A DNA stretch of 64,000 nucleotides, from positions 1 through 64,000 of the forward strand of contig JADZEX010000034.1 in assembly GCA_020850355.1 (NCBI GenBank). The letters run 5' to 3'. The notes under the pieces were generated by a model, which saw nothing but the letters and a program-made list of their open reading frames with translations, did no database searches and had not been told where the DNA came from. The translations under genes were made by a program, and so were the position numbers. This DNA is from Fimbriimonadaceae bacterium. GTDB lineage: Bacteria > Armatimonadota > UBA10988. This document shows positions 1 to 64,000 of the stretch, piece by piece (the first letter of the stretch is position 1; the number at the start of each line of letters is the position of its first letter).

Positions 1-60
1 CGGCGACGGCGGCAGCAGGTACTCCTGATCCGGGGTCCAACGACGGTAGAGCTTGCTCAT
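1..60 (-). mobile_element. Transposase N-terminus, IS1182-like, cut by window edge
   Basis: Only the first 20 codons are in the window, read leftwards from ATG at 60-58. They give MSKLYRRWTPDQ followed by EYLLPPSP. This pattern (F/Y-R-x-W-x-P-D-Q, then L-L-P-P-S) is the typical start of IS1182-type DDE transposases. The rest of the gene lies outside the window, so the catalytic residues cannot be checked. No strong ribosome binding site precedes the ATG, which is common for transposases. The identification rests on a short stretch. Confidence 0.6.
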
Positions 61-119
61 GCGCTAATGGAATCACAGGGCGATCAGCTTGTCGATCCCC
101 GGTTATGCGCAACGGGCTC
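61..119. mobile_element. Probable IS terminus and transposase leader
   Basis: This stretch separates the transposase start from the stop codon of the YHS-domain gene at 120. If the element is IS1182-like, its outer end should lie here, and the string GTTGCGCATAACC (minus strand, 98-110 region) is the best terminal-repeat candidate. The partner end is outside the window, so this is inference. Confidence 0.3.
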
Positions 120-1163
120 CTAGTCGCTCAGCAGCTCTCGCAACTGCACCACCTGGGGGGCCTGGTTGACCCGCTGCGCGGCGATCCGGCGGACCGGATT
201 GGTGACCGGCTGCCCGCCGGCCCGCAGCTCGGCGCACCACGGCAGGACCAGCCCGCCGGTCGGCCGGAAGTCGCTGTAGCTGCGCCGCAGCGTGGTCAGG
301 CCCAGTGCCCCGCGGCCACGCCAGGTGAGGCTGACGATCTGTCCGCTGAAGGGATGCAGCTCCAGCAGACTGGTCGCCCCGGCGACGCTGATCCGGACGC
401 GCTGCGCGCCGACCGCGACGGCGGTCGCCTCGCCGCGTAGCCAGGCCTGCAGCAGCGGCAGCGGATGGCGGTACAGCTCGCGCTGGATGAACGCGGCGAC
501 GCTGGCGGGCGTGGTGCCGGCCTGCCCCGACATCCGGCCGCCGCCAGGGCCAACGCCGTGGGCGCCCTGGTACTCGGGCCAGGTGTCCTGCAGCACGTAA
601 CGATCCGGCGCCCGGTAGCTGGCCAGGTGGCGGAACTCCAAGCCCCCTTTGCCGCGGTCCATCGCGAAGGCGGTCTCGAGCTCCCAGGTCTGCACCGCGC
701 GCAGCCGCCCGGCCCCACCCAACGCCCGCACGGCCCGGTCCAGCAACGCCTGCGCGGCGGCCGTCTGCGGCGCGGTGCCGGACGGCAGCGGATCGGCGGT
801 GTCGATGAAGTCGACCGGGCTCTGGCGAAACGCGTCGCGGCAGAAGTCGCTGGCGAAGAGGTAGATCCGCCCGCCGAAGACTTCCCAGCGGTCGGGGCTG
901 CCGGCGCCGGAGACTGGCCCCATCTTCATGCAGGCGCCGCCGAACTGCACCTCGTACCGCTCCGGCGCAGCCTCGAAGGCCGCCCGGTTGGCGGCGCTGC
1001 TGAACTGGTAGCGGTAGTCACCGCGGTCCAGGCTGACGGCCGACTGCCCGGCGGTCTCGCGCCCGGCCACCAGGTCGACCGGGTCGAAGCCCCGGAGCGC
1101 CAGCTTCGGCTCGGCCGACAACGGTCCGGCGGCGACAGCCAGTAGCAAGAGCAGTCCACGCAT
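120..1163 (-). CDS. Secreted YHS-domain protein with C-terminal sensor-like domain
   Basis: 347 aa protein starting at MRGLLLLLAVAAG, a clear Sec signal peptide ending near residue 17. Residues about 20-105 form a YHS domain: GFDPV at the start, an aromatic YRYQFSS strand, a NRAAFEAAPERY helix, FGGACMKMG, and WEVFGGRIYLF. YHS domains are small metal-associated modules, often with a functional cysteine, and a cysteine is present here. The remaining ~220 residues are beta-rich with no recognised catalytic motif, and may be a lipoprotein-carrier-like (LolA/outer-membrane sensor) fold; this part is uncertain. The reading frame stays open upstream to 1844, but that part is antisense to the GH16 gene. 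The stop abuts the IS end at 119, so the element may have inserted right beside this gene. Confidence 0.7.
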   Translation of the reverse strand: MRGLLLLLAVAAGPLSAEPKLALRGFDPVDLVAGRETAGQSAVSLDRGDYRYQFSSAANRAAFEAAPERYEVQFGGACMKMGPVSGAGSPDRWEVFGGRIYLFASDFCRDAFRQSPVDFIDTADPLPSGTAPQTAAAQALLDRAVRALGGAGRLRAVQTWELETAFAMDRGKGGLEFRHLASYRAPDRYVLQDTWPEYQGAHGVGPGGGRMSGQAGTTPASVAAFIQRELYRHPLPLLQAWLRGEATAVAVGAQRVRISVAGATSLLELHPFSGQIVSLTWRGRGALGLTTLRRSYSDFRPTGGLVLPWCAELRAGGQPVTNPVRRIAAQRVNQAPQVVQLRELLSD

Positions 1164-1301
1164 CAGTCCCTCCAGACGACCACCGCGATCTCTTGACCCG
1201 GCGGTCGTATTACAGCAGGCAAGATGCCGCCAGCGCTGCCCGCTGGCAAGGCCGGCAGGAATGACGCGGGTGGTTGCCGAAGGTGGGGTCGGAGACCGAC
1301 C

Positions 1302-2060
1302 ATGCCGTTCGCTCTGCTGGCGCTGTTGCCGAACCTGCTGGCCGCGCCGGAGCCGGCCGACACGTTGCCGCCGGCGCCCGCTGGACAGGCTTGGAAGCTG
1401 GTCTGGAACGACGAGTTCGACGGCCAGCAGCTTGACGAGAGCAAGTGGCAGGTGCCCGAGTACCAGCGCAAGGGCGGCTGGTGGGACCGCCGCGCGATCC
1501 GCCTGGATGGCCAGGGCCACCTGGTGATGGACTGCTTCCGCGAGGGCGACAAGGTGCTGGACGGCTGCGTGCGCACCTGGCGGCGCTACGAGAAGGCCTT
1601 CGGCTACTTCGTGACGCGGGTGCAGCTCCAGCAGCAGCCTGGCCATTGGTCGGCCTTCTGGCTGATGGGCGACGGGGTTGGCAAGGTCGGCAACGAGGGC
1701 CGCGACGGCACCGAGATCGACATCTTTGAGAAGCCCTGGCTGGACGAGCGCGTGCAGCAGACGTTGCACTGGGACGGCTACGGCCCGGACCATAAGTCGC
1801 AGGGCTTCGTGGCGCGGCAGCCGGGGGTGATGACGGGCTGGCACACCTTTGCGCTGTGGTGGAGCCCGACGGAGTACGTCTTCTACATCGACGGCCGCGA
1901 GACCTGGCGCACCAGCGCCGGCGGGGTCTGCCAGGCGCCGCTGTGGATCAAACTGAGCGACGAGGTCGGCCCCTGGGCCGGCGACATCAACCAGGCCAAA
2001 CTCCCGGACCCGTGGCTGGTGGATTACGTCCGGGTCTACGACCTGCTGCCGACGGAGTAG
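1302..2060 (+). CDS. Glycoside hydrolase family 16 (beta-glucanase/agarase type)
   Basis: 252 aa secreted beta-glycosidase. The start at 1302 is chosen because the protein then begins with MPFALLALLPNLLA, a plausible signal peptide. The mature part opens with WKLVWNDEFDG, the typical GH16 start. The family's catalytic motif E-x-D-x-x-E appears as EIDIFE: E138 is the nucleophile, D140 assists and E143 is the acid/base. Aromatic substrate-cleft residues (GHWSAFWLM, HWDGYG) surround it. GH16 enzymes cut beta-1,3/1,4-glucans, agars, porphyrans or carrageenans; the sequence alone does not fix the substrate. It is divergent from the YHS gene and stands alone. The length is close to a minimal GH16 domain with no carbohydrate-binding module. 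Confidence 0.85.
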   Translation: MPFALLALLPNLLAAPEPADTLPPAPAGQAWKLVWNDEFDGQQLDESKWQVPEYQRKGGWWDRRAIRLDGQGHLVMDCFREGDKVLDGCVRTWRRYEKAFGYFVTRVQLQQQPGHWSAFWLMGDGVGKVGNEGRDGTEIDIFEKPWLDERVQQTLHWDGYGPDHKSQGFVARQPGVMTGWHTFALWWSPTEYVFYIDGRETWRTSAGGVCQAPLWIKLSDEVGPWAGDINQAKLPDPWLVDYVRVYDLLPTE

Positions 2061-2144
2061 CGGCGGATCGCGGCACCGGTCCTCGGCCGGGAGTCTGTGT
2101 CATCCTCGCGTCGAGGGTTGGCCGCGGGGCGGCCAGGGAACCGT

Positions 2145-3035
2145 ATGCGGGAGAGTCTCGGGCGCGAGTTGCTGGAACTGGGCGACAGCCTGCCGGCGGA
2201 GGTGGCCTGCCCGTTCTGCAGCCTGCCGCTGCCGGCCTGGCCGGCGGTGCTCAGCGAGCTGCGTCCATCCGCGGCCAGCGCGGCGCCACCGGGCGGCCGG
2301 CGCTGCCCGCGCTGTGGCAGCCGCAGCAGCCTCGATGGCGAGCCGCTGCTGTTCGGCGACCCCTACGCGTTGACCGCTCTCGGTCGTGGGATGCGCCGCG
2401 TCTTGGAGGGCTGCAACGGCTGTGGCGGGTGTCTGGCGGTGGTCGCCACGCTGCAACTGGTCGGGTTGCTGTTGGCCTTTGCGCAGCGCCTCACCGAGGT
2501 CCAGGAGGTGCTCTTCGCCATCGCCCTGGCGGCGGTAATCGGGGGCCCGCTGCTGGGCTATCAACCGTGGCGCATGGCCCTCGCACGGCGGCGCTGGTGG
2601 CAGGCCCGGACGGCGCGTCTGAGCGCGGCCGGGGCAGGCGACGTGGCCCTCGGCGCGGATCTCGCGGAGTGTGATCTGGGCGTCCGCGAGCTGCTCCGCC
2701 AAGTTGGCGACCGCTCCGAGCAGTTGGTGCTGCTGCGCGTCGCGCGCGACAAGCTGGAGCAGTCCAGCTTCCGCGACCGCAGCCAGCCCTACCACCGGGC
2801 GATTGCGCTGTTGGAGCAGCAGATCGCCGAGCGCGAGGGGCTGCTGGAGCAGTTTCTGCGGCACCGCCGGGACCTCGACGCGGTGGTCGCCGTGCGGCGG
2901 GCCGAGGCGGCTTTCGACCCGGGGCAGGTGCTGCTGGACTCGGCCGACCTGACCGACACCCGCCGCCGCCTGACCGCCGCGGTCGACCGGCTGGCCGCCG
3001 AGCAGGAGGTCGCGGTCGACCTCGGCGCGCTGTGA
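2145..3035 (+). CDS. Zinc-ribbon membrane protein with C-terminal coiled coil
   Basis: 296 aa protein of unknown function. ATG at 2145 is preferred over GTG at 2097 because AGGGAA lies just upstream of it. After ~20 residues comes a zinc ribbon (CPFC ... CPRC) with an additional CNGCGGC cysteine cluster. Two adjacent hydrophobic segments follow (LAVVATLQLVGLLLAF and VLFAIALAAVIGG), forming a membrane hairpin. The last ~130 residues are helical and charged, with heptad-like patterns (LLEQFLRHRRDLDAVVAVRRAEAAF), so probably a cytoplasmic coiled coil. The architecture suggests a membrane-anchored scaffold or sensor. No enzyme motif is visible. Confidence 0.6.
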   Translation: MRESLGRELLELGDSLPAEVACPFCSLPLPAWPAVLSELRPSAASAAPPGGRRCPRCGSRSSLDGEPLLFGDPYALTALGRGMRRVLEGCNGCGGCLAVVATLQLVGLLLAFAQRLTEVQEVLFAIALAAVIGGPLLGYQPWRMALARRRWWQARTARLSAAGAGDVALGADLAECDLGVRELLRQVGDRSEQLVLLRVARDKLEQSSFRDRSQPYHRAIALLEQQIAEREGLLEQFLRHRRDLDAVVAVRRAEAAFDPGQVLLDSADLTDTRRRLTAAVDRLAAEQEVAVDLGAL

Positions 3036-3041
3036 GGCGGG

Positions 3042-3668
3042 TCAGGCTCCGGCGGTGACGTCATAGACGGCCAGGGCGCCCTCGGTGAAGCGCACGGTGA
3101 CCAGGGTGGTGACCACTTCGTTGCTCAGACCGGTCGCCCCGGTCAGGGCAATCTGCGGTTGCGGTGTCCAACGCAGACCGCTGACCTCGACGCCGGACGC
3201 CACCGGCAGCGGCAGCAGGCTGAGCTTCGCCCCGACCCGCCGCGCGGTCTGCCAGGTCTCGCCCGGCCGCAGCATCGTCAGCCAGCCGTGGGCGTCGCCG
3301 GCCTCGATTCGCAACTGCATCGCGTAGCGGGCGAACAGCCCAAAGTGGTGGTGGACCATGTCCCAGCGGCGGCCGCCGGCGCCGAGCACCGTGACCGCCT
3401 CGTAGTGCCGGTCGACGCAGGTGTAAAGCGCCTTCTCGAGGTCGCAGGTGTCCTGCTCGGCGATCGGCAGCCGTTCGACGCCGGCGGGCACTTCGGCCGG
3501 AACGGAGTCCCAGTCGCCGACCACCGCGTCCGGCGTCAGACCGGCCTGCAGCGCCGCCGTGAGGGCGCCGTCGGTCACCACGAACCAGCCGGCGCCCTCT
3601 CGACAGCAGCGCAGCAACTCCGGCGACGGCGGGTCACCGTTGGCCAGCACCAGGGCCCGTCCCAGCAT
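3042..3668 (-). CDS. thiN: Thiamine pyrophosphokinase
   Basis: 208 aa, the family's usual length. The enzyme transfers pyrophosphate from ATP to thiamine, giving thiamine diphosphate in the cytosol. Visible hallmarks are ALVLANGDPPS at the N-terminus, VTDGAL, PDAVVGDWDSV (the G-D-x-D-S motif) and QDTCDLEKAL (the T-D-x-E-K-A motif that binds ATP/Mg). The C-terminal beta domain binds thiamine (GATGLSNEV; the family has G-x-S-N). It lies 4 bp downstream of the sugar isomerase on the same strand, so the two are probably cotranscribed. No THI riboswitch was recognised upstream. Confidence 0.9.
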   Translation of the reverse strand: MLGRALVLANGDPPSPELLRCCREGAGWFVVTDGALTAALQAGLTPDAVVGDWDSVPAEVPAGVERLPIAEQDTCDLEKALYTCVDRHYEAVTVLGAGGRRWDMVHHHFGLFARYAMQLRIEAGDAHGWLTMLRPGETWQTARRVGAKLSLLPLPVASGVEVSGLRWTPQPQIALTGATGLSNEVVTTLVTVRFTEGALAVYDVTAGA

Positions 3669-3672
3669 CGGC

Positions 3673-4503
<831 letters not shown>

Positions 4504-4654
4504 CCCGGACTCCTCTTCGTTACCGCGCGCAGTTCGCCACTGGAGCGCGATTTCCTGCGGAGCCGCGTTTTCGGGCACCCACAAGGGCGCGCCGATGGTT
4601 TATGATGCAGGAGCGCCCGGGGGTCTTACCAAGCGGTGCGTTCTGGAGCTGGTT

Positions 4655-7600
4655 GTGCACGCTCTCGCACGGGTCTGCGTTCAACGTCCGGTGTTCGCCA
4701 CGGTGCTCTCGCTGTCGCTGCTGGTGATCGGCGTCGCCGGCTACCTCGGCCTCGGCACCGACCGCTTCCCGAACATCGACTTTCCGATGGTGATGGTCCA
4801 CACCACCCTGCCGGGGGCCTCGCCGACCGAGATGGAGTCCGAGGTCACCGACAAGATCGAGCGGCAGGTCAACACCGTCGGCGGGATCGACACGCTCAGC
4901 TCGACCTCCAGCGACGGCCTCTCGCTGGTGATGATCAAGTTCGACCTGGCCAAAGACGGCGACGTCGCGGCCGAGGAAGTGCGCTCCAAAGTCGCGCTCG
5001 CCAAGGGTGACCTGCCTCCCGACGCCAACGAGCCGATCGTCCAGAAGTTCGACATCGGCGCGGTCCCGGTGATCACCTACGCCATCAGCTCCAAGGGCAG
5101 CCTGCGCGAGACCTACGAGTTTGTCGACAAGAAGATCCGCCGCCGCCTCGAATCGGTCGACGGGGTCGGCGAGGTCCGCATCACCGGCGGGCGTGAGCGG
5201 CAGATCAACATCGTGCTCGATCCCTACCGGATGCGGGCCTACGGGGTCACCGCCAGCGATATCACCAAGGCGTTGCACAACGAGAACGCGCAGGTCCCGG
5301 GCGGCCTGGTCGAGCAGGGCGACCTGCAGCTCAGCCTCCGCACGCCGGGTCGCCTGAAGGCCGTGGCCGACTTCGAGACGATTCCGATCAAGACCTTCGG
5401 CGACCGCCAGGTGCTGTTGCGCGATGTCGCCCGCGCCAGCGACGGTGAAGGCCGGGCTACCAGCCTGGCGCTGCTGGATGGCGAAGAGGCGGTGGTGGTG
5501 GACTGCATCAAGCAGTCGGGCACCAACGCGGTGAAGGTGATCGACGCCGTCGAAGAGCGCATGGCGATCGTCGAGGCCGAACTGCCCGCGGGCTACGCTG
5601 TGCGCAAGGTCCGCTCCAGCAAGGTCTTCATCGAAGCGGCGCTGCACGCTGTCAACGAGCACCTGATTCTGGGGGCGATCCTGGCCGCCATCGTGGTCTT
5701 CTTGTTCCTCCGCAGCGGCCGCTCGACGATCATCGCGGCGCTGGCCATTCCGACCAGCATCATCACCACCTTCGCCCTGATGAACGCCGTCGGCTTCACG
5801 CAGAACGTGATCACGCTGCTGGCGTTGACCCTCTCGGTGGGCATCGTGATCGACGACGCCATTGTGGTCCTCGAGAACGTCTTCCGGGTGATCGAGGAGC
5901 AGAACCTGACGCCCTTCGAGGCGGCGATTCAGGCGACCCGGGAGATCGGCCTGGCGGTCCTGGCGATCACCTTGTCGCTGATTGCGGTGTTCCTGCCAAT
6001 CGCCTTCATGGGCGGCATCGTCGGCCGCTTCCTGAAGTCGTTCGGCGTGACGATGGCCTTCGCCATCGCGGTGTCGATGTTCATCAGCTTCTCGCTGACG
6101 CCGATGCTCTGCTCGCGCTGGCTGCGCGGCCACGAGGGCGCCGGGCACGGCGAGGGCAGCCAGGAGACCAAGGGCGGCTGGTACGGCGTGGTCGACCGGG
6201 TCTACACCGCGATGCTGGAATGGAGCCTGCGTCACAAGCTGGCGGTGGTGATGGGCTGCGTCGGCATCCTGTGCAGCATCGTCCCGCTGGGGAAGATCGC
6301 CAACAAGAACTTCCTGCCGAACGACGACGAGTCGGAGTGGCAGATCCTGGTCCGCGCGCCGGAGGGCACCAGCATCGAGGGCACCCGGCGGATCGTCGAG
6401 GCGATGGCCAAACAGGTGCGCCAACTGCCGGAGGTGCAGTACACCCTGGTGACGATTGGCTCGGACGACGAGCGCAGCGCCAACAACGGCAAGGTGCTCG
6501 TGGTGATGAAGCAGGTTGAGGAGCGGCAGGACCGCAGCGTCTCGCAGTGGAGCCTGATGGACCGCGCGCGCCAGGAAGTGCTGCCGCGTTTCGAGGGGCG
6601 CGGGCTGCAACTCTCGGTGCAGACCGGCGGCGGTTTCGGAGGCGGCTCCAACGCCGACATCCAGTTGTCCGTGGCCGGCCCCGATCTGGCCAGTCTGACG
6701 CACTTCAGCGACGAGGCCGTGAAGCGGGCGCGGGCCATTCCGGGGGTGGCCGACGTCGACAGCACCTTGCGCACCGGCAAGCCCGAGCTGCAGGCGATCA
6801 TCGACCGCTCGAAGGCCGCCGCGTTGGGCGTCACCGTGACCGATGTGGCGCAGGCGCTGCGGCTGTCGGTCGGCGGCGACGACAAGATCAGCTCGTTCGA
6901 CGAGCATGGTGAGCAGTACGATGTGAAGGTCCGGCTGGCGCCGGAGTACCGCCGCGACGAAGCTGGGATCGAGATCCTGGAAGTGCCCGGCGAAGTCGAC
7001 GGCAAGCACGGCAGCGTGCCGCTGGACCAGGTGGTGCACTTCGAACGGGTCGGCGGCCCGGCCAGCATTCGACGGCTCAACCGGCAGCGCGAGTTCACGC
7101 TGCTGGTGAACATCCTGCCGACCGCCTCGCAGGGCAACGTCACCACCGCGGTCGACCAGATCCTCGCCGACCTCAAGATGGGTCCGGCCTACACCAAGAC
7201 CTACATCGGGCAGTCCAGCGAGTTCAAGAAGGTCTTCATCAACTTCGCGCTGGCCTTCGTGCTGTCGACGATCTTCATGTACCTGGTGATCGCCGCGCAG
7301 TTCGAGTCGTTCGCGCAGGCGCTGGTGATCATGGTCACCCTGCCGCTGACGGCGCCGTTTGCGGTGGCCTCCATCGTGCTCACCGGTGACAGCCTGAACA
7401 TCTTCTCGATGCTGGGGATGTTGGTGCTGCTGGGCGTCGTCAAGAAGAACGCCATCCTGCAGATCGACCGCGCCAACCAGCTCCGGGAGCAGGGACTCTC
7501 GCTGCACGACGCCGTGGTGCAGGCCAGCCGGGACCGGCTGCGGCCGATTCTGATGACGACGTTGGCCTTCGTCGCGGGCATGGTGCCGCTGGTCCTGTCG

Positions 7601-7801
7601 CAAGGCACCGGTGCGGCGACCAACAAGTCGACCGGCGGCGTGATCATCTGGGGCCAGGTCCTCAGCCTGCTGCTGACGCTGATCGCCGCGCCGGTCTTCT
7701 ACACGCTGGCCGACCGGCTGTTCTCAACCGAGTTCTGCGCCTGGGTCCGCCAACGGGCGTTCGGCTGGCGGCAGCGCGGGCAGGAGACCAACGCTCGCTG
7801 A
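4655..7801 (+). CDS. RND-family multidrug efflux transporter (AcrB/HAE1 type)
   Basis: 1048 aa, matching the 1020-1050 aa norm. The start is GTG at 4655 with GGAG seven bases upstream. The reading frame stays open to 4328, but that part is antisense to the isomerase gene. The N-terminus RVCVQRPVFATVLSLSLLVIG is the standard first membrane segment. Transmembrane segment 4 carries the proton-relay pair in GIVIDDAIVVLENV. Other RND signatures are PGASPTEMESEV, FLPIAFMGGIVGRF and the C-terminal LLGVVKKNAIL. It should pump small amphipathic compounds using the proton gradient, together with a membrane-fusion protein and an outer-membrane channel. Neither partner is adjacent, so it is an orphan pump here. 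A TATGAT box sits at 4601-4606 without a convincing -35. Confidence 0.92.
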   Translation: MHALARVCVQRPVFATVLSLSLLVIGVAGYLGLGTDRFPNIDFPMVMVHTTLPGASPTEMESEVTDKIERQVNTVGGIDTLSSTSSDGLSLVMIKFDLAKDGDVAAEEVRSKVALAKGDLPPDANEPIVQKFDIGAVPVITYAISSKGSLRETYEFVDKKIRRRLESVDGVGEVRITGGRERQINIVLDPYRMRAYGVTASDITKALHNENAQVPGGLVEQGDLQLSLRTPGRLKAVADFETIPIKTFGDRQVLLRDVARASDGEGRATSLALLDGEEAVVVDCIKQSGTNAVKVIDAVEERMAIVEAELPAGYAVRKVRSSKVFIEAALHAVNEHLILGAILAAIVVFLFLRSGRSTIIAALAIPTSIITTFALMNAVGFTQNVITLLALTLSVGIVIDDAIVVLENVFRVIEEQNLTPFEAAIQATREIGLAVLAITLSLIAVFLPIAFMGGIVGRFLKSFGVTMAFAIAVSMFISFSLTPMLCSRWLRGHEGAGHGEGSQETKGGWYGVVDRVYTAMLEWSLRHKLAVVMGCVGILCSIVPLGKIANKNFLPNDDESEWQILVRAPEGTSIEGTRRIVEAMAKQVRQLPEVQYTLVTIGSDDERSANNGKVLVVMKQVEERQDRSVSQWSLMDRARQEVLPRFEGRGLQLSVQTGGGFGGGSNADIQLSVAGPDLASLTHFSDEAVKRARAIPGVADVDSTLRTGKPELQAIIDRSKAAALGVTVTDVAQALRLSVGGDDKISSFDEHGEQYDVKVRLAPEYRRDEAGIEILEVPGEVDGKHGSVPLDQVVHFERVGGPASIRRLNRQREFTLLVNILPTASQGNVTTAVDQILADLKMGPAYTKTYIGQSSEFKKVFINFALAFVLSTIFMYLVIAAQFESFAQALVIMVTLPLTAPFAVASIVLTGDSLNIFSMLGMLVLLGVVKKNAILQIDRANQLREQGLSLHDAVVQASRDRLRPILMTTLAFVAGMVPLVLSQGTGAATNKSTGGVIIWGQVLSLLLTLIAAPVFYTLADRLFSTEFCAWVRQRAFGWRQRGQETNAR

Positions 7802-7867
7802 GGCCGGCCGGCGGCGCGGCCACGCCGAGTGCCCGGGGCAGGCGGGGCGTGGTGCGACGGAGGGGCG

Positions 7868-8026
7868 ATGACCACCTGGCGCGAGGAACGCGATCGGCTG
7901 GTCGTGGTGGCTGGCGAAGTACTCGTCGCCGGCTGCACGCCGCGGCGGCTCGACCCGGCGGTGCTGCGCGCGCGGTTGCTGGAGCGGGGCTGCTGCCTGG
8001 GCGAAGCCCCGGCGGCCGCCACCTGA
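7868..8026 (+). CDS. Small hypothetical protein
   Basis: 52 aa, starting MTTWREERDRLVVVAGEVLV. GGAGGGG lies directly upstream of the ATG, a strong ribosome binding site, and the stop is 11 bp before the next gene, so translation looks real. No domain is recognised. The composition is mixed helix/strand with a single CC pair near the C-terminus. It is likely cotranscribed with the downstream phosphodiesterase. Confidence 0.55.
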   Translation: MTTWREERDRLVVVAGEVLVAGCTPRRLDPAVLRARLLERGCCLGEAPAAAT

Positions 8027-8037
8027 GGAGACCACCG

Positions 8038-8730
8038 GTGATTGAGATCGTCGGCCACCGCGGCGCGGCGGCGCTGGTTCCGGAGAACACCCTCCCGAGC
8101 TTCGAACACGCCATTGCGCTGGGCTGCGAGGCCACCGAGTGCGATGTGCGTCTGACGGCCGACGGCCACCTGGTGATCTGCCACGACGAGACGGTCGACC
8201 GCACCACCAACGGCAGCGGCCGCGTGGCCGACCTGACGCTGGCGGAGATCCGCGACTTGGACGCTGGGGGCGGCGCGGTGATGCCCACGCTGGCCGAGCT
8301 GTTGGCGGTCGTGGCGGGCCGGATTCTGCTGCTCTGTGAGCTGAAGGGCCCCGGCACGCCGGAGCCGGCGGTGGCCGCGGTGCGGGCCGCCGGGCTGCCG
8401 GGCCAGGTGGTCTTCACGTCGTTCGAGCTGGACCGCCTGACGGCCGTCCGGCAAGCGGGCGCCGCCCTGCGGCTGGCCGGCATCTTCAGCCACCCGCCCG
8501 ACGCGGCGACGGTGGCTCGGCTGGTGACCCTCGGCGCCGAGGCGGCCGACGTCCACTACCGCAACCTGACCCCGCAGTTCGTCGCCACCGCGCACGCCGC
8601 CGGTCTGCGCTGCCGGGGCTGGAACCCCGACACCGTCGACGAGATCCGCCAGACCATCGCGCTGGGCGTCGACAGCGTTTCGAGCAACCGGCCCGACCTG
8701 GCCCTGGCGGTTCGCGCTGGAGCGGCCTGA
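8038..8730 (+). CDS. Glycerophosphodiester phosphodiesterase
   Basis: 230 aa GDPD-type TIM barrel that hydrolyses glycerophosphodiesters to glycerol-3-phosphate and an alcohol. The start is GTG at 8038 after GGAG. All signature motifs are present: IVGHRG (catalytic His), PENTLPSF, ECDVRLTADG (metal-binding Glu/Asp) and VICHDETVDRTTNGSG (second catalytic His). LCELKG supplies a further metal ligand, and CRGWNPDT is the conserved C-terminal Trp region. No signal peptide, so it is cytosolic (UgpQ-like). It acts in phospholipid turnover or phosphate scavenging. Confidence 0.9.
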   Translation: MIEIVGHRGAAALVPENTLPSFEHAIALGCEATECDVRLTADGHLVICHDETVDRTTNGSGRVADLTLAEIRDLDAGGGAVMPTLAELLAVVAGRILLLCELKGPGTPEPAVAAVRAAGLPGQVVFTSFELDRLTAVRQAGAALRLAGIFSHPPDAATVARLVTLGAEAADVHYRNLTPQFVATAHAAGLRCRGWNPDTVDEIRQTIALGVDSVSSNRPDLALAVRAGAA

Positions 8731-8737
8731 GCGCGGG

Positions 8738-9559
8738 TCAGTCGGCCGCGAAGACCGCCTTGCTGCGGGTGTACTGCAACTCGGCCTCGGCGGTCTGGCC
8801 GGCCAGGATCTGCCGCGCCAGGTTGATGTCCTCGCGCGCCTCTTCCAAGCTCATCATACCGATGGCGACCGTGTCGACCGGCTTGATGTTGTGGTACACG
8901 AAGCTGAGGCCGGTGGGCGGCATCACGCGGCCCGAGCCGAGCGGCTTGATGCACAGACAGGGCAGCTTGGCGTTGCGGATCACCGTGGCTTCCCAGTCGG
9001 TCTCGAGGTGCATCAGGAAGCCTTCGCTGTTGAAGATCTGAATGTAGACGTCGATGTCGTAGCCCATCTTGTCGGAGATGCTGACGACTTCGGGGCGGTG
9101 GCTGCTCCAGCCGGGCCGCATCCCCTGGGCGCGGATGAAGGCGCAGACTTCCTCGGCTTCTTCGATGATCCCGCGCGCCGGCAACAGGCGGGCGTCGGTC
9201 CACATCGTGTGCGGCAGGCAGAACTCGGCACCCAGTTCGGCGGCCTGGCAGATGCCGTCCTTCAGCTCCTCGGTGTCCCGCCCGCCGGGCGTCGCGAACC
9301 AGACGATGTGGACGCCGGTGTCGGCCTCGACGGCGCGCAGCACCTCGGCGTAGTCGGGCCGCTGCATCGAGACCGTGGCGTTGAGCCCCTGCTCGGCGCA
9401 GTAGCGCAGCACCTCGTAGATCCGCTCCGGCGTGAAGTAGCGCCGCAACCACTCGCTGCGAGCCTTCGAGAAGTGGCTGAACCCGTGAAAGGTGTTGGAG
9501 CCGATGATCAGCCGGGAGACCTCGAGGCCGCCGATCTCGGTGGTCGGGAACGCGTTCAT
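8738..9559 (-). CDS. Aldo/keto reductase-like TIM-barrel protein
   Basis: 273 aa, starting MNAFPTTEIGGLEVSRLIIGSNTFHGF, which resembles the first strand of aldo/keto reductases. The C-terminal region DTVAIGMMSLEEAREDINLAR matches the cofactor-binding end of that superfamily. The middle is poorly conserved, and the canonical Asp-Tyr-Lys-His tetrad is not recognisable, so a reductase activity is unproven. Its convergent neighbour is the phosphodiesterase gene, 7 bp away. Alternative reading: a catalytically altered AKR-fold enzyme of unknown reaction. Confidence 0.6.
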   Translation of the reverse strand: MNAFPTTEIGGLEVSRLIIGSNTFHGFSHFSKARSEWLRRYFTPERIYEVLRYCAEQGLNATVSMQRPDYAEVLRAVEADTGVHIVWFATPGGRDTEELKDGICQAAELGAEFCLPHTMWTDARLLPARGIIEEAEEVCAFIRAQGMRPGWSSHRPEVVSISDKMGYDIDVYIQIFNSEGFLMHLETDWEATVIRNAKLPCLCIKPLGSGRVMPPTGLSFVYHNIKPVDTVAIGMMSLEEAREDINLARQILAGQTAEAELQYTRSKAVFAAD

Positions 9560-9678
9560 GACTTCCTCCGCGAGCGTACTTCCAGCCCTGGTGCAACGCT
9601 CCTGCCAGCGAATCGGTGCGCCGGGCCGTCAACGCGGGCGGCCGCGCCGTGGTAATGGTGGCAGCGCGGCCCGTGCGC

Positions 9679-9708
9679 TTGACGCGCGGGCCGGCGGTGG
9701 GCCATAAT
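9679..9708 (+). promoter_or_regulatory. Sigma-70-type promoter for the HIT gene
   Basis: A -35 box TTGACG (9679-9684) and a -10 box CATAAT (9703-9708) are separated by 18 bp. Transcription would begin near 9715, leaving a leader of about a dozen bases that holds the GGGAGAG ribosome binding site before ATG 9728. This is the best consensus promoter seen in the window. Confidence 0.6.
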
Positions 9709-9727
9709 GGCGCCGCCGGGAGAGTCC

Positions 9728-10222
9728 ATGGACCGGCTGTGGGCGCCGTGGCGGATGAGCTATATCACCGCGCCGAAAGAGGCGACGAGCGAGTGTGTCT
9801 TCTGCCGGGCGGCGGCCGCCGGCGACGATGCGGCGTATCAGGTTCTGATGCGCGGGCAACTTTGCTATGCGATCCTGAATCGATACCCGTACAACAACGG
9901 GCATCTGATGGTGGTGCCGTACGACCACGTGGCGGATCTGACGGAGGTTTCGGACGCCGGGCTGGCGGAAATGCTACAGTTGGCGGCCCGCTGGACGGCG
10001 GTGCTGCGGCAGCAGATGCGCTGCGCGGGGTTCAACTTGGGCTTCAACCTGGGCTCCGCCGCTGGCGCCGGGATCCGCGACCACCTGCATCTGCACCTGG
10101 TGCCGCGCTGGGATGGCGACACCAACTTCATGCCGGTGGTGGGTGAAGCGAAGGTGCTGCCCGAGACCTTGGACGAGACCTGGCAGAAACTGTCGGCAGC
10201 CTGGGTGGCCACCCAGGGGTAG
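9728..10222 (+). CDS. HIT-family nucleotide hydrolase/transferase
   Basis: 164 aa. The histidine-triad motif HLHLHLVPR is complete (H-x-H-x-H). ECVFC at the N-terminus with a downstream His matches the zinc-binding branch of HIT proteins. LNRYPYNNGHLMVVPYDHVADL is the conserved first half of the fold. Family members hydrolyse or transfer nucleoside monophosphates, e.g. diadenosine tetraphosphate phosphorylase-like enzymes, and act in the cytosol. ATG 9728 is chosen because GGGAGAG precedes it and the promoter is just upstream. The last codons contain an 18-nt palindrome (10200-10217). The secreted-protein gene follows after 10 bp, so cotranscription is likely. Confidence 0.88.
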   Translation: MDRLWAPWRMSYITAPKEATSECVFCRAAAAGDDAAYQVLMRGQLCYAILNRYPYNNGHLMVVPYDHVADLTEVSDAGLAEMLQLAARWTAVLRQQMRCAGFNLGFNLGSAAGAGIRDHLHLHLVPRWDGDTNFMPVVGEAKVLPETLDETWQKLSAAWVATQG

Positions 10223-10232
10223 GAGAGTCGGC

Positions 10233-11717
10233 ATGAAGCGAGTCCTGCTGGTAGCCGCGGCGTTGCTCGCCAGCGGCGCAATGGCGCAGGAGATGTCGTT
10301 CGTGGAGCCCGCCGCAGGGACGGTGCGCGGCACGGTCGGGGTGCGCGTCGACCTCGGTGCCGGGTACCAGAACGGCTTCTGCATCTTCTACATCGGCGAG
10401 CCCGGGCAGGCGTTGAAGTTCAAGACCGCCACCGTCGCCGACCCGACCGGCCTGTTCGGCTTCGACTGGGAAACCCAGGGCCGCGACGCGCCGTACGCCG
10501 ATGGCGAGTACCGCCTGCTGGCGGTCGGCTACAACGCCGCGGGCGAGGCGGTCGACCAGAAGGCGGTCACCGTCGAGGTCCAGAACCAGGTCACCAGCAC
10601 CTCGCTGCCGGCCCGCGGGGTGACCCTGCGGCTGAACCTGACGCCCGGCCGCGAGACGCAGTACGTCGGCCGCGCCCGCGTCACTGTCGAGCCGGGCGCC
10701 GGCTCGCAGGGCAACGACGTCGGGATGTTCAACGGTTTCGTCACCGGCTGGTGGAACCAGCGCGTGCTGTGGGGCAACCCCGACGGCCGGGCGCACGTCC
10801 GCAACAGCATCTTCCGGTACACCGAGCAGGGCGCCCGCGGGCGGCCGAACCGGCTGGACTCGTCCGGGCAGTTCGTCTCGCTGATGCTCAAGAACACCGG
10901 CGAGCTGACGCGGCGCACCGAGCTCACCAACATCAGCTTCCCGTTCGCGCAGATCGGCCTCGATTTCCCGCAGCAGCCGGTCAAGGTCAAGGACACCTGG
11001 CGCTCCGGCCTGCGGTTCGTGGTCGACCCGCGGACCGGTCGAATGGACGAGGTGATCGCGACGCACGTCCTGAACACGGTCGAGTGGCACGCCGGCTACC
11101 GCTGTGCGGTGATCGACTCCGAGTGGGAGAGCGGCCCCTACCGCCTCTCGCTGAAGGGTGAGGACACCAGCAACGAGGAGTGGTTGGCCGACGTGACGCT
11201 GTCGGTGAAGGGCAATCGCCGGACCTACTTCGCCTTCCAGCAGGAAGTTGGCAAGGTCGTGCGCATCGAAGAGACGCAGGACCAGACCTGTCTGCTGGAG
11301 CTGATGGAAGAGCCGCCGCCGGCCGCCGCGGGTGGCATGATGGGGATGAGCGACATGCCGGGGATGCCCGGGATGCCCGGCATGCCCGGGGCAGTGCCGC
11401 CGGGCGGCTCGGGTGGCCCGCCCGTGATGATGCCGGGTGGCGTGGCCCCTGGGGCGGGCGTACCTGGCGCGGCCGGTCCCGAAGCAGGGCTCGGGGCGCA
11501 GGCTCCGGTGGTGCAGAAGCCGGAAGGGTTCAAGAAGGGCGGACCGGGCTTCCGGCCGGCCAAGCCGAAGGACACCGCGACCGTCGGGATTGGGGCGCCG
11601 GGTCCGGGGGCCGGACCCGAAGGCGCCGCCGGGCCGCCGCCGGAGCCGCCGAAGTTCGACATCCTGCACTTCAAGCGGATCATCAAGACCAACATCAACC
11701 CCGATTACCTCGACTAG
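10233..11717 (+). CDS. Secreted protein with Ig-like N-terminus and Met/Gly/Pro repeat tail
   Basis: 494 aa. AGGAGAG precedes ATG 10233, and the first 18 residues (MKRVLLVAAALLASGAMAQ) are a signal peptide. Residues ~20-115 resemble a bacterial Ig/FN3-like fold (FVEPAAGTVRGTVGVRVDL). The middle ~230 residues are beta-rich without a named family. From about residue 365 the chain becomes low complexity: a GMPGMPGMPG run, then Pro/Gly/Ala-rich sequence, ending in a conserved-looking FDILHFKRIIKTNINPDYLD. It is probably periplasmic or surface-exposed with an extended tail. It sits between the HIT gene and a strong terminator. No function is assigned. Confidence 0.65.
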   Translation: MKRVLLVAAALLASGAMAQEMSFVEPAAGTVRGTVGVRVDLGAGYQNGFCIFYIGEPGQALKFKTATVADPTGLFGFDWETQGRDAPYADGEYRLLAVGYNAAGEAVDQKAVTVEVQNQVTSTSLPARGVTLRLNLTPGRETQYVGRARVTVEPGAGSQGNDVGMFNGFVTGWWNQRVLWGNPDGRAHVRNSIFRYTEQGARGRPNRLDSSGQFVSLMLKNTGELTRRTELTNISFPFAQIGLDFPQQPVKVKDTWRSGLRFVVDPRTGRMDEVIATHVLNTVEWHAGYRCAVIDSEWESGPYRLSLKGEDTSNEEWLADVTLSVKGNRRTYFAFQQEVGKVVRIEETQDQTCLLELMEEPPPAAAGGMMGMSDMPGMPGMPGMPGAVPPGGSGGPPVMMPGGVAPGAGVPGAAGPEAGLGAQAPVVQKPEGFKKGGPGFRPAKPKDTATVGIGAPGPGAGPEGAAGPPPEPPKFDILHFKRIIKTNINPDYLD

Positions 11718-11738
11718 CGGATCACGCAGTCGGCCTGA

Positions 11739-11765
11739 CGCCCCACGGCACGCTGCCGTGGGGCG
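11739..11765 (+). terminator. Hairpin terminator after the secreted-protein gene
   Basis: A perfect 12-bp stem (CGCCCCACGGCA pairing with TGCCGTGGGGCG) with a 3-nt loop begins 21 bp after the stop codon. Only a short TTT follows, so termination would rely on the very strong stem. Confidence 0.75.
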
Positions 11766-11796
11766 GGCTGTTTGGGCCGGCCGCACGCTGGCCGCG

Positions 11797-11805
11797 TGCT
11801 ACAAT
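11797..11805 (+). promoter_or_regulatory. Extended -10 promoter, near-leaderless, for coaX
   Basis: TGC-TACAAT is an extended -10 element with only six bases between it and the ATG at 11812. Transcription would start at or within a base or two of the start codon. No ribosome binding site can fit, so the mRNA is probably leaderless. No clear -35 box is present. Confidence 0.45.
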
Positions 11806-11811
11806 GAGGGC

Positions 11812-12561
11812 ATGTTGCTGGCGATCGACATCGGCAACAGCGCGGTCACGGCGGGCCTCTGGCGTGACGGCCGGTGGGTCGCGACCTGGCAGACGCCGAC
11901 CCGCGGCGATGCTGCGCCGGGCGACCTGCTGGGGCAGTGGCTGGCATCGGCCGGCGGCTGCGGCGTGGTGATTGGCAGCGTCGTGCCGGAGGTGACCCCC
12001 CGCTGGCGCCAGGCGGCCGCGCGGCACGGCCCGGTGCGGGTGGTCGGCGACGACCTGCCGCTGCCGCTGACCGCGGTCTACGACCCACCCGCCAGCCTGG
12101 GCCGCGACCGCTTGCTGGCCGCCGCCGGGGCGGTCGCCGGGTGGGGCGCCCCGGTGCTGATTGCCGACTGCGGCACCGCCACCTGCGTCGACGCGGTCGA
12201 CGCCAGCGGGCGCTTCGTCGGTGGCAGCATCGCCTGTGGGCTGGGCCTGCAGGCGGAGGCGCTGGCGCAGCGCGCGGCGCAGTTGCCGGCGGTGCGGCCC
12301 GCGGCCACCAGCCGCGCGTTGGGGCAATCGACGCTGGCCTGTCTGCAGAGCGGTCTGGTGCTCGGCCATGTTGGCCTGGTGCGGCACCTCGCGGCGTGCC
12401 TGCGCGCCGAGCTGGCGGTGCCCGACGCCCCGCTGATTGGCACTGGCGGCTGGGCGGCGGTGCTGGCGGCCAGCGACGCCAGGCTGTTCAGCGCGCTGGC
12501 GCCGGATCTGCTGCTGGACGGCCTGCGGCTGTGCTGGGAAGCGGCAAGGAGCGCCCCATGA
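11812..12561 (+). CDS. coaX: Type III pantothenate kinase
   Basis: 249 aa ASKHA-fold kinase that phosphorylates pantothenate, the first step of coenzyme A synthesis. Motifs seen: LAIDIGNSAVTAGLW (phosphate 1), ASLGRDRLLAAAGAV (the G-x-D-R pantothenate motif), IADCGTATCVDAVD (phosphate 2) and GGSIACGLGLQAEAL. Length and motif order match the family. It is first in a coaX / secreted protein / dusB transcript, and overlaps the next start by ATGA. Confidence 0.93.
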   Translation: MLLAIDIGNSAVTAGLWRDGRWVATWQTPTRGDAAPGDLLGQWLASAGGCGVVIGSVVPEVTPRWRQAAARHGPVRVVGDDLPLPLTAVYDPPASLGRDRLLAAAGAVAGWGAPVLIADCGTATCVDAVDASGRFVGGSIACGLGLQAEALAQRAAQLPAVRPAATSRALGQSTLACLQSGLVLGHVGLVRHLAACLRAELAVPDAPLIGTGGWAAVLAASDARLFSALAPDLLLDGLRLCWEAARSAP

Positions 12562-13025
12562 AGCGTCGTCTCGGGATCGGGCTGCTGGCCTTGCTGGCCG
12601 GGCTGGCGGTGGCCGCGGCCGACCAGCAACAGGACGCCGCGCAACGCGACGCCGCGGTGCGGCAGACGCTCGACAGCTTCTGGAACTCCTTCCTGCGCGG
12701 CGACCCGACGGGTCTGCGGCTGCAGGTCGACCTGCCGCTGACGTTGCTCCAACCAGGCCGCGGCGAGGAGCCGGGCGAGCGGATCGTGGTGACGCCCAAC
12801 GCCTGGTCCGACTTCCGGCGCGGCTTCCCGCCGACGCCGCTGCCGGCCGAGCAGGTCGCCTACGAGCTCGCCAACCTGCGGCTGGAGTGGCTGGATGAGC
12901 AGACCTGCCTGGCCGTCTACGAGCTGCTGGTGACGATCCAAAAAGAGACCACCGGCGGCCGGCTGATGACGGTGCTCAACGCCGCCGACGGCTGGAAGGT
13001 CACCGTCAGCAGCGTGCCGTTGTAG
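12558..13025 (+). CDS. Small secreted protein, NTF2/SnoaL-like
   Basis: 155 aa. The start overlaps the coaX stop (ATGA), implying translational coupling. MKRRLGIGLLALLAGLAVAAA is a signal peptide. The mature part, with VRQTLDSFWNSFLRGDP near the start and GWKVTVSSVPL at the end, has the alternating helix/curved-sheet pattern of small NTF2-like domains. No catalytic residues can be named. The presence of a secreted protein between coaX and dusB is a matter of operon layout rather than pathway. Confidence 0.6.
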   Translation: MKRRLGIGLLALLAGLAVAAADQQQDAAQRDAAVRQTLDSFWNSFLRGDPTGLRLQVDLPLTLLQPGRGEEPGERIVVTPNAWSDFRRGFPPTPLPAEQVAYELANLRLEWLDEQTCLAVYELLVTIQKETTGGRLMTVLNAADGWKVTVSSVPL

Positions 13026-13033
13026 GGGCCGCG

Positions 13034-14050
13034 ATGCGCTGTCCGCCGCCGCTTCAGATCGGCCCGGTCCAGGTCGACCCGCCGTTGGTGCTGGCGCCGA
13101 TGTCGGGCATCACCAACGTGCCGCTGCGCCTGTTGGTGAAGGAGCACGGCGCCGGGCTGGTCTGCAACGAGTTCATCTCCGGCTACGGCCTGTTTCACGG
13201 CAACGCCCGCACGCAGGACTACCTGCTGTTCGAAGACAGCGAGCGACCGGTCTCGTCGCAGATCTTCGGCGCCGATCCCGCCAAGATGGCGATCGCCGCG
13301 CGACAGGTCGCCGACCGCGGGGCCGACATCCTGGACCTCAACCTGGGCTGCTCGGTCAAGAAGATCGTCCGCAGCGGGGCGGGCGCCTGTCTGCTGCAGA
13401 CACCCCTCGAGGTCTACCGGGTGGTCGCGGCGATCATCGCCGCGGTGGCGATCCCGGTGACCATCAAGATCCGCCTCGGCTGGTCGGAGGAGTGCCTGAC
13501 CGGGCTGGAGGTCGCCCAGGGCTGTCAGGAGCTGGGGGTGGCGGCGGTGGCGGTGCATGGCCGCACCGCCACCCAGGCGTACCGCGGCGTGGCCAACTGG
13601 GCGCGGATCGCCGAGATCAAGGCAGCGCTGCGGATCCCGGTGATCGGCAACGGCGATGTCCGCACGCCGCAAGACGCGGCCCGGCTGCTGGCCACCACCG
13701 GCTGCGACGGTGTGATGATCGGCCGCGCGGCGCAGGGCAACCCGTGGATCTTCTCACGCACCGTGGCCTGGTGGCAGACTGGCGTCCTGCCGCCGGAGCC
13801 GACCGCCGACGAGCGGCTGGACACGGCGCTGCGGCACGGTGAGTTGATGCTGCACTACAAGGGCCCACGGCGCTGCGCCGAGGAGATGCGCAAGCACCTC
13901 GCCTGGTACGCCCACGGCCTGCCCGGCGCGGCGGCGTTTCGCGAGCAGGTCAACGCGGCGCCGAGCTGGGAGGCGCAGGTGGCGCTGGTGGAGCGCTTCC
14001 GGGAGGCGCTCCAGCGCTTCCGCGCCGGTGCGGCAGCGCCGCTAGACTGA
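13034..14050 (+). CDS. dusB: tRNA-dihydrouridine synthase
   Basis: 338 aa flavoprotein that reduces uridines in the D-loop of tRNA using NADPH and FMN. The N-terminus PLVLAPMSGITNVPLRLL is the FMN-binding strand. DLNLGCSVKKIVRSGAGACLL contains the catalytic Cys; most homologues read G-C-P rather than G-C-S. IKIRLGW, AVHGRTATQAYRG (HGR motif), VIGNGDV and CDGVMIGRAAQGNPW complete the family signature. It starts 8 bp after the previous gene. Its last 101 bp overlap the 3' end of the oppositely oriented symporter gene. Confidence 0.93.
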   Translation: MRCPPPLQIGPVQVDPPLVLAPMSGITNVPLRLLVKEHGAGLVCNEFISGYGLFHGNARTQDYLLFEDSERPVSSQIFGADPAKMAIAARQVADRGADILDLNLGCSVKKIVRSGAGACLLQTPLEVYRVVAAIIAAVAIPVTIKIRLGWSEECLTGLEVAQGCQELGVAAVAVHGRTATQAYRGVANWARIAEIKAALRIPVIGNGDVRTPQDAARLLATTGCDGVMIGRAAQGNPWIFSRTVAWWQTGVLPPEPTADERLDTALRHGELMLHYKGPRRCAEEMRKHLAWYAHGLPGAAAFREQVNAAPSWEAQVALVERFREALQRFRAGAAAPLD

Positions 14051-15362
14051 GCAGCAGCAGCAGCGCGGCGTTGGTCGCCAGGGCCGCCAGGCCCCACTCG
14101 TGCTGCGTTGCCGACCCGGCCAGCGCCACGCCGCCGCCGCCGACCACGGCGGCCCAGACGGCTCGGGCCGGTGGCCGGCGGGTGGCGCAGCCGCACAGCA
14201 CCGGCAGGGCCAGCCCGCCCGAGTAGACGCCGTAGGCCCAGAGCAGCGCGCCGATGATGTCGTCGACCCCCAGCGCCACGGCCAGCGCCAACAGCCCGAC
14301 CAGCAGCACCGCCTGCCGGGTGCGCTGCACCGCCCGCTCGGCCGGGCAGCGGGCCAGGTCGCGGACCAGGATGGTGGCCGTGGTCAGCAGGCAGGTCGCC
14401 GCCGAGGACATCAGCGCCGCCAGCAGCGCCGCCGCCAGCCAGCCCGCTGCCCAGGCCGGCAGACCCGTCACCAGCACGGTCAGCAGCGCCTGCCGGGACG
14501 GTGCGGTCGGATCGAGGGCGACCGCCAGGAGGCCCAGCAGGGCCACGACGAAGGCCGCCGGCAGCAGACCGAGGGCGGCGCCCAGGGCGGCCTGGCGCGC
14601 GGCGCGCAGGTCGCGGGCGCAGAGCAGGCGGCCGACCATGTCGGGACCGGCCGCATAAGGCAGGCCGACCAGCAGCAGCCAGCCGGCGACCTGCCCGGCG
14701 GGCAGATGACGGTTGACCGGAAAACGCAGCAGCTCCGCCGGCAGCGCTCCTTGCAGGCCGTCCCAGCCACCGACCCGGCCCCACGCCAGCAGCAGGGCCA
14801 CGCCGAAGCCCAGCAGCATCACCAGCAGTTGCCAGGCATCGGTACGCAGCACAGCCCACTGGCCGCCGAGCACGGTGTAGGCGATCAACACGGCCGCGGC
14901 AACCGCGGTCCAGACCTCCGCCGCCCCGCCGGCGACCTGGTGCAGCACTTGGGCCGTGCCAACCAACTGCGCCGCGGTTACGCCCAGCCAGGCGACCACG
15001 ATCACCGCGCCGGCCAGCCGCCGTAACCCGGCGCTGCCGTACTGCGCCGCCAGCAGCTCCGGCAGGGTGTAGACCTGATAGGCCCGCAGCCGTGGGGCGA
15101 CCCAACCGGCCAGCAGCAGCAACCCAGCGCAGCCGGCCAGCAGCCACCAGGCCGCCGGCAGCCCGACGGTGGCCGCCCGGCCGGCCAGCCCCAGTGTTGC
15201 CGAGGCGCCCAGGATGGTCGCCAGCAGCGAGGCAGCCAGCAGGCCCCCGCCGCCACGCCGCTCGGCGACGAAGAAGCCCTCGGCAGCGCGGACCCGCCGC
15301 TGGTTGGCGACGCCCACGGCGAGCATCGCCAGGAGGTAGATCCCAATCGTGAAGAGGCTCAT
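13950..15362 (-). CDS. Sodium:solute symporter (SSS family)
   Basis: 470 aa integral membrane protein, starting MSLFTIGIYLLAMLAVGV, with about 12-13 hydrophobic segments. RRGGGGLLAASLLATILGASATLGLAG is the family's first-helix sodium/substrate region, and YTVLGGQWAVLRTDAWQ is the typical TM5-6 signature. It should import a small organic solute with Na+. The start overlaps the CapA-like stop by ATGA, and it is the last gene of a four-gene operon. The final ~20 residues are Pro/Ser/Ala-rich and are encoded antisense to dusB. The N-terminal part of the open frame (to 16475) is antisense to CapA and is not coding. Confidence 0.85.
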   Translation of the reverse strand: MSLFTIGIYLLAMLAVGVANQRRVRAAEGFFVAERRGGGGLLAASLLATILGASATLGLAGRAATVGLPAAWWLLAGCAGLLLLAGWVAPRLRAYQVYTLPELLAAQYGSAGLRRLAGAVIVVAWLGVTAAQLVGTAQVLHQVAGGAAEVWTAVAAAVLIAYTVLGGQWAVLRTDAWQLLVMLLGFGVALLLAWGRVGGWDGLQGALPAELLRFPVNRHLPAGQVAGWLLLVGLPYAAGPDMVGRLLCARDLRAARQAALGAALGLLPAAFVVALLGLLAVALDPTAPSRQALLTVLVTGLPAWAAGWLAAALLAALMSSAATCLLTTATILVRDLARCPAERAVQRTRQAVLLVGLLALAVALGVDDIIGALLWAYGVYSGGLALPVLCGCATRRPPARAVWAAVVGGGGVALAGSATQHEWGLAALATNAALLLLLSLAALPHRRGSAGAPPGSAPPAPPAPPSSAPR

Positions 15363-16558
15363 GCTCGCCAGCGCGCCCACAGCTCCTGCGCCGCCGGTCG
15401 CGGCTCGTCGCAGCGGCCGTCGAGCAGCAGCCGCAGCCAGGTCAGAATCAGCTCGCGGTGGGCCGGCGTGTCGAACAGGTTGCGCAGCTTGCGGGCACCC
15501 TCCAACGGCGCGCCAGTCAGTTGGTCCAGCAGCGCCCCGGCCCGCTGCAGCAGGCCCGGCCCGAGCTGCACCGCCGCGGCCTCCCAGTGCTGTTGCACCG
15601 CCGCCGGGCTGGTCAACGGCGCGCTGACGGCGGCCAGGTCGGCCCAGAACGCCGGCCGCTCCGCGTCGCTCAACCGGCGCACGCCAGCGGGGGTCGCCAG
15701 GTAGGGCTGCAGGGCGTAGCCGACCAGCGTGCGGTCGACGAACTCGGCCTGCACCAGATAGCCCTGCCGCGCCTTCGGGGGCTGGTCCATCCAGAACAGG
15801 AAGTTGCCGGTCGAGTAGGCGATAGGACAGCCGTGGCGCCACTCGACGCCTTGCGGCACGTGGGGGTGCCCGCCGACCACGAGGTGCGCCCCGGCGTCGG
15901 CCAGGCGGCGGTACCAGGCCTGGATGTAGGGTGGCGGCAGCGGGGTGTACTCGCGCCCGGCGTGGACCACCGCAATCACCACGTGGCCGGTCGCCCGCAG
16001 GTCGCGCACCCGCGCGGCCAGCCGCTCTTCGTCGAAGCCGCTGACCCCCGAGCTGCCGTCGCGGCAGCGGTTCTCCTCGCCCTCGCCAGCGTTGACGATG
16101 GCCACCGGCACGCCGGCCACCGTGCGGCAGAGCGGCGCCTCGGCGGCGGCCTGGGTGAGCCCTGCGCCGACGGTCTCGAGGCCGGCCTCGTGGAGCACCT
16201 GCAAGGTCTCGCGAAGCCCCTCGGGGCCGTAATCGTGGATGTGGTTGTTGCACAAGGTGGCGACATCGAACGGCACGGCCCGCAGCGCGGCGACGCTGTC
16301 GGCGCGGCCGCGCAGGTTCGGGCCGTCCTTCAGGATCGGCTCGCCGGCCTGACTCAGCACCACCTCGACATTGACAATGCGCAGGTCGTGGTCGGTCAGC
16401 CAGGGCAGCAGATCGCCGTAGACGCCGACCGGGTCGGTCGCCAGCAGGTCGGCGTACTGCGCCCGTGGCCCCCAATCACCCGCGATCACCAGCCGCCAGC
16501 GCCGGCCGGCCGGCGGCTGCGGGTGGTGCCAGCTTCCCGTGTTCCAGTCGATCGTCAT
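15359..16558 (-). CDS. CapA-type metallophosphatase-fold protein
   Basis: 399 aa of the poly-gamma-glutamate synthesis (CapA/PGA_cap) family, whose fold is that of metallophosphoesterases. Seen: RLVIAGDWGPR (first metal Asp), NVEVVLS, TLCNNHIHDYGPEGL (the N-N-H-x-x-D motif), VIAVVHAGREY and VVGGHPHVPQGVEW (His-x-His), and AYSTGNFLF. The last ~130 residues are helical and not typical of the core. In this operon it sits between an amidohydrolase, a small membrane protein and a symporter, so a role in handling an amide or polyamide compound is possible, but the reaction is unknown. Confidence 0.8.
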   Translation of the reverse strand: MTIDWNTGSWHHPQPPAGRRWRLVIAGDWGPRAQYADLLATDPVGVYGDLLPWLTDHDLRIVNVEVVLSQAGEPILKDGPNLRGRADSVAALRAVPFDVATLCNNHIHDYGPEGLRETLQVLHEAGLETVGAGLTQAAAEAPLCRTVAGVPVAIVNAGEGEENRCRDGSSGVSGFDEERLAARVRDLRATGHVVIAVVHAGREYTPLPPPYIQAWYRRLADAGAHLVVGGHPHVPQGVEWRHGCPIAYSTGNFLFWMDQPPKARQGYLVQAEFVDRTLVGYALQPYLATPAGVRRLSDAERPAFWADLAAVSAPLTSPAAVQQHWEAAAVQLGPGLLQRAGALLDQLTGAPLEGARKLRNLFDTPAHRELILTWLRLLLDGRCDEPRPAAQELWARWRA

Positions 16559-16561
16559 GGC

Positions 16562-17131
16562 CTACGCTTCCTCACTCGGCGGCGCCATCTGCTCGGCCAG
16601 TTCGCGCAACCGGCCATCGATCGCCACACTGGCGACGCGCTGCTGCCAGCTCAGGTGCAGCAGGCCGCCCAGCGCAAAGCCCAGCGAGCCGGCGCTGGGC
16701 AGCAGCAGCGCGGCCAGGCAGAGCAGCACGACATAGCCCGGCCCCGCCGCGGCGGTCAGCCCGACCCGCAACCGCAACGGCAGTTGCTGCCAGGCGGCCA
16801 GCTCCAGCTCGCCGGCCACGACCTGCCGCAGCGTCGCAGCGCCGCGAGCGGTGTTGGCCAGATCCAGCGCAGCGAAGCCCCAGGCTGCGGCGAGCGCGCC
16901 CTGGCGCAGCTCCGGGCCCGGCAACTGCGCCACGGCGGCGCACAGCAGGCCAAACAGCGCGGCCGACCCGAGCGCCCAACTGGCTGGCGCTGGCGGATGA
17001 GTGCGCAGCCCGACGGCGTGCAGCCAGAGCGACAGCCGCCGCCCGGCCGCGAGGGCCAGCCAGGCCAGCGCGGCGCCGAGGCCGCCGGCCCACCAGTAGT
17101 TGCTGGCGGCCAGGCTGAGCAAACCGGTCAT
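16562..17131 (-). CDS. Small integral membrane protein
   Basis: 189 aa with about four hydrophobic segments (WWAGGLGAALAWLALAAG, ASWALGSAALFGLLCAAVA, AGPGYVVLLCLAALLLP, SLGFALGGLLHL) and a charged C-terminus (LRELAEQMAPPSEEA). Its start overlaps the stop of the creatininase-like gene (ATGA), and the CapA-like gene begins 3 bp after its stop. No family recognised. Tight coupling on both sides suggests it works with the neighbouring enzymes or symporter. Confidence 0.6.
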   Translation of the reverse strand: MTGLLSLAASNYWWAGGLGAALAWLALAAGRRLSLWLHAVGLRTHPPAPASWALGSAALFGLLCAAVAQLPGPELRQGALAAAWGFAALDLANTARGAATLRQVVAGELELAAWQQLPLRLRVGLTAAAGPGYVVLLCLAALLLPSAGSLGFALGGLLHLSWQQRVASVAIDGRLRELAEQMAPPSEEA

Positions 17132-18030
17132 ACGCGCTCACTCCGGCGGATCGTCCAGTTGGGGTGCCAGCGCGAGTCCGGCGGCACGGTCTGCTCGGTC
17201 CAGCGCGGCTGCATCGTGCGGAAGGTCGGCAGCACCGGCTCGACGACGTCCTGCCAGAGGTCCTCCAGGGCTGCGAAGCTGAGCACGGTCGGCGGGGCCT
17301 CGCCCACGCTGGCCAGCAGCTCGTGCAGCTTGGCGCCCAGCCAGTCGGCCTCGGCGCTGGCCATCGCCTCGCCGGCCCGGCGGTCGGACTCGCCAGCGTT
17401 GCGGCCCATCGCGAAGTGCTCACCGGGGGTGCCCGGCGGCGGGATCCGGCTGAGGTCGACGCAATCGGGCTCGAGGGCCCACAGCAACGACGTCTCGACC
17501 TTCCCGGCATGGTCGCCGCTGGCGCCGTCGCCGGGGAAGCCGGGCTGGTTGCACTCGAAGTCGGGCAAGCCGTAGAGCCGCAGCGCAAAGTGGGGCTGCA
17601 GCAGCTCCAGCAGCGTCTTGAGGTCCTCCCAGTTCGGGCCGTAGTGGCCGGTCAAGAAGATCGCGGCGCGGAAGCCCAGCGCGGCGGCGGCCCGGACATG
17701 GTAGGCGACGTTCTTGAAGTGCTGCCAGGGCGGCAGCGCCGTCAGCCAGGTGCGCGGCACCTCACCGACGTGCTGCCGCGCCCAGACGGCGTAGCCGCCC
17801 AGCTCGTGAATGTGCCAGTAGTCCGGCGGAGCGACGATCCCGCCGTGCCGCCGCGCCGCCAGGCAGGCGACGGCGTGGGCTTTCAGGGCGTCCAGCCCCA
17901 GCGTGTTCTGCGGGCCGTGCGGCTCGCAGAGGCCGTAGGGGAAGTAGACACCGGGGCAGGCGGCAAAGGCGGCTTCGAGTTCGTCGGGAAACATCCGCTC
18001 CCAGCGAACCTCACGCGGCGGCGTGCTCAT
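17128..18030 (-). CDS. Creatininase-family amide hydrolase
   Basis: 300 aa. The fold is a metal-dependent hydrolase acting on small cyclic or linear amides (creatinine, mycofactocin precursor, formamides). Ligand motifs are seen: YGLCEPHGPQNTLGLDALKAHAVA (Glu, His, Asp), FLTGHYGPNWED (the family's N-G-H-x-G-N site, here T-G-H-Y-G-P-N) and GDHAGKVETSLLWAL (the H-A-G-x-x-E-T motif). It is the first gene of the operon with the small membrane protein, CapA-like protein and symporter. The natural substrate is unknown. Confidence 0.8.
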   Translation of the reverse strand: MSTPPREVRWERMFPDELEAAFAACPGVYFPYGLCEPHGPQNTLGLDALKAHAVACLAARRHGGIVAPPDYWHIHELGGYAVWARQHVGEVPRTWLTALPPWQHFKNVAYHVRAAAALGFRAAIFLTGHYGPNWEDLKTLLELLQPHFALRLYGLPDFECNQPGFPGDGASGDHAGKVETSLLWALEPDCVDLSRIPPPGTPGEHFAMGRNAGESDRRAGEAMASAEADWLGAKLHELLASVGEAPPTVLSFAALEDLWQDVVEPVLPTFRTMQPRWTEQTVPPDSRWHPNWTIRRSERV

Positions 18031-18108
18031 CAGGCGCTCCACCGGCCCTTTCGCCGTGCATGGACAGGATCCCTCGGCGGGTCGGCGATTCGGCGCTACA
18101 CTGGCGCC

Positions 18109-19512
18109 ATGCCGCCTGCCCCGCCCCTGATCGAGGTGACCCGCCTGGACCTCCGCCGCGGCGGGCGGACGGTGCTCCGCGAGCTCACCTGGCGCCTGGA
18201 GCGCGGCCGCCACTGGGCGATCCTCGGCGGCAACGGCGCCGGCAAGAGCAGTTTCCTGGCGGCGCTTCGCGGCGACCTGCGGCCAGCGCCTGGTGCGGGC
18301 AGCGTCACCTGGTGGCTGGCCGGGCAGCCCACCACGATGCCCGCGCTGGCCCGCCCGCGAGTGGCCCTGGTGGCTGCCGAGCGGCAGCAGCAACTGGGGC
18401 GCGAGGAGTGGGCCCAGAGCGGGCGCGAGCTGGTCGCCGCCGGGCTGTTCGGCGAGCGCTTCCTGTACCGCCCGCCGACCGCCGCGCAGTGGCAGCGGGT
18501 CGACCGGCTGCTCGCCGAGCTGGCCCTGACCGACCTCGCCGCCCGCGACCCGCGGACGCTCTCACAGGGCGAGACACGCCGGCTGCTGCTGGCGCAGGCG
18601 CTGGTCGCGGAGCCGGCGGTGCTGCTGCTCGATGAGCCGGTCGCCGGCCTGGCGGCCGCCGCGCGGCGGGAGCTGCTGGCGCTGTTGGACCGCGCCGCGG
18701 CGCGCGCCAGTCTGGTCTGTGCGGCTCACCGCGCCGAGGACCTGCCCGCCTGCCTCACCGACGTCGCGCGGATCGTCGACGGCCGGCTGGTCCCCGCGGC
18801 GCTGCCCCGCGCCGTGCCGACGCCGCCGCGCGCGCCCGACGCGGCCCCTGGCGAGCCGTTGCTGGAGTTGGCCGGGGTGACCGTCTGCCTGCACTGGCAG
18901 CCGGTACTGCACGACCTGCAGTGGACCGTCCGCCGCGGCGAGCAGTGGCGCGTCACCGGCGGCAACGGCGCCGGCAAGTCGACCCTGCTGCGGCTGTTGC
19001 ACGCCGAGCTGTGGCCGGCGTTGGGCGGCCAGATGCGCTGGTTCGGCCGGCCGCGCTGGCCCGTCTGGGAGCTGCGCCGCCGGATCGGCTACCTCTCGCC
19101 CGACCTGCAGACGCGTTACGACGGCGGGGAGTCCGTCGCGGCGGTGGTCGGCTCGGGCTTCACCGCCAGCGTCGGCCTGGTGCGCCAGTTGACCGCCGTC
19201 GAACAGCAGCAGGTCGACCAGGCGCTGGCCACCTGGGACCTCGCGGCGCTGCGGCAACGGCCGTTGTACCAGCTCTCCAACGGCCAGGCCCGCCGCGCCC
19301 TGCTGGCCCGCGCGCTGGTCGGCCGGCCCGAGCTGCTGCTGCTCGACGAAGCGCTCGACGGGTTGGATGCGGCCACCCTGGCGCTGGCGCACCGCGAGCT
19401 GCTGGCCGCCGCGGCGGCCGGGGCGACGCTGGTTCAGGTCAGCCACCACGACGGCGACCTGGTGCCGCTGGCCACCCAGGAGCTGACCCTGGCGGCGGGG
19501 CGGATTGTCTGA
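18109..19512 (+). CDS. Tandem ABC ATPase, ModF-like
   Basis: 467 aa containing two complete nucleotide-binding domains in one chain. Each has a Walker A GGNGAGKS, a signature (LSQGE in the first half, LSNGQ in the second), a Walker B (LLLLDEP, LLLLDEA) and a switch His (AAHRAED; VSHHDGD). No permease is encoded nearby and there are no membrane segments. Duplicated soluble ABC proteins of this type (ModF/YlmA-like) have unclear roles, possibly translation- or DNA-related rather than transport. TACACT lies six bases before the ATG, hinting at a leaderless transcript as for coaX. Confidence 0.85.
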   Translation: MPPAPPLIEVTRLDLRRGGRTVLRELTWRLERGRHWAILGGNGAGKSSFLAALRGDLRPAPGAGSVTWWLAGQPTTMPALARPRVALVAAERQQQLGREEWAQSGRELVAAGLFGERFLYRPPTAAQWQRVDRLLAELALTDLAARDPRTLSQGETRRLLLAQALVAEPAVLLLDEPVAGLAAAARRELLALLDRAAARASLVCAAHRAEDLPACLTDVARIVDGRLVPAALPRAVPTPPRAPDAAPGEPLLELAGVTVCLHWQPVLHDLQWTVRRGEQWRVTGGNGAGKSTLLRLLHAELWPALGGQMRWFGRPRWPVWELRRRIGYLSPDLQTRYDGGESVAAVVGSGFTASVGLVRQLTAVEQQQVDQALATWDLAALRQRPLYQLSNGQARRALLARALVGRPELLLLDEALDGLDAATLALAHRELLAAAAAGATLVQVSHHDGDLVPLATQELTLAAGRIV

Positions 19513-20289
19513 TCAGCCGCGCGCGGTGCCTTCCCACTCTGGGGCGCCGGCCACGCCCAACAGCGCGGCACAGGTCGGCGCCACGTCCAGGATCGAAGCC
19601 TCCGGCAGCTCGCCCGTCGGGCCGCCGGGGACGCTCAATACGAAAGGCAGCAGCAGGTCGTCGTCGCTGGCGGTGCCGTGCGTGCGGTCATGGCCGCCGT
19701 GGTCGGCGGTCACCAGCACCGCCAGCCCGTCGGCGGGTAGCGCCGCCAGGACGCGCCCCAGGGCCTCGTCGGCCCGCGTTACGGCGGCCAGGTAGGGTTC
19801 GGACATCCAGCCGTGATCATGCCCCGCGGCGTCGACATGGCCGAGGTACAGAAACGTGAAATCGGTCGGCTGCTCGCGGATCAGGGGCACCACGCGGTCG
19901 GCCAGCAGCAGGTCGCTGCTGGCGCCGTAGCAGTCCTTCTGCATGTAGGACAGATCGAGGCAGCCCGGCCGGCTGAGGTCGCGCAGCTCTTCCCAGTTGT
20001 ACCAGGCCGCCGTGCTGTGGCCAGCGCGCTTGAGGACCTCGGTGAGGCTCTGGATCGGTCGCACTTGCGGCACCCAGGTGTTGGTGACGACGCCGTGCCG
20101 TTCCGGCGGCACGCCCAGAAACATCGAAGTATGGCAGGGCAGGGTGACCGACGGCATCACACTGCGGGCGGTCAGGCAGGTCAGCCCGCGGGCGCGCAGG
20201 TCGTCGATCACCGGCGTCGGCGTCAGCGCCAGGGCATCGGGCCGCAGGCCGTCGATGCTGCACAACAGGACTCGCTTCACGTCGGGCAC
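19513..20289 (-). CDS. Alkaline phosphatase-superfamily phosphodiesterase
   Basis: 258 aa of the nucleotide pyrophosphatase/phosphodiesterase type. Visible metal and nucleophile motifs: CSIDGLRPDAL (first Asp), SVMPSVTLPCHTSMF (Thr nucleophile region), HVDAAGHDHGW (Asp/His ligands) and VTADHGGHDRTHG (Asp-His and a further His). It hydrolyses phosphodiester or phosphomonoester bonds in a substrate that cannot be named. There is no signal peptide. The stop directly abuts that of the convergent ABC gene, with no gap. The Lhr helicase gene ends 9 bp upstream, so the two may be cotranscribed. Confidence 0.85.
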   Translation of the reverse strand: MPDVKRVLLCSIDGLRPDALALTPTPVIDDLRARGLTCLTARSVMPSVTLPCHTSMFLGVPPERHGVVTNTWVPQVRPIQSLTEVLKRAGHSTAAWYNWEELRDLSRPGCLDLSYMQKDCYGASSDLLLADRVVPLIREQPTDFTFLYLGHVDAAGHDHGWMSEPYLAAVTRADEALGRVLAALPADGLAVLVTADHGGHDRTHGTASDDDLLLPFVLSVPGGPTGELPEASILDVAPTCAALLGVAGAPEWEGTARG

Positions 20290-20298
20290 TTCAACCTC

Positions 20299-23200
20299 CT
20301 AGCGGGGTTGTCGCCAGAGCTGGATCTGGCGGAAGCCGACCGCCAGTTGATGGAGCTGCCGCAACCGCGGCAGGTACGGACTCTGGTCGGCCGGCAGGCC
20401 GTTGATCAGCTCAATCGTCAACGTTCCGACGGGGTCGTAGTCGCGGCGCTGGCGCTCGGCCAGGAAGCCGAGGTAGTCGGGCAGTCGCTGGTGCTCGGGT
20501 TCGACGCGGATCTCGAGCTCCTTGCCGCCGCGGCGGGCCAGGATCACCAGGCGGTCGCCGTGGTAGACCAGCAGGTTGCTGGTGCGCCGCTCGGGCAGCG
20601 CGAGTCCGTCCAGCGGCAGGCCGCAGAGGCTGGCCGGGTCGGTGGCGTTGAGCCAGTAGACCGCGTCGTCGGGCAGCCCGCAGCGAAGCTGCGCCAGCAC
20701 CGCCGGGGTGGTGAACTGCAGGCCGGGCAGCCCGCTGATGAAGCCTCCGGCGACCAGCTCGCCCGACAGCTCCATCAGCCGCAGCGCGCGGAACAGGCGG
20801 CTCCAGACCAGCGGGCCGACCTCGCGTGCCAGCAGCTCGCGGCAGAGCACGCCGTAGCGTTCCAGCAGCAGCCGCACGCGCTCCTTCTGCTGCTCCAACT
20901 CGTCCAGCGGATCGGCCTCGGCCGGCGGGGGCGGCAGGTTCGACCAGGTCCCGGCGTAAGGCTGCGCCGCCTGCCAGCGCCGCAGACCGCGACTGCCGCG
21001 TGGCGGGGCCGCCGGCCGCCCGGACTCGGCCCGCTGGCGCAACATCGTGCGGACCGCGGCGTAGCTGTCACCCTGCACCAGGCCGTCCCAGACCCCAGCC
21101 CAGAGCCGCGTCGTCAGGTCGCTGATGGTGCCACCAAGCTGGTCGAGCAACTCGCTGAGCGAGTACCGCCCCGGCGGCAGCGGCGGGGCGCCCGGCTGTG
21201 GGTCGCGGCCAAGGTCCAGCAGCGGCCGCAGCGCGAACCCGAGCTGCCGCTCGCCGGTGCCGTACCAGAGCAGGTCGCTCGACTGCAGCAGCGCATCGAG
21301 CCAGGCCGTCTGGTAGTCGCGCAGCCGCGCCGGCAGGAGCTCGCTCTCCCACAAGGCCGCCGGCGCGCTGTAGCCCAGCAGCGCATCCAGCGCCGGCACC
21401 AGCCCGTCGCGCCCGGCGTCCCGGCCGGTGAGGCCCTGGCGGTGCGCCAGCAGCAGCCCCAGCCGCGGCGCCGGTTGCGGTTCAAACAGCGGCTGCGCCG
21501 CGCGGCGGTGCAGCCGCAGCAGCCGTTCGAGGTGCTCGCTGTCGCACACCTCGACCGCCGGGCCGCCGACCGTGAGGTTGTCCAGCACCACGCGCTGCGC
21601 CTCGGCCAGCGCCGCCAGCGCCGCATCGCGCCGCGCCGGGTCGAGGCCCCAGACGGCTCCCAGGTAGTCCACATCGAGCGGGCCGTAGAACGCCAGCCAG
21701 GCGGCCAGCAACTCCGGCAGCCCGTCCTCGTCGGCGTCGTGCCAGGACGGCAAGGCCCAGGCCGCCGGCAGCGCCGCCTCGGACACCGCGTCCAGCCCGC
21801 GGACCGCGACCGCCGCCGGCGGCACGCCCAGCGCCGCCACCAGCGCCGCCAACTGGTCCAACGCCACCACCGCTGGCGCGGCCGCGTTCGGAAGGGTCAG
21901 CCAGGCCAGCCGCGAGTCCGCTGCGGCCAGCTCCCAATCAGGATCGTCGGCCGCAATCGCCGTGCGCAGGGCGGCCCACTCGGCGGCCGGCACCAGCCAG
22001 CGCTCCTTGACCAGCTCCACCAACTCGGCGGCGCTGCGCGGCGGGTAGCCCGGCTGGCTGCGCTGGAGCTTGGCCGTGAAGGTCGCCACCAGCTCCCGCG
22101 GGAGCGCTGGCCGCAGGTGCGGACTGAAGACCGCTTCCCGGATCAGGTCGTCGGCCAGCCGCGACGGCCCCCCGGTGGGCGTATCGTCGAGGTACATCAG
22201 GTGGTTGGTCTGCCGCCAGATGGCGCTCCCGGCAAAGCCGCTGGGGCTGCTGGTGTGGCAGACGCTCCAGCGCACTTCCCCGGCCTGCACCTCCGCCAAC
22301 CGCGCCGCCAGCGCCGGCAGGTCGAACTCGTCCTGCAGACAGGTGCGCCACGTTTCGGTGAGGATCGGAAAGTCGTCGTAACGACTGACCAGTTCGAGCA
22401 GCTTCTTGGCCCGCAGGCGACTCAACCAGAGCGGCATCCGCTGTCCGCGCTGGGTGCGCGTCACCAGCAGCGCCCGGCCGGCGTTCTCGCGGAAGCGCGC
22501 GCCGAAGACTCCGCTGCTCTCCAGCCGGCGCCGCAGCAGCGGTTCGATATCGCCGGGCGCCACCAGCGACAGCAACTCCTCCGGTCGCACGTCGCAGGTT
22601 GGCGTCAGCAGCACCAGGTCGTTGTCGGCGAAGACCTCGGCGGGGAGCCCGTAACGCTCTTCCCAGGCGGCCGCCAGACAGAGCGCCAACGGTCGGTTGA
22701 CGGCCCCGCCCCAAAGGGTGTGCAGCAAGATCCGCGCCGTGTCGCTGGCTGCGTCGTGGGGGTCCAGCACTTCCAACACCAGGTGGTGCCGGTGCGGCAC
22801 CTCCACCCGCGTCGCGGCGCGCTGGCGCTGCAAGAAGTCCAGCAGCTCATCGGCAGCCGGCGCGCTGAGGAACCAGTCCCGCTGCAGCTCGGCGGCGAAG
22901 GTGGGGTCCTCCTGTCGCGCGGCGGCCTGCTCCAGAAACTCGGCCAGGCGCAACGAGAAGTGCGTGCTGCGGCTCTGGAACTCGCCCCGCCAGAACGGCG
23001 CCATCGCGGTCTTGCGGCTGGGGGTCACCAGCACCTCGTTGGCGCCGATGCTCTCGATCCGCCAGGCCTGGGTGCCAAACACGAAGGCCTCGCCGACGCG
23101 CCGTTCCCAGACGAACTCCTCGTCCAGCTCGCCGACCACCGCCCGCGAGCCTTCCAGCCGCATCACGTAGCTGCCCCGATCCGGGATCGTGCCGCCGGCC

Positions 23201-24681
23201 AGCCAGACTTCGCGGAGCGCACCGTCACGCGCCACCACGGTGTCGCTCAGGCGGTCGTGCAGCAGCCGCGGCTGCAACCCGCCGTAGCGGCTGTTGGCGT
23301 AGCGGCCGGTGAGCATCCCGAGCACCAGCTCAAACTGCCGCCGGGGCAGTTCGTGGTAGGAGTCGCAGCAACGGATCTGCTGGTACAGGGCGTCGACCGT
23401 CCAGGGCTCGATCCCCGCCATCGCCACCAGCACCTGCGCCAATACGTCGAGCGGGTTGGCGATCGGCTGGATGGCCTCGATGTCCTGCTCGGCCAGGCAA
23501 CGCGCCATCACCGCGGCGTGGACGAAGTCCTTGCCGAAGGTCGGGTAGAGCCGCCCGCGGCTGGTCTGGCCGACGCCGTGCCCGGCCCGCCCGAGCCGTT
23601 GCACCGCGCTGCTGACCTCGCGGGGCGTTTCGACCAGCAGCACCTCGTCGAGCGCCCCGATGTCGATCCCCAGTTCCAACGAACCGGTGGCGATGATCGC
23701 CGCCAGCTCACCGCGCTTCAGACGCTCTTCGACCACCGCCCGCGTCTCGCGGCTGAGGCTGCCGTGGTGGCTGTAGGCCAGCGGCGCCGGCTGCTCGGCG
23801 TTGACCAGCATGGTCAGCCGCTCGCACAGCCGGCGGGTGTTGCAGAACACCAGCGTGCTGCGGTTCTGCTGCGCAATCGTCCGCAGCTCGGCCGCCACTT
23901 CGGGCCACCAGCGCGCGTCGTCGGGAGTCTCCAGCGGGGTGCTGGGGTACTCCACCCGCACCTCGTACCGCTTGCTACCCTCGGCCCGCAGCAGGCTCAC
24001 CGGCCGCGGCTGCCACTCCTCGCCGACCGGTCGCCAGCCGCCGACGAAGCGGGCGATGCGCTCCAACGGGCGCACCGTGGCGCTCAGCGCGACGCGCTGG
24101 AACTCGCCAGCCAACGGCACCAGCCGCTCGACACCGAGCATCAGGTGGGTGCCCCGCTTGCTGCCGGCGACGGCGTGAATCTCGTCGAGGATCACCGTCT
24201 GCAGGTTGCCGAACAACGCCCGGCCGCCGTGGCTGGCCAGCAGCAGGTTGAGGCTCTCCGGCGTGGTGATCAGGATGTCGGGCGGCCGATGCAACAACCG
24301 CCGCCGTTCGGCCGCCGCGGTGTCGCCGCTGCGGACCGCCACGCTGACCGGGCAGCAGGCCTCACCAGCGGCGGCGAAACGCTGCTGCAGGGCCTCCAGC
24401 GGGCCGAGCAGATTGCGGCGCACGTCGGTGTTGAGCGCCTTCAGGGGCGACAGGTAGAGCACCCGGACCCCGCTGCCGGGCCAGGCGCCGGTGAGGAGCT
24501 GCTGCAGCGCCCACAGAAACGCGGTGAGGGTCTTACCGGTGCCGGTCGGCGCGGTCACCAGGACATGCTCGCCCGCGGCGATCCGCGGCCAGGCCAACCG
24601 TTGCGGCGCGGTCGGCACGCCGAGCGTGGCGAACCAGGCGGCGATCTGCGGATGGAACAGGGCCAACGGGTCGGGGGGCAT
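20299..24681 (-). CDS. lhr: Lhr-like ATP-dependent DNA helicase
   Basis: 1460 aa superfamily 2 helicase, full length for the long Lhr type (core plus C-terminal extension). The start at 24681 (MPPDPLALFHPQIAAWF) gives the usual N-terminus; upstream codons are not conserved-looking. Motifs: TAPTGTGKTLTAFL (I), YLSPLKALNTDV (Ia), VILDEIHAVAGSKRG (II, with the Lhr-type HAxxxxKRG), LSATV (III), VFCNTRR (IV), TGSLELGIDIG (V) and QRLGRAGH (VI). The ~700-residue C-terminal region carries the winged-helix and Lhr-CTD beta-barrel part. These enzymes unwind RNA:DNA and DNA duplexes during repair. Confidence 0.93.
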   Translation of the reverse strand: MPPDPLALFHPQIAAWFATLGVPTAPQRLAWPRIAAGEHVLVTAPTGTGKTLTAFLWALQQLLTGAWPGSGVRVLYLSPLKALNTDVRRNLLGPLEALQQRFAAAGEACCPVSVAVRSGDTAAAERRRLLHRPPDILITTPESLNLLLASHGGRALFGNLQTVILDEIHAVAGSKRGTHLMLGVERLVPLAGEFQRVALSATVRPLERIARFVGGWRPVGEEWQPRPVSLLRAEGSKRYEVRVEYPSTPLETPDDARWWPEVAAELRTIAQQNRSTLVFCNTRRLCERLTMLVNAEQPAPLAYSHHGSLSRETRAVVEERLKRGELAAIIATGSLELGIDIGALDEVLLVETPREVSSAVQRLGRAGHGVGQTSRGRLYPTFGKDFVHAAVMARCLAEQDIEAIQPIANPLDVLAQVLVAMAGIEPWTVDALYQQIRCCDSYHELPRRQFELVLGMLTGRYANSRYGGLQPRLLHDRLSDTVVARDGALREVWLAGGTIPDRGSYVMRLEGSRAVVGELDEEFVWERRVGEAFVFGTQAWRIESIGANEVLVTPSRKTAMAPFWRGEFQSRSTHFSLRLAEFLEQAAARQEDPTFAAELQRDWFLSAPAADELLDFLQRQRAATRVEVPHRHHLVLEVLDPHDAASDTARILLHTLWGGAVNRPLALCLAAAWEERYGLPAEVFADNDLVLLTPTCDVRPEELLSLVAPGDIEPLLRRRLESSGVFGARFRENAGRALLVTRTQRGQRMPLWLSRLRAKKLLELVSRYDDFPILTETWRTCLQDEFDLPALAARLAEVQAGEVRWSVCHTSSPSGFAGSAIWRQTNHLMYLDDTPTGGPSRLADDLIREAVFSPHLRPALPRELVATFTAKLQRSQPGYPPRSAAELVELVKERWLVPAAEWAALRTAIAADDPDWELAAADSRLAWLTLPNAAAPAVVALDQLAALVAALGVPPAAVAVRGLDAVSEAALPAAWALPSWHDADEDGLPELLAAWLAFYGPLDVDYLGAVWGLDPARRDAALAALAEAQRVVLDNLTVGGPAVEVCDSEHLERLLRLHRRAAQPLFEPQPAPRLGLLLAHRQGLTGRDAGRDGLVPALDALLGYSAPAALWESELLPARLRDYQTAWLDALLQSSDLLWYGTGERQLGFALRPLLDLGRDPQPGAPPLPPGRYSLSELLDQLGGTISDLTTRLWAGVWDGLVQGDSYAAVRTMLRQRAESGRPAAPPRGSRGLRRWQAAQPYAGTWSNLPPPPAEADPLDELEQQKERVRLLLERYGVLCRELLAREVGPLVWSRLFRALRLMELSGELVAGGFISGLPGLQFTTPAVLAQLRCGLPDDAVYWLNATDPASLCGLPLDGLALPERRTSNLLVYHGDRLVILARRGGKELEIRVEPEHQRLPDYLGFLAERQRRDYDPVGTLTIELINGLPADQSPYLPRLRQLHQLAVGFRQIQLWRQPR

Positions 24682-24721
24682 GGCGCGCCCTTCGGCTGCT
24701 GCCCGCCAGATCCTGCCGCTC

Positions 24722-27403
24722 CTAGGGCAGCGGGTTGAGCACCACCTCGAAGGCCTCACCGGTCGGCAGTTTGGTGCTCTCGAAGCCCATCGTCTCGGCC
24801 AGGCCGAGCATCGCGTCGTTGTCGGGCAGCACCTGACCGACCACCTTGTGGACGCCCCGCTCTTTGAGGTAGCGGATCATCTTCTCCATCAGCGCCCGGC
24901 CCAGCCCCTGGCCCTTCATGTCACTGCGCACGATGATCGCAAACTCGGCCCGCTCGTCGTCGGGGTCCATCACCGCGCGCACCACGCCGAGCGTCTCGGC
25001 GTCGTCGTGGAGGTTGTTCTCCTGCGCGATGAAGGCCATTTCGCGGTCGTAGTCGATCTGCGTCAGCCGGGCCATCTGGCTGTGCGGGATCTCGCGCACC
25101 AGGCCAAAGAAGCGGAAGCGGATGTCTTCCGGCGAGAGCTTCGAGATGAACACGTGGTGCTGCGGCTCGTCCTCCGGGCGGATCGGTCGCAGCACCAGGT
25201 TGCGGCCGGAGTCGAGCACGACCTCTTCTTCGAGCTCCTTGGGGTACGGCCGAATCGCCAGCCGGTCGGCGCCGGTGCCCTTGGCGTGGGCGACCTTGAT
25301 CCGCGCATCGAGCCCCAGCACCCCGCTGGCGTCGGCGAACAGCGGGTTGATGTCGAGCTCTTGAATCTCGGCGATGTCGCTGACCAACTGCGAGACCTGG
25401 CAGATCGTCAGGCAGATCGCGTCGAGGTCGGCCGGCGGCTCGTCGCGGTAACCCAGCAGCAGCTTCGAGACGCGGGTCCGCATGATCTGCTCACGGGCCA
25501 GGCTCATGTTCAGGGGCGGCAGGCCAATCGCGCTGTCGCCAACCACCTCGACCGCCTTGCCGCCCTGCCCGAACAGAATCGCCGGGCCGAACACCGGGTC
25601 GGTGGTGACCCCCACGATCAGCTCCTGCGCGCCGGCCATCCGCGCCATGTTTTGAACGGCGAAGCCCTCCAGCACGGCGTCCGGCCGCAGCCGGGCGATC
25701 CGTGTCAGCATGTGCGCCGCCGCATCGCGGACCTCGTCGGCGGTCTCCAGGTTGAGCACCACCCCGCCGACGTCGGACTTGTGGCTGAGTTGCGGCGAGA
25801 TGATCTTGATCACCACCGGGAAGCCGATCTGCTCGGCGACGACGGCCGCTTCGGCGGGCGTGGCAGCGGTGCGGGTCTGCACCACCGGCACCCCGTAGGC
25901 CGCCAGCACCGACTTCGCCTCCGGCTCGCTGAGCATGTCGCGCCCGGCGGCCAGGGCGTCCAGAATGATCTGCCGCGCCGTGGCGGTATCGGGGATGAAG
26001 TCGGCGGAGGCCGAGTCGGGGGTCTCGGTCAGCGCTTCCTGGTTGCGCTGGTACTGCACCATGTGCATGAAGCCGCGGACGGCCCGGTCGGGGGTGCTGT
26101 AGGTCGGAATCCCGGCCGCCGCGAAGGCCTGCCGGGCGTTCTCGACGGTCTCGCGGCCCAGCCAGCTCGTCAGCACGTTGCGGTTGGTCGACTTGCTGGT
26201 GGCGATCACCGCGGAGGCGGTCTCATTGACATCGGCAATCGCGGTGATCACGTGCATCACCAGCACCGCGTCAACGCCCGGGTCGCGCAGCAGTTGCTTC
26301 ATCGAGTCGGCGTACAGGTGGCCCGGGGCGTCACCGATGATGTCGACCGGGTTGCCGTGCGACCAGGTCACCGGCAGGATCTCGTTGAGCCGCTCCATGG
26401 TCTCGGGGGCCAGCTCAGCCAGCCGCCCGCCGGCCGAGATCAGGGCGTCCACGGCCATCACCCCGGGGCCGCCGCCGTTGGTCAGAATCGCCAGCCGGTC
26501 ACCGCGCAGCGGGCGCGAGCGGGCGAGGGTCTGCACCGCGTCGAACAGCTCGGTGATCGTGAACACCCGCAACATCCCGGCCCGCCGGAACGCGGTGTCG
26601 TAGACCGCGTCGGAACCGGCCAGGGCGCCGGTGTGCGAGGCCGCGGCCTTGGCCCCTTCGGCGACGCGGCCGGCTTTGACTACCAGCACCGGCTTGTTGC
26701 GCGCCGCGGCGCGGGCCGCGCTCATGAACTTGCGGGCGTCGCGGATGGACTCGATGTAGAGCAGAATCGCCGACACTTGCGGGTCGCTGCCGAGGTAGTC
26801 GAGAATGTCGCCGAAATCGACATCGACGATGTCACCGACCGACAGGAAGTGCGAGAAGCCGATGTTGTTGGACCGCGCGTAGTCCAGCACGCCGGTCGTC
26901 AGACCGCCCGACTGCGCCACGAAGGCGACTTTGCCGGGCAGCGCGTTGGCGTGGGCAAAGCTGGCGTTGAGGCCGATCCCCGGCACCACCAGGCCGATAC
27001 AGTTGGGCCCCAGCAGGCGCAGGTGGTGCTTCCGCGCCGCCTCGACCGCGAGGTCCTGCAGCGTCCGGCCGTCGGGCAGCGTGGTGAGGTTCAGGCCGGC
27101 CGTCAGCACCACCGCGGCGCGGGTGCCGCGCTGGCCGAGCTTGTCGAGGATCCCAGCCACCGTCTGCGGCGGCGTGCAGATCACCGCCAGGTCGGGAACC
27201 ACCGGCAGATCGTCAACATCCTGGTAGGCCAAGACCCCGTGGATCGACTCACCCTTCGGGTTGACGGGCATCACCGGTCCGCCGAACCCGCCCAGCAACA
27301 GGTTCCGCATGACCACCGAGCCGACGCTCTTCGGCCGGTTGGAGGCGCCGACCACCGCGACCGACTTGGGGTCGAACAAGGCCTCCAGATGCCGCACACT
27401 CAT
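24722..27403 (-). CDS. Acyl-CoA synthetase (ADP-forming)-GNAT fusion, Pat-like
   Basis: 893 aa. ATG 27403 follows GGGAGAG; an in-frame TTG six codons earlier is less likely. Order of domains: CoA-binding Rossmann (FDPKSVAVVGASNRP), succinyl-CoA-ligase-like (GPNCIGLV; FVAQSGGLTTGVLDYA; KAAASHTGALAGSDAVYD, holding the active His of ADP-forming synthetases), ATP-grasp (VVQTRTAATPAEAA ... VVIKIISPQLSHKSDVGGV), and a C-terminal GNAT acetyltransferase (~730-893, SDMKGQGLGRALMEKMI for acetyl-CoA). This layout is that of the protein lysine acetyltransferase Pat/YfiQ, which tunes acetyl-CoA synthetase. The intact SHTGAL motif leaves ligase activity possible. Confidence 0.88.
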   Translation of the reverse strand: MSVRHLEALFDPKSVAVVGASNRPKSVGSVVMRNLLLGGFGGPVMPVNPKGESIHGVLAYQDVDDLPVVPDLAVICTPPQTVAGILDKLGQRGTRAAVVLTAGLNLTTLPDGRTLQDLAVEAARKHHLRLLGPNCIGLVVPGIGLNASFAHANALPGKVAFVAQSGGLTTGVLDYARSNNIGFSHFLSVGDIVDVDFGDILDYLGSDPQVSAILLYIESIRDARKFMSAARAAARNKPVLVVKAGRVAEGAKAAASHTGALAGSDAVYDTAFRRAGMLRVFTITELFDAVQTLARSRPLRGDRLAILTNGGGPGVMAVDALISAGGRLAELAPETMERLNEILPVTWSHGNPVDIIGDAPGHLYADSMKQLLRDPGVDAVLVMHVITAIADVNETASAVIATSKSTNRNVLTSWLGRETVENARQAFAAAGIPTYSTPDRAVRGFMHMVQYQRNQEALTETPDSASADFIPDTATARQIILDALAAGRDMLSEPEAKSVLAAYGVPVVQTRTAATPAEAAVVAEQIGFPVVIKIISPQLSHKSDVGGVVLNLETADEVRDAAAHMLTRIARLRPDAVLEGFAVQNMARMAGAQELIVGVTTDPVFGPAILFGQGGKAVEVVGDSAIGLPPLNMSLAREQIMRTRVSKLLLGYRDEPPADLDAICLTICQVSQLVSDIAEIQELDINPLFADASGVLGLDARIKVAHAKGTGADRLAIRPYPKELEEEVVLDSGRNLVLRPIRPEDEPQHHVFISKLSPEDIRFRFFGLVREIPHSQMARLTQIDYDREMAFIAQENNLHDDAETLGVVRAVMDPDDERAEFAIIVRSDMKGQGLGRALMEKMIRYLKERGVHKVVGQVLPDNDAMLGLAETMGFESTKLPTGEAFEVVLNPLP

Positions 27404-27555
27404 GATGCACTCTCCCGACAAACGCCACGGGCTTGTTGCCTGACCTGCAACGACCTCGCCAGACTCTTCGACGCGTGAGGCGCCGGACGGCTCTTCATGA
27501 TACCGGCGGAAGCGTTAGCTGGCTACTCGCGACCGCCGGGCGTGGCGCCCGCCGT

Positions 27556-27822
27556 TCAGGCAGCGCGTTGCTGCGGCGGTGCTGGCGCCGCGGTGGCCTG
27601 CCGGGCGGCGGTGCGGTTGAGTTGCTGCGAGCGGGCCACCGTGCGACCGCGTTGCCACAGCTCCCAGGCGCGCCGCAGCTCGGGGCTGCGCCGGGCGAGG
27701 TGCCAGGCGGCGGCCAGCAGGAATCCCGCGACGACCGCCACCGATGGTCCGACGGAGTACATCAGCAGCCCAGCGGTCAGGCCCGCGACGGTCGCTGCCC
27801 GCGCGGCTCGAGGTCGCTGCAT
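27556..27822 (-). CDS. Small membrane protein
   Basis: 88 aa. GGGGAGA lies a few bases upstream of ATG 27822, a good ribosome binding site. Residues ~10-42 are hydrophobic (TVAGLTAGLLMYSVGPSVAVVAGFLLAAAWHLA) and probably form one long or two short membrane spans. A basic, Gln/Ala-rich cytoplasmic tail follows. No family recognised. Confidence 0.5.
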   Translation of the reverse strand: MQRPRAARAATVAGLTAGLLMYSVGPSVAVVAGFLLAAAWHLARRSPELRRAWELWQRGRTVARSQQLNRTAARQATAAPAPPQQRAA

Positions 27823-27888
27823 CGTTGTCTCCCCACTCGCTATCGGGTCCCACCGCGGGCGTCCTTAGCCTTCGCCCGGGCGAGCCGT

Positions 27889-28374
27889 TCACTCGCCCTT
27901 CAGACAGCCGGGGGAGCCGCCGGTGGCGCGGCCGAGTGTGGATTCAGGGGGCGCCGCGGCGCCGGGCAGCAGGGCCGGCAGTGGCTGCCACTCCGCCAGC
28001 GGCGCCGGGCGGGCGGTGAAGTGCGCGAGGTGCGCGCCGCAGCGGCAGTCTGAGGAGCCGAAGCCGCGGACCGGTTCGCTGCCGCCCGCCCGCAGCAGGG
28101 CCTGGTGCAGCCCACATTCGCTGACCGCGGACGACAGCGACCAGACCCGGCAGTGCGTTGGCGGCACCCGGCTGGTGAGGTAGTCGACGTGCCAGCGCAG
28201 CGGCTTGCGGCGGGCGGCGTGGCGACGCAGCCGGTGGACCAGCCCGCGCTGCATCGAGCCGGTGTAGACCAGCCAGCCGGCCGGCAACAGCACCTCGCCG
28301 AGGGCGCCGACCCGCAGGCTCAGCGGGGCCGCCAGCGGGATCAGGAGTTGGTACCAGCCACCTTCAGGCAGCAT
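27889..28374 (-). CDS. DUF123 (GIY-YIG-like) protein
   Basis: 161 aa, starting MLPEGGWYQLLIPL. Family hallmarks: GWLVYTGSMQRGLVHRLRRHAARRKPLRWHVDYLTS, a conserved Glu-rich helix (SECGLHQALLRAGG), and GFGSSDCRCGAHLAHF, the DUF123 C-terminal motif. The domain is related to GIY-YIG nucleases and often accompanies endonuclease III, but its activity is not established. The start lies 11 bp inside the end of the LysE-family gene, which implies translational coupling. Confidence 0.8.
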   Translation of the reverse strand: MLPEGGWYQLLIPLAAPLSLRVGALGEVLLPAGWLVYTGSMQRGLVHRLRRHAARRKPLRWHVDYLTSRVPPTHCRVWSLSSAVSECGLHQALLRAGGSEPVRGFGSSDCRCGAHLAHFTARPAPLAEWQPLPALLPGAAAPPESTLGRATGGSPGCLKGE

Positions 28375-29029
28375 CGGCAACCGGCTCGGCCGGCCGCCGC
28401 GGCCGGCAACTGCTGAGCACGAAGCGCGCCCCGAAGAACAGCAGCGCCGCGGCACAGCCGCCGAGCAGGGCGCGGTAGACACTGTCGCGGAGCAGCCGCC
28501 CACCGAACGCCATCAAGGCCGCCACCAGGCTGTACCAGGCCAGGTCCGAGCTGATGTGGCCGGTGTAGAAAGCGACCGCCCCCGCCCGCCCGCGCTGGGT
28601 CATCGCGCTGGTCAGCAGGCCGAGTCCGATGGTCGCCCACCACAGCCAGAAGTAGGGGTTGGCAGCCGACAGCCAGAAGCCGGCCGCGACCGGCCCAAGC
28701 TGGCCCTGCGCGGGGTCGAGGCGGTGCAACGAGAGATCGCCAAGATGGCGCAGCATGTCGGCGGCCATCAGCCACAGCATCAGCCCGCCGACCAGGCCGA
28801 TCAGCCGCACCACCGGCGCATCCGGCCGCGACAGGAACTTGGCCAGGCCGCCGGCCACGGCGATCACCAGGCTGACCTCCAGCAGGAAGTGCCCCACCAC
28901 CACCTGCGGCCCAGCCGACCACCCGCGGGCCGCCGCAAGACTCAGCGTGGCCACCAGCACCGGCCCCGGCATCGCCGCGCCACTGAAGCCTGTTACAAAC
29001 GCTTCAACCAGGATCCGCGAAAGCCGCAA
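28364..29029 (-). CDS. LysE-family exporter
   Basis: 221 aa with six hydrophobic segments, as usual for LysE/RhtB amino-acid exporters. VEAFVTGFSGAAMPGPVLVATLSLAAARGW is the family N-terminus with its conserved P-G-P. ANPYFWLWWATIGLGLL matches the N-P-x-x-x-x-W motif in the middle. The start is uncertain: TTG at 29029 has GGGGAG just upstream and keeps the first helix, while the first in-frame ATG (before PGPV) would cut it away. The substrate is not predictable; basic amino acids, homoserine and similar compounds are typical. Confidence 0.75.
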   Translation of the reverse strand: MRLSRILVEAFVTGFSGAAMPGPVLVATLSLAAARGWSAGPQVVVGHFLLEVSLVIAVAGGLAKFLSRPDAPVVRLIGLVGGLMLWLMAADMLRHLGDLSLHRLDPAQGQLGPVAAGFWLSAANPYFWLWWATIGLGLLTSAMTQRGRAGAVAFYTGHISSDLAWYSLVAALMAFGGRLLRDSVYRALLGGCAAALLFFGARFVLSSCRPRRPAEPVADAA

Positions 29030-29182
29030 GATTCTCCCCTCGCCGGGAACATCCGTTCCCCGACGGTCGTTGTTACTGATACCGGGCTCGCAGGTCAGCC
29101 TCCTAGCCCTGGGCCCGGAAGGGCGGCTGCGCTCCTCGGCCCACTCTGCGCAGCAGCCCGTAGCTACCTCCCCGCGGTCGCG

Positions 29183-29218
29183 GAGGGGCGGACGGATCCC
29201 ACCCACCGTCCGCCCCTC
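29183..29218. terminator. Strong hairpin between the TIM-barrel and LysE genes
   Basis: A 13-bp perfect stem (GAGGGGCGGACGG with its complement) encloses a 10-nt loop. It lies about 20 bp past the stop of the minus-strand TIM-barrel gene. No T-run follows, so it is either a U-less terminator or a hairpin protecting the 3' end. Confidence 0.55.
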
Positions 29219-29240
29219 TGCACCGTTCTAGACCACGCCA

Positions 29241-30383
29241 TCAGACCATGTGATCCCGCAGCGCCGGGCCGATCCAGCTCAGGTTGGCGCGCGACATCTC
29301 GCTGTAGTTGTAGAAGATCACCCCATCGGCGCCGGCCTCGTCGCAGGCCGCGACGATCTCACGCAGGGCCGCCGCGCTGGGCACGTCACCGAAACCTGGG
29401 CGCAGGCCGACCTGCAGCTCCTGGCCGGCCTCGAGCTGCTGCCGCCGGGCGCTGACCCGTTGGTGGACCTGGGCGGCGTTCAGCCCGTACCCGCTGCAGG
29501 TCACAATCTGGTACTGCGAGCCGCCCTCGAACCCTTCGAGCAGCGTGGTGCCCCCAGCCAGGGCGGCGCGACAGAGGTCCTTGACCCCCTCCTCCAGCGT
29601 GGTCTGCGCATTCTGGTACTGCCGCAGCGCCGGTAGCCGTTCGAGCAGCTCGTCCCAACTGCCGGGCCACTCCGCCGGGCGGTCGGGGGCGCTGTCGAAG
29701 TAGCCCTGCAGCAGCGCCGCCACCTGGTCCCGCAGCTTGCCGGCGTTGATCCCCGCGGCGCGGGCCATCGCCAGGTCGTGCTCGGCGAAGCTGAGGTCGA
29801 ACAGCCGCCCGGCGACGGCGTCCAGGACGACGCTGTAGCGCTCGTGGTGGTGCCCGTGCCGGAAGCCCAGGTAGCCTGGCGACTCGAGCTGGATCGCGCG
29901 CGGGCGGTAGCTCAGGGCGAGGTTGCGCACCAGCACCTCGAGGTACTGCCGGACGTCGGGATGCGCCGGGTTCAGGGCATGGGGGTAGCGGTCGCCGAAG
30001 CAGTTCTGGACACAGACCTCGGGGTGGGCCAGGCCGAGGGCCGTGTTGTGGCAGCAGATCGTCCAGGTCGAGAGCGTCAGGCCGTACGAGCCGACGGCGT
30101 CGCGCAGGGCCGCGAGCTGATCCACCTCGTGGCAACACCGCGCGATCGGCGGTCGCAGGCGGCAGTCCTCCCAGAGGTCGGGTGCCGGCTGAAAGTAGAG
30201 CGCCCCATCTTCGGGCAGCCAGCACCGGCGGCCGCGGGAGTGGGGGTGGATGAACCACCCGGCGTGGTAGTTGCTGGCCGGGTAGAGCGTCGTCAAGCCG
30301 GCGTCACGGGCGTATCCGAGCACGGTCTCCAGGCCATCGGACCAGACGTCCCAGGCGTGCATCCAGAGTCCGGCCGTCTTCAT
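29241..30383 (-). CDS. Uncharacterised TIM-barrel-type protein, possibly carbohydrate-active
   Basis: 380 aa, starting MKTAGLWMHAWDVWSDGLETVLGYARDAGLTTLYPA. The repeated strand/helix pattern and aromatic-rich loops (NYHAGWFIHPHSR, LSTWTICCHNT, LESPGYLGFRHGHHHERY) resemble glycosidase-like barrels. Candidate acidic residues are Glu in QLESPG and Glu in EGFEGGSQYQ, but no family motif is certain. FYNYSEMSRANLSWIG ends the barrel. There is no signal peptide. It is a lone gene with an inverted repeat 20 bp before its start and a hairpin after its stop. Confidence 0.55.
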   Translation of the reverse strand: MKTAGLWMHAWDVWSDGLETVLGYARDAGLTTLYPASNYHAGWFIHPHSRGRRCWLPEDGALYFQPAPDLWEDCRLRPPIARCCHEVDQLAALRDAVGSYGLTLSTWTICCHNTALGLAHPEVCVQNCFGDRYPHALNPAHPDVRQYLEVLVRNLALSYRPRAIQLESPGYLGFRHGHHHERYSVVLDAVAGRLFDLSFAEHDLAMARAAGINAGKLRDQVAALLQGYFDSAPDRPAEWPGSWDELLERLPALRQYQNAQTTLEEGVKDLCRAALAGGTTLLEGFEGGSQYQIVTCSGYGLNAAQVHQRVSARRQQLEAGQELQVGLRPGFGDVPSAAALREIVAACDEAGADGVIFYNYSEMSRANLSWIGPALRDHMV

Positions 30384-30403
30384 GCAGCTACCCTCGAAAC
30401 CGC

Positions 30404-30437
30404 TCGGATCCGGTCCGCCCCCTGCGGCCGGATCCGA
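30404..30437. promoter_or_regulatory. Inverted repeat upstream of the TIM-barrel gene
   Basis: A perfect 10-bp inverted repeat (TCGGATCCGG / CCGGATCCGA) has a 14-bp centre. It lies 20-54 bp before the start of the minus-strand gene. Each arm contains TCCGGA-like dyads. It could be an operator or an mRNA leader hairpin. Confidence 0.4.
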
Positions 30438-30934
30438 AGCGGTCGCGAGTTCGCCACGCTGCGGCGGTGTCCTTCGACCCTACCCCCACGGCCCGCTGCC
30501 GCGCGGGCTGGAGGGCCAGGCCCCGCCGGTGGCGCGCTGGCTGAGATTCCAGGCGGTGTTCACCACCAGGTCCCCGGTGAGGTTGCCGCCGCCGCCGCCA
30601 AACAGCTCCAGATCCGCACGCGCATCACCGCACTCCTTGCTTGTCGGCGCCAGCGGCCCCCCGCCCTGAGTACGCCCCAGCCCGCCAATCCCTTCCCGGC
30701 GCGCCGTTACCCGGCCGCTCCCACCGGCCGGCTGAGGGCGCTCGCGGGGAGCGCTCCTGTAGCGGCAACCCTTGCGGTTGCCGACGCAGTCGACCACGTC
30801 AGGCGGACCGGCGGCGAAACACGGGTCTGGACTGACGGTACTCCGACGGTCCTGACCCGTTTTCGCCGCCACCACCTACAGCCAGCCCGGACCAGCGGTC
30901 GCCCGCGGCGGACCGGATGGAGACGGCGCCCCTT
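30438..30934. other. Non-coding stretch, no gene recognised
   Basis: About 500 bp with open frames but no convincing start, codon pattern or domain. It contains one small hairpin at 30763-30783. A minus-strand open frame covering 30480-30875 reads ADLELFGGGGGNLTGDLV near its end, which could be a decayed gene remnant, but this is weak. Confidence 0.4.
30763..30783. repeat. REP-like hairpin
   Basis: CGGCAACC-CTTGC-GGTTGCCG: a perfect 8-bp stem with a 5-nt loop, flanked by GGAGCGCTCC, itself a palindrome. The style matches dispersed extragenic palindromes. Other genomic copies cannot be checked here. Confidence 0.45.
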
Positions 30935-31600
30935 ATCCCGACGGATCCGCTCACCGTCGCCAACCTGGCCCTTCGAGACGGCCTGCGGCCTGCGCAGGAC
31001 CAGCGGGTTGGGGTTGGTGGGCTGGGAAGAAGGATGGGCGGACGGCCTGGGTCTGCCCGACCACGAACCAATCCCAACCGCTTGTCCTGAGCCGCCGCGC
31101 AGCGGCGAGTCGAAGGGCCAGGCACCCGATCCCAGCCGATCCGTCCACCGTCGCCAACTCCGCCCTTCGAGACGGCCTGCGGCCTGCGCAGGACCAGCGG
31201 GTTGGGGTTGGTGGGCTGGGAAGAAGGATGGGCGGACGGCCTGGATCCGCCAGACCGCGAGCCAATCCCAACCGCTTGTCCTGAGCCGCCGCGTAGCGGC
31301 GAGTCGAAGGGCCAGGCACTGGATCCCAGCGGATCCGCCCACCGTCGTCAACCTGGCCCTTCGAGACGGCCTGCGGCCTGCGCAGGACCAGCGGGTTGGG
31401 GGTGGTGGGCTGGGAAGAAGGACGGGCGGGCGGCCTGGGTCTGCCCGACCACGAACCAATCCCAACCGCTTGTCCTGAGCCGCCGCGCAGCGGCGAGTCG
31501 AAGGGCCAGGCACCGGATCCCAGCCGATCCGCCCACCGTCGCCAACCTGGCCCTTCGAGACGGCCTGCGCAGGACCAGCGGGTTGGGGGTGGTGGGTGGG
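30935..31600. repeat. 194-bp tandem repeat array (3.4 copies) with hairpin arms
   Basis: Units start at 30935, 31129, 31323 and 31517. The marker CACCGTCG recurs at 30952, 31146, 31340 and 31534, exactly 194 bp apart. The last copy is partial and carries a 7-bp deletion. Each full unit contains a left arm beginning GGCCCTTCGA and ending AGCGGGTTGGG, and a right arm that is its imperfect complement (CCCAACCGCT ... TCGAAGGGCC). The pairs span 30967-31119, 31161-31313 and 31355-31507. Each right arm also has an internal GCCGC/GCGGC hairpin. The copies differ by a few substitutions. The design is that of paired REP sequences (BIME-like) amplified in tandem. Confidence 0.85.
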
Positions 31601-31677
31601 ACGGACGGGCGTCCGCCGACCTGGGCCGCGCGCCGGACTCGTCTTGACAACGCCCGCCGCCCGTGGAATCCTGGAAT

Positions 31678-31693
31678 GCAAACACATGTTTGC
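31678..31693 (+). promoter_or_regulatory. LexA-type SOS operator before the mutagenesis cassette
   Basis: GCAAACACATGTTTGC: a perfect 7-bp inverted repeat with a 2-bp centre. It fits the Gram-positive/actinobacterial SOS-box form CGAAC-N4-GTTCG with G-to-A changes in each half (CAAAC-N4-GTTTG). It lies 17 bp upstream of the ImuB-like start and downstream of a consensus -35 TTGACA at 31644-31649, where a repressor would block transcription. The imuB-dnaE2 type of cassette is LexA-controlled in many bacteria. Confidence 0.6.
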
Positions 31694-31710
31694 TGTGCCG
31701 GAGAAGAGTC

Positions 31711-33114
31711 ATGGCGCGGACGGTGTTGCACGTGCAGTTGCCGGGGGTCTATGTGGCGGCGGCGGTGGAGGAGGGGCAGGTGGCGGCGGGGCAGCCGGTG
31801 GTGGTGCGGCGGGGGGATCGGATTGTGGATGTGGCGGGGATTCCGGAGTTGCGGCGGGGGCAGCCGGTGCGGGTGGCGCGGCGGCTGGCGCCGCGGGCGG
31901 TGGTGGTGCCGGTGGAGGCGGTGGGCGGGGCCGAGGTGTTGCGGGCGGTGTGGGACAAGCTGCTGGAGATGGGCCCGGCGGTGGAGCCGAGCAGTTGGCA
32001 GTCGGGCTATGTCGATGTCACGGGCTGCCTGCCCCGGCGGGGGGTGGCGGCGCATCTGGCGGCTTTGGCGAAGCGGCTGAGTCGCCTGACGGGTCAGCCG
32101 CCGGCGCAGGGTATGGCGGCCAACAAGCTGGTGGCGCGGCACGCCTCACCGTTGCGGCAGATGGTGGCGCCCGAGGAGACCACGGCGTTTCTGCAGGAGC
32201 AGCCGTTGCGGCCAGGGCAGGGGCTGGCCAGCCGGCTGGTGGAGCAGCTCGGTGAACTCGGCTGTCGCCTCTGGGGTGAGGTGGCGGCGGTCCCCGAGCC
32301 GCGGCTGTACAGCCTCTTTGGCCCGCTCGGCACGTTGGTCCACCGCTGGTCGCAGGGGCACGACCCGCGGCCGGTGCAGGCGAAGTACCCGCCGCCCAGC
32401 GAGACCGTCAGCGCGGCGGTGGAGGGTGACGAGCATGGCGGCTGGGTGGTCCACCTCGGCCGTCTGGCCGACCGGCTGGCGGCGCGGCTGCAGCAGCGTG
32501 GGGAGCTGGCGACCGAGGTGATCTTGGAGGTGGTGACGCGGGAGACGACCCTCCGCCGGCCGCGGCGGTTTCCGCGGGGGATCACCAGCGATGCGCGCCT
32601 GCGGGCGGTGGTGCTGGGGCTGCTGCCGACCGACCTCGACCCGCAGCGGGTCGAGGAGCTGCGGTTGACGGTGCGCGGATTGCGCCGCCGCGGCGTGGTG
32701 CAGGGGGTGCTGGTGTGGGATGAGCCCGAGGAGCGCCGGCACCTGGTCGACGGCGTGATCGCCGCGGTGCGCGAGTCCTACACGCTGCGCAGCCTGGGTT
32801 GGGGGGCCGATGTGCTGACCAACCGCGAGCGCCTGGCCGAGAGTGTCTGGCGGCTGGAGGGTGCTGGCAACCCCACCCCGCGGCGCTGGGAGCAGGCGGC
32901 GGCCGTCGCCACGACTGTCCAGGGGCTGCCCGCCCGGCTGGCCTGGGGCCCGGGTGAGCACGCGGTGGAGGGGGTGCTCGACCGCTGGCAGGAGACCGGC
33001 CGCTGGTGGGACGGTGAGCCGCGCCGGGAGTTCTTCCGGGTCGAGGCGGCCGGCCGGTTCGACCTCTCGCGCGATGAAGCGGGCGCCTGGCGGGTCGAGG
33101 CGGGGTGGGACTGA
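31711..33114 (+). CDS. imuB: ImuB-like Y-family polymerase homologue, catalytically dead
   Basis: 467 aa, starting MARTVLHVQLPGVYVAA. It aligns with DinB-type polymerases, where this position reads H-V-D-M-D-x-F-Y-A. The first metal-binding Asp is replaced (HVQLPGVY). At the second site, QSGYVDVTG stands for the usual D-E-x-Y-L-D-V-T, so the D-E pair is also lost. The finger/thumb and little-finger regions are kept (LTGQPPAQGMAANKLVARHAS; RRFPRGITSD). The last ~60 residues (REFFRVEAAGRFDLSRDEAGAWRVEAGWD) match the small C-terminal domain often fused to ImuB. The protein probably acts as the clamp-linked adaptor of an error-prone translesion complex with DnaE2, which starts 6 bp downstream. 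Confidence 0.8.
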   Translation: MARTVLHVQLPGVYVAAAVEEGQVAAGQPVVVRRGDRIVDVAGIPELRRGQPVRVARRLAPRAVVVPVEAVGGAEVLRAVWDKLLEMGPAVEPSSWQSGYVDVTGCLPRRGVAAHLAALAKRLSRLTGQPPAQGMAANKLVARHASPLRQMVAPEETTAFLQEQPLRPGQGLASRLVEQLGELGCRLWGEVAAVPEPRLYSLFGPLGTLVHRWSQGHDPRPVQAKYPPPSETVSAAVEGDEHGGWVVHLGRLADRLAARLQQRGELATEVILEVVTRETTLRRPRRFPRGITSDARLRAVVLGLLPTDLDPQRVEELRLTVRGLRRRGVVQGVLVWDEPEERRHLVDGVIAAVRESYTLRSLGWGADVLTNRERLAESVWRLEGAGNPTPRRWEQAAAVATTVQGLPARLAWGPGEHAVEGVLDRWQETGRWWDGEPRREFFRVEAAGRFDLSRDEAGAWRVEAGWD

Positions 33115-33120
33115 AGCCTG

Positions 33121-36100
33121 ATGAGCGCCGACTTCGTGCATCTGCGGGCGACCAGTTGCTACGCCTTCCTCCGCGGTGCGGGGCACCCCGAGGCTTACGC
33201 CGAACGTGCCGCCGAGCTGGGCTACAGCGCGCTGGCGTTGACCGAGGAAGACTACCTCTGCGGCTTGCGCCGCTTCGAGGGCGCCTGTCAGGCGGTCGGG
33301 CTGCGGCCCCTGCTGGGGGCCACCCTGAGCACCACCGCCGGGCCGTTGAGCTTCCTGTGTCGCGACCGCGAGGGCTACCGCAAGCTCTGTCGCCTGCTCA
33401 GCGCGATGCACCTGGCGGCGGCCCCGACCGCTGCCGAGGCCGACGACGAGGACCCGCTGCTGCCGCCCCTCTCGATCCGCGGCGGCCGGCCGGCGACCTG
33501 GGACGACCTCGCCGAACTCGCCGGCGATCACCTGCTGGTGCTCACCGGTGGTCGCCGCGGGCGGCTGGCGGAGCGGCTGCGGCAGCGCGACGAAGATGGC
33601 GCGGCGGCCTGGCTGCGGCAACTGCTCGAGCGCTTTGGCCGGCGGCAGGTGGTGGTTGAGCTGCACCGCCTGGGCTGTCCCGGCGACCACACCCTGACCT
33701 TGCGGCAAGCCGCTTTGGCCAGCCGCCTGGGCCTGCGCTACGCCGCCACCAACGACGTGCGGTACGTGCGGCGCGAGCAGTTCCCGGTCTACGACATCCT
33801 CTGCTGCACCCGCGTGCTGCAAACCGTCGACACCCCCTTCGCCGGCCGGCCGGTCAACGATCTGCAACACCTCGCCAGCCCGGCCGCGATGCAGCGCCGT
33901 TTCGCCGACCTGCCGGCAGCGCTCAGCAACACCGTCGAACTGGCCGCCGAGTGCGCCACGTTGCAGCTCGGGCGCGACCGCTTCGTGCCCTGTTACAACG
34001 GCCTGCCACCCGCGGAGCAGGCGGTCTACCTGAGCCGCCTGGTCAGCGACGGGGTGCTCGAACGGTACCCCCGCGAGCAGTGGCGGGCGGTCTTCGAGCG
34101 CGTCAAAGAAGAGCTGCGGATCATCCGCGCGCTGCACCTGGAGGGCTACTTCCTGCTGGTCTGGGACGTCTGCCGCTGGGCCCGCGCGCAGGGCATCCGC
34201 TGCGCCGGACGCGGCTCGGCGGCGGGCAGTGTGGTCTGTTACGCCTTGCGCATCACCAATGTCGACGCGCACCGCCGCGAGATCACCCTGGCCCGCTTCC
34301 TGAACGAGCAGCGCACCGAGAGTCTGCCCGACATCGACGTCGACTTCGACCGCGCCGGGCGCGACAAGGTGATTGACTACCTCGTGGCGCGCTACGGCGC
34401 CGACCATGTGGCGATGACCGGCACCTACATGCGGTACCACGCCCGCAGCGCGATTCGCGATGTCGGCCGCGCGCTGGCACTGCCGCCGGAGGATGTCGAC
34501 CGCCTCGCCAAGTCGCTCCCCCGGCTCGGCTGTGACCAGGTCGACGGCGCCGAGATCAAGTATCCCGACGTCCGCCACTCCCCCTGGGCCGAGGCCCGCT
34601 TCGCCCGCCTGCGGGACCTCTTGCCGGCCCTGAGCGGCATCCCGCGCCACCTCGGCACGCACCTCGGCGGGGTGATCATCACCCCCGAGCCGCTGGCCGA
34701 CCTGCTGCCGGTACAGCGCGCCGGGAAGCCCTACCGGGTGATTCAGGGCGACAAAGAAGACGTCGAAGACCGCCTCGTGAAGTTCGATTGCCTCTGCCTG
34801 CCGATGTTCAGCGTGATCGAAGACGCCAACCGCTTCGTGAAGCAGCACACCCCGCAGTTTGAGGTCTTCGATGTCCCGCTCGACGACGCCGCCACCTTCG
34901 CGCGGCTGCGGCGCAGCGAGACGATGGGCGCCTTCGAGGTCGGTTCACCGGCCCAGCGGGCGTTGCACGCCCGGCTGCATTGCGACGACTTCGAACCGTT
35001 GGTGGCGGCCCTGGCGCTGATCCGGCCGGGGCCCATCAAGGGCAACATGGTCGAGCGTTACCTGGCCCGCCGGCAGGGCCACGAGGCGGTCGAGTACTGG
35101 CTGCCCGACCTGGAGCCGGTGCTGCGCAAGACCTACGGGGTGCTGGTCTACCAGGAGCAGGTGATCGAAGTCGCGCGGATCGCCGCCGGCCTCTCGGCGG
35201 CCGAGGCCGACATCCTGCGCCGCAGCATCAGCCATTACCGCAGCGAAGAGGCGATGACCAAACTCGGTGCGAACTTCTGCGCCAAAGCGGTGGCGCATGG
35301 CCTGTCCGAGGCGACGGCGACGCAGATCTTTCAGGCGGTCCGCGGCTTTGCCGGCTACGGCTTCTGCGAGTCCCACGCCGCCGCCTTCGCCGACACGGCG
35401 TACCGCAGCGTCTACTTGATTGAGCACCACCCCGCCGAGTACTTTGCCGGCCTGCTGCGCCACCAGCCGATGGGCTTCTATCCGCCCCACACGCTGGTCA
35501 ACCTGGTCCGCCGCCGGGGCATTCGGGTGGTTGGCCCGGCGCTCAACAGCGGCCCGGCTCGGACCACGGCGCAGGAGGGCGCGATTCACATTGGCCTGGC
35601 GCAGATCAAGCGGATCCTGCCCGAGACGGCGGAGCGGATCGTGGAGACTCGCCCGCACCACAGTCTGGGCGACCTGCTACGCGCGACGCGGCTGCCGAAG
35701 GACCGGGTCGCCAGCCTGATCCGCGCCGGTGCCTGCGACGAGCTCTCGGACCACCGTCGGATGCTGCTGTGGCAGTTGCAGGAGCTGCCGCACACCCCGC
35801 CCGACCCGCAGTGGCACCTCGATCTGCCGCCCTGCGACCCGCCCCCCGATCCGCGGCTGCCGCGCTTCAACGAGTGGGACCTGCTGGCCGGCGAATGGGA
35901 CGCGCTGGGCTTTCCGCTGAGCAGCCACCCGCTGGAGTCGCTGCGTCCGACGCTGCTGGCCCGCGGGGTCAGCCCGATTGCGACCTTCGCCGGCGCCCCG
36001 CCGCGGACGCGCTTCCGGCTGGCCGGCCTGGTGCTCCGCCCCCACCGCCCGCCGACCCGTACCGGGCGCAACACGCTGTTCTTCGACCTGGAGGACGAGA

Positions 36101-36291
36101 CCGGCGTGGTCAGCGTGACCTGCTTCAAGGACGTCTACCAGCGCGACGGGCACCATGTGCTGCGGCACCCCGTGGTGCAGGTCGACGGCGCGGTCGACGA
36201 GCGCACCGGGCTGAGCCTGATCGCCAGCCGCGTGCAGCCGATCAGCGAGCCCCGCACCCTCGCCTCACCGCACGCCCGGACGCTCTACTGA
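33121..36291 (+). CDS. dnaE2: Error-prone DNA polymerase III alpha, DnaE2/ImuC
   Basis: 1056 aa C-family polymerase, the size of DnaE2 rather than replicative DnaE. The catalytic aspartates are in LPDIDVDFDRAGRDK (D404, D406), with AGRGSAAGSVVCYAL before them and RPGPIKGNMVERYLARR after. VYQEQVIEVARIAAGLSAAEADILRR and FGYGFCESHAAAFA-type motifs (here GYGFCESHAAAFADTAYR) follow. The C-terminus carries an OB-fold (RFRLAGLVLRPHRPPTRTGRNTLFFDLEDETG). The N-terminal PHP domain lacks its metal-binding histidines: LRATSCYAF replaces the H-x-H strand and LTEEDYLCG replaces T-D-H-D. This is the translesion, mutagenic polymerase, working with the ImuB-like protein. It overlaps the convergent kinase-fold gene by 7 bp. 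Confidence 0.92.
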   Translation: MSADFVHLRATSCYAFLRGAGHPEAYAERAAELGYSALALTEEDYLCGLRRFEGACQAVGLRPLLGATLSTTAGPLSFLCRDREGYRKLCRLLSAMHLAAAPTAAEADDEDPLLPPLSIRGGRPATWDDLAELAGDHLLVLTGGRRGRLAERLRQRDEDGAAAWLRQLLERFGRRQVVVELHRLGCPGDHTLTLRQAALASRLGLRYAATNDVRYVRREQFPVYDILCCTRVLQTVDTPFAGRPVNDLQHLASPAAMQRRFADLPAALSNTVELAAECATLQLGRDRFVPCYNGLPPAEQAVYLSRLVSDGVLERYPREQWRAVFERVKEELRIIRALHLEGYFLLVWDVCRWARAQGIRCAGRGSAAGSVVCYALRITNVDAHRREITLARFLNEQRTESLPDIDVDFDRAGRDKVIDYLVARYGADHVAMTGTYMRYHARSAIRDVGRALALPPEDVDRLAKSLPRLGCDQVDGAEIKYPDVRHSPWAEARFARLRDLLPALSGIPRHLGTHLGGVIITPEPLADLLPVQRAGKPYRVIQGDKEDVEDRLVKFDCLCLPMFSVIEDANRFVKQHTPQFEVFDVPLDDAATFARLRRSETMGAFEVGSPAQRALHARLHCDDFEPLVAALALIRPGPIKGNMVERYLARRQGHEAVEYWLPDLEPVLRKTYGVLVYQEQVIEVARIAAGLSAAEADILRRSISHYRSEEAMTKLGANFCAKAVAHGLSEATATQIFQAVRGFAGYGFCESHAAAFADTAYRSVYLIEHHPAEYFAGLLRHQPMGFYPPHTLVNLVRRRGIRVVGPALNSGPARTTAQEGAIHIGLAQIKRILPETAERIVETRPHHSLGDLLRATRLPKDRVASLIRAGACDELSDHRRMLLWQLQELPHTPPDPQWHLDLPPCDPPPDPRLPRFNEWDLLAGEWDALGFPLSSHPLESLRPTLLARGVSPIATFAGAPPRTRFRLAGLVLRPHRPPTRTGRNTLFFDLEDETGVVSVTCFKDVYQRDGHHVLRHPVVQVDGAVDERTGLSLIASRVQPISEPRTLASPHARTLY

Positions 36292-37163
36292 GGCGGCCGC
36301 AAGGTCGCGTCGTCGGGCCGCACGCCCTGCGCCAGGTCGCGCCGCACGGCGTCTTCGGGAGCGGCTTCACTGTGGCTGTAGCCCCGGCCGCGGCGGATCC
36401 CCAGCCAGACCAGCAGCCGGCGCCGGGTCGCCCGCATCGGATTGCCCAGGGTGCGCGTCAGGCGGTTGAACCAGGGGCGGTACGCGTCGACCTCGCGGCG
36501 ACCTTCCGGCAACTGGTCGGGCCGGCTGCGGCACCAATGCTTGTAGATGTGGTAGCGGTCGCCCTGCTGCATCTGCGCCAGCCAGAACCGCACCGGCCAG
36601 GTCCGCCAGCACCAGCTCGTGCCCGGCATGAAGCAGATCTGGAAGTCGATCAGGTAGAGCATCCCGGCGGGATCGACCACCAGGTTCTCGCGCTTGTGCA
36701 GATCCACGTAGGCCCAGCCCTCGGCGTGGATCGCCTCGATCACCCGTTGCAGCGCCGGGAAGGCCTCGTCGTTGACCCACTCGCCGGCACCCAACGGGTG
36801 GCCCTCGACGAACTCGTGGGCAATCGCGTTGTCGCAGACCTGCCCGTCGCGGGTGACCGGGCCCGACAGCCGGGGGACGTTCGGCAGGTGCTGCAAACTG
36901 CCCAACATCAGGCCCTCGCGGTTGGCCAGCCAGCGGCCCAGGCGCAGGGTGCGCAGACCGAGGATCGGCTGCTGGCGGTTCCACTTCACGACGATCCGGC
37001 CTGCCGCGCCGTGGTAGATCGCCGAGGCCGCCCAGGAGTCGTGCTTCAGCACCTCCTGCAGCGTGTAGTCGCTGCCGTCCACCTGAATCGCGGCGGCCGG
37101 CTCCGCCGCGCCGAGGGCGCGGAACAACCGCGGGCGGGGTCGGCCGGTGGTGCCTTGACTCAT
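36285..37163 (-). CDS. Kinase-fold protein (Kdo/LPS kinase- or RIO-like)
   Basis: 292 aa. A kinase catalytic core is visible: IVVKWNRQQ (candidate ATP-site Lys), AIAHEFVEGHPL (hinge), GWAYVDLHKRENLVVDPAG (D-L-H-x-x-x-N catalytic loop) and MLYLIDFQ (metal-binding Asp of the DFG position). The region after it is Trp-rich (GTSWCWRTWPVRFWLAQMQ), as in lipopolysaccharide core or Kdo kinases. It should phosphorylate a sugar, lipid-linked sugar or protein. Its start overlaps the stop of the polysaccharide lyase gene (ATGA), making it the last gene of the operon. Confidence 0.7.
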   Translation of the reverse strand: MSQGTTGRPRPRLFRALGAAEPAAAIQVDGSDYTLQEVLKHDSWAASAIYHGAAGRIVVKWNRQQPILGLRTLRLGRWLANREGLMLGSLQHLPNVPRLSGPVTRDGQVCDNAIAHEFVEGHPLGAGEWVNDEAFPALQRVIEAIHAEGWAYVDLHKRENLVVDPAGMLYLIDFQICFMPGTSWCWRTWPVRFWLAQMQQGDRYHIYKHWCRSRPDQLPEGRREVDAYRPWFNRLTRTLGNPMRATRRRLLVWLGIRRGRGYSHSEAAPEDAVRRDLAQGVRPDDATLRPPQ

Positions 37164-39976
37164 GGCCCGGTCGGCTTCCAGGTGGGGTCGTCGGTCAGCA
37201 ACAGCGCGCCCAACAGGGTGCCGGCCTCGCGGCAGCGGACTCGCAGGCGCAGTGGCCCGGCCGGCAGGGCGCGGTTGGTGAACAGCGGCTGCCAGCGCCA
37301 CTGCGGGTCGGCGGCCAGATGCCAGACCGCCGGCGCGGCGTCGCCGACCTGGGCCCAGAACGAGTTGTTGCCCTCGGTCGGAGCCTGCACCCAGCCGTAG
37401 ACCGACCACTGGCCGGCCTGCGGGATGTTCAACGCGAAGTCGGCGTGGCCGTTGGTCGGGCAGATCTCCAGATCGGTCGGCGCGGCCACCGGCGCCCAGA
37501 CCGCGGGAGGCGCCGCCGGGCCACCCGCCCGCAGACCCAGCGGCGGCTCGACCACGGCGGTGTCGGCGGCCAGCCGGCGGAAGGTCGGGCCGGTGGGCTG
37601 GAAGGTCAGGGTCGCCTCCGGGCCGACCACCGTCGCGGCCGGGGTGCGGGCCTGCAGGCGATAGCGCCAGGTCTCGCCAGCGGCGACCTCAAAGTCGTCG
37701 CAGGCCCCGCTGCTGAGGCCGGCGGCGACGGTCTGCCAGGGGCCCGCGGCAGTCGCCCGCTGGACCGTGTACCGCACCCCCGGCTGTGTCGGCCAGGTGA
37801 GGCCGACCTGCATGTTGCCACGGCTGGCCACCGTCGGCGCTGGTGCGTTGGGCGGCGTCGGGTCGACCTCCTGCCAGGCCTGCACGGCGACCCCGCGCCA
37901 GACCCCACCGCCCTGCTGCCGGAGGGTCACTCGCCCGCCGGGTCGGCCGGTCGGCCAGCCTAGCACGGGCACGGCGCGGTTGGTCGGACCGGCCACCAAG
38001 AGACAGAAGTCGGGGGCCTGCAGCCAGTGGAACTCGGTCCAGACGCCGGGGTTGGGCGTCGTCGCGGTGTTCAGGGTCCGCCCGAGCCAGCCCTGGTGAC
38101 GGAAGTCGTTGTAGGGCAGCACCAGGTCGGCGGCCTCGGCCAGCAGGCGGTCGCCGTCGTAGAGTCCGATCACCCCGTCGGGCTTGCCATCCTTGGCCAG
38201 CCCCTGCCAGACCAGCCGCCAGCCGCCCGGCAACTCGACACTGGCGCGGTCGCTGAAGGCGACCGGGCGGTGTTGCCAGCTCAGCACCGCCGCCGCCGGC
38301 AACTCGACCACCAGCTCGCGCGCTTCGTCGGTCAGGCGGCGCTCGGCGGCCAAGCCGCTGTCGGCCAGGGCCGGCCCGCGATGCAGCGCCAGGTCGAGCA
38401 CGCTGCGCGGCGGGATCGCCGGCTGGCTGCCCACACTGCCTGCCTCGTCACAGCCCGGCACGGTCTGCGCCGGCCGTTCGCGACCCAGCCGGTCGGTGGT
38501 CACCGTCGCCAGCCGCGGCTGGCGCGCCACCGTGCCGGGCAGCAGCGTCAGGGCCGCCGGGCTGTCGACCGCCAGCACCGCCGCCGCGGCCGACCGCACG
38601 ACGTTGTCGCCCGCGTCGCCAGCGACGCCATTGAGCGCCAGGCCGGCGGCGCCGAGCAGCACGTTGCGGGTGATCGTCAGCCCGCTCGGCACGACCGGAT
38701 AGGTCGGACTGGCGAGCACCGTGGCGATGGCCGGGCCGACCCCGTCGACCACGGTGTTGTGGGCCAGGTAGATGTCGGTCGCGGCGGCGTACTGCGCCTC
38801 GGGGTCGGTCGCGCCGGCGCCCAGGCTGAAGCCGCTGGCACTGCACCCGACGACCAGGTTGTTGATCAGGCGGTGACCGCGGCCGAAAATGATCCAGCCG
38901 CCGAGTCCCCCGATGGCCGTGTTGCCATCGACCAGCACGTTGTTGCCGCCCCGCAGGTGCAGCGTCGCGCGGTCGCACCAGGCGGCGACGTTGCGCCGGA
39001 TCAGGTTGGCTGAGCTCTTGTTGCTGATCGTCTCGCTGTCGCCGTTGGCGTGGTCGAAGAGGTTGTGCTCAACCCGGCAGCGCGGCTCCAGCGCGCCGCT
39101 GGCGCCGCGCTGATTCTGGCCGATCTGGATGTTCTCCTGGCCGTTCACCCAGTAGCGGTAGACATCGCGGAAGACGTTGTGGTCGAACTGGTTGTCGCGC
39201 CCAACCTCGCCCGTCGCGGAGACCCGCTGGGCCAGGCTCATCGACTTGCTGCGGGTCCAGTAACAGTGGTCGACCCGGTTGCGGTCACCGCCCATCGCCA
39301 CCGCGACGACGTGGCCAAAGGTCGAGCGCGGGTCGCCGCAATCGAAGAACAGGCACTGCGTGACGCGGTTGTCGTCCCCGCTCAGCAGCACGGTGTTGTT
39401 GTTGGCGCAGTGCTCGAAGCGCAGGCCCTGCAGCCGCCCGAAGCTGCCGCTGAGCTGCACCGCGCAGCGCCCCCGCAGCACCACTTGACCCGGCGTCTGG
39501 GCCCGCACCAGCAGCGGCGCCGCCGCCGTGCCTGGGGCGGCGATGGTCCAACGCACGTCGGTGTAGACCCCGTCGGGGATCACCACCTCGCCCGCGGCGG
39601 CTTCCAGTCGGCGCGCCACCGCGGCACTGTCGCCGGGCGGCGGTGCGGTCCACGGCAGGCTGGGATCCCGCCCCTCGGCGGCCCGGCTGTCGACGGTGAC
39701 GAGATGCTCGCCAAGCGGCACCGCGGCCTGCCAGACGTTGCCGCGGCGGGTCAGTGCCACCGGCTGCCCGTCGCAGGTCACCGTGTCGACGTGCCGCGCG
39801 GCGATGGTCAATGGACTCACCGTCACCCGCACCCGGGCAGTGCTGTCGCTCAGCCGCGCCAACAGCTCGCCGTCACCGATCCAGGGGTGCGTGTAGCTGC
39901 TGGCCAGCTCGTCCCGCTCCGGCGCCTGTCCGGCGGCGGCCACCACCAACCATAGCAGCCAGCTCAGGTAACGCAT
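37160..39976 (-). CDS. Secreted PL6-type polysaccharide lyase with C-terminal FN3-like region
   Basis: 938 aa with a signal peptide (MRYLSWLLWLVVAAAGQ). From about residue 120 to 500 it is a right-handed parallel beta-helix, shown by repeating N-x-x-x-x-x-C-x-F/V turns (LQGLRFEHCANNNTVLLSGDDNRVTQCLFFDC). FDHANGDSETISNKSSANLIRRN and ATLHLRGGNNVLVDGN are the core motifs of family PL6 (alginate lyase and chondroitinase B), holding the catalytic Lys region. The C-terminal part contains a fibronectin-III-like domain (NMQVGLTWPTQPGVRYTVQRA). Such enzymes eliminate uronic-acid linkages in alginate or dermatan-like polymers. It starts 1 bp after the tagaturonate epimerase stop, tying it to the sugar-acid operon. 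Confidence 0.82.
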   Translation of the reverse strand: MRYLSWLLWLVVAAAGQAPERDELASSYTHPWIGDGELLARLSDSTARVRVTVSPLTIAARHVDTVTCDGQPVALTRRGNVWQAAVPLGEHLVTVDSRAAEGRDPSLPWTAPPPGDSAAVARRLEAAAGEVVIPDGVYTDVRWTIAAPGTAAAPLLVRAQTPGQVVLRGRCAVQLSGSFGRLQGLRFEHCANNNTVLLSGDDNRVTQCLFFDCGDPRSTFGHVVAVAMGGDRNRVDHCYWTRSKSMSLAQRVSATGEVGRDNQFDHNVFRDVYRYWVNGQENIQIGQNQRGASGALEPRCRVEHNLFDHANGDSETISNKSSANLIRRNVAAWCDRATLHLRGGNNVLVDGNTAIGGLGGWIIFGRGHRLINNLVVGCSASGFSLGAGATDPEAQYAAATDIYLAHNTVVDGVGPAIATVLASPTYPVVPSGLTITRNVLLGAAGLALNGVAGDAGDNVVRSAAAAVLAVDSPAALTLLPGTVARQPRLATVTTDRLGRERPAQTVPGCDEAGSVGSQPAIPPRSVLDLALHRGPALADSGLAAERRLTDEARELVVELPAAAVLSWQHRPVAFSDRASVELPGGWRLVWQGLAKDGKPDGVIGLYDGDRLLAEAADLVLPYNDFRHQGWLGRTLNTATTPNPGVWTEFHWLQAPDFCLLVAGPTNRAVPVLGWPTGRPGGRVTLRQQGGGVWRGVAVQAWQEVDPTPPNAPAPTVASRGNMQVGLTWPTQPGVRYTVQRATAAGPWQTVAAGLSSGACDDFEVAAGETWRYRLQARTPAATVVGPEATLTFQPTGPTFRRLAADTAVVEPPLGLRAGGPAAPPAVWAPVAAPTDLEICPTNGHADFALNIPQAGQWSVYGWVQAPTEGNNSFWAQVGDAAPAVWHLAADPQWRWQPLFTNRALPAGPLRLRVRCREAGTLLGALLLTDDPTWKPTGP

Positions 39977-39977
39977 C

Positions 39978-41240
39978 TCAGCCCGCCTCCAACAACCGAA
40001 TGTGCTTGCCGAGGTGTGCCGCGACGAGCTCTGTGTGCAGATCGGGCTGTTCGCGCAGGACGTCCAGGATGGCGTCGCGGAAGCCCTGCCCGGCGGCGGT
40101 CTGGCCGAGCGTCAGGACGCTGCCGAAGGTCACGTGGAGCACCTGGCGACCGCCCTCGTCGACCAGGTACTGCGCCTCCAGTTCGGCCGGCGTCAGCCCG
40201 GCCGGCGGCCGGATCCGGCGCAAGTCGGCCGAAACGTGGTAGCTGGCCATGTCGTCCGGGTAACGCCCCAGGGCGTAGCTGGCGATCTCGCCGAACAGCG
40301 CCGGCCGGGCGCGGATCACCGTGCGCAGGGCCTCCAGGTAGCTGGTCCCGGCGGTCTTGACGTGCAGCAGATCGCCGCAGAGGCGGCCGATGCTGGGGTA
40401 GATCCCAAACTTATCGGAGCCGCTGTGGATGCTGATCTTATAGGGCCCGCAGTAGCGCGCCACCGCGACCTGCTCGGCCAGGCTGGCCTCGAACGCGGCG
40501 AGGTCGCCCTTGTAGTCGATCCCCTTCTCAAACTCGCCGACGAAGCGTGGTGCCAGGCTGACCACCCGGACCCGGCGGCGGCGTAGTTCGAGTCCGACGA
40601 AGAGATGCTCCAAGGTCGTCGTCGGGGTGTCGGTCTCGTCCACGGACAGCTCGATCTCGGACGGTCGGTCGCTCGACGCGGTGGCGATGGCGGCGGCCAT
40701 CGTGGCGGCGTGCTGCACGGCGCGACCATACTTCACCGCGGCCCGGTGCAGCAGCCCGGCGCGGTCGAAGGTCAACGTCAGCCCCTCGGCGACCTCGCAC
40801 GGCCGACCAAGGTAGAGGTCGTCAAGCTGCGCCACGCTCTCGAACGCCCCGGCGGCGATCACTTCGTCAAGCGCCGTATCGAGCGCCGCGGCGTGCAGCC
40901 CGTCGGCGCGGTTCTCGACGTAAGCCGAGGGGTCGATGGTGAAGAAACAGAACCCGGCAGCGGCCATCCGGGCGACATCCTCCGGCGTCTTGAGGTGATC
41001 GCCATCGGCGCCCCAGGGCCGGTCCCAACCGACCGCGGCGACGCCAGCCTGGGCCGCCGCCAGGACGGCCTCCGGCGTGCGCTGCGTGCGCGTCAGCTCG
41101 CGACTCGACTGCTGCGCGAAGATCGGCGCGAAGCGCGACCCGGCGACCGCCGCGGCGTGGCCCGGGGTCGCCAGACCGAGCCGGTCACCGAAGCCGAACG
41201 ACGGTTGCAGGCCGAGCACCTGCGGCTGGCTGTGGCTCAT
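39978..41240 (-). CDS. uxaE: Tagaturonate epimerase
   Basis: 420 aa. It carries the long UxaE signature: LQPSFGFGDRLGLATPGH, FAPIFAQQSSRELTRTQRTP, WGADGDHLKTPEDVARM and FCFFTIDPSAYVENR. UxaE interconverts D-tagaturonate and D-fructuronate, a shortcut between the galacturonate and glucuronate branches; the enzyme class was defined in Thermotoga-like bacteria and uses a divalent metal. KISIHSGSDKFGIYPSIGRL near residue 265 supplies His and Asp/Lys candidates. It lies 7 bp after the zinc dehydrogenase gene, whose product could be D-tagaturonate. Confidence 0.85.
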   Translation of the reverse strand: MSHSQPQVLGLQPSFGFGDRLGLATPGHAAAVAGSRFAPIFAQQSSRELTRTQRTPEAVLAAAQAGVAAVGWDRPWGADGDHLKTPEDVARMAAAGFCFFTIDPSAYVENRADGLHAAALDTALDEVIAAGAFESVAQLDDLYLGRPCEVAEGLTLTFDRAGLLHRAAVKYGRAVQHAATMAAAIATASSDRPSEIELSVDETDTPTTTLEHLFVGLELRRRRVRVVSLAPRFVGEFEKGIDYKGDLAAFEASLAEQVAVARYCGPYKISIHSGSDKFGIYPSIGRLCGDLLHVKTAGTSYLEALRTVIRARPALFGEIASYALGRYPDDMASYHVSADLRRIRPPAGLTPAELEAQYLVDEGGRQVLHVTFGSVLTLGQTAAGQGFRDAILDVLREQPDLHTELVAAHLGKHIRLLEAG

Positions 41241-41247
41241 CCTACCC

Positions 41248-42267
41248 TCAGTCCAGGACCACCTGGATCTTGGTCACCGCGGCGGGGTCGGCACTCCACT
41301 CGCGCAACGCGGCCGGCCCCTCGGCCAATGGCACGCTGCGGGTGATCGCCTGGTCCAGCGGAAAGGCGCCCGCCTCGAGCATCGCGATGACGCTCTCGAA
41401 ATCGCGCGGCAGCGCGTTCCGGGAGCCGCGGATGTCGAGTTCCTTGAGGATGAACTGCTTCGTGTCGTACTCCACCGGCAGCTTGGCGTAGCCGATGTAG
41501 ACCACCGTGCCGGCGTGACAGGCGACGTCGACCGCCAACTGGAAGGTCGCCGGCAGGCCAATCGCCTCGACGGTGACCCGCGGACCCTCGCCGGCCGTCA
41601 ACTCGCGGATGCGCCCGGCGACATCCTCACGGCCGGCGGCGATCACCTCGGCCGCCCCGCAGGCGCGGGCCATGTCGAGCTTCGCTTCGTCCAGGTCGAC
41701 CGCGATCACCCGCCCGCCGGCGCGGGCGGCGGCGGCGATCACGCCGAGGCCGATGGTGCCCGCACCGAGCACCGCGACGGTGTCGTCCGCGGCGATCTGC
41801 CCGCGCGCCACGGCATGGGCCCCAATCGTCAGCGGCTCGACCATCGCCAGCTCGCGGAGCGACAGGCGCGGGCTGCTGACCAGCTTGCTGTGCGGCATCA
41901 CCAGCAGGTCGCAGAGCCCGCCCTCGCACTGCACGCCGAGGGTGCGGTTGACCGCGCAGCAGTTCGACCGCCCGACGCGACAGGCGCTGCAGGTGCCGCA
42001 GCCCAGGTACGGCGAGACCGTCACGGTCAGGCCCGGCTGCCAGCAGGCGGGCACCTCGGGCCCGACGGCCTCAATCGTCGCGGCGATCTCGTGGCCGGGA
42101 ATCCGGGGGTAGGCGACCAGCGGGTTGTTGCCGCGGAAGGTGTTCAGGTCGCTGCCGCAGTAACCCACGATCCGCGGCCGCAGCAGCACCTCGCCGACGC
42201 CCACCTGGGGGTCCGCCGCGGTGCCCAGGCTGACTTCGCCCGGGGCCGTGATGATCAAAGCTCGCAT
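41248..42267 (-). CDS. Zinc-dependent alcohol dehydrogenase, probable L-galactonate 5-dehydrogenase
   Basis: 339 aa medium-chain dehydrogenase. Catalytic zinc ligands: VGYCGSDLNTF (Cys) and RIPGHEIAATI (His-Glu). The structural zinc is bound by four Cys in LGCGTCSACRVGRSNCC. The NAD-binding turn is VAVLGAGTIGLGVIAAA, with AVDLDEAK supplying the acidic ribose ligand (NAD rather than NADP). General family members oxidise sorbitol, threonine, or L-galactonate/L-gulonate. Because it lies between a lactonase and a tagaturonate epimerase gene, oxidation of L-galactonate to D-tagaturonate is the most economical function. That is inference from context. Confidence 0.8.
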   Translation of the reverse strand: MRALIITAPGEVSLGTAADPQVGVGEVLLRPRIVGYCGSDLNTFRGNNPLVAYPRIPGHEIAATIEAVGPEVPACWQPGLTVTVSPYLGCGTCSACRVGRSNCCAVNRTLGVQCEGGLCDLLVMPHSKLVSSPRLSLRELAMVEPLTIGAHAVARGQIAADDTVAVLGAGTIGLGVIAAAARAGGRVIAVDLDEAKLDMARACGAAEVIAAGREDVAGRIRELTAGEGPRVTVEAIGLPATFQLAVDVACHAGTVVYIGYAKLPVEYDTKQFILKELDIRGSRNALPRDFESVIAMLEAGAFPLDQAITRSVPLAEGPAALREWSADPAAVTKIQVVLD

Positions 42268-42279
42268 CGCCGGCTGCTC

Positions 42280-43113
42280 CTATCGATCCAACCCATACGC
42301 CTCGACCGCCGTACCGCCGAGGAAGCGGGCCTGTTCGTCCGGCGACCAGGCGGCGCACCAGTCGCGCAAGAGGGCGATCCAGTCGGTGTAGGTGACGCCC
42401 AGCAGGCAGACCGGCCAGTCGGTCCCCAGCATCAGCCGCCGCGGGGTGAAGGCCGCCAGAACGACCTCCAGATAAGGCTGCAGCGTGCCGCGGTCCCAGG
42501 CTCCCAGGTCCGCCTCGGTGACCATCCCGGAGACCTTGCAGTAGACGTTCGGCCGCTCGGCCAGCGCCCGCAGGCGGGTCGCCCAGGGCTCCAGCTCCGC
42601 CGCCGCGAGGCGCGGTTTGGCGATGTGGTTGACCACGAAGACCTGCTCGGCGAACTGGTCGACCAGCTCGATGGCGGCCGGCAACTGGCGCTCCAGGATC
42701 AGGATGTCATAGGCCAGCCGGAACCGGCCCAGCTCGGCGACGCCCCGCAGGAAATCCGATCGCAGGCAGTGCCGGTCGTCGGGCTCGCCCTGCAGCACGT
42801 GGCGCACGCCGACGAACTTCAGGTCGTCGCTGAAGACCTCCAGGTCGGCGCCGACCTCCGGATCGGTCAGCGGCACCCAGCCGACGACGCCCCGGAGGAA
42901 GTCGTTGACCGCCGCCAGGCGCAGCAGCCAGTCGGTCTCTTCCAGCGTCTGCCGCGCCTGCACCGTGACCACGCCGTCGACGCCGGCAGCGTTGAGTTCG
43001 GCGTGGAGCTGCTTCGGGAAGTAGTCGCGCTGCAAGACCGTCTGGTCGTCAGCGATCCAGCCGTACTCGGCCGCGCTGTACTTCCAGAAGTGGTGGTGGC
43101 TGTCGATCACCAT
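42280..43113 (-). CDS. Sugar lactonase of the amidohydrolase superfamily (COG3618)
   Basis: 277 aa. GAGGA precedes ATG 43113. DSHHHFWKY carries the His-x-His metal pair at the barrel start, VFVVNHIAKP a further His, and RLMLGTDWPVC the catalytic Asp near the C-terminus. YCKVSGMVTEA is also typical. COG3618 members hydrolyse aldonolactones such as L-fucono-, L-rhamnono- and L-galactonolactone. Its place 7 bp after an aldose 1-dehydrogenase gene fits lactone opening as the second step of the pathway. Confidence 0.82.
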   Translation of the reverse strand: MVIDSHHHFWKYSAAEYGWIADDQTVLQRDYFPKQLHAELNAAGVDGVVTVQARQTLEETDWLLRLAAVNDFLRGVVGWVPLTDPEVGADLEVFSDDLKFVGVRHVLQGEPDDRHCLRSDFLRGVAELGRFRLAYDILILERQLPAAIELVDQFAEQVFVVNHIAKPRLAAAELEPWATRLRALAERPNVYCKVSGMVTEADLGAWDRGTLQPYLEVVLAAFTPRRLMLGTDWPVCLLGVTYTDWIALLRDWCAAWSPDEQARFLGGTAVEAYGLDR

Positions 43114-43120
43114 GGCGTCC

Positions 43121-44050
43121 TCAGTTGTTCTCCGGCCGCCCGCTGGGCCAGGTGAGGTTGTGGACCGGCTGCAGGATCTGCAGCACGCCGGCCACCAACT
43201 CCGGGTCGGGCGGGGTCGTCGCCCAGGCCAGGTTGTCGGCGATATGCTGCGGACTGGCGGTCCCCACGAAGGTGCTGGCGATGCCCGGCAGGCTGAGACT
43301 GTATTGCACCGCCAACCGCGGCAGATCGGCCCCACGGGCGGCGCACCAGGCTGCCGCCGCGGCGCACTGCGCCACCACCACCGCCGGCGCGGGATGCCAG
43401 CCCGGCGCCCCGCGGTGTGACAGCAGCCCCATCGCCAGCGGCGAGGCGTTGAGTACCCCGACGCCGCGCGCGGTGAGGTCGGGCAGCAGGTCCAGCAGCG
43501 CCGTGTCGTTGAGGCAGCCGTGGCAGTAGCTGAGCACCGTGTCGACCCGCTGCCGGTCGAGGACCGCCGGGAAGATCGCCAGCGGCAGCCCGGTGATGCC
43601 GATGGCGCGCACCTTGCCGGCGGCGCGCAGATGCTCCAACGCGGGGAGCGTCTCGCTGACCACCTGGTCCAAGCTGCCGAACTCGATGTCGTGACACTGT
43701 ATCAGATCGATCACCTCGACGCCGAGCCGCTGCAGACTCTGGTCGACTGATTGGACGACGCGCTCGGCCGAGAAGTCGAACTCGTCGTGGCCGTAGCGCC
43801 CGACCTTGGTGGCGAGGTAGTAGCGCTCCCGCGGGACCGTTGCCAGGGCCTTGCCGAGCACGGTTTCGGCCCGGGTCAGGCCGTAGAAGGGCGAGACGTC
43901 GATCAGGTTGATGCCGCCGTCGAGCGCGACGTGTACGGTGCGGATCGCGGCGGCCTCGTCGACGTCGCGAAAGACGCCGCCCAGCGACGAGGCGCCGAAG
44001 CCGAGGGCCGAGACCTGCCAGCCGGTCGGCCCTAGGGGACGGTACTCCAT
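43121..44050 (-). CDS. Aldo/keto reductase, probable L-galactose/L-fucose 1-dehydrogenase
   Basis: 309 aa. The tetrad of the family is present: INLIDVSPFYGLTRAE (Asp and Tyr), YLATKVGRYG (Lys) and VIDLIQCHDIEF (His). RPLGPTGWQVSALGFGASSLGGV is the N-terminal strand. LNASPLAMGLLSHRGAPGWHPAP closely follows the L-galactose dehydrogenase/D-threo-aldose 1-dehydrogenase branch. It would oxidise the anomeric carbon of L-galactose or L-fucose with NAD(P), giving the lactone. It is the first gene of the six-gene operon. The region between it and the divergent GDSL hydrolase gene (44051-44166) must carry the operon promoter, but no consensus boxes stand out. Confidence 0.82.
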   Translation of the reverse strand: MEYRPLGPTGWQVSALGFGASSLGGVFRDVDEAAAIRTVHVALDGGINLIDVSPFYGLTRAETVLGKALATVPRERYYLATKVGRYGHDEFDFSAERVVQSVDQSLQRLGVEVIDLIQCHDIEFGSLDQVVSETLPALEHLRAAGKVRAIGITGLPLAIFPAVLDRQRVDTVLSYCHGCLNDTALLDLLPDLTARGVGVLNASPLAMGLLSHRGAPGWHPAPAVVVAQCAAAAAWCAARGADLPRLAVQYSLSLPGIASTFVGTASPQHIADNLAWATTPPDPELVAGVLQILQPVHNLTWPSGRPENN

Positions 44051-44166
44051 GACAACTCCAGGCGCCACTTTCGGCACCGCCGGCAAGCCTCCTGCGAGCA
44101 TGGGGAGGGAGGCGTCGGCCGAGCAGGAAGAGGCCTGGCAGACCCGGATTGGCAACAGGTGAGCTG

Positions 44167-44829
44167 ATGGACCTCAAATGGATGCTCTGGCTGGCGGTGG
44201 TGGCCGAGGTGGCCGCCGCGGCACCCTACGATCCCACCAAGTGGGAACCCAACATCGCCAAGCTTGAGGCGAAGGACCGCGAGACCCCGCCACCAGCGCA
44301 CGCCACGCTGTTCGTGGGCAGTTCGACCATCGTCGGCTGGGACCTCCAGAAGTACTTCCCGGAGCGCGTCGCGCTGAATCGCGGCTTCGGCGGCTCGCGG
44401 CTGTCTGATTCGGTCTACTTCTACGACCGCGTCGTGAAGCCGTACCGCGCGAAGCAAATCTGCATCTACGCCGGCGACAACGACATCGGCGGTGGGGTGA
44501 CCCCCGAGGCGGTGCGCGACAGCTTCGCCGAGCTGCTCCGCAAGATCCGCACCGACCAGCCCACTGTGTCGGTGGTCTGGGTCAGCATCAAGCCCTCGAT
44601 CAAGCGCTGGGCGCTGATCGACCAGGTGCGGCAGGCCAATGCCCTGGTCAAAGAAGTGATCGCGAAGGACGAGCACGGCGTCTACTTCGACACCGAGCCG
44701 CTGATGCTGGGGCCCGACGGGCTGCCCCGCAAGGAGATTCTGAAAGAGGACGGCTTGCACCTCAATGCCGACGGCTACCGCCTCTGGAGCGACGCGCTCC
44801 GGCCTCTGCTGATCGCCGAACCGCAGTAG
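44167..44829 (+). CDS. Secreted GDSL/SGNH-type esterase
   Basis: 220 aa. AGGTGAG precedes ATG 44167, and residues 1-20 (LKWMLWLAVVAEVAAAA) form a signal peptide. SGNH blocks: TLFVGSSTIVGWD (Ser nucleophile), NRGFGGSRL (oxyanion Gly), IYAGDNDIGGG (Asn-containing block III) and KEDGLHLNADGY (Asp-x-x-His of block V). Such enzymes remove acyl groups, often acetyl, from carbohydrates or lipids. It is divergent from the sugar-acid operon, so deacetylation of a polysaccharide substrate is a reasonable guess. The MFS gene starts 1 bp after its stop. Confidence 0.82.
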   Translation: MDLKWMLWLAVVAEVAAAAPYDPTKWEPNIAKLEAKDRETPPPAHATLFVGSSTIVGWDLQKYFPERVALNRGFGGSRLSDSVYFYDRVVKPYRAKQICIYAGDNDIGGGVTPEAVRDSFAELLRKIRTDQPTVSVVWVSIKPSIKRWALIDQVRQANALVKEVIAKDEHGVYFDTEPLMLGPDGLPRKEILKEDGLHLNADGYRLWSDALRPLLIAEPQ

Positions 44830-44830
44830 C

Positions 44831-46087
44831 GTGGAGGCCGACCCCTGGCATCGGACCAAGCTCGGGACCACGCTTCGCTCGCTCCGTCACCGCAACTACC
44901 GGTTGTTCTTCGGCGGCCAGGGCATTTCGCTGGTCGGCACCTGGATGCAGATGGTCGCGACCAGTTGGCTGCTCACGCGGCTGACCGGCTCGCCGACGAT
45001 GCTGGGGCTGAACGGGTTCGTCAATCGCCTCCCCTCGGCGATCGTCACGCCGCTGGCGGGCGTCATGATCGACCGCCTCAACCGCCACCGGGTGGTCGTC
45101 TGGATGCAGCTCCTGGCGATGCTGCAGGCCCTGCTGCTGGCCAGCCTGGCGCTGACTGGTCGGATCGAGGTCTGGCAGGTGCTGGTGTTGAGCGCCGGGC
45201 TGGGGGTCGTCAACGCCATCGAAGTGCCGGCGCGGCAGTCGCTGTTCGTCGAGCTGGTCGGCGACAAGGACGACCTGCCGAACGCCATCGCGCTGAACAG
45301 CTCGCTCTTCAACAGCGCCCGGCTGGTCGGCCCGGCGGTGGCCGGGGTGCTGATCGCCGCCGTCGGTGAGGGGGTCTGCTTCCTGCTCAACGGGATCAGC
45401 TACCTGGCGGTGATCGCCGCGCTGCTGGCGATGCGGCTGCCACCGCGCGAGGCTCCGCCCGCCCGCAACAGCGTGCTGGCCGACCTCCGCGCCGGCTTCG
45501 CCTATGTCTACCACAGCCGCCCGGTCGCCGCGCTGCTGGTCTTCGTGGCGCTGGTCGGCGTCTTCGGGATGCCCTACACCGTGCTGCTGCCGCTCTACGC
45601 CAAAGACGTGCTGCACTCCGACAGCCGCGGCCTGGGGTACCTGCTGACGGCCGGCGGCGCCGGGGCGCTCAGCGGGGCGCTGTTCCTGGCCCAACGGCCG
45701 AGCGCGCGCGGACTCGAGCGGCTGATGCCCTACGCGGTGACCTGGTTCGGCTGTGGCATGTTGCTGATTGCCAGATCGCAGTGGCTCTGGCTGTCGCTCC
45801 TGCTGATGCCGGTGCTCAGCAGCGGGATGATGATCCAGATGGGGTCCACCAACACCATCTTGCAGACCATCGTGCCCGACGCGATGCGCGGCCGCGTGAT
45901 GAGTCTCTACTTCCTGGCCTTCAGCGGCTCGATGCCGTTGGGCAGCCTGGTGGCGGGCTACGTGGCCCGGGTCTGGTCGGTGCCGACGGCGCTGGCGCTC
46001 GGTGGAGTCGGCGCGATCCTGGCCGCTTTGCTCTGTGCGCCGGCGGTCCGCGCGGTCTGGGACGAGCCGGCCAGCACCACGAGCTGA
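44831..46087 (+). CDS. MFS transporter, EntS/DHA3-like
   Basis: 418 aa, GTG start, about 11-12 membrane segments. LRHRNYRLFFGGQGISLVGTWMQMVATSWLL is the characteristic N-terminus of the DHA3 branch (EntS-type exporters of siderophores and drugs). GVMIDRLNRHRVVVWMQ is the MFS loop 2-3 motif, and MRGRVMSLYFLAFSGSMPLGSL that of loop 8-9. Probably a proton-driven exporter; the substrate is unknown. It is cotranscribed with the GDSL hydrolase and convergent to the nucleotide-sugar reductase. Confidence 0.85.
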   Translation: MEADPWHRTKLGTTLRSLRHRNYRLFFGGQGISLVGTWMQMVATSWLLTRLTGSPTMLGLNGFVNRLPSAIVTPLAGVMIDRLNRHRVVVWMQLLAMLQALLLASLALTGRIEVWQVLVLSAGLGVVNAIEVPARQSLFVELVGDKDDLPNAIALNSSLFNSARLVGPAVAGVLIAAVGEGVCFLLNGISYLAVIAALLAMRLPPREAPPARNSVLADLRAGFAYVYHSRPVAALLVFVALVGVFGMPYTVLLPLYAKDVLHSDSRGLGYLLTAGGAGALSGALFLAQRPSARGLERLMPYAVTWFGCGMLLIARSQWLWLSLLLMPVLSSGMMIQMGSTNTILQTIVPDAMRGRVMSLYFLAFSGSMPLGSLVAGYVARVWSVPTALALGGVGAILAALLCAPAVRAVWDEPASTTS

Positions 46088-46092
46088 GCGAC

Positions 46093-46119
46093 CGGCGGGC
46101 TAACCGCCCCAGCCCGCCG
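46093..46119. terminator. Bidirectional hairpin between convergent genes
   Basis: CGGCGGGCT and AGCCCGCCG form a 9-bp stem with a 9-nt loop, six bases after the MFS stop. Its right arm lies within the last codons of the opposite reductase gene. It could end transcripts from both sides. Confidence 0.5.
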
Positions 46120-47038
46120 CGACGCGGTCGCGCCACTCGGCCAGCACGTCGGCCAGGGTCTGGCGCAGCGGACGCGACGCCCGCCAGCCGAGGGCGGCTG
46201 CCGGGCTGGCGTCACCACAGACCACCGGCGGCGGTCCGGCACCCACCCGCCGGTGGTCCTGGATCACCTCCACCGGCACCCGCGCCAGGTCGAGCAGCGT
46301 GTCGAGCAGCTCCTGGATACTGGTCGCCTGTCCGCGGCAGAGGTGGTAGGTCGCCCCGGCCTGGCCGGCGGCTGCCAGCAGCGCATAGCCGCGGACGATG
46401 TCGCGCACGTCGCTGAAGTCCTTGGCCGCGCGGAGGTCGCCGACCCGCAGCAGCGGCTCGCGGCGGCCCGCGGCGATGGCGGCGATCTGGCTGGCGAAGT
46501 CGGGCGCCACGAAGCCGAGGGCCTGGCCTGGACCGAGGTGGTTGAAGGGCCGGGCCTCGATCACTGGCAGGCCGTGCGCCAGGTGAAACTGCTGCCCCAG
46601 ATAATGCACCGCCAGCTTGCTGACGGCGTACGGCGTGCGCGGCTGGCAGGCCGTGGTGGCGGTCAACGGCGGCCCGGGCGGTGGGCTGCCGTAGACCTCG
46701 CTGGAGGTCACCAGCAGCACCCGCGGCCGGGGCTGGATCGCCAAGGCCGCCTGCAGCAAGTTGGCGGTCCCGACGACATTGGCCTGCAACGTGCCGCCGG
46801 GGTCGCGCAGGCTGGCGCTCGGCGAGCTGGCCGCGGCGAGGTGGTAGACCACCGCCGGCGCCGCGCGCTGCACCGCCGTGGCGGTCGCCGCGGGGTCGAT
46901 CAGGTCGGCGGTGACCTCGCCGGGCAGCCCCGCCGGCTGGCGCACCAGCGGCACCACGTCGTCGCCCTGCTGGCGCAGCAAGGTCGTCAGGTGGCGCCCG
47001 GCAAAGCCCGCGGCGCCGGTCACCAGAACCCTTGGCAT
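46100..47038 (-). CDS. NAD-dependent nucleotide-sugar epimerase/reductase, GDP-6-deoxy-mannose reductase-like
   Basis: 312 aa extended short-chain dehydrogenase. VLVTGAAGFAGRHL is the NAD(P)-binding G-x-x-G-x-x-G motif. The catalytic Ser lies in TSSEVYG and the Tyr-Lys pair in PYAVSKLAVHYLG. EARPFNHLGPGQALGFVAPDFASQI is particularly like GDP-4-dehydro-6-deoxy-D-mannose reductases (Rmd), which make GDP-rhamnose. Rhamnose-type sugars go into surface polysaccharide. Its start overlaps the stop of the DUF4129 gene (TGATG). Confidence 0.8.
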   Translation of the reverse strand: MPRVLVTGAAGFAGRHLTTLLRQQGDDVVPLVRQPAGLPGEVTADLIDPAATATAVQRAAPAVVYHLAAASSPSASLRDPGGTLQANVVGTANLLQAALAIQPRPRVLLVTSSEVYGSPPPGPPLTATTACQPRTPYAVSKLAVHYLGQQFHLAHGLPVIEARPFNHLGPGQALGFVAPDFASQIAAIAAGRREPLLRVGDLRAAKDFSDVRDIVRGYALLAAAGQAGATYHLCRGQATSIQELLDTLLDLARVPVEVIQDHRRVGAGPPPVVCGDASPAAALGWRASRPLRQTLADVLAEWRDRVAAGWGG

Positions 47039-48882
47039 CAGCCGCGCGCCTCCTTGACCGCCTGCAGCAGCCGCTCCCAGATCCGTTGCAGTTCGGGCAG
47101 GCAGCTCTCGTCGACCAGGCTGGGAGTGTACTCCACCGCCAGGTACAGCTCGGTCAGGGCCTCAATCTCCGCCCGCCAGGCGGCCGCCTCGGGCGGTAAC
47201 TGGCGCAACCAGGCCAGCGGCGTGGCGTCGGGTGGCCGCGGGCTGTGGACAAGCTGGGCCCAGGCCTGTAGCGCGCGGTAGAGGTGGCGCACGACCTCGC
47301 CGGTCGGCCGACCGCGAAACGGCGAGCGCGGGCCGAAGGGGTCCTCGAAGACGTACTTTGCGACCACCGGCTGCTCCGCGACGGGCTCGGAGGACCGTGC
47401 GCCGCGGCGCTGCCAGAGCCGCCAGCCGACCCACCCGATGGCCAGCAGGCTGCCGCCCAGCAACAGCAGCAGCCCCAGCCAGCGGCCGAACTCCGAAGGC
47501 GGCGGCGGTGGCAGCGGCGCCGGCGGGGCGGCGCCCGGGCTGGCCGGGGGCGGCGGACTCGGCGCGCTGCTCGGCGCGGGTGGCGGCTCGGCGTCGCTCG
47601 AGCCGGCCGGTTCGCCGGCCCCGCCGCTGCTCGGCGGCGACTCGGCGGCGGCCGACGACGGCGGGCTGCTGGCCGGCGCGCTGCCCGGCGGTGGCGGCGA
47701 CCCGCTGGCCGGTGATGGCAGTCCGCCGGGCGGCGGCTGGCCGCTGGCGCGGGGTGGGGAGCTCTGTGGACTGGCGGCCCCGGCCCCTTGGCCGGGGCTC
47801 TGGCCGCCGCTTTGGGCGCCACCTTCGCCGGCCGCTGGGCCCTGCGTCGCGCGTTGGCCCTGCTGGCCGCCGGACTCCTGGCCGCCGGGCCGGGCGCCCG
47901 CCGGACCGCGGTCGGCGGTTGGCGTGCCGCCGCGACCCTGCAGCCCGCGCCCCTCACCGCCTGGCGCGTCGTCGCTCCACGGTGCCCGCCGGCCGCTCTC
48001 CTGGCCGCCGCGCTGGAGCAGGTTCACCAGCGGCTGTGGCAGCAGGCTGTTGGGCGCCGGCTCCAGCCGCGGGGCGACCTGCGCCAAGACCAGGATCAGC
48101 GCCGCCAGCGGCAGGGCCAGCAGCAGCCAGGTGGCCACCACACTCCAGGGCACCGCGGCGCCGCGGGTGCGGACGTAGATGCTCAGGCCGTTCAGCGCAC
48201 TGAGCGCCAGCACCAGCAGGGCGCTGCCCAGAAACACCACCATGCACCCAAACGCATGGCCCTGGAACTCGTGGCCGGCGAGGATCTTGTGGCCTACCCC
48301 GAAGATCACCACTGCCAGCAGCGACAGGACCATCACCGCCCGGCCCGGATGCGGCCGGCGGCGCGCGGCGGTGTCGGCACCCTCAGCTTCCCATTGCTCG
48401 CTGCTCAAGAGCGCGACATCCTGCCCTTGCACCGAGTCGGCGCTGATCGCGGTCTGCCGCACGATGTAGTTGCCGCCGAACCAGATTACCGCGATGATCA
48501 GGTAGTTCAGCAGCAGCGCCAGGACCGGCTGCTGGCCGCCATAGCCCGACCCGAAGGCGCCGCCACCGAAGGCGTGCAGAAACCCAAACAGGCCCATCAC
48601 GACCAGCAGCGCCACGGCGTAGGCGGCGGCGTTGAGGTTGCCGTCGCGGGTGGTGATCCGCGCGATGCCGACCACCGCCACCAGGAAGCAGAAGAAGATC
48701 AGCCGGAGCAGCCGGGTCGGCGCATAGACCTGGGCGGCCCGCACGTCGATCAGGAACCAGACCAGCGCGCCGAGCATCACGAACAGCAGCAGCGGCAGCA
48801 AGATGTCGGCCAGCGGGTCGAACTCGTCGGCGATCAGCGGCGGGTCGCGATCCAGCTCCGGCGGCGTGGGCGCGTGGTTCAT
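47038..48882 (-). CDS. Membrane protein with Pro/Ser-rich linker and DUF4129 domain
   Basis: 614 aa. The N-terminal ~270 residues hold about seven hydrophobic segments (ILLPLLLFVMLGALVWFLI ... WSVVATWLLLALPLAALILVLAQVA). A ~170-residue Gly/Gln- then Pro/Ser/Ala-rich linker follows. One more membrane segment comes next (WLGLLLLLGGSLLAIGWVGW), then a C-terminal DUF4129 domain (GEVVRHLYRALQAWAQ ... ELYLAVEYTPS). In related loci this domain ends a transglutaminase-like membrane protein next to DUF58 and MoxR. The transglutaminase core is missing here. It overlaps the DUF58 stop by ATGA. Confidence 0.7.
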   Translation of the reverse strand: MNHAPTPPELDRDPPLIADEFDPLADILLPLLLFVMLGALVWFLIDVRAAQVYAPTRLLRLIFFCFLVAVVGIARITTRDGNLNAAAYAVALLVVMGLFGFLHAFGGGAFGSGYGGQQPVLALLLNYLIIAVIWFGGNYIVRQTAISADSVQGQDVALLSSEQWEAEGADTAARRRPHPGRAVMVLSLLAVVIFGVGHKILAGHEFQGHAFGCMVVFLGSALLVLALSALNGLSIYVRTRGAAVPWSVVATWLLLALPLAALILVLAQVAPRLEPAPNSLLPQPLVNLLQRGGQESGRRAPWSDDAPGGEGRGLQGRGGTPTADRGPAGARPGGQESGGQQGQRATQGPAAGEGGAQSGGQSPGQGAGAASPQSSPPRASGQPPPGGLPSPASGSPPPPGSAPASSPPSSAAAESPPSSGGAGEPAGSSDAEPPPAPSSAPSPPPPASPGAAPPAPLPPPPPSEFGRWLGLLLLLGGSLLAIGWVGWRLWQRRGARSSEPVAEQPVVAKYVFEDPFGPRSPFRGRPTGEVVRHLYRALQAWAQLVHSPRPPDATPLAWLRQLPPEAAAWRAEIEALTELYLAVEYTPSLVDESCLPELQRIWERLLQAVKEARG

Positions 48883-50159
48883 AGTCGCACCGCTGCCAGC
48901 CGGCTGAGGTCGCGCGGCGTGTCGACGGCGTAGGTCCGCACCCCGGCCGCCAGCAGCTGCGCGCGGCAGGGCGTCGGGTGGTGATTGCCGATCAACAACA
49001 CGGTGAGCACGAAACCACTATGCCGCATCGCCACCGCCGCGCGCAGCAGCGGCCGGTCCAGGCGCGGGGTCACCACCAAGAGGGTGACGTCGCGGGGCAG
49101 CCGGGGGTACTCGCGCAGCAGCATCGCCCCGACGGGCTGGAAGTCGCTCAGCTCGACGCGGGCGCTGGCATCGAGGATCTGCGTGAAGGTCGTCTCGCCG
49201 CGGCCGACAGGCACCTCGAAGGGCCGCAGCCGCGCCGAGCGCTCCTGCATCGCCGCCAGCCGCTGGGCCTGCCAGCGAGTCGCCGCGGCGACCTCGGCCG
49301 GGGCGTAGCGGGCCCGGTCGGCGGCGTCACGACCGTTGCTCAAGAACCCAACCCGCTGGTGCGCCTGGGCGACGTAGTTGGCCAACGAGGCCGCCACCGT
49401 GACGGCGAACTCACTGCGCTCGACCGTCGCGCGATCCTCGTAGGCCGGCTCGTAGAGGTCCAGGCAGAGCAGCGCGCCGACCATGCAGCTCGGTTCGTAG
49501 ATCTTCGTCTGCAGGCTGCCGCTGCGGGCGGTGCTGCGCCAGTGGATGCGGGTCAGCTTGTCCCCCGGCCGCCACTCGCGGACACCGTGCAGCCGGGAGG
49601 GATCCTCGACGATCCGGCGCTCGACGCGCACCTCACCGACTGGCCGGGGCGCCGCCAGATCGTACCCGCCGATCGGCACCAGGTCCGGCGGCACCGTCAG
49701 ATAGTGGGCCCGCGAGCCGCTCTGGAAGCGCCGCTTCAGTCCAAACAGGTCGCCCGTCTCCAGCAACAGGGGCCCAATCTGATGGTACCCCCGCCGGGTG
49801 CAGGCGAGGCGGTAGCGCAGGGTCACCTGCTGCCGCGGCCAGAGCGTGCGCAGCGCCGTGCTTTGGCCAGTCGCCGGCAAGGCGGCGGGGGTGAGGTCTT
49901 CCAGCAACACCCAGGGCACCAGCCAGGCTCCGCGGTGGCGCAACTCGACGCGCACGTCGACCACGTCCCCCAGCCGGGCCCGCGTCACCGTGCAGGTGCG
50001 CTGGTCGACCAGCCCGCGCAGCCCGTAGCGCGCCATCAGGCTGGACGAACCGACCAGGGCCAAGACCACGTAGAGCGCGTACGTGAAGAAGCCGATCCGC
50101 AGCACGTAGCTGAGGAACAACACCCCGACGACCACGGCGGCCCAGCGAGTCCGGGTCAA
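48879..50159 (-). CDS. DUF58 (vWA-like) protein
   Basis: 426 aa starting at TTG, supported by GGAGGG just upstream. Two membrane segments occupy residues ~7-45. The DUF58 signature is seen in LHGVREWRPGDKLTRIHWRSTARSG, followed by a vWA-like half (ALLCLDLYEPAYEDRATVERSEFAVTVAASL). DUF58 proteins usually act with a MoxR AAA ATPase as a chaperone or stress complex, but no moxR is adjacent. The gene leads a DUF58 / DUF4129 / nucleotide-sugar reductase transcript. Confidence 0.82.
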   Translation of the reverse strand: MTRTRWAAVVVGVLFLSYVLRIGFFTYALYVVLALVGSSSLMARYGLRGLVDQRTCTVTRARLGDVVDVRVELRHRGAWLVPWVLLEDLTPAALPATGQSTALRTLWPRQQVTLRYRLACTRRGYHQIGPLLLETGDLFGLKRRFQSGSRAHYLTVPPDLVPIGGYDLAAPRPVGEVRVERRIVEDPSRLHGVREWRPGDKLTRIHWRSTARSGSLQTKIYEPSCMVGALLCLDLYEPAYEDRATVERSEFAVTVAASLANYVAQAHQRVGFLSNGRDAADRARYAPAEVAAATRWQAQRLAAMQERSARLRPFEVPVGRGETTFTQILDASARVELSDFQPVGAMLLREYPRLPRDVTLLVVTPRLDRPLLRAAVAMRHSGFVLTVLLIGNHHPTPCRAQLLAAGVRTYAVDTPRDLSRLAAVRL

Positions 50160-50198
50160 GGCTCCCTCCGCCGCTGCTGATTCTCGGCCGCTGTCGGG

Positions 50199-50214
50199 TT
50201 CCTTGTCGAAGGAA
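50199..50214. promoter_or_regulatory. Palindrome in the divergent DUF58/isomerase region
   Basis: TTCCTT-GTCG-AAGGAA is a perfect 6-bp inverted repeat, overlapped by a second dyad TGTCGA-AGGAA-TCGACA. It lies within the 100-bp divergent spacer, so one regulator could control both genes. Confidence 0.35.
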
Positions 50215-50260
50215 TCGACAACCGTCGCCGAATCGGCGAACTGCCGACGGGAGGCCAGCG

Positions 50261-51085
50261 ATGAAGCTCGGTTTGATCAACTCCGCCTGGGCGCAGACCG
50301 GGCGAGACACGGCGTACGGGATCCAGAAGACCAAGGAGATCGGCTTCGACTGCATTGACATCTTTGCCGACCCCCTGACGCTCAGCGAGTCCGAGACCCA
50401 GGTCATCATCGACACCACCCGCCGCGCCGGCCTGCCGATCGTTTCGGTCTGTTGCGTCGCGCTGGGCCTGGCCGACTTCAACGACTCGGTGCGCGCCTTC
50501 CACCTCCACCGCTGCCGCCGCTACCTTGACCTGTGTGCCGCCCTCGGCGCCAGCAACCTGTTGCTGGTGGTCGGCGAGTATGTCTGGCAGCAGGAGGTGA
50601 TCCCGCCCGCGGTGCAGTGGCAGAGCGCGGTCGACGCGGTCCGCGAGCTCGGTGCCCACGGCGCGCAGCTCGGGGTCAACATCGCGTTGGAGCTGGAACC
50701 GTTCGACCTCTCGCTGATCAACACCGTCGACACGATGCTGCGCTTTGTGACCGACGTCGGGATGCCGAGCGTGGTCCGAGCGAACGTCGACATTTCGCAC
50801 CTCGACCTGCAGCACGTGCCGGTGGCCGAGGTGGCTCGACTGAAGGGCCTGATCGAGCATGTCCACCTCAGCGACTGCGACGGCCAGGTCCACGGCGACC
50901 TGCCGCCCGGGCGCGGTGTGACGCCCATCACCGACTACCTCCGCGCGGTGCGCGACACGGGGTTCGACGGCACGGTCAGCATCGAGCTGGAGTACTCCCC
51001 CGATCCCGACCAGATCGAGGCCTGGGTGCAGGAGGCCTACGAGCAGACCGACCAGATCATGCGGGCGCTGGACTGCCGCGACTGA
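50261..51085 (+). CDS. Sugar phosphate isomerase/epimerase
   Basis: 274 aa xylose-isomerase-like barrel. GGGAGG precedes the ATG. MKLGLINSAWAQTGRDTAYGIQKTKEIGFDCIDIFAD is the typical first repeat. Metal ligands: NIALELEPFDLS (Glu), RANVDISHLDL (Asp/His), IEHVHLSDCDGQVHGD (His-x-x-Asp and a further His) and VSIELEY (Glu). The reaction cannot be assigned. It differs from the paralogue at 3673-4503 by only keeping the metal-site pattern, so it is not a recent duplicate. Confidence 0.82.
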   Translation: MKLGLINSAWAQTGRDTAYGIQKTKEIGFDCIDIFADPLTLSESETQVIIDTTRRAGLPIVSVCCVALGLADFNDSVRAFHLHRCRRYLDLCAALGASNLLLVVGEYVWQQEVIPPAVQWQSAVDAVRELGAHGAQLGVNIALELEPFDLSLINTVDTMLRFVTDVGMPSVVRANVDISHLDLQHVPVAEVARLKGLIEHVHLSDCDGQVHGDLPPGRGVTPITDYLRAVRDTGFDGTVSIELEYSPDPDQIEAWVQEAYEQTDQIMRALDCRD

Positions 51086-51102
51086 GCTGGCGCCAGCAAC
51101 AG

Positions 51103-51132
51103 CGAGGCCACCGGCGCGGGCCGATGGCCTCG
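51103..51132. terminator. Hairpin between convergent isomerase and lipoprotein genes
   Basis: CGAGGCCA and TGGCCTCG form an 8-bp stem around a 14-nt GC-rich loop, 17 bp after the isomerase stop. It also lies beyond the stop of the opposite lipoprotein gene. A small perfect palindrome GCTGGCGCCAGC precedes it. Confidence 0.45.
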
Positions 51133-51156
51133 AAAGAAGAAACTGGTTCGGGCGGT

Positions 51157-51357
51157 CTAGTTGTTCGAGACCGTGTTCGGCACCTCGGTCTTGGTGGCGG
51201 CGGCGCCAGCCGAGCCACCGGGCGGCGGGGCGACCGACTTGGTCATGTCCTCGGTCTTGACTTCCTTCTTGCCCCCACAGCCAGCCACCAGCGAGAGGGC
51301 CAGCACGCCGCAGGCCACCGTCATCAGCAGCCGCATCGACTTCCGCATTGTGTCCAT
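51157..51357 (-). CDS. Small lipoprotein
   Basis: 66 aa. The hydrophobic leader MRLLMTVACGVLALSLVAGC ends in a lipobox L-V-A-G-C, after which the mature protein is only ~38 residues (GGKKEVKTEDMTKSV, then Pro/Gly/Ala-rich). Start at 51357 or the ATG three codons later. No function assigned; such short lipoproteins often decorate the outer membrane or serve as linkers. Confidence 0.65.
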   Translation of the reverse strand: MDTMRKSMRLLMTVACGVLALSLVAGCGGKKEVKTEDMTKSVAPPPGGSAGAAATKTEVPNTVSNN

Positions 51358-51456
51358 CCGTTCTCAGCCGCCAGGCGGCCGTCCATCGCGCGATAGCGCT
51401 GCTGCGCCATCAACCGTCACCCCGCGCGGCCGACCGGTCGACACCAGGGCGGCCTT

Positions 51457-51498
51457 CCGCCGGTGCTGGCCGGACCGAGGCCCAGCCAGCACCGGCGG
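51457..51498 (-). terminator. Terminator of the prepilin-like gene
   Basis: A perfect 14-bp stem (CCGCCGGTGCTGGC with its complement) and 14-nt loop start 9 bp after the minus-strand stop at 51508. There is no U-tract, as for other hairpins in this window. Confidence 0.65.
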
Positions 51499-51507
51499 CG
51501 GGTCGTC

Positions 51508-52287
51508 CTACTGCAGGTCGGGGCGGAACAGCCACGGGTTGAAGCCATCCCACCAAGTGGAGCGGCCAGTCGGGCTGATCAGCGCGAAGACCGAGTTGTC
51601 CCAGTGCCCGGGCTCCTTGGTCCACTTGACGTGACCGTCCACGTAGCACTTGTTGCTGCCCTCGGTGTGGATCTGCGGCTGGTTCTCAACACCGCCGCCG
51701 AAGCCGTACCAGGGGATCCGCGAGGTCGTCACGCCGGCCTGGTAGGGCATCGTGAAGGTGTTGGTGGTCTCGGGCACATAGAGCATCACGGAGTTGAAGT
51801 TCAGGCCAGCCCATTCCCAGACCATGATGCACTGCGACGGGGCCTTCACCGTGGACTGCGACGAGCGGGTCAGCAGCGTGTTGTAGGTGTAGCCGAGCCA
51901 CGGCGGACCGGGTACGCCGCTGTAGAACTGCAAGTCCCGCGACGAGGGGCAGGCGTACGACTGCAGGTTCTTGATGTACGGCTGCACCGAGGTGGCGAAG
52001 GTCGCCCCGGACTGCGCGCCGGTGCCGGGCACGACGTAGGCCGCGTAGCCGCCGGTGTGGGTGCCGATGGCGAAGGACTCGTCGTAGTCCTGCGTGTACT
52101 GCAGACTGGCCAGCCCGATCTGCTTGAGGTTCGAGGCACAGCTCGACTGCCGCGCCTTTTCACGAGCCTTCGCGAAGACCGGGAAGAGAATCGCCGCCAG
52201 GATGGCGATGATCGCAATGACAACCAGAAGTTCGATGAGCGTGAAGCCGCCCGTGAAGCGACGGCGCCCGCTGCGGTCGACGTGCAT
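51508..52287 (-). CDS. Type IV prepilin-like (DUF1559-type) secreted protein
   Basis: 259 aa. A short basic leader precedes the prepilin peptidase site in [18 protein letters not shown]: cleavage after Gly, then N-methyl-Phe, with Glu at +5. [33 protein letters not shown] is the DUF1559-like region seen in huge numbers in Planctomycetes and Armatimonadota. [13 protein letters not shown] near the C-terminus is the family's conserved D-G-H motif. It is a pseudopilin or surface protein exported by type II/IV-pilus machinery. It faces away from the chemotaxis operon across a 467-bp regulatory spacer. Confidence 0.9.
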
Positions 52288-52402
52288 GTCGAGCCCTCCT
52301 CTGTTTCAACGTACTAACCCCAGCCCGCCTGCGACCGGGACCGCCGACGTTGCCGCCGACGGATTCGTCCTCCGACGCGGGTGTTCACCACCCGATCCTC
52401 TG

Positions 52403-52431
52403 ATCCTACTGGATCCTCGCGCGATCCTCAA
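52403..52431 (-). promoter_or_regulatory. Candidate promoter of the prepilin-like gene
   Basis: On the minus strand, TTGAGG (52431-52426) and TAGGAT (52408-52403) are separated by 17 bp. This gives a leader of about 110 nt to the start at 52287. The boxes match consensus at four of six positions each and overlap the GATCCT repeats, so those repeats may be operator sites. Confidence 0.4.
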
Positions 52432-52662
52432 GTGGTTTTTGCAACAACTTGTCCACTTGACCGCGCTGCCCGGCGCCGCGGAGTCCGCCTCGCGAGGCGC
52501 CGACCGCGGGCGACCGCGGCTCAGGTGCAGTGTGACCCAGGATCGCTGGGCAGCATCAACGACATGTGTCGGGCAGGTAAAGAGTCCTGGCCAGGAGCGC
52601 GGTGCCACGGCCCCCGGCGGCCTGGCGAGCCGTCGGCCGGGCCGCGGCGGCGTCCCCGGCGG

Positions 52663-52680
52663 CTTAACCCTTGCGTTAAG
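52663..52680 (+). promoter_or_regulatory. Inverted repeat upstream of cheA
   Basis: CTTAACCCTTGCGTTAAG: 6-bp perfect arms around a 6-bp centre, 75 bp before cheA. Together with the preceding GG it also reads as GG-N10-GC, the minimal sigma-54 spacing, with TTGC at the -12 place. Either an operator or a promoter core. Confidence 0.3.
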
Positions 52681-52754
52681 TCCCCGGCTCACGTTCGCTC
52701 AAGTTCCGCGCCGGGCCAACCGACATCTAGGACGGGACGCGGCCAGGCTGCCTG

Positions 52755-54998
52755 ATGGCCTGCCGCGCTGGTGAGGCTATGGACGCGAGCCGGGTCGGAA
52801 TCGCTTTGGAGGCCTTGGCCGGCACCCTGGTGCTGGTCGAGGCCGATGACCTGCCGGGTTTGGCGGGCCTGCACACGCAGGTGGAGACCCTCGGGGAGGA
52901 GCTCGACGACGCCGCGCCGGCCGCAGTCCGGGAGGCGGTGGCCGCCGTGGCCAGCCGCATCGAGCAGATCATCCTGGACGAGGTCGACGACCCAGTGGTC
53001 AGCCTGGCGGGAATCGGACGAGTCCTCGGCGCCGTCACCGCCGTCTTGCGTGACGGCCGCGGCGTCGACAGCGTCGACCTGGGTCTCGACAGCGTCGCCG
53101 CGCCGCCGGGCGCCGAAGAGGCTGCGGGCAGCCTGGAGGCGAAGCCGCTGGAGGGCGACCCCTCGCTGCTGGCGGAGTTCGTCGCCGAAGCCACCGAGCA
53201 CCTCGAGGCCGCCGACCTGCACCTGCTGCAGCTCGAGACCGACCCCGGCGACGCCGAGGCCATCGACGCGGTGTTCCGGGCCTTCCACACGATCAAGGGC
53301 GTGGCCGGCTTCCTGGCCCTGGACCAGATCAGCCATGTGGCGCATGAGGCCGAGAACCTGCTGGATCTGGCCCGCAAGGGCAAGCTGGTGCTCGAAGGGC
53401 CGGCGATCGACGTCAGCTTCCAGGCAGTCGACGCCCTCAAACGGCTGATCGCCGCGGTGCAGCAGGCCCTCGCCAGCAGCGAGCCGTTGCCCTTCGATGC
53501 CGAGGCGCCGCGGCTGGTCGGGCGGCTGAAGGCCGTCACGCTGGCCGAACCGGGTGACAAGCTCGGTGAACTGCTGGTCGGGGCCGGGCTGGTGCCCGAA
53601 GAAGGCGTCACCGAGGCGCTCGCCGAGCAGCGGCAGGCCGTCGCCGAGGGGCACAGCGAGAAGCCCCCACGGCTGGGTGAACAGCTCGTCCGCGAAGGAC
53701 GGGTCGAGGCCAGCGATGTGGCCCTGGCGCTGCGGACGCAGAAGGCCGCGCCAGCCGCCAAGGCCGGCGCAATGGCCGGCACCAAGGTGGCCGAGTCGGT
53801 GAAGGTCGATGCCGAGCGCCTGGACCGGATCCTCGACACGATCGGCGAGCTGGTGATCGCGCAGTCGATGGTCGCGCAGTCCGACGAGCTGCGGCACGTC
53901 GACTCGGCCCAGCTCCACAGCCGGCTCGGGCAGCTCGACAAGATCACTCGCGAGCTGCAGGAGCTGGGCACCTCGCTGCGGATGGTGCCGGTCCGGGCGA
54001 CCTTCCAGAAGATGGCCCGCCTGGTCCGCGACCTCGCCAAGAAGTGCGGCAAGCCGGTCGAGTTCGTCGCCGTCGGCGAAGACACCGAGCTCGACAAGAA
54101 CGTCGTCGACCAGATCGGCGACCCGCTGATCCACATGATTCGCAACGCGGTGGACCACGGGCTCGAAACACCCGAGCAACGAGCCACCAGCGGCAAGGCG
54201 GCGACCGGCCGGGTCACGCTGCGGGCCTTCCACAAGGGTGGCAACATCCACATTGAGGTGGAAGATGACGGCCGCGGCCTGGACAAGGAGGCGATCCTGG
54301 CGAAGGCCGTCAGCCGCGGCCTGCTGCGCGCCGGTGAAGTGCCCAGCGACCGCGAGATCTTCAACCTGATCTTCGAGCCGGGCTTCTCGACGGCCAAGCA
54401 GATCACCGACGTCTCGGGCCGCGGGGTCGGCATGGATGTCGTCCGCCGCAACATCGAGCATCTCCGCGGGCAGGTCGAGATCCGCTCCGAGATCGGCCGT
54501 GGCAGCGTCTTCTCGATGCGCCTGCCGCTGACCCTGGCGATCATCGACGGGATGGTCGTACGGGTCGGCAGCCACCGCTACATCGTGCCGACGTTGAGCA
54601 TCATCACCACGGTCCGGCCGACCCCGGGTGCGCTGCACACGGTGATCGGCCAGGGCGAGATGCTGCAGGTGCAGGGCCGGCTGCTGCCGTTGCACCGCTT
54701 GAGCGATGTCTACGGCGTCCGTGATGCGGAGCCCGATGCGCTCAACGCGCTGGCCATCGTGGTTGAGGAAGACGGCCGCCAGGCGGCCTTCCTGGCCGAT
54801 GAGCTGCTGGGACAGCAACAGATTGTGATCAAAAGCCTCGGCGAGCTGCTGCGCGGGATCGCGGGACTGGCGGGCGGGGCAGTGATGCCCGACGGACGGG
54901 TTGGTCTGATTGTCGACGTGGCAGGTCTGCTGCGACTCGCCGAGGGCGAGCCGGCGGGTCGCCGCAGTGGCGAGCTGGTCGCGGAGGCGGCCGGCTAG
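52755..54998 (+). CDS. cheA: Chemotaxis histidine kinase CheA with extra modules
   Basis: 747 aa (an ATG eight codons later is an alternative start). Residues ~10-100 form an extra helical N-terminal domain. The Hpt domain at ~135-240 carries H178 in AVFRAFHTIKGVAGF. Instead of a usual P2 domain, residues 265-330 hold two short repeats (KLGELLVGAGLVPEEGV and RLGEQLVREGRVEASDV). Dimerisation helix (~345-415), ATPase (HMIRNAVDHGLE N-box; VEDDGRGLD G1; GFSTAKQITDVSGRGVGMDVV) and CheW-like end (~590-745) follow. It phosphorylates CheY and CheB in response to receptor arrays. First gene of cheA-W-X-Y-R-D-B. Confidence 0.92.
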   Translation: MACRAGEAMDASRVGIALEALAGTLVLVEADDLPGLAGLHTQVETLGEELDDAAPAAVREAVAAVASRIEQIILDEVDDPVVSLAGIGRVLGAVTAVLRDGRGVDSVDLGLDSVAAPPGAEEAAGSLEAKPLEGDPSLLAEFVAEATEHLEAADLHLLQLETDPGDAEAIDAVFRAFHTIKGVAGFLALDQISHVAHEAENLLDLARKGKLVLEGPAIDVSFQAVDALKRLIAAVQQALASSEPLPFDAEAPRLVGRLKAVTLAEPGDKLGELLVGAGLVPEEGVTEALAEQRQAVAEGHSEKPPRLGEQLVREGRVEASDVALALRTQKAAPAAKAGAMAGTKVAESVKVDAERLDRILDTIGELVIAQSMVAQSDELRHVDSAQLHSRLGQLDKITRELQELGTSLRMVPVRATFQKMARLVRDLAKKCGKPVEFVAVGEDTELDKNVVDQIGDPLIHMIRNAVDHGLETPEQRATSGKAATGRVTLRAFHKGGNIHIEVEDDGRGLDKEAILAKAVSRGLLRAGEVPSDREIFNLIFEPGFSTAKQITDVSGRGVGMDVVRRNIEHLRGQVEIRSEIGRGSVFSMRLPLTLAIIDGMVVRVGSHRYIVPTLSIITTVRPTPGALHTVIGQGEMLQVQGRLLPLHRLSDVYGVRDAEPDALNALAIVVEEDGRQAAFLADELLGQQQIVIKSLGELLRGIAGLAGGAVMPDGRVGLIVDVAGLLRLAEGEPAGRRSGELVAEAAG

Positions 54999-55010
54999 GA
55001 GAGGGATATC

Positions 55011-55529
55011 ATGGCAATGAGTGAGACAGTGCTGAGCGAGCGGGCGCTCGAGGGTTGGGAGCGACTGGCGGGCAAGTACCTGACCTTCCGGCTGGCCAAC
55101 GAGGAGTTCGGCCTGCAGATCCTGGTGGTCCGCGAGATCATCGGGCTGATGGACATCACCACGGTCCCGCGCACGCCGGACTGGGTCCGCGGGGTGATCA
55201 ACCTGCGCGGCAAGGTGATCCCGGTGGTCGACCTGCGGGTGAAGTTCGGCATGGCCAGCGTGGAAGACACGGCCTCGACCTGCATCATCGTGGTCGAGGT
55301 GACCCGCGGCGAGGACGCCCTGCCGATGGGCGTGGTGGTCGACGAGGTCAGCGAGGTCCGCGATGTGGTGGCCGACCAGATCGACCCGACCCCGGCCTTC
55401 GGCGCGGCGGTCGACACCGAGTTCATCCTCGGCATGGGCAAGGTCGGCCAGACCGTGGTGATGCTGCTGGACATCGACCGCGTCCTGAACGACAGCGAAC
55501 TGGCGGCGGTCGAAGCGGTCACCTCCTGA
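55011..55529 (+). CDS. cheW: Chemotaxis adaptor CheW
   Basis: 172 aa SH3-like double barrel that links receptors to CheA. GAGAGGGA lies just before ATG 55011. Signature stretches: YLTFRLANEEFGLQILVVREII, VPRTPDWVRGVINLRGKVIPVVDLRVKFG (the conserved R-G-V-I-N-L-R-G motif), MGVVVDEVSEVRDV and MLLDIDRVL. It starts 12 bp after cheA. A 106-bp gap to cheX follows, with no clear terminator. Confidence 0.93.
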   Translation: MAMSETVLSERALEGWERLAGKYLTFRLANEEFGLQILVVREIIGLMDITTVPRTPDWVRGVINLRGKVIPVVDLRVKFGMASVEDTASTCIIVVEVTRGEDALPMGVVVDEVSEVRDVVADQIDPTPAFGAAVDTEFILGMGKVGQTVVMLLDIDRVLNDSELAAVEAVTS

Positions 55530-55635
55530 GGCTCCGGCCGGCGAGGGCCTGCCGCGACGCGGGGTGCGCGCGTCGTGCAGCCAATCTCCGGGAGTCCGGC
55601 GCGGCTCCCGGCGGCGGGCTCAGGAAGAGCAAACC

Positions 55636-56115
55636 ATGAATGTCAAGCTCATCAACCCCTTCATCGAGAGTGTCTACGAGCTGTTCGCGACGATGCTCAA
55701 CTGCGGCGTCAGTCGGGGCGACGTGACGCTCTCGAAGCTGGGGGGCGATCCCAAACACCTGGTGGCCCTGATCGGTCTCAGCGGCCCGGCCCGCGGGACG
55801 GTCGCGCTGTCGCTGCCGGTCGACACCTCGCTGCAACTGACCGGCCGCCTGCTCGGCCCGGTGCCGACCGAGGTCAATGACGACGTCGCCGACGCGGTGG
55901 CCGAAATGGCCAACATGATCGCCGGCAGCGCCAAGGCCAAGCTCGGGGCTGATACCGGCACGCCGATCAACCTCGGCCTGCCGACGGTGGTCACCGGGTC
56001 CGACTACAAGGTGGTTTACCCGTCCGACACCGTCTGGCTGGACGTGCCGTTCCAGAGCGAGCTCGGCCAGTTCAGCCTGCGGGTGACCTTTGAGTTCAGC
56101 AACGGAGGGGCCTGA
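55636..56115 (+). CDS. cheX: CheY-P phosphatase CheX-like
   Basis: 159 aa. GGAAGAG precedes ATG 55636. FIESVYELFATMLNCGVSRGDV at the start and VNDDVADAVAEMANMIAGSAKAKLG in the middle match CheX, whose active site is E-x-x-N (Glu and Asn in AEMANMI). It removes phosphate from CheY, so it replaces CheZ in this operon. The stop overlaps the cheY start (TGATG). Confidence 0.85.
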   Translation: MNVKLINPFIESVYELFATMLNCGVSRGDVTLSKLGGDPKHLVALIGLSGPARGTVALSLPVDTSLQLTGRLLGPVPTEVNDDVADAVAEMANMIAGSAKAKLGADTGTPINLGLPTVVTGSDYKVVYPSDTVWLDVPFQSELGQFSLRVTFEFSNGGA

Positions 56116-56474
56116 TGAAAGTCCTCGTGGTCGACGATTCGAGCGTCATGCGGCGCATTCTGATCAACGCTCTCAACACTGGGGGCATCACCGAAGTGCA
56201 GCAGGCCGCCGACGGCTCGGAAGCGGTCGCGATGTGCGCGGCCGAGGCCTATGACCTGGTCCTGATGGACTGGAACATGCCCAACATGCGCGGCATCGAC
56301 GCCGTCCGCACGATCCGTTCCAGCGGCAACACCGTCAAGATCATGATGGTCACCACCGAGGCGGAGAAGTCGCGGGTGATCGAAGCGCTCAAGGCTGGCG
56401 CCAACAACTACGTGGTGAAGCCCTTCGAGCCGGCGACGATCCTCGAGAAGATCCAGGCCACTTGCGCCTCGTGA
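56115..56474 (+). CDS. cheY: Response regulator CheY
   Basis: 119 aa single receiver domain. The acidic pair D7-D8 (VLVVDDSSVMRR), phosphoacceptor D52 (LVLMDWNMPNMRG), switch Thr in MMVTTEAEK and K102 in NYVVKPFEPA are all present. It carries the signal from CheA to the flagellar or pilus motor. It overlaps cheX, fitting a matched kinase target and phosphatase. Confidence 0.93.
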   Translation: MKVLVVDDSSVMRRILINALNTGGITEVQQAADGSEAVAMCAAEAYDLVLMDWNMPNMRGIDAVRTIRSSGNTVKIMMVTTEAEKSRVIEALKAGANNYVVKPFEPATILEKIQATCAS

Positions 56475-56520
56475 GGGCTGGTCGAACCGGGGCCCAGGCG
56501 GGCCAGGACGGGGATGCGCC

Positions 56521-57327
56521 ATGGAAGCAGTCGTCTTCGAGCAGTTCCGGACGTTGATCTACGACGCCAGCGGGATCGCCCTGCAGGCCAACAAGGAGGC
56601 GCTCGTCGCGGCGCGCGTCGCGAAGCGAATGCGGCGGTTGGGAATCGACCGCTACGAGACCTACCTGGATCACGTCACCGCCGACCGCTCGGGCGAGGAG
56701 TTGGTGCATCTGCTGGATGCCATCAGCACCAACGTCACCAGCTTCTTCCGCGAGTCGACGCACTTCGACCTGCTGGCCAAGCTGGTCCCGCAGTGGGCTG
56801 CCGAGCGCGGCGGCAAGCTGCGTTTCTGGTCGGCCGCCTGCTCCAGCGGCGAGGAGCCCTACACGCTGGCGATGGTGCTCGACCGCGCCCTGGAGGGACG
56901 GGCGGTGGACTGGAAGATCCTGGCCACCGACATCTCGACGCGGGTCCTCGAAAAGGCCGCCGCCGGCGTCTATGAGCCGGCCCGCATGGGCGGCATCACG
57001 CCCGACCTGCGGGCCCGCTACTTCAGCTCCTGCGGTGGACGCGACGAGCGCCTCTACCAGGTCGTGCCAGAGCTGCGGCAACGCGTGCTGTTCCGCCGGA
57101 TCAACCTGGCGACGCCGCCCTTTCCGTTCAAGAACCAGCTCGATGCGGTCTTCTGCCGCAACGTGATGATCTACTTCGACGCCGCCACGCGGGGCCGGCT
57201 GGTCGACGAGATCGCCCGCCACCTGCGGCCGGGCGGCTATCTCTTCGTGGGCCACGCCGAGTCCCTGACCGGCCTGCCGACCGCCCTCCGGACGGTCCAG
57301 CCGTCGGTCTACTGTCATGGCCGCTGA
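56521..57327 (+). CDS. cheR: Chemoreceptor methyltransferase CheR
   Basis: 268 aa. The N-terminal helical domain (FEQFRTLIYDASGIALQANKEAL ... RVAKRMRRLG) and ISTNVTSFFRESTHFDLL (the T-N-x-T-x-F-F-R-E motif) are typical. RFWSAACSSGEEPYTLAM binds SAM, followed by ATDISTRVLEKA and DAVFCRNVMIYFD. It methylates receptor glutamates for adaptation. No receptor gene is in the window, so the receptors are encoded elsewhere. Confidence 0.93.
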   Translation: MEAVVFEQFRTLIYDASGIALQANKEALVAARVAKRMRRLGIDRYETYLDHVTADRSGEELVHLLDAISTNVTSFFRESTHFDLLAKLVPQWAAERGGKLRFWSAACSSGEEPYTLAMVLDRALEGRAVDWKILATDISTRVLEKAAAGVYEPARMGGITPDLRARYFSSCGGRDERLYQVVPELRQRVLFRRINLATPPFPFKNQLDAVFCRNVMIYFDAATRGRLVDEIARHLRPGGYLFVGHAESLTGLPTALRTVQPSVYCHGR

Positions 57328-57337
57328 GGCGCGGGGC

Positions 57338-58869
<1,532 letters not shown>

Positions 58870-58973
58870 CCTCGTCCCTCGGGGAACGATTCGTCGCCGG
58901 CCGGAGTTGCCGGTCGGTAGGCGCTCACGGCACACTACAGGTGCCGGTGGGAGTCCCTCGGCCGGAGGTCTCG

Positions 58974-59978
58974 ATGAAGCCGATCTTGATGCACGCTGCC
59001 CTGACCCTGGCGGCGCTGGTGGTGACGGCCTGCGCGCAACAGGGCGAGCAGCCGGTGGCCAGGCGGGGTCAGGCCCCGCCCGTGCCGCTGCCGCCGGCGA
59101 CCCCCGCGGCGCAGCCTGTGCAGGGCGGCGGACAGCCCGCCAAGCCCGCCGCAAAGACCATCTTCGGGCACCAGCAGGCTAGCCTGGCGCACCTCAAGAG
59201 CCTCCCCGAGGCGCAGATCGGCGCGGCCAGGCAGCACCTGCAAGTGGCCTACGGGCACACCTCGCACGGCAGTCAGATCGTCAGCGGGATGCAGGGCCTG
59301 GACGCGTTCATGGGCGGCCGCGGGCGGTACGCCTTCAACGCCACCGGCGCCGGCGGGGCGCTGCGACTGGTCGATGGCGCCGGCTACGATGAGCAGGGCG
59401 GCCTGGTCGGCGACGCTGGCTGGGAAGCCGGCGAGAAGCTGCGCTTCGAGGACGAGACCCGCAAGTTTCTGGGCTCGCCGACGGCCCAGGGCCGCGGCTC
59501 GAAGAACCCCGGGATCAACGTCGTGATGTGGTCGTTCTGCGGCCAGATGAGCGGCTTCGACCCACAGCGGCAGGTGAAGTGGTACCTCGACCAGATGGCG
59601 CGCCTCGACGCTGCCTACCCCGGCGTGACGTTCGTCCGGATGACCGGTCACCTCGACGGCAGTGGCGTCGCCGGGCGGCTCAACCAGAACAACGAGCTGG
59701 TGCGGGCCGCCTGCCGGCAGGGCGGCAAGTGGCTGTTCGACTTCGCCGACATCGAGAGCTACGATCCTGACGGCGCCGAGTACCTCTCCCGCGGCGGCAA
59801 CGATGCCTGCGGCTACAACGGTGGCAACTGGGCCCAGGAGTGGCAGAGCAAGCATCGCGAAGGCCAGGACTGGTACCGCTGCGAATCGGCGCACAGCGAA
59901 CCACTCAACGCCAATCGCAAGGCCTACGCGGCCTGGGCGATGTTCGCGGCGATCGCCGCGGCCAAGGCCGGAGGGTAG
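58974..59978 (+). CDS. Conserved lipoprotein of unknown function
   Basis: 334 aa. GGAGG is spaced five bases before ATG 58974. The leader MKPILMHAALTLAALVVTAC ends in a lipobox-like V-T-A-C. A Pro/Gly/Gln-rich linker (~25-60) precedes a globular domain with VAYGHTSHGSQIVSGMQGLDAF, GINVVMWSFCGQMSGFD, TFVRMTGHLDGSG and GYNGGNWAQEW. The Ser, His and Asp residues in these blocks would suit an SGNH-like or other hydrolase, but I cannot name a family. It is followed after 2 bp by the retropepsin-PDZ gene, so the two may act together in the envelope. Confidence 0.65.
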   Translation: MKPILMHAALTLAALVVTACAQQGEQPVARRGQAPPVPLPPATPAAQPVQGGGQPAKPAAKTIFGHQQASLAHLKSLPEAQIGAARQHLQVAYGHTSHGSQIVSGMQGLDAFMGGRGRYAFNATGAGGALRLVDGAGYDEQGGLVGDAGWEAGEKLRFEDETRKFLGSPTAQGRGSKNPGINVVMWSFCGQMSGFDPQRQVKWYLDQMARLDAAYPGVTFVRMTGHLDGSGVAGRLNQNNELVRAACRQGGKWLFDFADIESYDPDGAEYLSRGGNDACGYNGGNWAQEWQSKHREGQDWYRCESAHSEPLNANRKAYAAWAMFAAIAAAKAGG

Positions 59979-59980
59979 CG

Positions 59981-61153
59981 ATGCCGGGTCGGCGCTGGTG
60001 GTGGGCGGCGGCAGGCGCCCTCGTGATCGGGTTGACCAGCCCCGCCCGCGGGGCCGACCCGCCGGCCGCGGTGGAGGTGCCGTTTGAGCTCGGCCGGCAC
60101 CTGCTGCTGGTGCCGGCGACGCTGGCCGGACAGACCACGCCGGGGCTCTACATCGTCGACACCGGCGCCGGGATCACGATGCTGCACGAGCCGGCGGTCG
60201 CGGCGCTGGGGCTGGCGGTCAAGGCGGAGCTGCCAGCGGTCGACACGACCGGCCGCAGCAGCAAAGTCAAAGTGGTGCAGCTCGCCCAGATCCAGGTTGG
60301 GGGCTACACCGCCACCGAGGTCGAAGCCGCCCTGACCGATCTCAGCGGGCTCAGTCTGCTGATCGGCCGGCCGCTGACGGGTATCCTGGGCCACAACCTG
60401 TTGTCCCGGCAGGCGCTGACCGTGGACTATGCGGCTGGCCGGGTCACCTTCGGCGGCGCGCCCGAGCCGACGGCCGAGACGCTGGTGTTGCCGGCGGTGG
60501 CGGCCAAACCGTTCACGCCGATCGGCCTGCTGTGTCGGGTCGACGACCAGGAGGTGCAGGCCAGTCTGGATACCGGCGCCGCCGACTGCAGCCTGCCGCG
60601 GACCTTCCTGGAGCAGCTCCCCGCCGACCGCCACCCGCGCCGCGAAGCGCGCGGCGGCATGTCCGGCGGCCTCTTCGGGATGAGCGACAAGGACCTCCTG
60701 GTGCGTTGCCGCGAGCTGCGGATCGGCGACCTGGAGCTGCGCCACTACCCGGTCAGCTCGGTGGTCAGCCAGCGCGGCCTGCTCGGTTACGGCCTGCTCT
60801 GCAACTACCACCTGGTGGTCGACTACCCGCACCAGCGGGTCCTGCTGCGCCGGCTGCCGGGACGGTCGATCAAGCAGGACCTGGACACCTTCGGGGTGGC
60901 GATCCTCAAGCTCGGAGGGCTGCCCGCCCGGGTCACCGGCCTCTGGCCCGGCGCCGCCGCCGCGCAGGCCGGGCTGGCCCTCGCTGATGTCGTCGAATCG
61001 ATCAACGGTCAGCCGGCCAGTGGTCTGACGCAAGCCGAACTGGCCAAGCTGCTGTTCCGGCCAGAGGTCCGCGAGCTGACGCTCGACATTCGCCGCGACA
61101 ACACGCCGCAGACCGTCAAGCTGACGCGCGGCCCGGTCTTCGGTCCGCCCTAA
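59981..61153 (+). CDS. Retropepsin-like aspartic protease with C-terminal PDZ
   Basis: 390 aa with a signal peptide (RRWWWAAAGALVIGLTSPARG). Two retropepsin-type halves are visible: YIVDTGAGITMLHEPAV (~60) and ASLDTGAADCSLPRTFL (~190), each with the catalytic D-T-G. A second hydrophobic-hydrophobic-Gly flap is also seen (GILGHNLLSR; LLGYGLLCNYHLVVDY). The C-terminal ~90 residues are a PDZ domain (GLWPGAAAAQAGLALADVVESINGQPA). Having both lobes in one chain resembles pepsin-like pairing, whereas bacterial retropepsins normally dimerise. It is probably periplasmic. Confidence 0.8.
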   Translation: MPGRRWWWAAAGALVIGLTSPARGADPPAAVEVPFELGRHLLLVPATLAGQTTPGLYIVDTGAGITMLHEPAVAALGLAVKAELPAVDTTGRSSKVKVVQLAQIQVGGYTATEVEAALTDLSGLSLLIGRPLTGILGHNLLSRQALTVDYAAGRVTFGGAPEPTAETLVLPAVAAKPFTPIGLLCRVDDQEVQASLDTGAADCSLPRTFLEQLPADRHPRREARGGMSGGLFGMSDKDLLVRCRELRIGDLELRHYPVSSVVSQRGLLGYGLLCNYHLVVDYPHQRVLLRRLPGRSIKQDLDTFGVAILKLGGLPARVTGLWPGAAAAQAGLALADVVESINGQPASGLTQAELAKLLFRPEVRELTLDIRRDNTPQTVKLTRGPVFGPP

Positions 61154-61162
61154 GCGGTGGCG

Positions 61163-62158
61163 TCAGGCGTAGTTGCCGTGCTGCCGGAAGACCTCGTAGC
61201 CCCAGTGCTGCCAGAGCGGCTCGACGCCAATCGACGGGTTGTCGGGGTAGTCTTTGACGATCAGCCCGCCGCCCCGCCCGCCCAGTTTGGCCAGCATCTG
61301 CTGGGCGTGCTCCTCAATCAGCGCCCGGTCGCCGTGGGGCAAGACCCACTGGATGTCGACCGGCGACCAGTAGGTGACGTCGAACTGGCCCAGGAAGTCA
61401 AGCCCACTGAGTTCGGGCTGGTCGAACTGGAACACGTCGACGCCGATCTCGACCAGGCTGGGGATGATGTCGACGACATAGCCGCAGGAGTGCATCCAGA
61501 AGGTCAGCCCGCGGGCGTGACAGTGGCCGATCAGCCGCTCGAAGTCGGGACGGAACATCGCCTGCCACATCGCCGGGCTGACCAGCAGGCGGTCCTCGGT
61601 GCCCCAGTCCTCGCCGATCATCACCCCATCGCAGCCGGCCGCGGCGTAGAGGTCGACCTGCGCGATCGCCAGGTCGTTGAGCAACCGGTTGAGCTGCGTG
61701 ACCTTCGCCGGCTCGGCGGCACAGTCGAGCAGGTACTGCTCGAAGCGGCGCAGGTAACGCGCGTAGTTGAAGGCGCAGCCGTGCAGGTGGCCCAGCAGGT
61801 ACTGCCCCGGCTGCTGTTCGCGCTGCGCCGCGAGGTGGGTGTAGCGCGCCGGATCGCCCAGCGTCGGCGGCTGCCAGGTGGTGAGATGGTCCCAGGTCGG
61901 CAGCGCCGGCTGCACCACCTCGCCTTTGTCGGTCTTGCCGGCGACGCGCCGCCAGAGGCAGCCCCACTCGTCCCAGTGGTTCTCGAATCCGGCCCCATCG
62001 GCGACCCACCCGGTCGCCCGCGACTCCGCCGCCCCACGCGGCCCGGCGCCGGCCAGGTCGTTCAGCCGGGGCTGGCCTTCGAAGGGCGAGTAGTTGAACC
62101 CGATCCGGGGCGGCCGGTCCCGTCGTAACACCCTGGAGATGATCTCACGCGACGTCAT
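61163..62158 (-). CDS. Uroporphyrinogen decarboxylase-like (URO-D family) protein
   Basis: 331 aa, starting MTSREIISRVLRRDRPPRIGFNY. This family includes HemE and many methyltransferases. VDLYAAAGCDGVMIGEDWGTEDRLLVSPAMWQAMFRP, GLTFWMHSCGYVVDIIPSLVEIGVDVFQF and GGLIVKDYPDNPSIG place it in the MtaA/CmuA-like branch rather than HemE. The conserved His and Cys in MHSCG could bind zinc, as in methyl-cobamide:thiol methyltransferases. Such proteins are expanded in Planctomycetes/Armatimonadota and their substrates are mostly unknown. It stands alone and is convergent with the PDZ protease. Confidence 0.8.
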   Translation of the reverse strand: MTSREIISRVLRRDRPPRIGFNYSPFEGQPRLNDLAGAGPRGAAESRATGWVADGAGFENHWDEWGCLWRRVAGKTDKGEVVQPALPTWDHLTTWQPPTLGDPARYTHLAAQREQQPGQYLLGHLHGCAFNYARYLRRFEQYLLDCAAEPAKVTQLNRLLNDLAIAQVDLYAAAGCDGVMIGEDWGTEDRLLVSPAMWQAMFRPDFERLIGHCHARGLTFWMHSCGYVVDIIPSLVEIGVDVFQFDQPELSGLDFLGQFDVTYWSPVDIQWVLPHGDRALIEEHAQQMLAKLGGRGGGLIVKDYPDNPSIGVEPLWQHWGYEVFRQHGNYA

Positions 62159-62328
62159 CGCCTGCTCCCGCGGCCGGGGAGCCGCTTCCCCGGCCATCCC
62201 GCCGATCCTGCGCCGCACCGTGGCAACCCGCCTGCTGACCGACAGCAAGTACCACCGGCGGGCGATCCGTGGTTCGTCAGGGAGGGCCGCCAGCCGGGCG
62301 CCGCGTGCCGCCCACTGCGGACCGCAGC

Positions 62329-62910
62329 TCAGCGCTGCTGCCCGGGAGGCTCGGCGCCCGCCAGCCGGCGGATCGCAGCGACGAGCGCGACGAAACTCGG
62401 TGAGCGGGTGTTGTCCAGATTCAGCAGCGGACCCAGTGCGCGGGAGCCCGCCACCTTCTGATATCGCCCGGCGGTCAGTTTCTGCAGCTCCCGCGAGGGC
62501 GATTCGAGTCGGTCCGGCTGGCGCCACTTGCGCTTGGCTTGTTGCGCACTCAGGCCACGCAGTCCCAGCGCCTGCTCGACGGCGGCCAGATCGGCCAGGT
62601 AGAAGCTCTCCAGCTCGTGACAGGCCAGGCGCACAATCGTGGCGGGCCGGCCGGCTGCAAGGCAGCTTTGGCGCAGGTTCTGCTTGAGGGCGCGGCAATC
62701 GGGATGGTTGTCCAGGTCGCACAGCACAATGAACTGCGCGCCGGGCGTGCAATAGCCGCGGAGCTTCCGCTCGAGCTCGTCGAAGAGCTGGCGCTTGCCT
62801 TCGAAGACGATGAAGCGCACGTCGGCTTCGGCGCCGAGCAGCCGGGGCAGCAGCCCTTCGAGCAGAGCCTTGGCCGACTCCTCTTCGAGCAGGAAAACCA
62901 ACTCGTTCAC
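62329..62910 (-). CDS. DUF4276 (TOPRIM-like) protein paired with AAA ATPase
   Basis: 193 aa. The fold signs are FLLEEESAKALLEGLLPRLL (first acidic pair), FIVFEGKRQLFDELERKLRGY, VLCDLDNHPDC (D-x-D) and ACHELESFYLADL (E-x-E, usual in DUF4276 as H-x-x-E-A-W). These acidic positions mimic a TOPRIM nuclease site. The start overlaps the ATPase stop by ATGA. AAA ATPase/TOPRIM pairs of this type resemble two-gene OLD-like systems that act against phage or foreign DNA. The nuclease role is inferred. Confidence 0.78.
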   Translation of the reverse strand: MNELVFLLEEESAKALLEGLLPRLLGAEADVRFIVFEGKRQLFDELERKLRGYCTPGAQFIVLCDLDNHPDCRALKQNLRQSCLAAGRPATIVRLACHELESFYLADLAAVEQALGLRGLSAQQAKRKWRQPDRLESPSRELQKLTAGRYQKVAGSRALGPLLNLDNTRSPSFVALVAAIRRLAGAEPPGQQR

Positions 62911-64000
62911 AGCGGATCGGCCCCCGTGAGCAATCCCTGCTTCCAGAGCTGCCCCATCTGATCGCCAGCCGCCATGTAGGCGGCCACCTGGGCGTCGTCG
63001 CGAGCCCGCCGAATCTGGGTGTAGCCGTCCTGCTTGACCAGCCAGAAGACCTCGTCGAGGCCACAGGCGTTGAGCAGGTCCGGTGAGTGCGTCGAGACCA
63101 GCACCTGGCCGCCCCGCTGGGCGTAGTCGCGGAACTCCTCGGCCAGCTCCCGCATGAGGCGCGGGTAGAGCTGGTTCTCGGGTTCCTCGACACAGAGCAG
63201 CGGGTGCGGCTGCGGATCGTACAGCAGCACCAGGTAGGCCAGCATCTTGATGGTCCCGTCGGAGACGTAGCGGTCCACGAAGGGAGTCTTGAAGGACCCA
63301 TCCTGGAAGCGCAGGGTCAGGTAGCCATCCTCGGTCAGCCGAGGCTCGACCTGGCTGATTCCCGGCACCCGCCGCCGCATCGTCTCCAGGATCGCAGCGA
63401 AGATGGCCGGGTGCTGCTCATGGAGGTACTGCGCCACGCGTGGGAGGTTGTCGCCGGACTCGGAGAGATGCTCGCCTGCCCCGGCCGCCTCCTTGCGGCC
63501 GCGCGCCAGGTTGATGTGAAAGTCCGAGACGTGCCAGGCCTCGATCAGCTCGCGCAACGCATTGGCAGCTTTGAAGCGCTCAAACTGGCCCAGCCCTTTG
63601 AGCGCGAGCATGTCCGGCGCAGCCAACTCCTGGGGCTCGCGCTCCAGGGCCTCGTCGGGCTGGCTGAAGTCCTCCTCGTTGCGGATGGCGTAGCCGGCGC
63701 CGCGGGCAAAGTCCAGGAAGTGGAACGGCTTGCCGTGAGCCCCGCGCTTGTAGCGCAGGATCTCTCGCAGCACCACCGGGCGCTGCTGTTCTTCGCCGAT
63801 CTCCAGCCGATAGGTCACCAGCCGCGACACCCCAACGATCGACATGCGGTACTGCAACTCGATCGTGATCACCGGCTTGTCGGTGTCCCGACTGAGCACC
63901 TCCCGGAAGCGGCCTCGCGCATCCAGCGCTTGACGCACGTTGCCGGTCAAGCTGTCATGGAGGAAGCCAAAGACGTCGAAGAGCGTCGACTTGCCGGTGC
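62907..64000 (-). CDS. AAA_21-type ATPase, 5' end beyond window
   Basis: About 363 residues are visible; the gene runs off the right edge. The first readable residues are TGKSTLFDVFGFLHDSL, the end of a Walker A motif, so only the extreme N-terminus is missing. DRYVSDGTIKMLAYLVLLYDP holds the ABC-type signature (S-D-G-T), LLCVEEPENQLYPRL the Walker B plus catalytic Glu, and GGQVLVSTHSPDLLNA the switch His. This is the overcoming-lysogenisation/SMC-like ATPase type. It is coupled to the DUF4276 gene downstream, so the two probably form a regulated nuclease module. Confidence 0.85.
   Translation of the reverse strand, partial: TGKSTLFDVFGFLHDSLTGNVRQALDARGRFREVLSRDTDKPVITIELQYRMSIVGVSRLVTYRLEIGEEQQRPVVLREILRYKRGAHGKPFHFLDFARGAGYAIRNEEDFSQPDEALEREPQELAAPDMLALKGLGQFERFKAANALRELIEAWHVSDFHINLARGRKEAAGAGEHLSESGDNLPRVAQYLHEQHPAIFAAILETMRRRVPGISQVEPRLTEDGYLTLRFQDGSFKTPFVDRYVSDGTIKMLAYLVLLYDPQPHPLLCVEEPENQLYPRLMRELAEEFRDYAQRGGQVLVSTHSPDLLNACGLDEVFWLVKQDGYTQIRRARDDAQVAAYMAAGDQMGQLWKQGLLTGADPL

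Follow-up and report, generated by a model that had tools for sequence, protein, structure and literature searches.

The region described here lies in a window of 64,000 nt, the whole stretch of DNA that was analysed, which belongs to a draft genome of 6.67 Mb in 117 contigs (G000 in the coordinates given below). The domain content of the imuB-like and dnaE2-like genes agrees with the names given to them in a reading made earlier from the sequence alone (Table 1). A LexA-like palindrome stands 17 bp before the imuB ATG. The only other exact CAAACANNTGTTTG in the genome is found at a second promoter, between TTGACA and TATCCT (C115:2151, locus L239); the gene behind it is presumably one for a TcmP-type protein.

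Table 1. Genes and repeat features around the tandem array (window coordinates)
Feature	Coordinates	Strand	Basis or detail
Divergent neighbour gene	29241..30383	-	No Pfam match
Small GGCAACC/GGTTGCC hairpin	30764..30782		Also found beside A elements at other sites
61-bp near-perfect palindrome of a second dispersed family, carrying GGGTCAGGACC	30810..30870		Fold and genome search
Tandem array, 3.4 copies of B-A heterodimer and linker, 194-bp period	30935..31601		Repeat searches
A arm 1, hairpin core with private CGCAGGACCAG variant	30970..31000	+	B partner missing
B(-)/A(+) heterodimer 1	31084..31194		B hairpin 31084-31116, spacer 31117-31163, A hairpin 31164-31194
B(-)/A(+) heterodimer 2	31278..31388		B 31278-31310, A 31358-31388
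B(-)/A(+) heterodimer 3	31472..31575		B 31472-31504, A 31552-31575 with 7-bp deletion
LexA-like palindrome GCAAACACATGTTTGC in the imuB promoter	31678..31693		Neighbour, not part of the array
imuB-like gene	31711..33114	+	PF00817
dnaE2-like DNA polymerase III alpha gene	33121..36291	+	DNA polymerase III alpha domains

The tandem array has three copies that are 91-95% alike, followed by a partial fourth. Tandem Repeats Finder places it at 30944-31601 with a period of 194 bp (3.4 copies, 91% matches, score 1127), and a repeat search of the window gives in-register copies of 247 nt each, starting at 30935, 31129 and 31323 with identities of 91 and 95%, with the partial fourth copy offset to 187 bp. 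The three copies and a partial one proposed in the sequence-only reading are thus recovered by both searches, and the motifs that it described as common to the arms (GGCCCTTCGA and AGCGG-TTGGG) are present. The 7-bp deletion that it saw in the partial copy is also real: GCCTGCGGCCTGCG has become GCCTGCG, with one of two adjacent 7-bp direct repeats (GCCTGCG) gone, which is the kind of loss that slippage gives. The copies diverge by scattered point changes and the contig continues into unique sequence on both sides; the array is therefore not a simple duplicated-read or otherwise trivial assembly artefact, a possibility that had been raised.

The two hairpins of the array, A and B, also occur together elsewhere in the genome as a recurrent dimer, with B on the minus strand, a 47-bp spacer and A on the plus strand, the CCTTCGA ends facing each other and the GTCCTGAG ends outward; outside the array this dimer is found on contigs C39 (twice), C7, C109 and C95. 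Because this is the unit that is conserved, the array is best read as a lone A arm and then three B-A heterodimers with 83-bp linkers, the last with the deletion. The earlier description of a tandemly amplified, inverted pair of REP-like arms stands, but its register does not, as it had paired A with a B arm 83 bp away. The coordinates given in that reading cover the array but miss its surroundings, the small hairpin and the 61-bp palindrome listed in Table 1. Since the latter comes from another dispersed family (43 matches in the genome), palindromes of at least two families form a mosaic in the intergenic region.

Dispersal of the palindromes and growth of the array

A 388-bp query taken from the array gave 62 BLAST matches in its own genome, both single copies and pairs, and the hairpin pattern CCTTCGA-N(8-26)-CTCAGGAC gave 49 matches compared with 0 for the reversed control pattern. 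Single copies elsewhere in the genome, on which the sequence-only reading had staked its case, are thus present. The A and B hairpins have a common foot (CCT-(TC)-GA against TC-AGG) and different inner stems; on the other strand the foot reads CTGAG...CGAAG and has two unpaired or mismatched positions (an unpaired or G.A-mismatched step). In other genomes the ends of the palindrome are constant and the stem varies yet remains self-complementary, with a mean perfect stem of 5.5 compared with 3.3 in shuffles for the 37 variants listed, several later entries of which were completed with the standard GAC end, leaving the stem score unaffected. The family is a short palindrome dispersed in many copies of one genome, it forms pairs of alternating orientation and it takes part in mosaic clusters with a second palindrome family interleaved; judged on these sequence features it fits the REP/BIME description and we classify it as REP-type. 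A G-quadruplex in the G-rich tail of arm A was also considered and was dropped, as the G3 motif is found in only 10 of 34 copies. Many of the draft contigs end inside repeats (C3, C7, C9, C39, C49, C65, C66, C86, C109 and others), and the true number and length of arrays are therefore underestimated.

All four A arms of the array (the three intact arms and the truncated fourth) carry CGCAGGACCAG, with the private variant GCCTGCGCAGGACCAG, whereas CTCAGGACAAG or a close variant stands in the ∼28 dispersed A copies, none of which has the array form. As the mutation is private to the array, the array grew locally. The simplest reading would be one insertion, one mutated arm and then local tandem copying. 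From these variants we infer the order of events: a dispersed, non-autonomous dimer would have inserted between imuB and its divergent neighbour, a mutation would have arisen in its A arm, and slippage or unequal recombination would then have multiplied the altered unit in tandem. The mutation breaks the conserved foot, and the A arms of the array may therefore be inert. An array of this sort, a locally multiplied pair of dispersed REP-type palindromes, is ordinary in itself.

It could be argued that an old palindrome pair, itself immobile, simply underwent replication slippage or unequal recombination, with an ancient dispersal and no enzyme now active. The private mutation in all of the array A arms, the 7-bp slippage deletion and the mutated A foot agree with this. 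Such a history accounts for the array, but not for near-identical hairpins at many sites of this genome, nor does it explain why relatives within the same family lack them, and we consider it somewhat unlikely. The 388-bp array unit had no match in 60 relatives, and an ImuB-based scan of named genomes returned only one distant, uninformative MAG locus.

Stand-alone GIY-YIG genes and flanking palindromes

The only stand-alone GIY-YIG gene of this genome (G000:C49:113950-114162; PF01541, 58.8 bits) ends 13 bp upstream of one such palindrome of the A/B family and ∼130 bp upstream of a second, so that both lie within 170 bp of its stop codon. These palindromes have termini in common with arms A and B; ∼30 bp around one of them is also found around array arm B, and the other has termini in common with arm A. 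Two observations at this locus count against a link: the stems of the two palindromes (types C1 and C2) are not identical to those of arms A and B, and the gene overlaps the end of ileS, with palindromes on the downstream side only. Genomes G009, G087 and G138 belong to three other families, and in each of them the palindromes characteristic of that genome flank stand-alone GIY-YIG genes on either side.

A profile of seven stand-alone GIY-YIG proteins, built from genomes that had first shown the link, was used to search 291 genomes of the phylum, and 70 loci were read. A palindrome with the CTGAG/CGAAG core or of the CGTC-tagged type (a GTCAT-initial hairpin) lies within 350 bp at 55 of the 70 GIY-YIG loci, compared with 3/23 Y1 and 2/8 uvrC control loci, and such palindromes stand on both sides at 33/70 loci, compared with 0/31 for Y1 and uvrC together; the Fisher p values (3e-8 against Y1, 4e-3 against uvrC and 2e-7 for both sides) are descriptive, as the motif definitions were refined while the loci were being viewed. 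The density of CCTTCG..CTCAGG falls with distance from the GIY-YIG genes, from 1.94 per kb at 0-150 bp to 0.71 at 150-300 bp and 0.13 at 500-1000 bp, and is 0 in 60 kb at 1.0-1.5 kb. The core is also nearby in 11 of 13 close homologues that were left out of the profile building. In a motif-free test, most GIY-YIG loci have a repeat common to the upstream and downstream flanks, and a 900-bp shift of one flank reduces this to 0-1 of 46. The Y1 loci, which served as positive control, show the same pattern as the GIY-YIG loci, unlike uvrC. Many of the repeats shared between flanks are textbook CGTC REPs with CCA tails.

The type of palindrome is associated with the nuclease clade. GTCAT hairpins are found at 1/19 loci of the close clade, which goes with the CTGAG/CGAAG type, and at 32/51 of the rest (p = 1e-5); nuclease clade and palindrome type thus covary. 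At least eight palindrome copies are present in 16 of 89 genomes with the nuclease and in 7 of 202 without it (p = 7e-5), an association that is only modest once the genomes that supplied the profile are excluded (4/12 versus 14/273, p = 0.004). Seven genomes have at least eight copies yet no GIY-YIG match, and one of them, G233, carries 235 CCTTCGAC..GCTCAGG palindromes with no stand-alone GIY-YIG match; genomes such as these, rich in copies and lacking the nuclease, may be gapped drafts or relics. A separate clade of stand-alone GIY-YIG genes adjoins tRNA genes (L200, L207, L209, L211 and L213) and is without such palindromes. Duplicated 3' ends of tRNAs flank these genes on either side, as would be expected had they been inserted at tRNA sites.

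The linkage extends to other phyla, which were sampled mainly through named plasmid and megaplasmid records. Palindrome-linked GIY-YIG genes occur in Azospirillum lipoferum, Shinella, Rhizobium sp. CIAT894, Neorhizobium, Methylobacterium bullatum and M. aquaticum, Sphingomonas parapaucimobilis, Neisseria gonorrhoeae (with dRS3-type repeats), Aeromonas caviae, Planktothrix and Spirosoma. Flanking palindromes are absent from the loci of E. coli yhbQ and B. subtilis yazA and from those of Variovorax, Acidiphilium and a Xanthomonas plasmid.

Proposed partner of the palindromes

On balance, we think it rather probable that the array is an amplified REP heterodimer, with a fixed CTGAG...CGAAG core and a variable stem, and that the likely partner of its family is a stand-alone GIY-YIG nuclease and not a RAYT. 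The candidate nuclease would recognize the hairpin or cruciform formed by the palindrome, at the hairpin foot, and cut there, and repair from another copy would spread or multiply the element. The REP dimer would then be a nuclease element minus its gene, and breaks made by the nuclease perhaps helped the array to grow by slippage or unequal exchange. Rather more tentatively, stand-alone GIY-YIG nucleases might be dedicated mobilizers of CGTC-type and CTGAG/CGAAG-core REPs across bacteria; these repeats would form a second, HUH-independent REP class, with the dimers as gene-less derivatives and with foot recognition specific to each nuclease clade.

The main rival to a functional partnership is that GIY-YIG genes are passengers, which insert into or beside REP palindromes and have no part in the spread of the repeats. 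Insertion sequences have been described as targeting REPs (PMC1525189), and on plasmid AZO_p3 of Azospirillum lipoferum 4B (L226) the GIY-YIG gene is inserted in the suf operon, between sufB and sufC, with a CGTC REP dimer on either side, as a passenger might be. Against a passenger role, the flanking palindromes are whole and not split halves, 12 of 13 loci of the closest clade have their nearest upstream palindrome in inverted orientation, nuclease clade and palindrome type covary, and genomes with the gene carry more REP copies. The covariation, the whole inverted flanks and, less strongly, the copy-number association favour a functional partnership over passengers, and we regard the latter as unlikely.

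The sequence-only reading had looked instead to a RAYT, and had asked whether a Y1 transposase was present. There are two Y1 genes in this genome, on contigs C42 and C85, and neither adjoins the A/B family: the C42 gene is flanked by GGGTCAGGACC and the C85 gene by GCCCAGGGC-GCCCTGGGC. Mobilization and amplification of the REP pairs by a RAYT or IS200-type Y1 transposase, the classical REPIN/BIME route, would have these genes as candidates, and the second family of the mosaic does match one of them, as the GGGTCAGGACC motif of the 30810-30870 palindrome matches the sequences that bracket the RAYT-like Y1 gene at G000:C42:169402 and resembles the GGGGWSAS motif published for RAYT-gene flanks (PMC3733652). 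The A/B palindromes themselves have no GTAG at the foot, their termini being CCTTCGA and CTCAGGAC, and their motif was found within 1.5 kb of none of 23 Y1 loci; both Y1 genes of this genome have their own, different palindromes. A search for a RAYT or Y1 partner of the A/B family in this genome and seven others gave no linkage, and a RAYT origin of the array is improbable. The IS200-like Y1 gene at G000:C85:430-771 (L051) is embedded in arrays of GCCCAGGGCATCGCCCTGGGC palindromes, which make up a third family, for which this gene is the candidate enzyme.

A regulatory role of the array at the imuB-dnaE2 promoter, as an insulator or, as had also been suggested, a fold-back barrier to transcription or a protein-binding array, is very improbable. 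Its stems are strong, and a promoter-like TTGACA and the LexA-like palindrome follow directly downstream of it. However, it stops ∼40 bp short of the former and 76 bp before the latter, every copy has a mutated A hairpin foot, dozens of unrelated sites carry the same elements and no relative in the phylum searched carries the unit. Its position next to imuB-dnaE2, in a divergent intergenic region of 1.3 kb, is probably incidental.

Comparison with known systems

Few small repeats are commoner in bacteria than REPs. The GTAG class has a known enzyme, the RAYT, and the CGTC class takes in the Neisseria dRS3 repeats and repeats of many Alphaproteobacteria. A consistent nuclease partner, if true, would offer a testable mechanism for the rise, spread and multiplication of CGTC-class repeats, and would give a function to a large family of small proteins that are often annotated as excinuclease-like or have no assigned role. 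The array would be a useful snapshot of one REP dimer undergoing amplification.

The CGTC-tagged REP superfamily was reported without an associated transposase, in a paper that makes no mention of GIY-YIG or homing nucleases (Di Nocera et al., 2013; PMC3733652). No link of CGTC REPs, dRS3 repeats or such palindromes to GIY-YIG proteins was found in the open-licence literature searched, and relative to that literature the GIY-YIG-REP link is apparently unreported. The palindromes beside many GIY-YIG genes are classic CGTC REPs (for example CGTCATTCCCGCGAAAGCGGGAATCCA). The window family resembles them in being made up of short, intergenic palindromes with a TGTC/CGTC-like tag and no Y1 transposase attached (PMC3733652); the tag is TGTC in most copies and CGTC in G087, and the array A arms have GGTC. 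Like CGTC REPs, which are mostly head-to-head dimers, often heterodimers, with a conserved spacer, it has a recurrent dimer with the tags outward and the CCTTCGA ends inward. It differs in its CCTGAG/CGAAGG foot with an unpaired or mismatched step: in place of a perfect, AT-initial stem of 8-9 bp with a CCA tail, its stem starts with CCT, contains the mismatched step and has a GGGC tail. We file the window family as REP-like, related to the CGTC class but no strict member of it.

REPIN/BIME systems with a RAYT (GTAG REPs) likewise have paired inverted REPs, tandem amplification and one gene per REP type at a flanked, REPtron-like locus, but the window family lacks GTAG and has no Y1/HUH gene beside it, the neighbouring gene being a GIY-YIG nuclease. 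The nuclease is similar to the stand-alone GIY-YIG proteins of the UPF0213/YhbQ/YazA type (PDB entries 1ZG2 and 1YWL), single domains of ∼100 amino acids, with a profile match to 1ZG2 of E = 2.5e-24; the yhbQ and yazA genes tested, unlike the palindrome-linked nucleases, have no flanking palindromes. With GIY-YIG homing endonucleases the candidate shares the logic of a mobile gene and the GIY-YIG catalytic domain; unlike them, it is free of any intron and is a free-standing, intergenic gene bracketed by palindromes.
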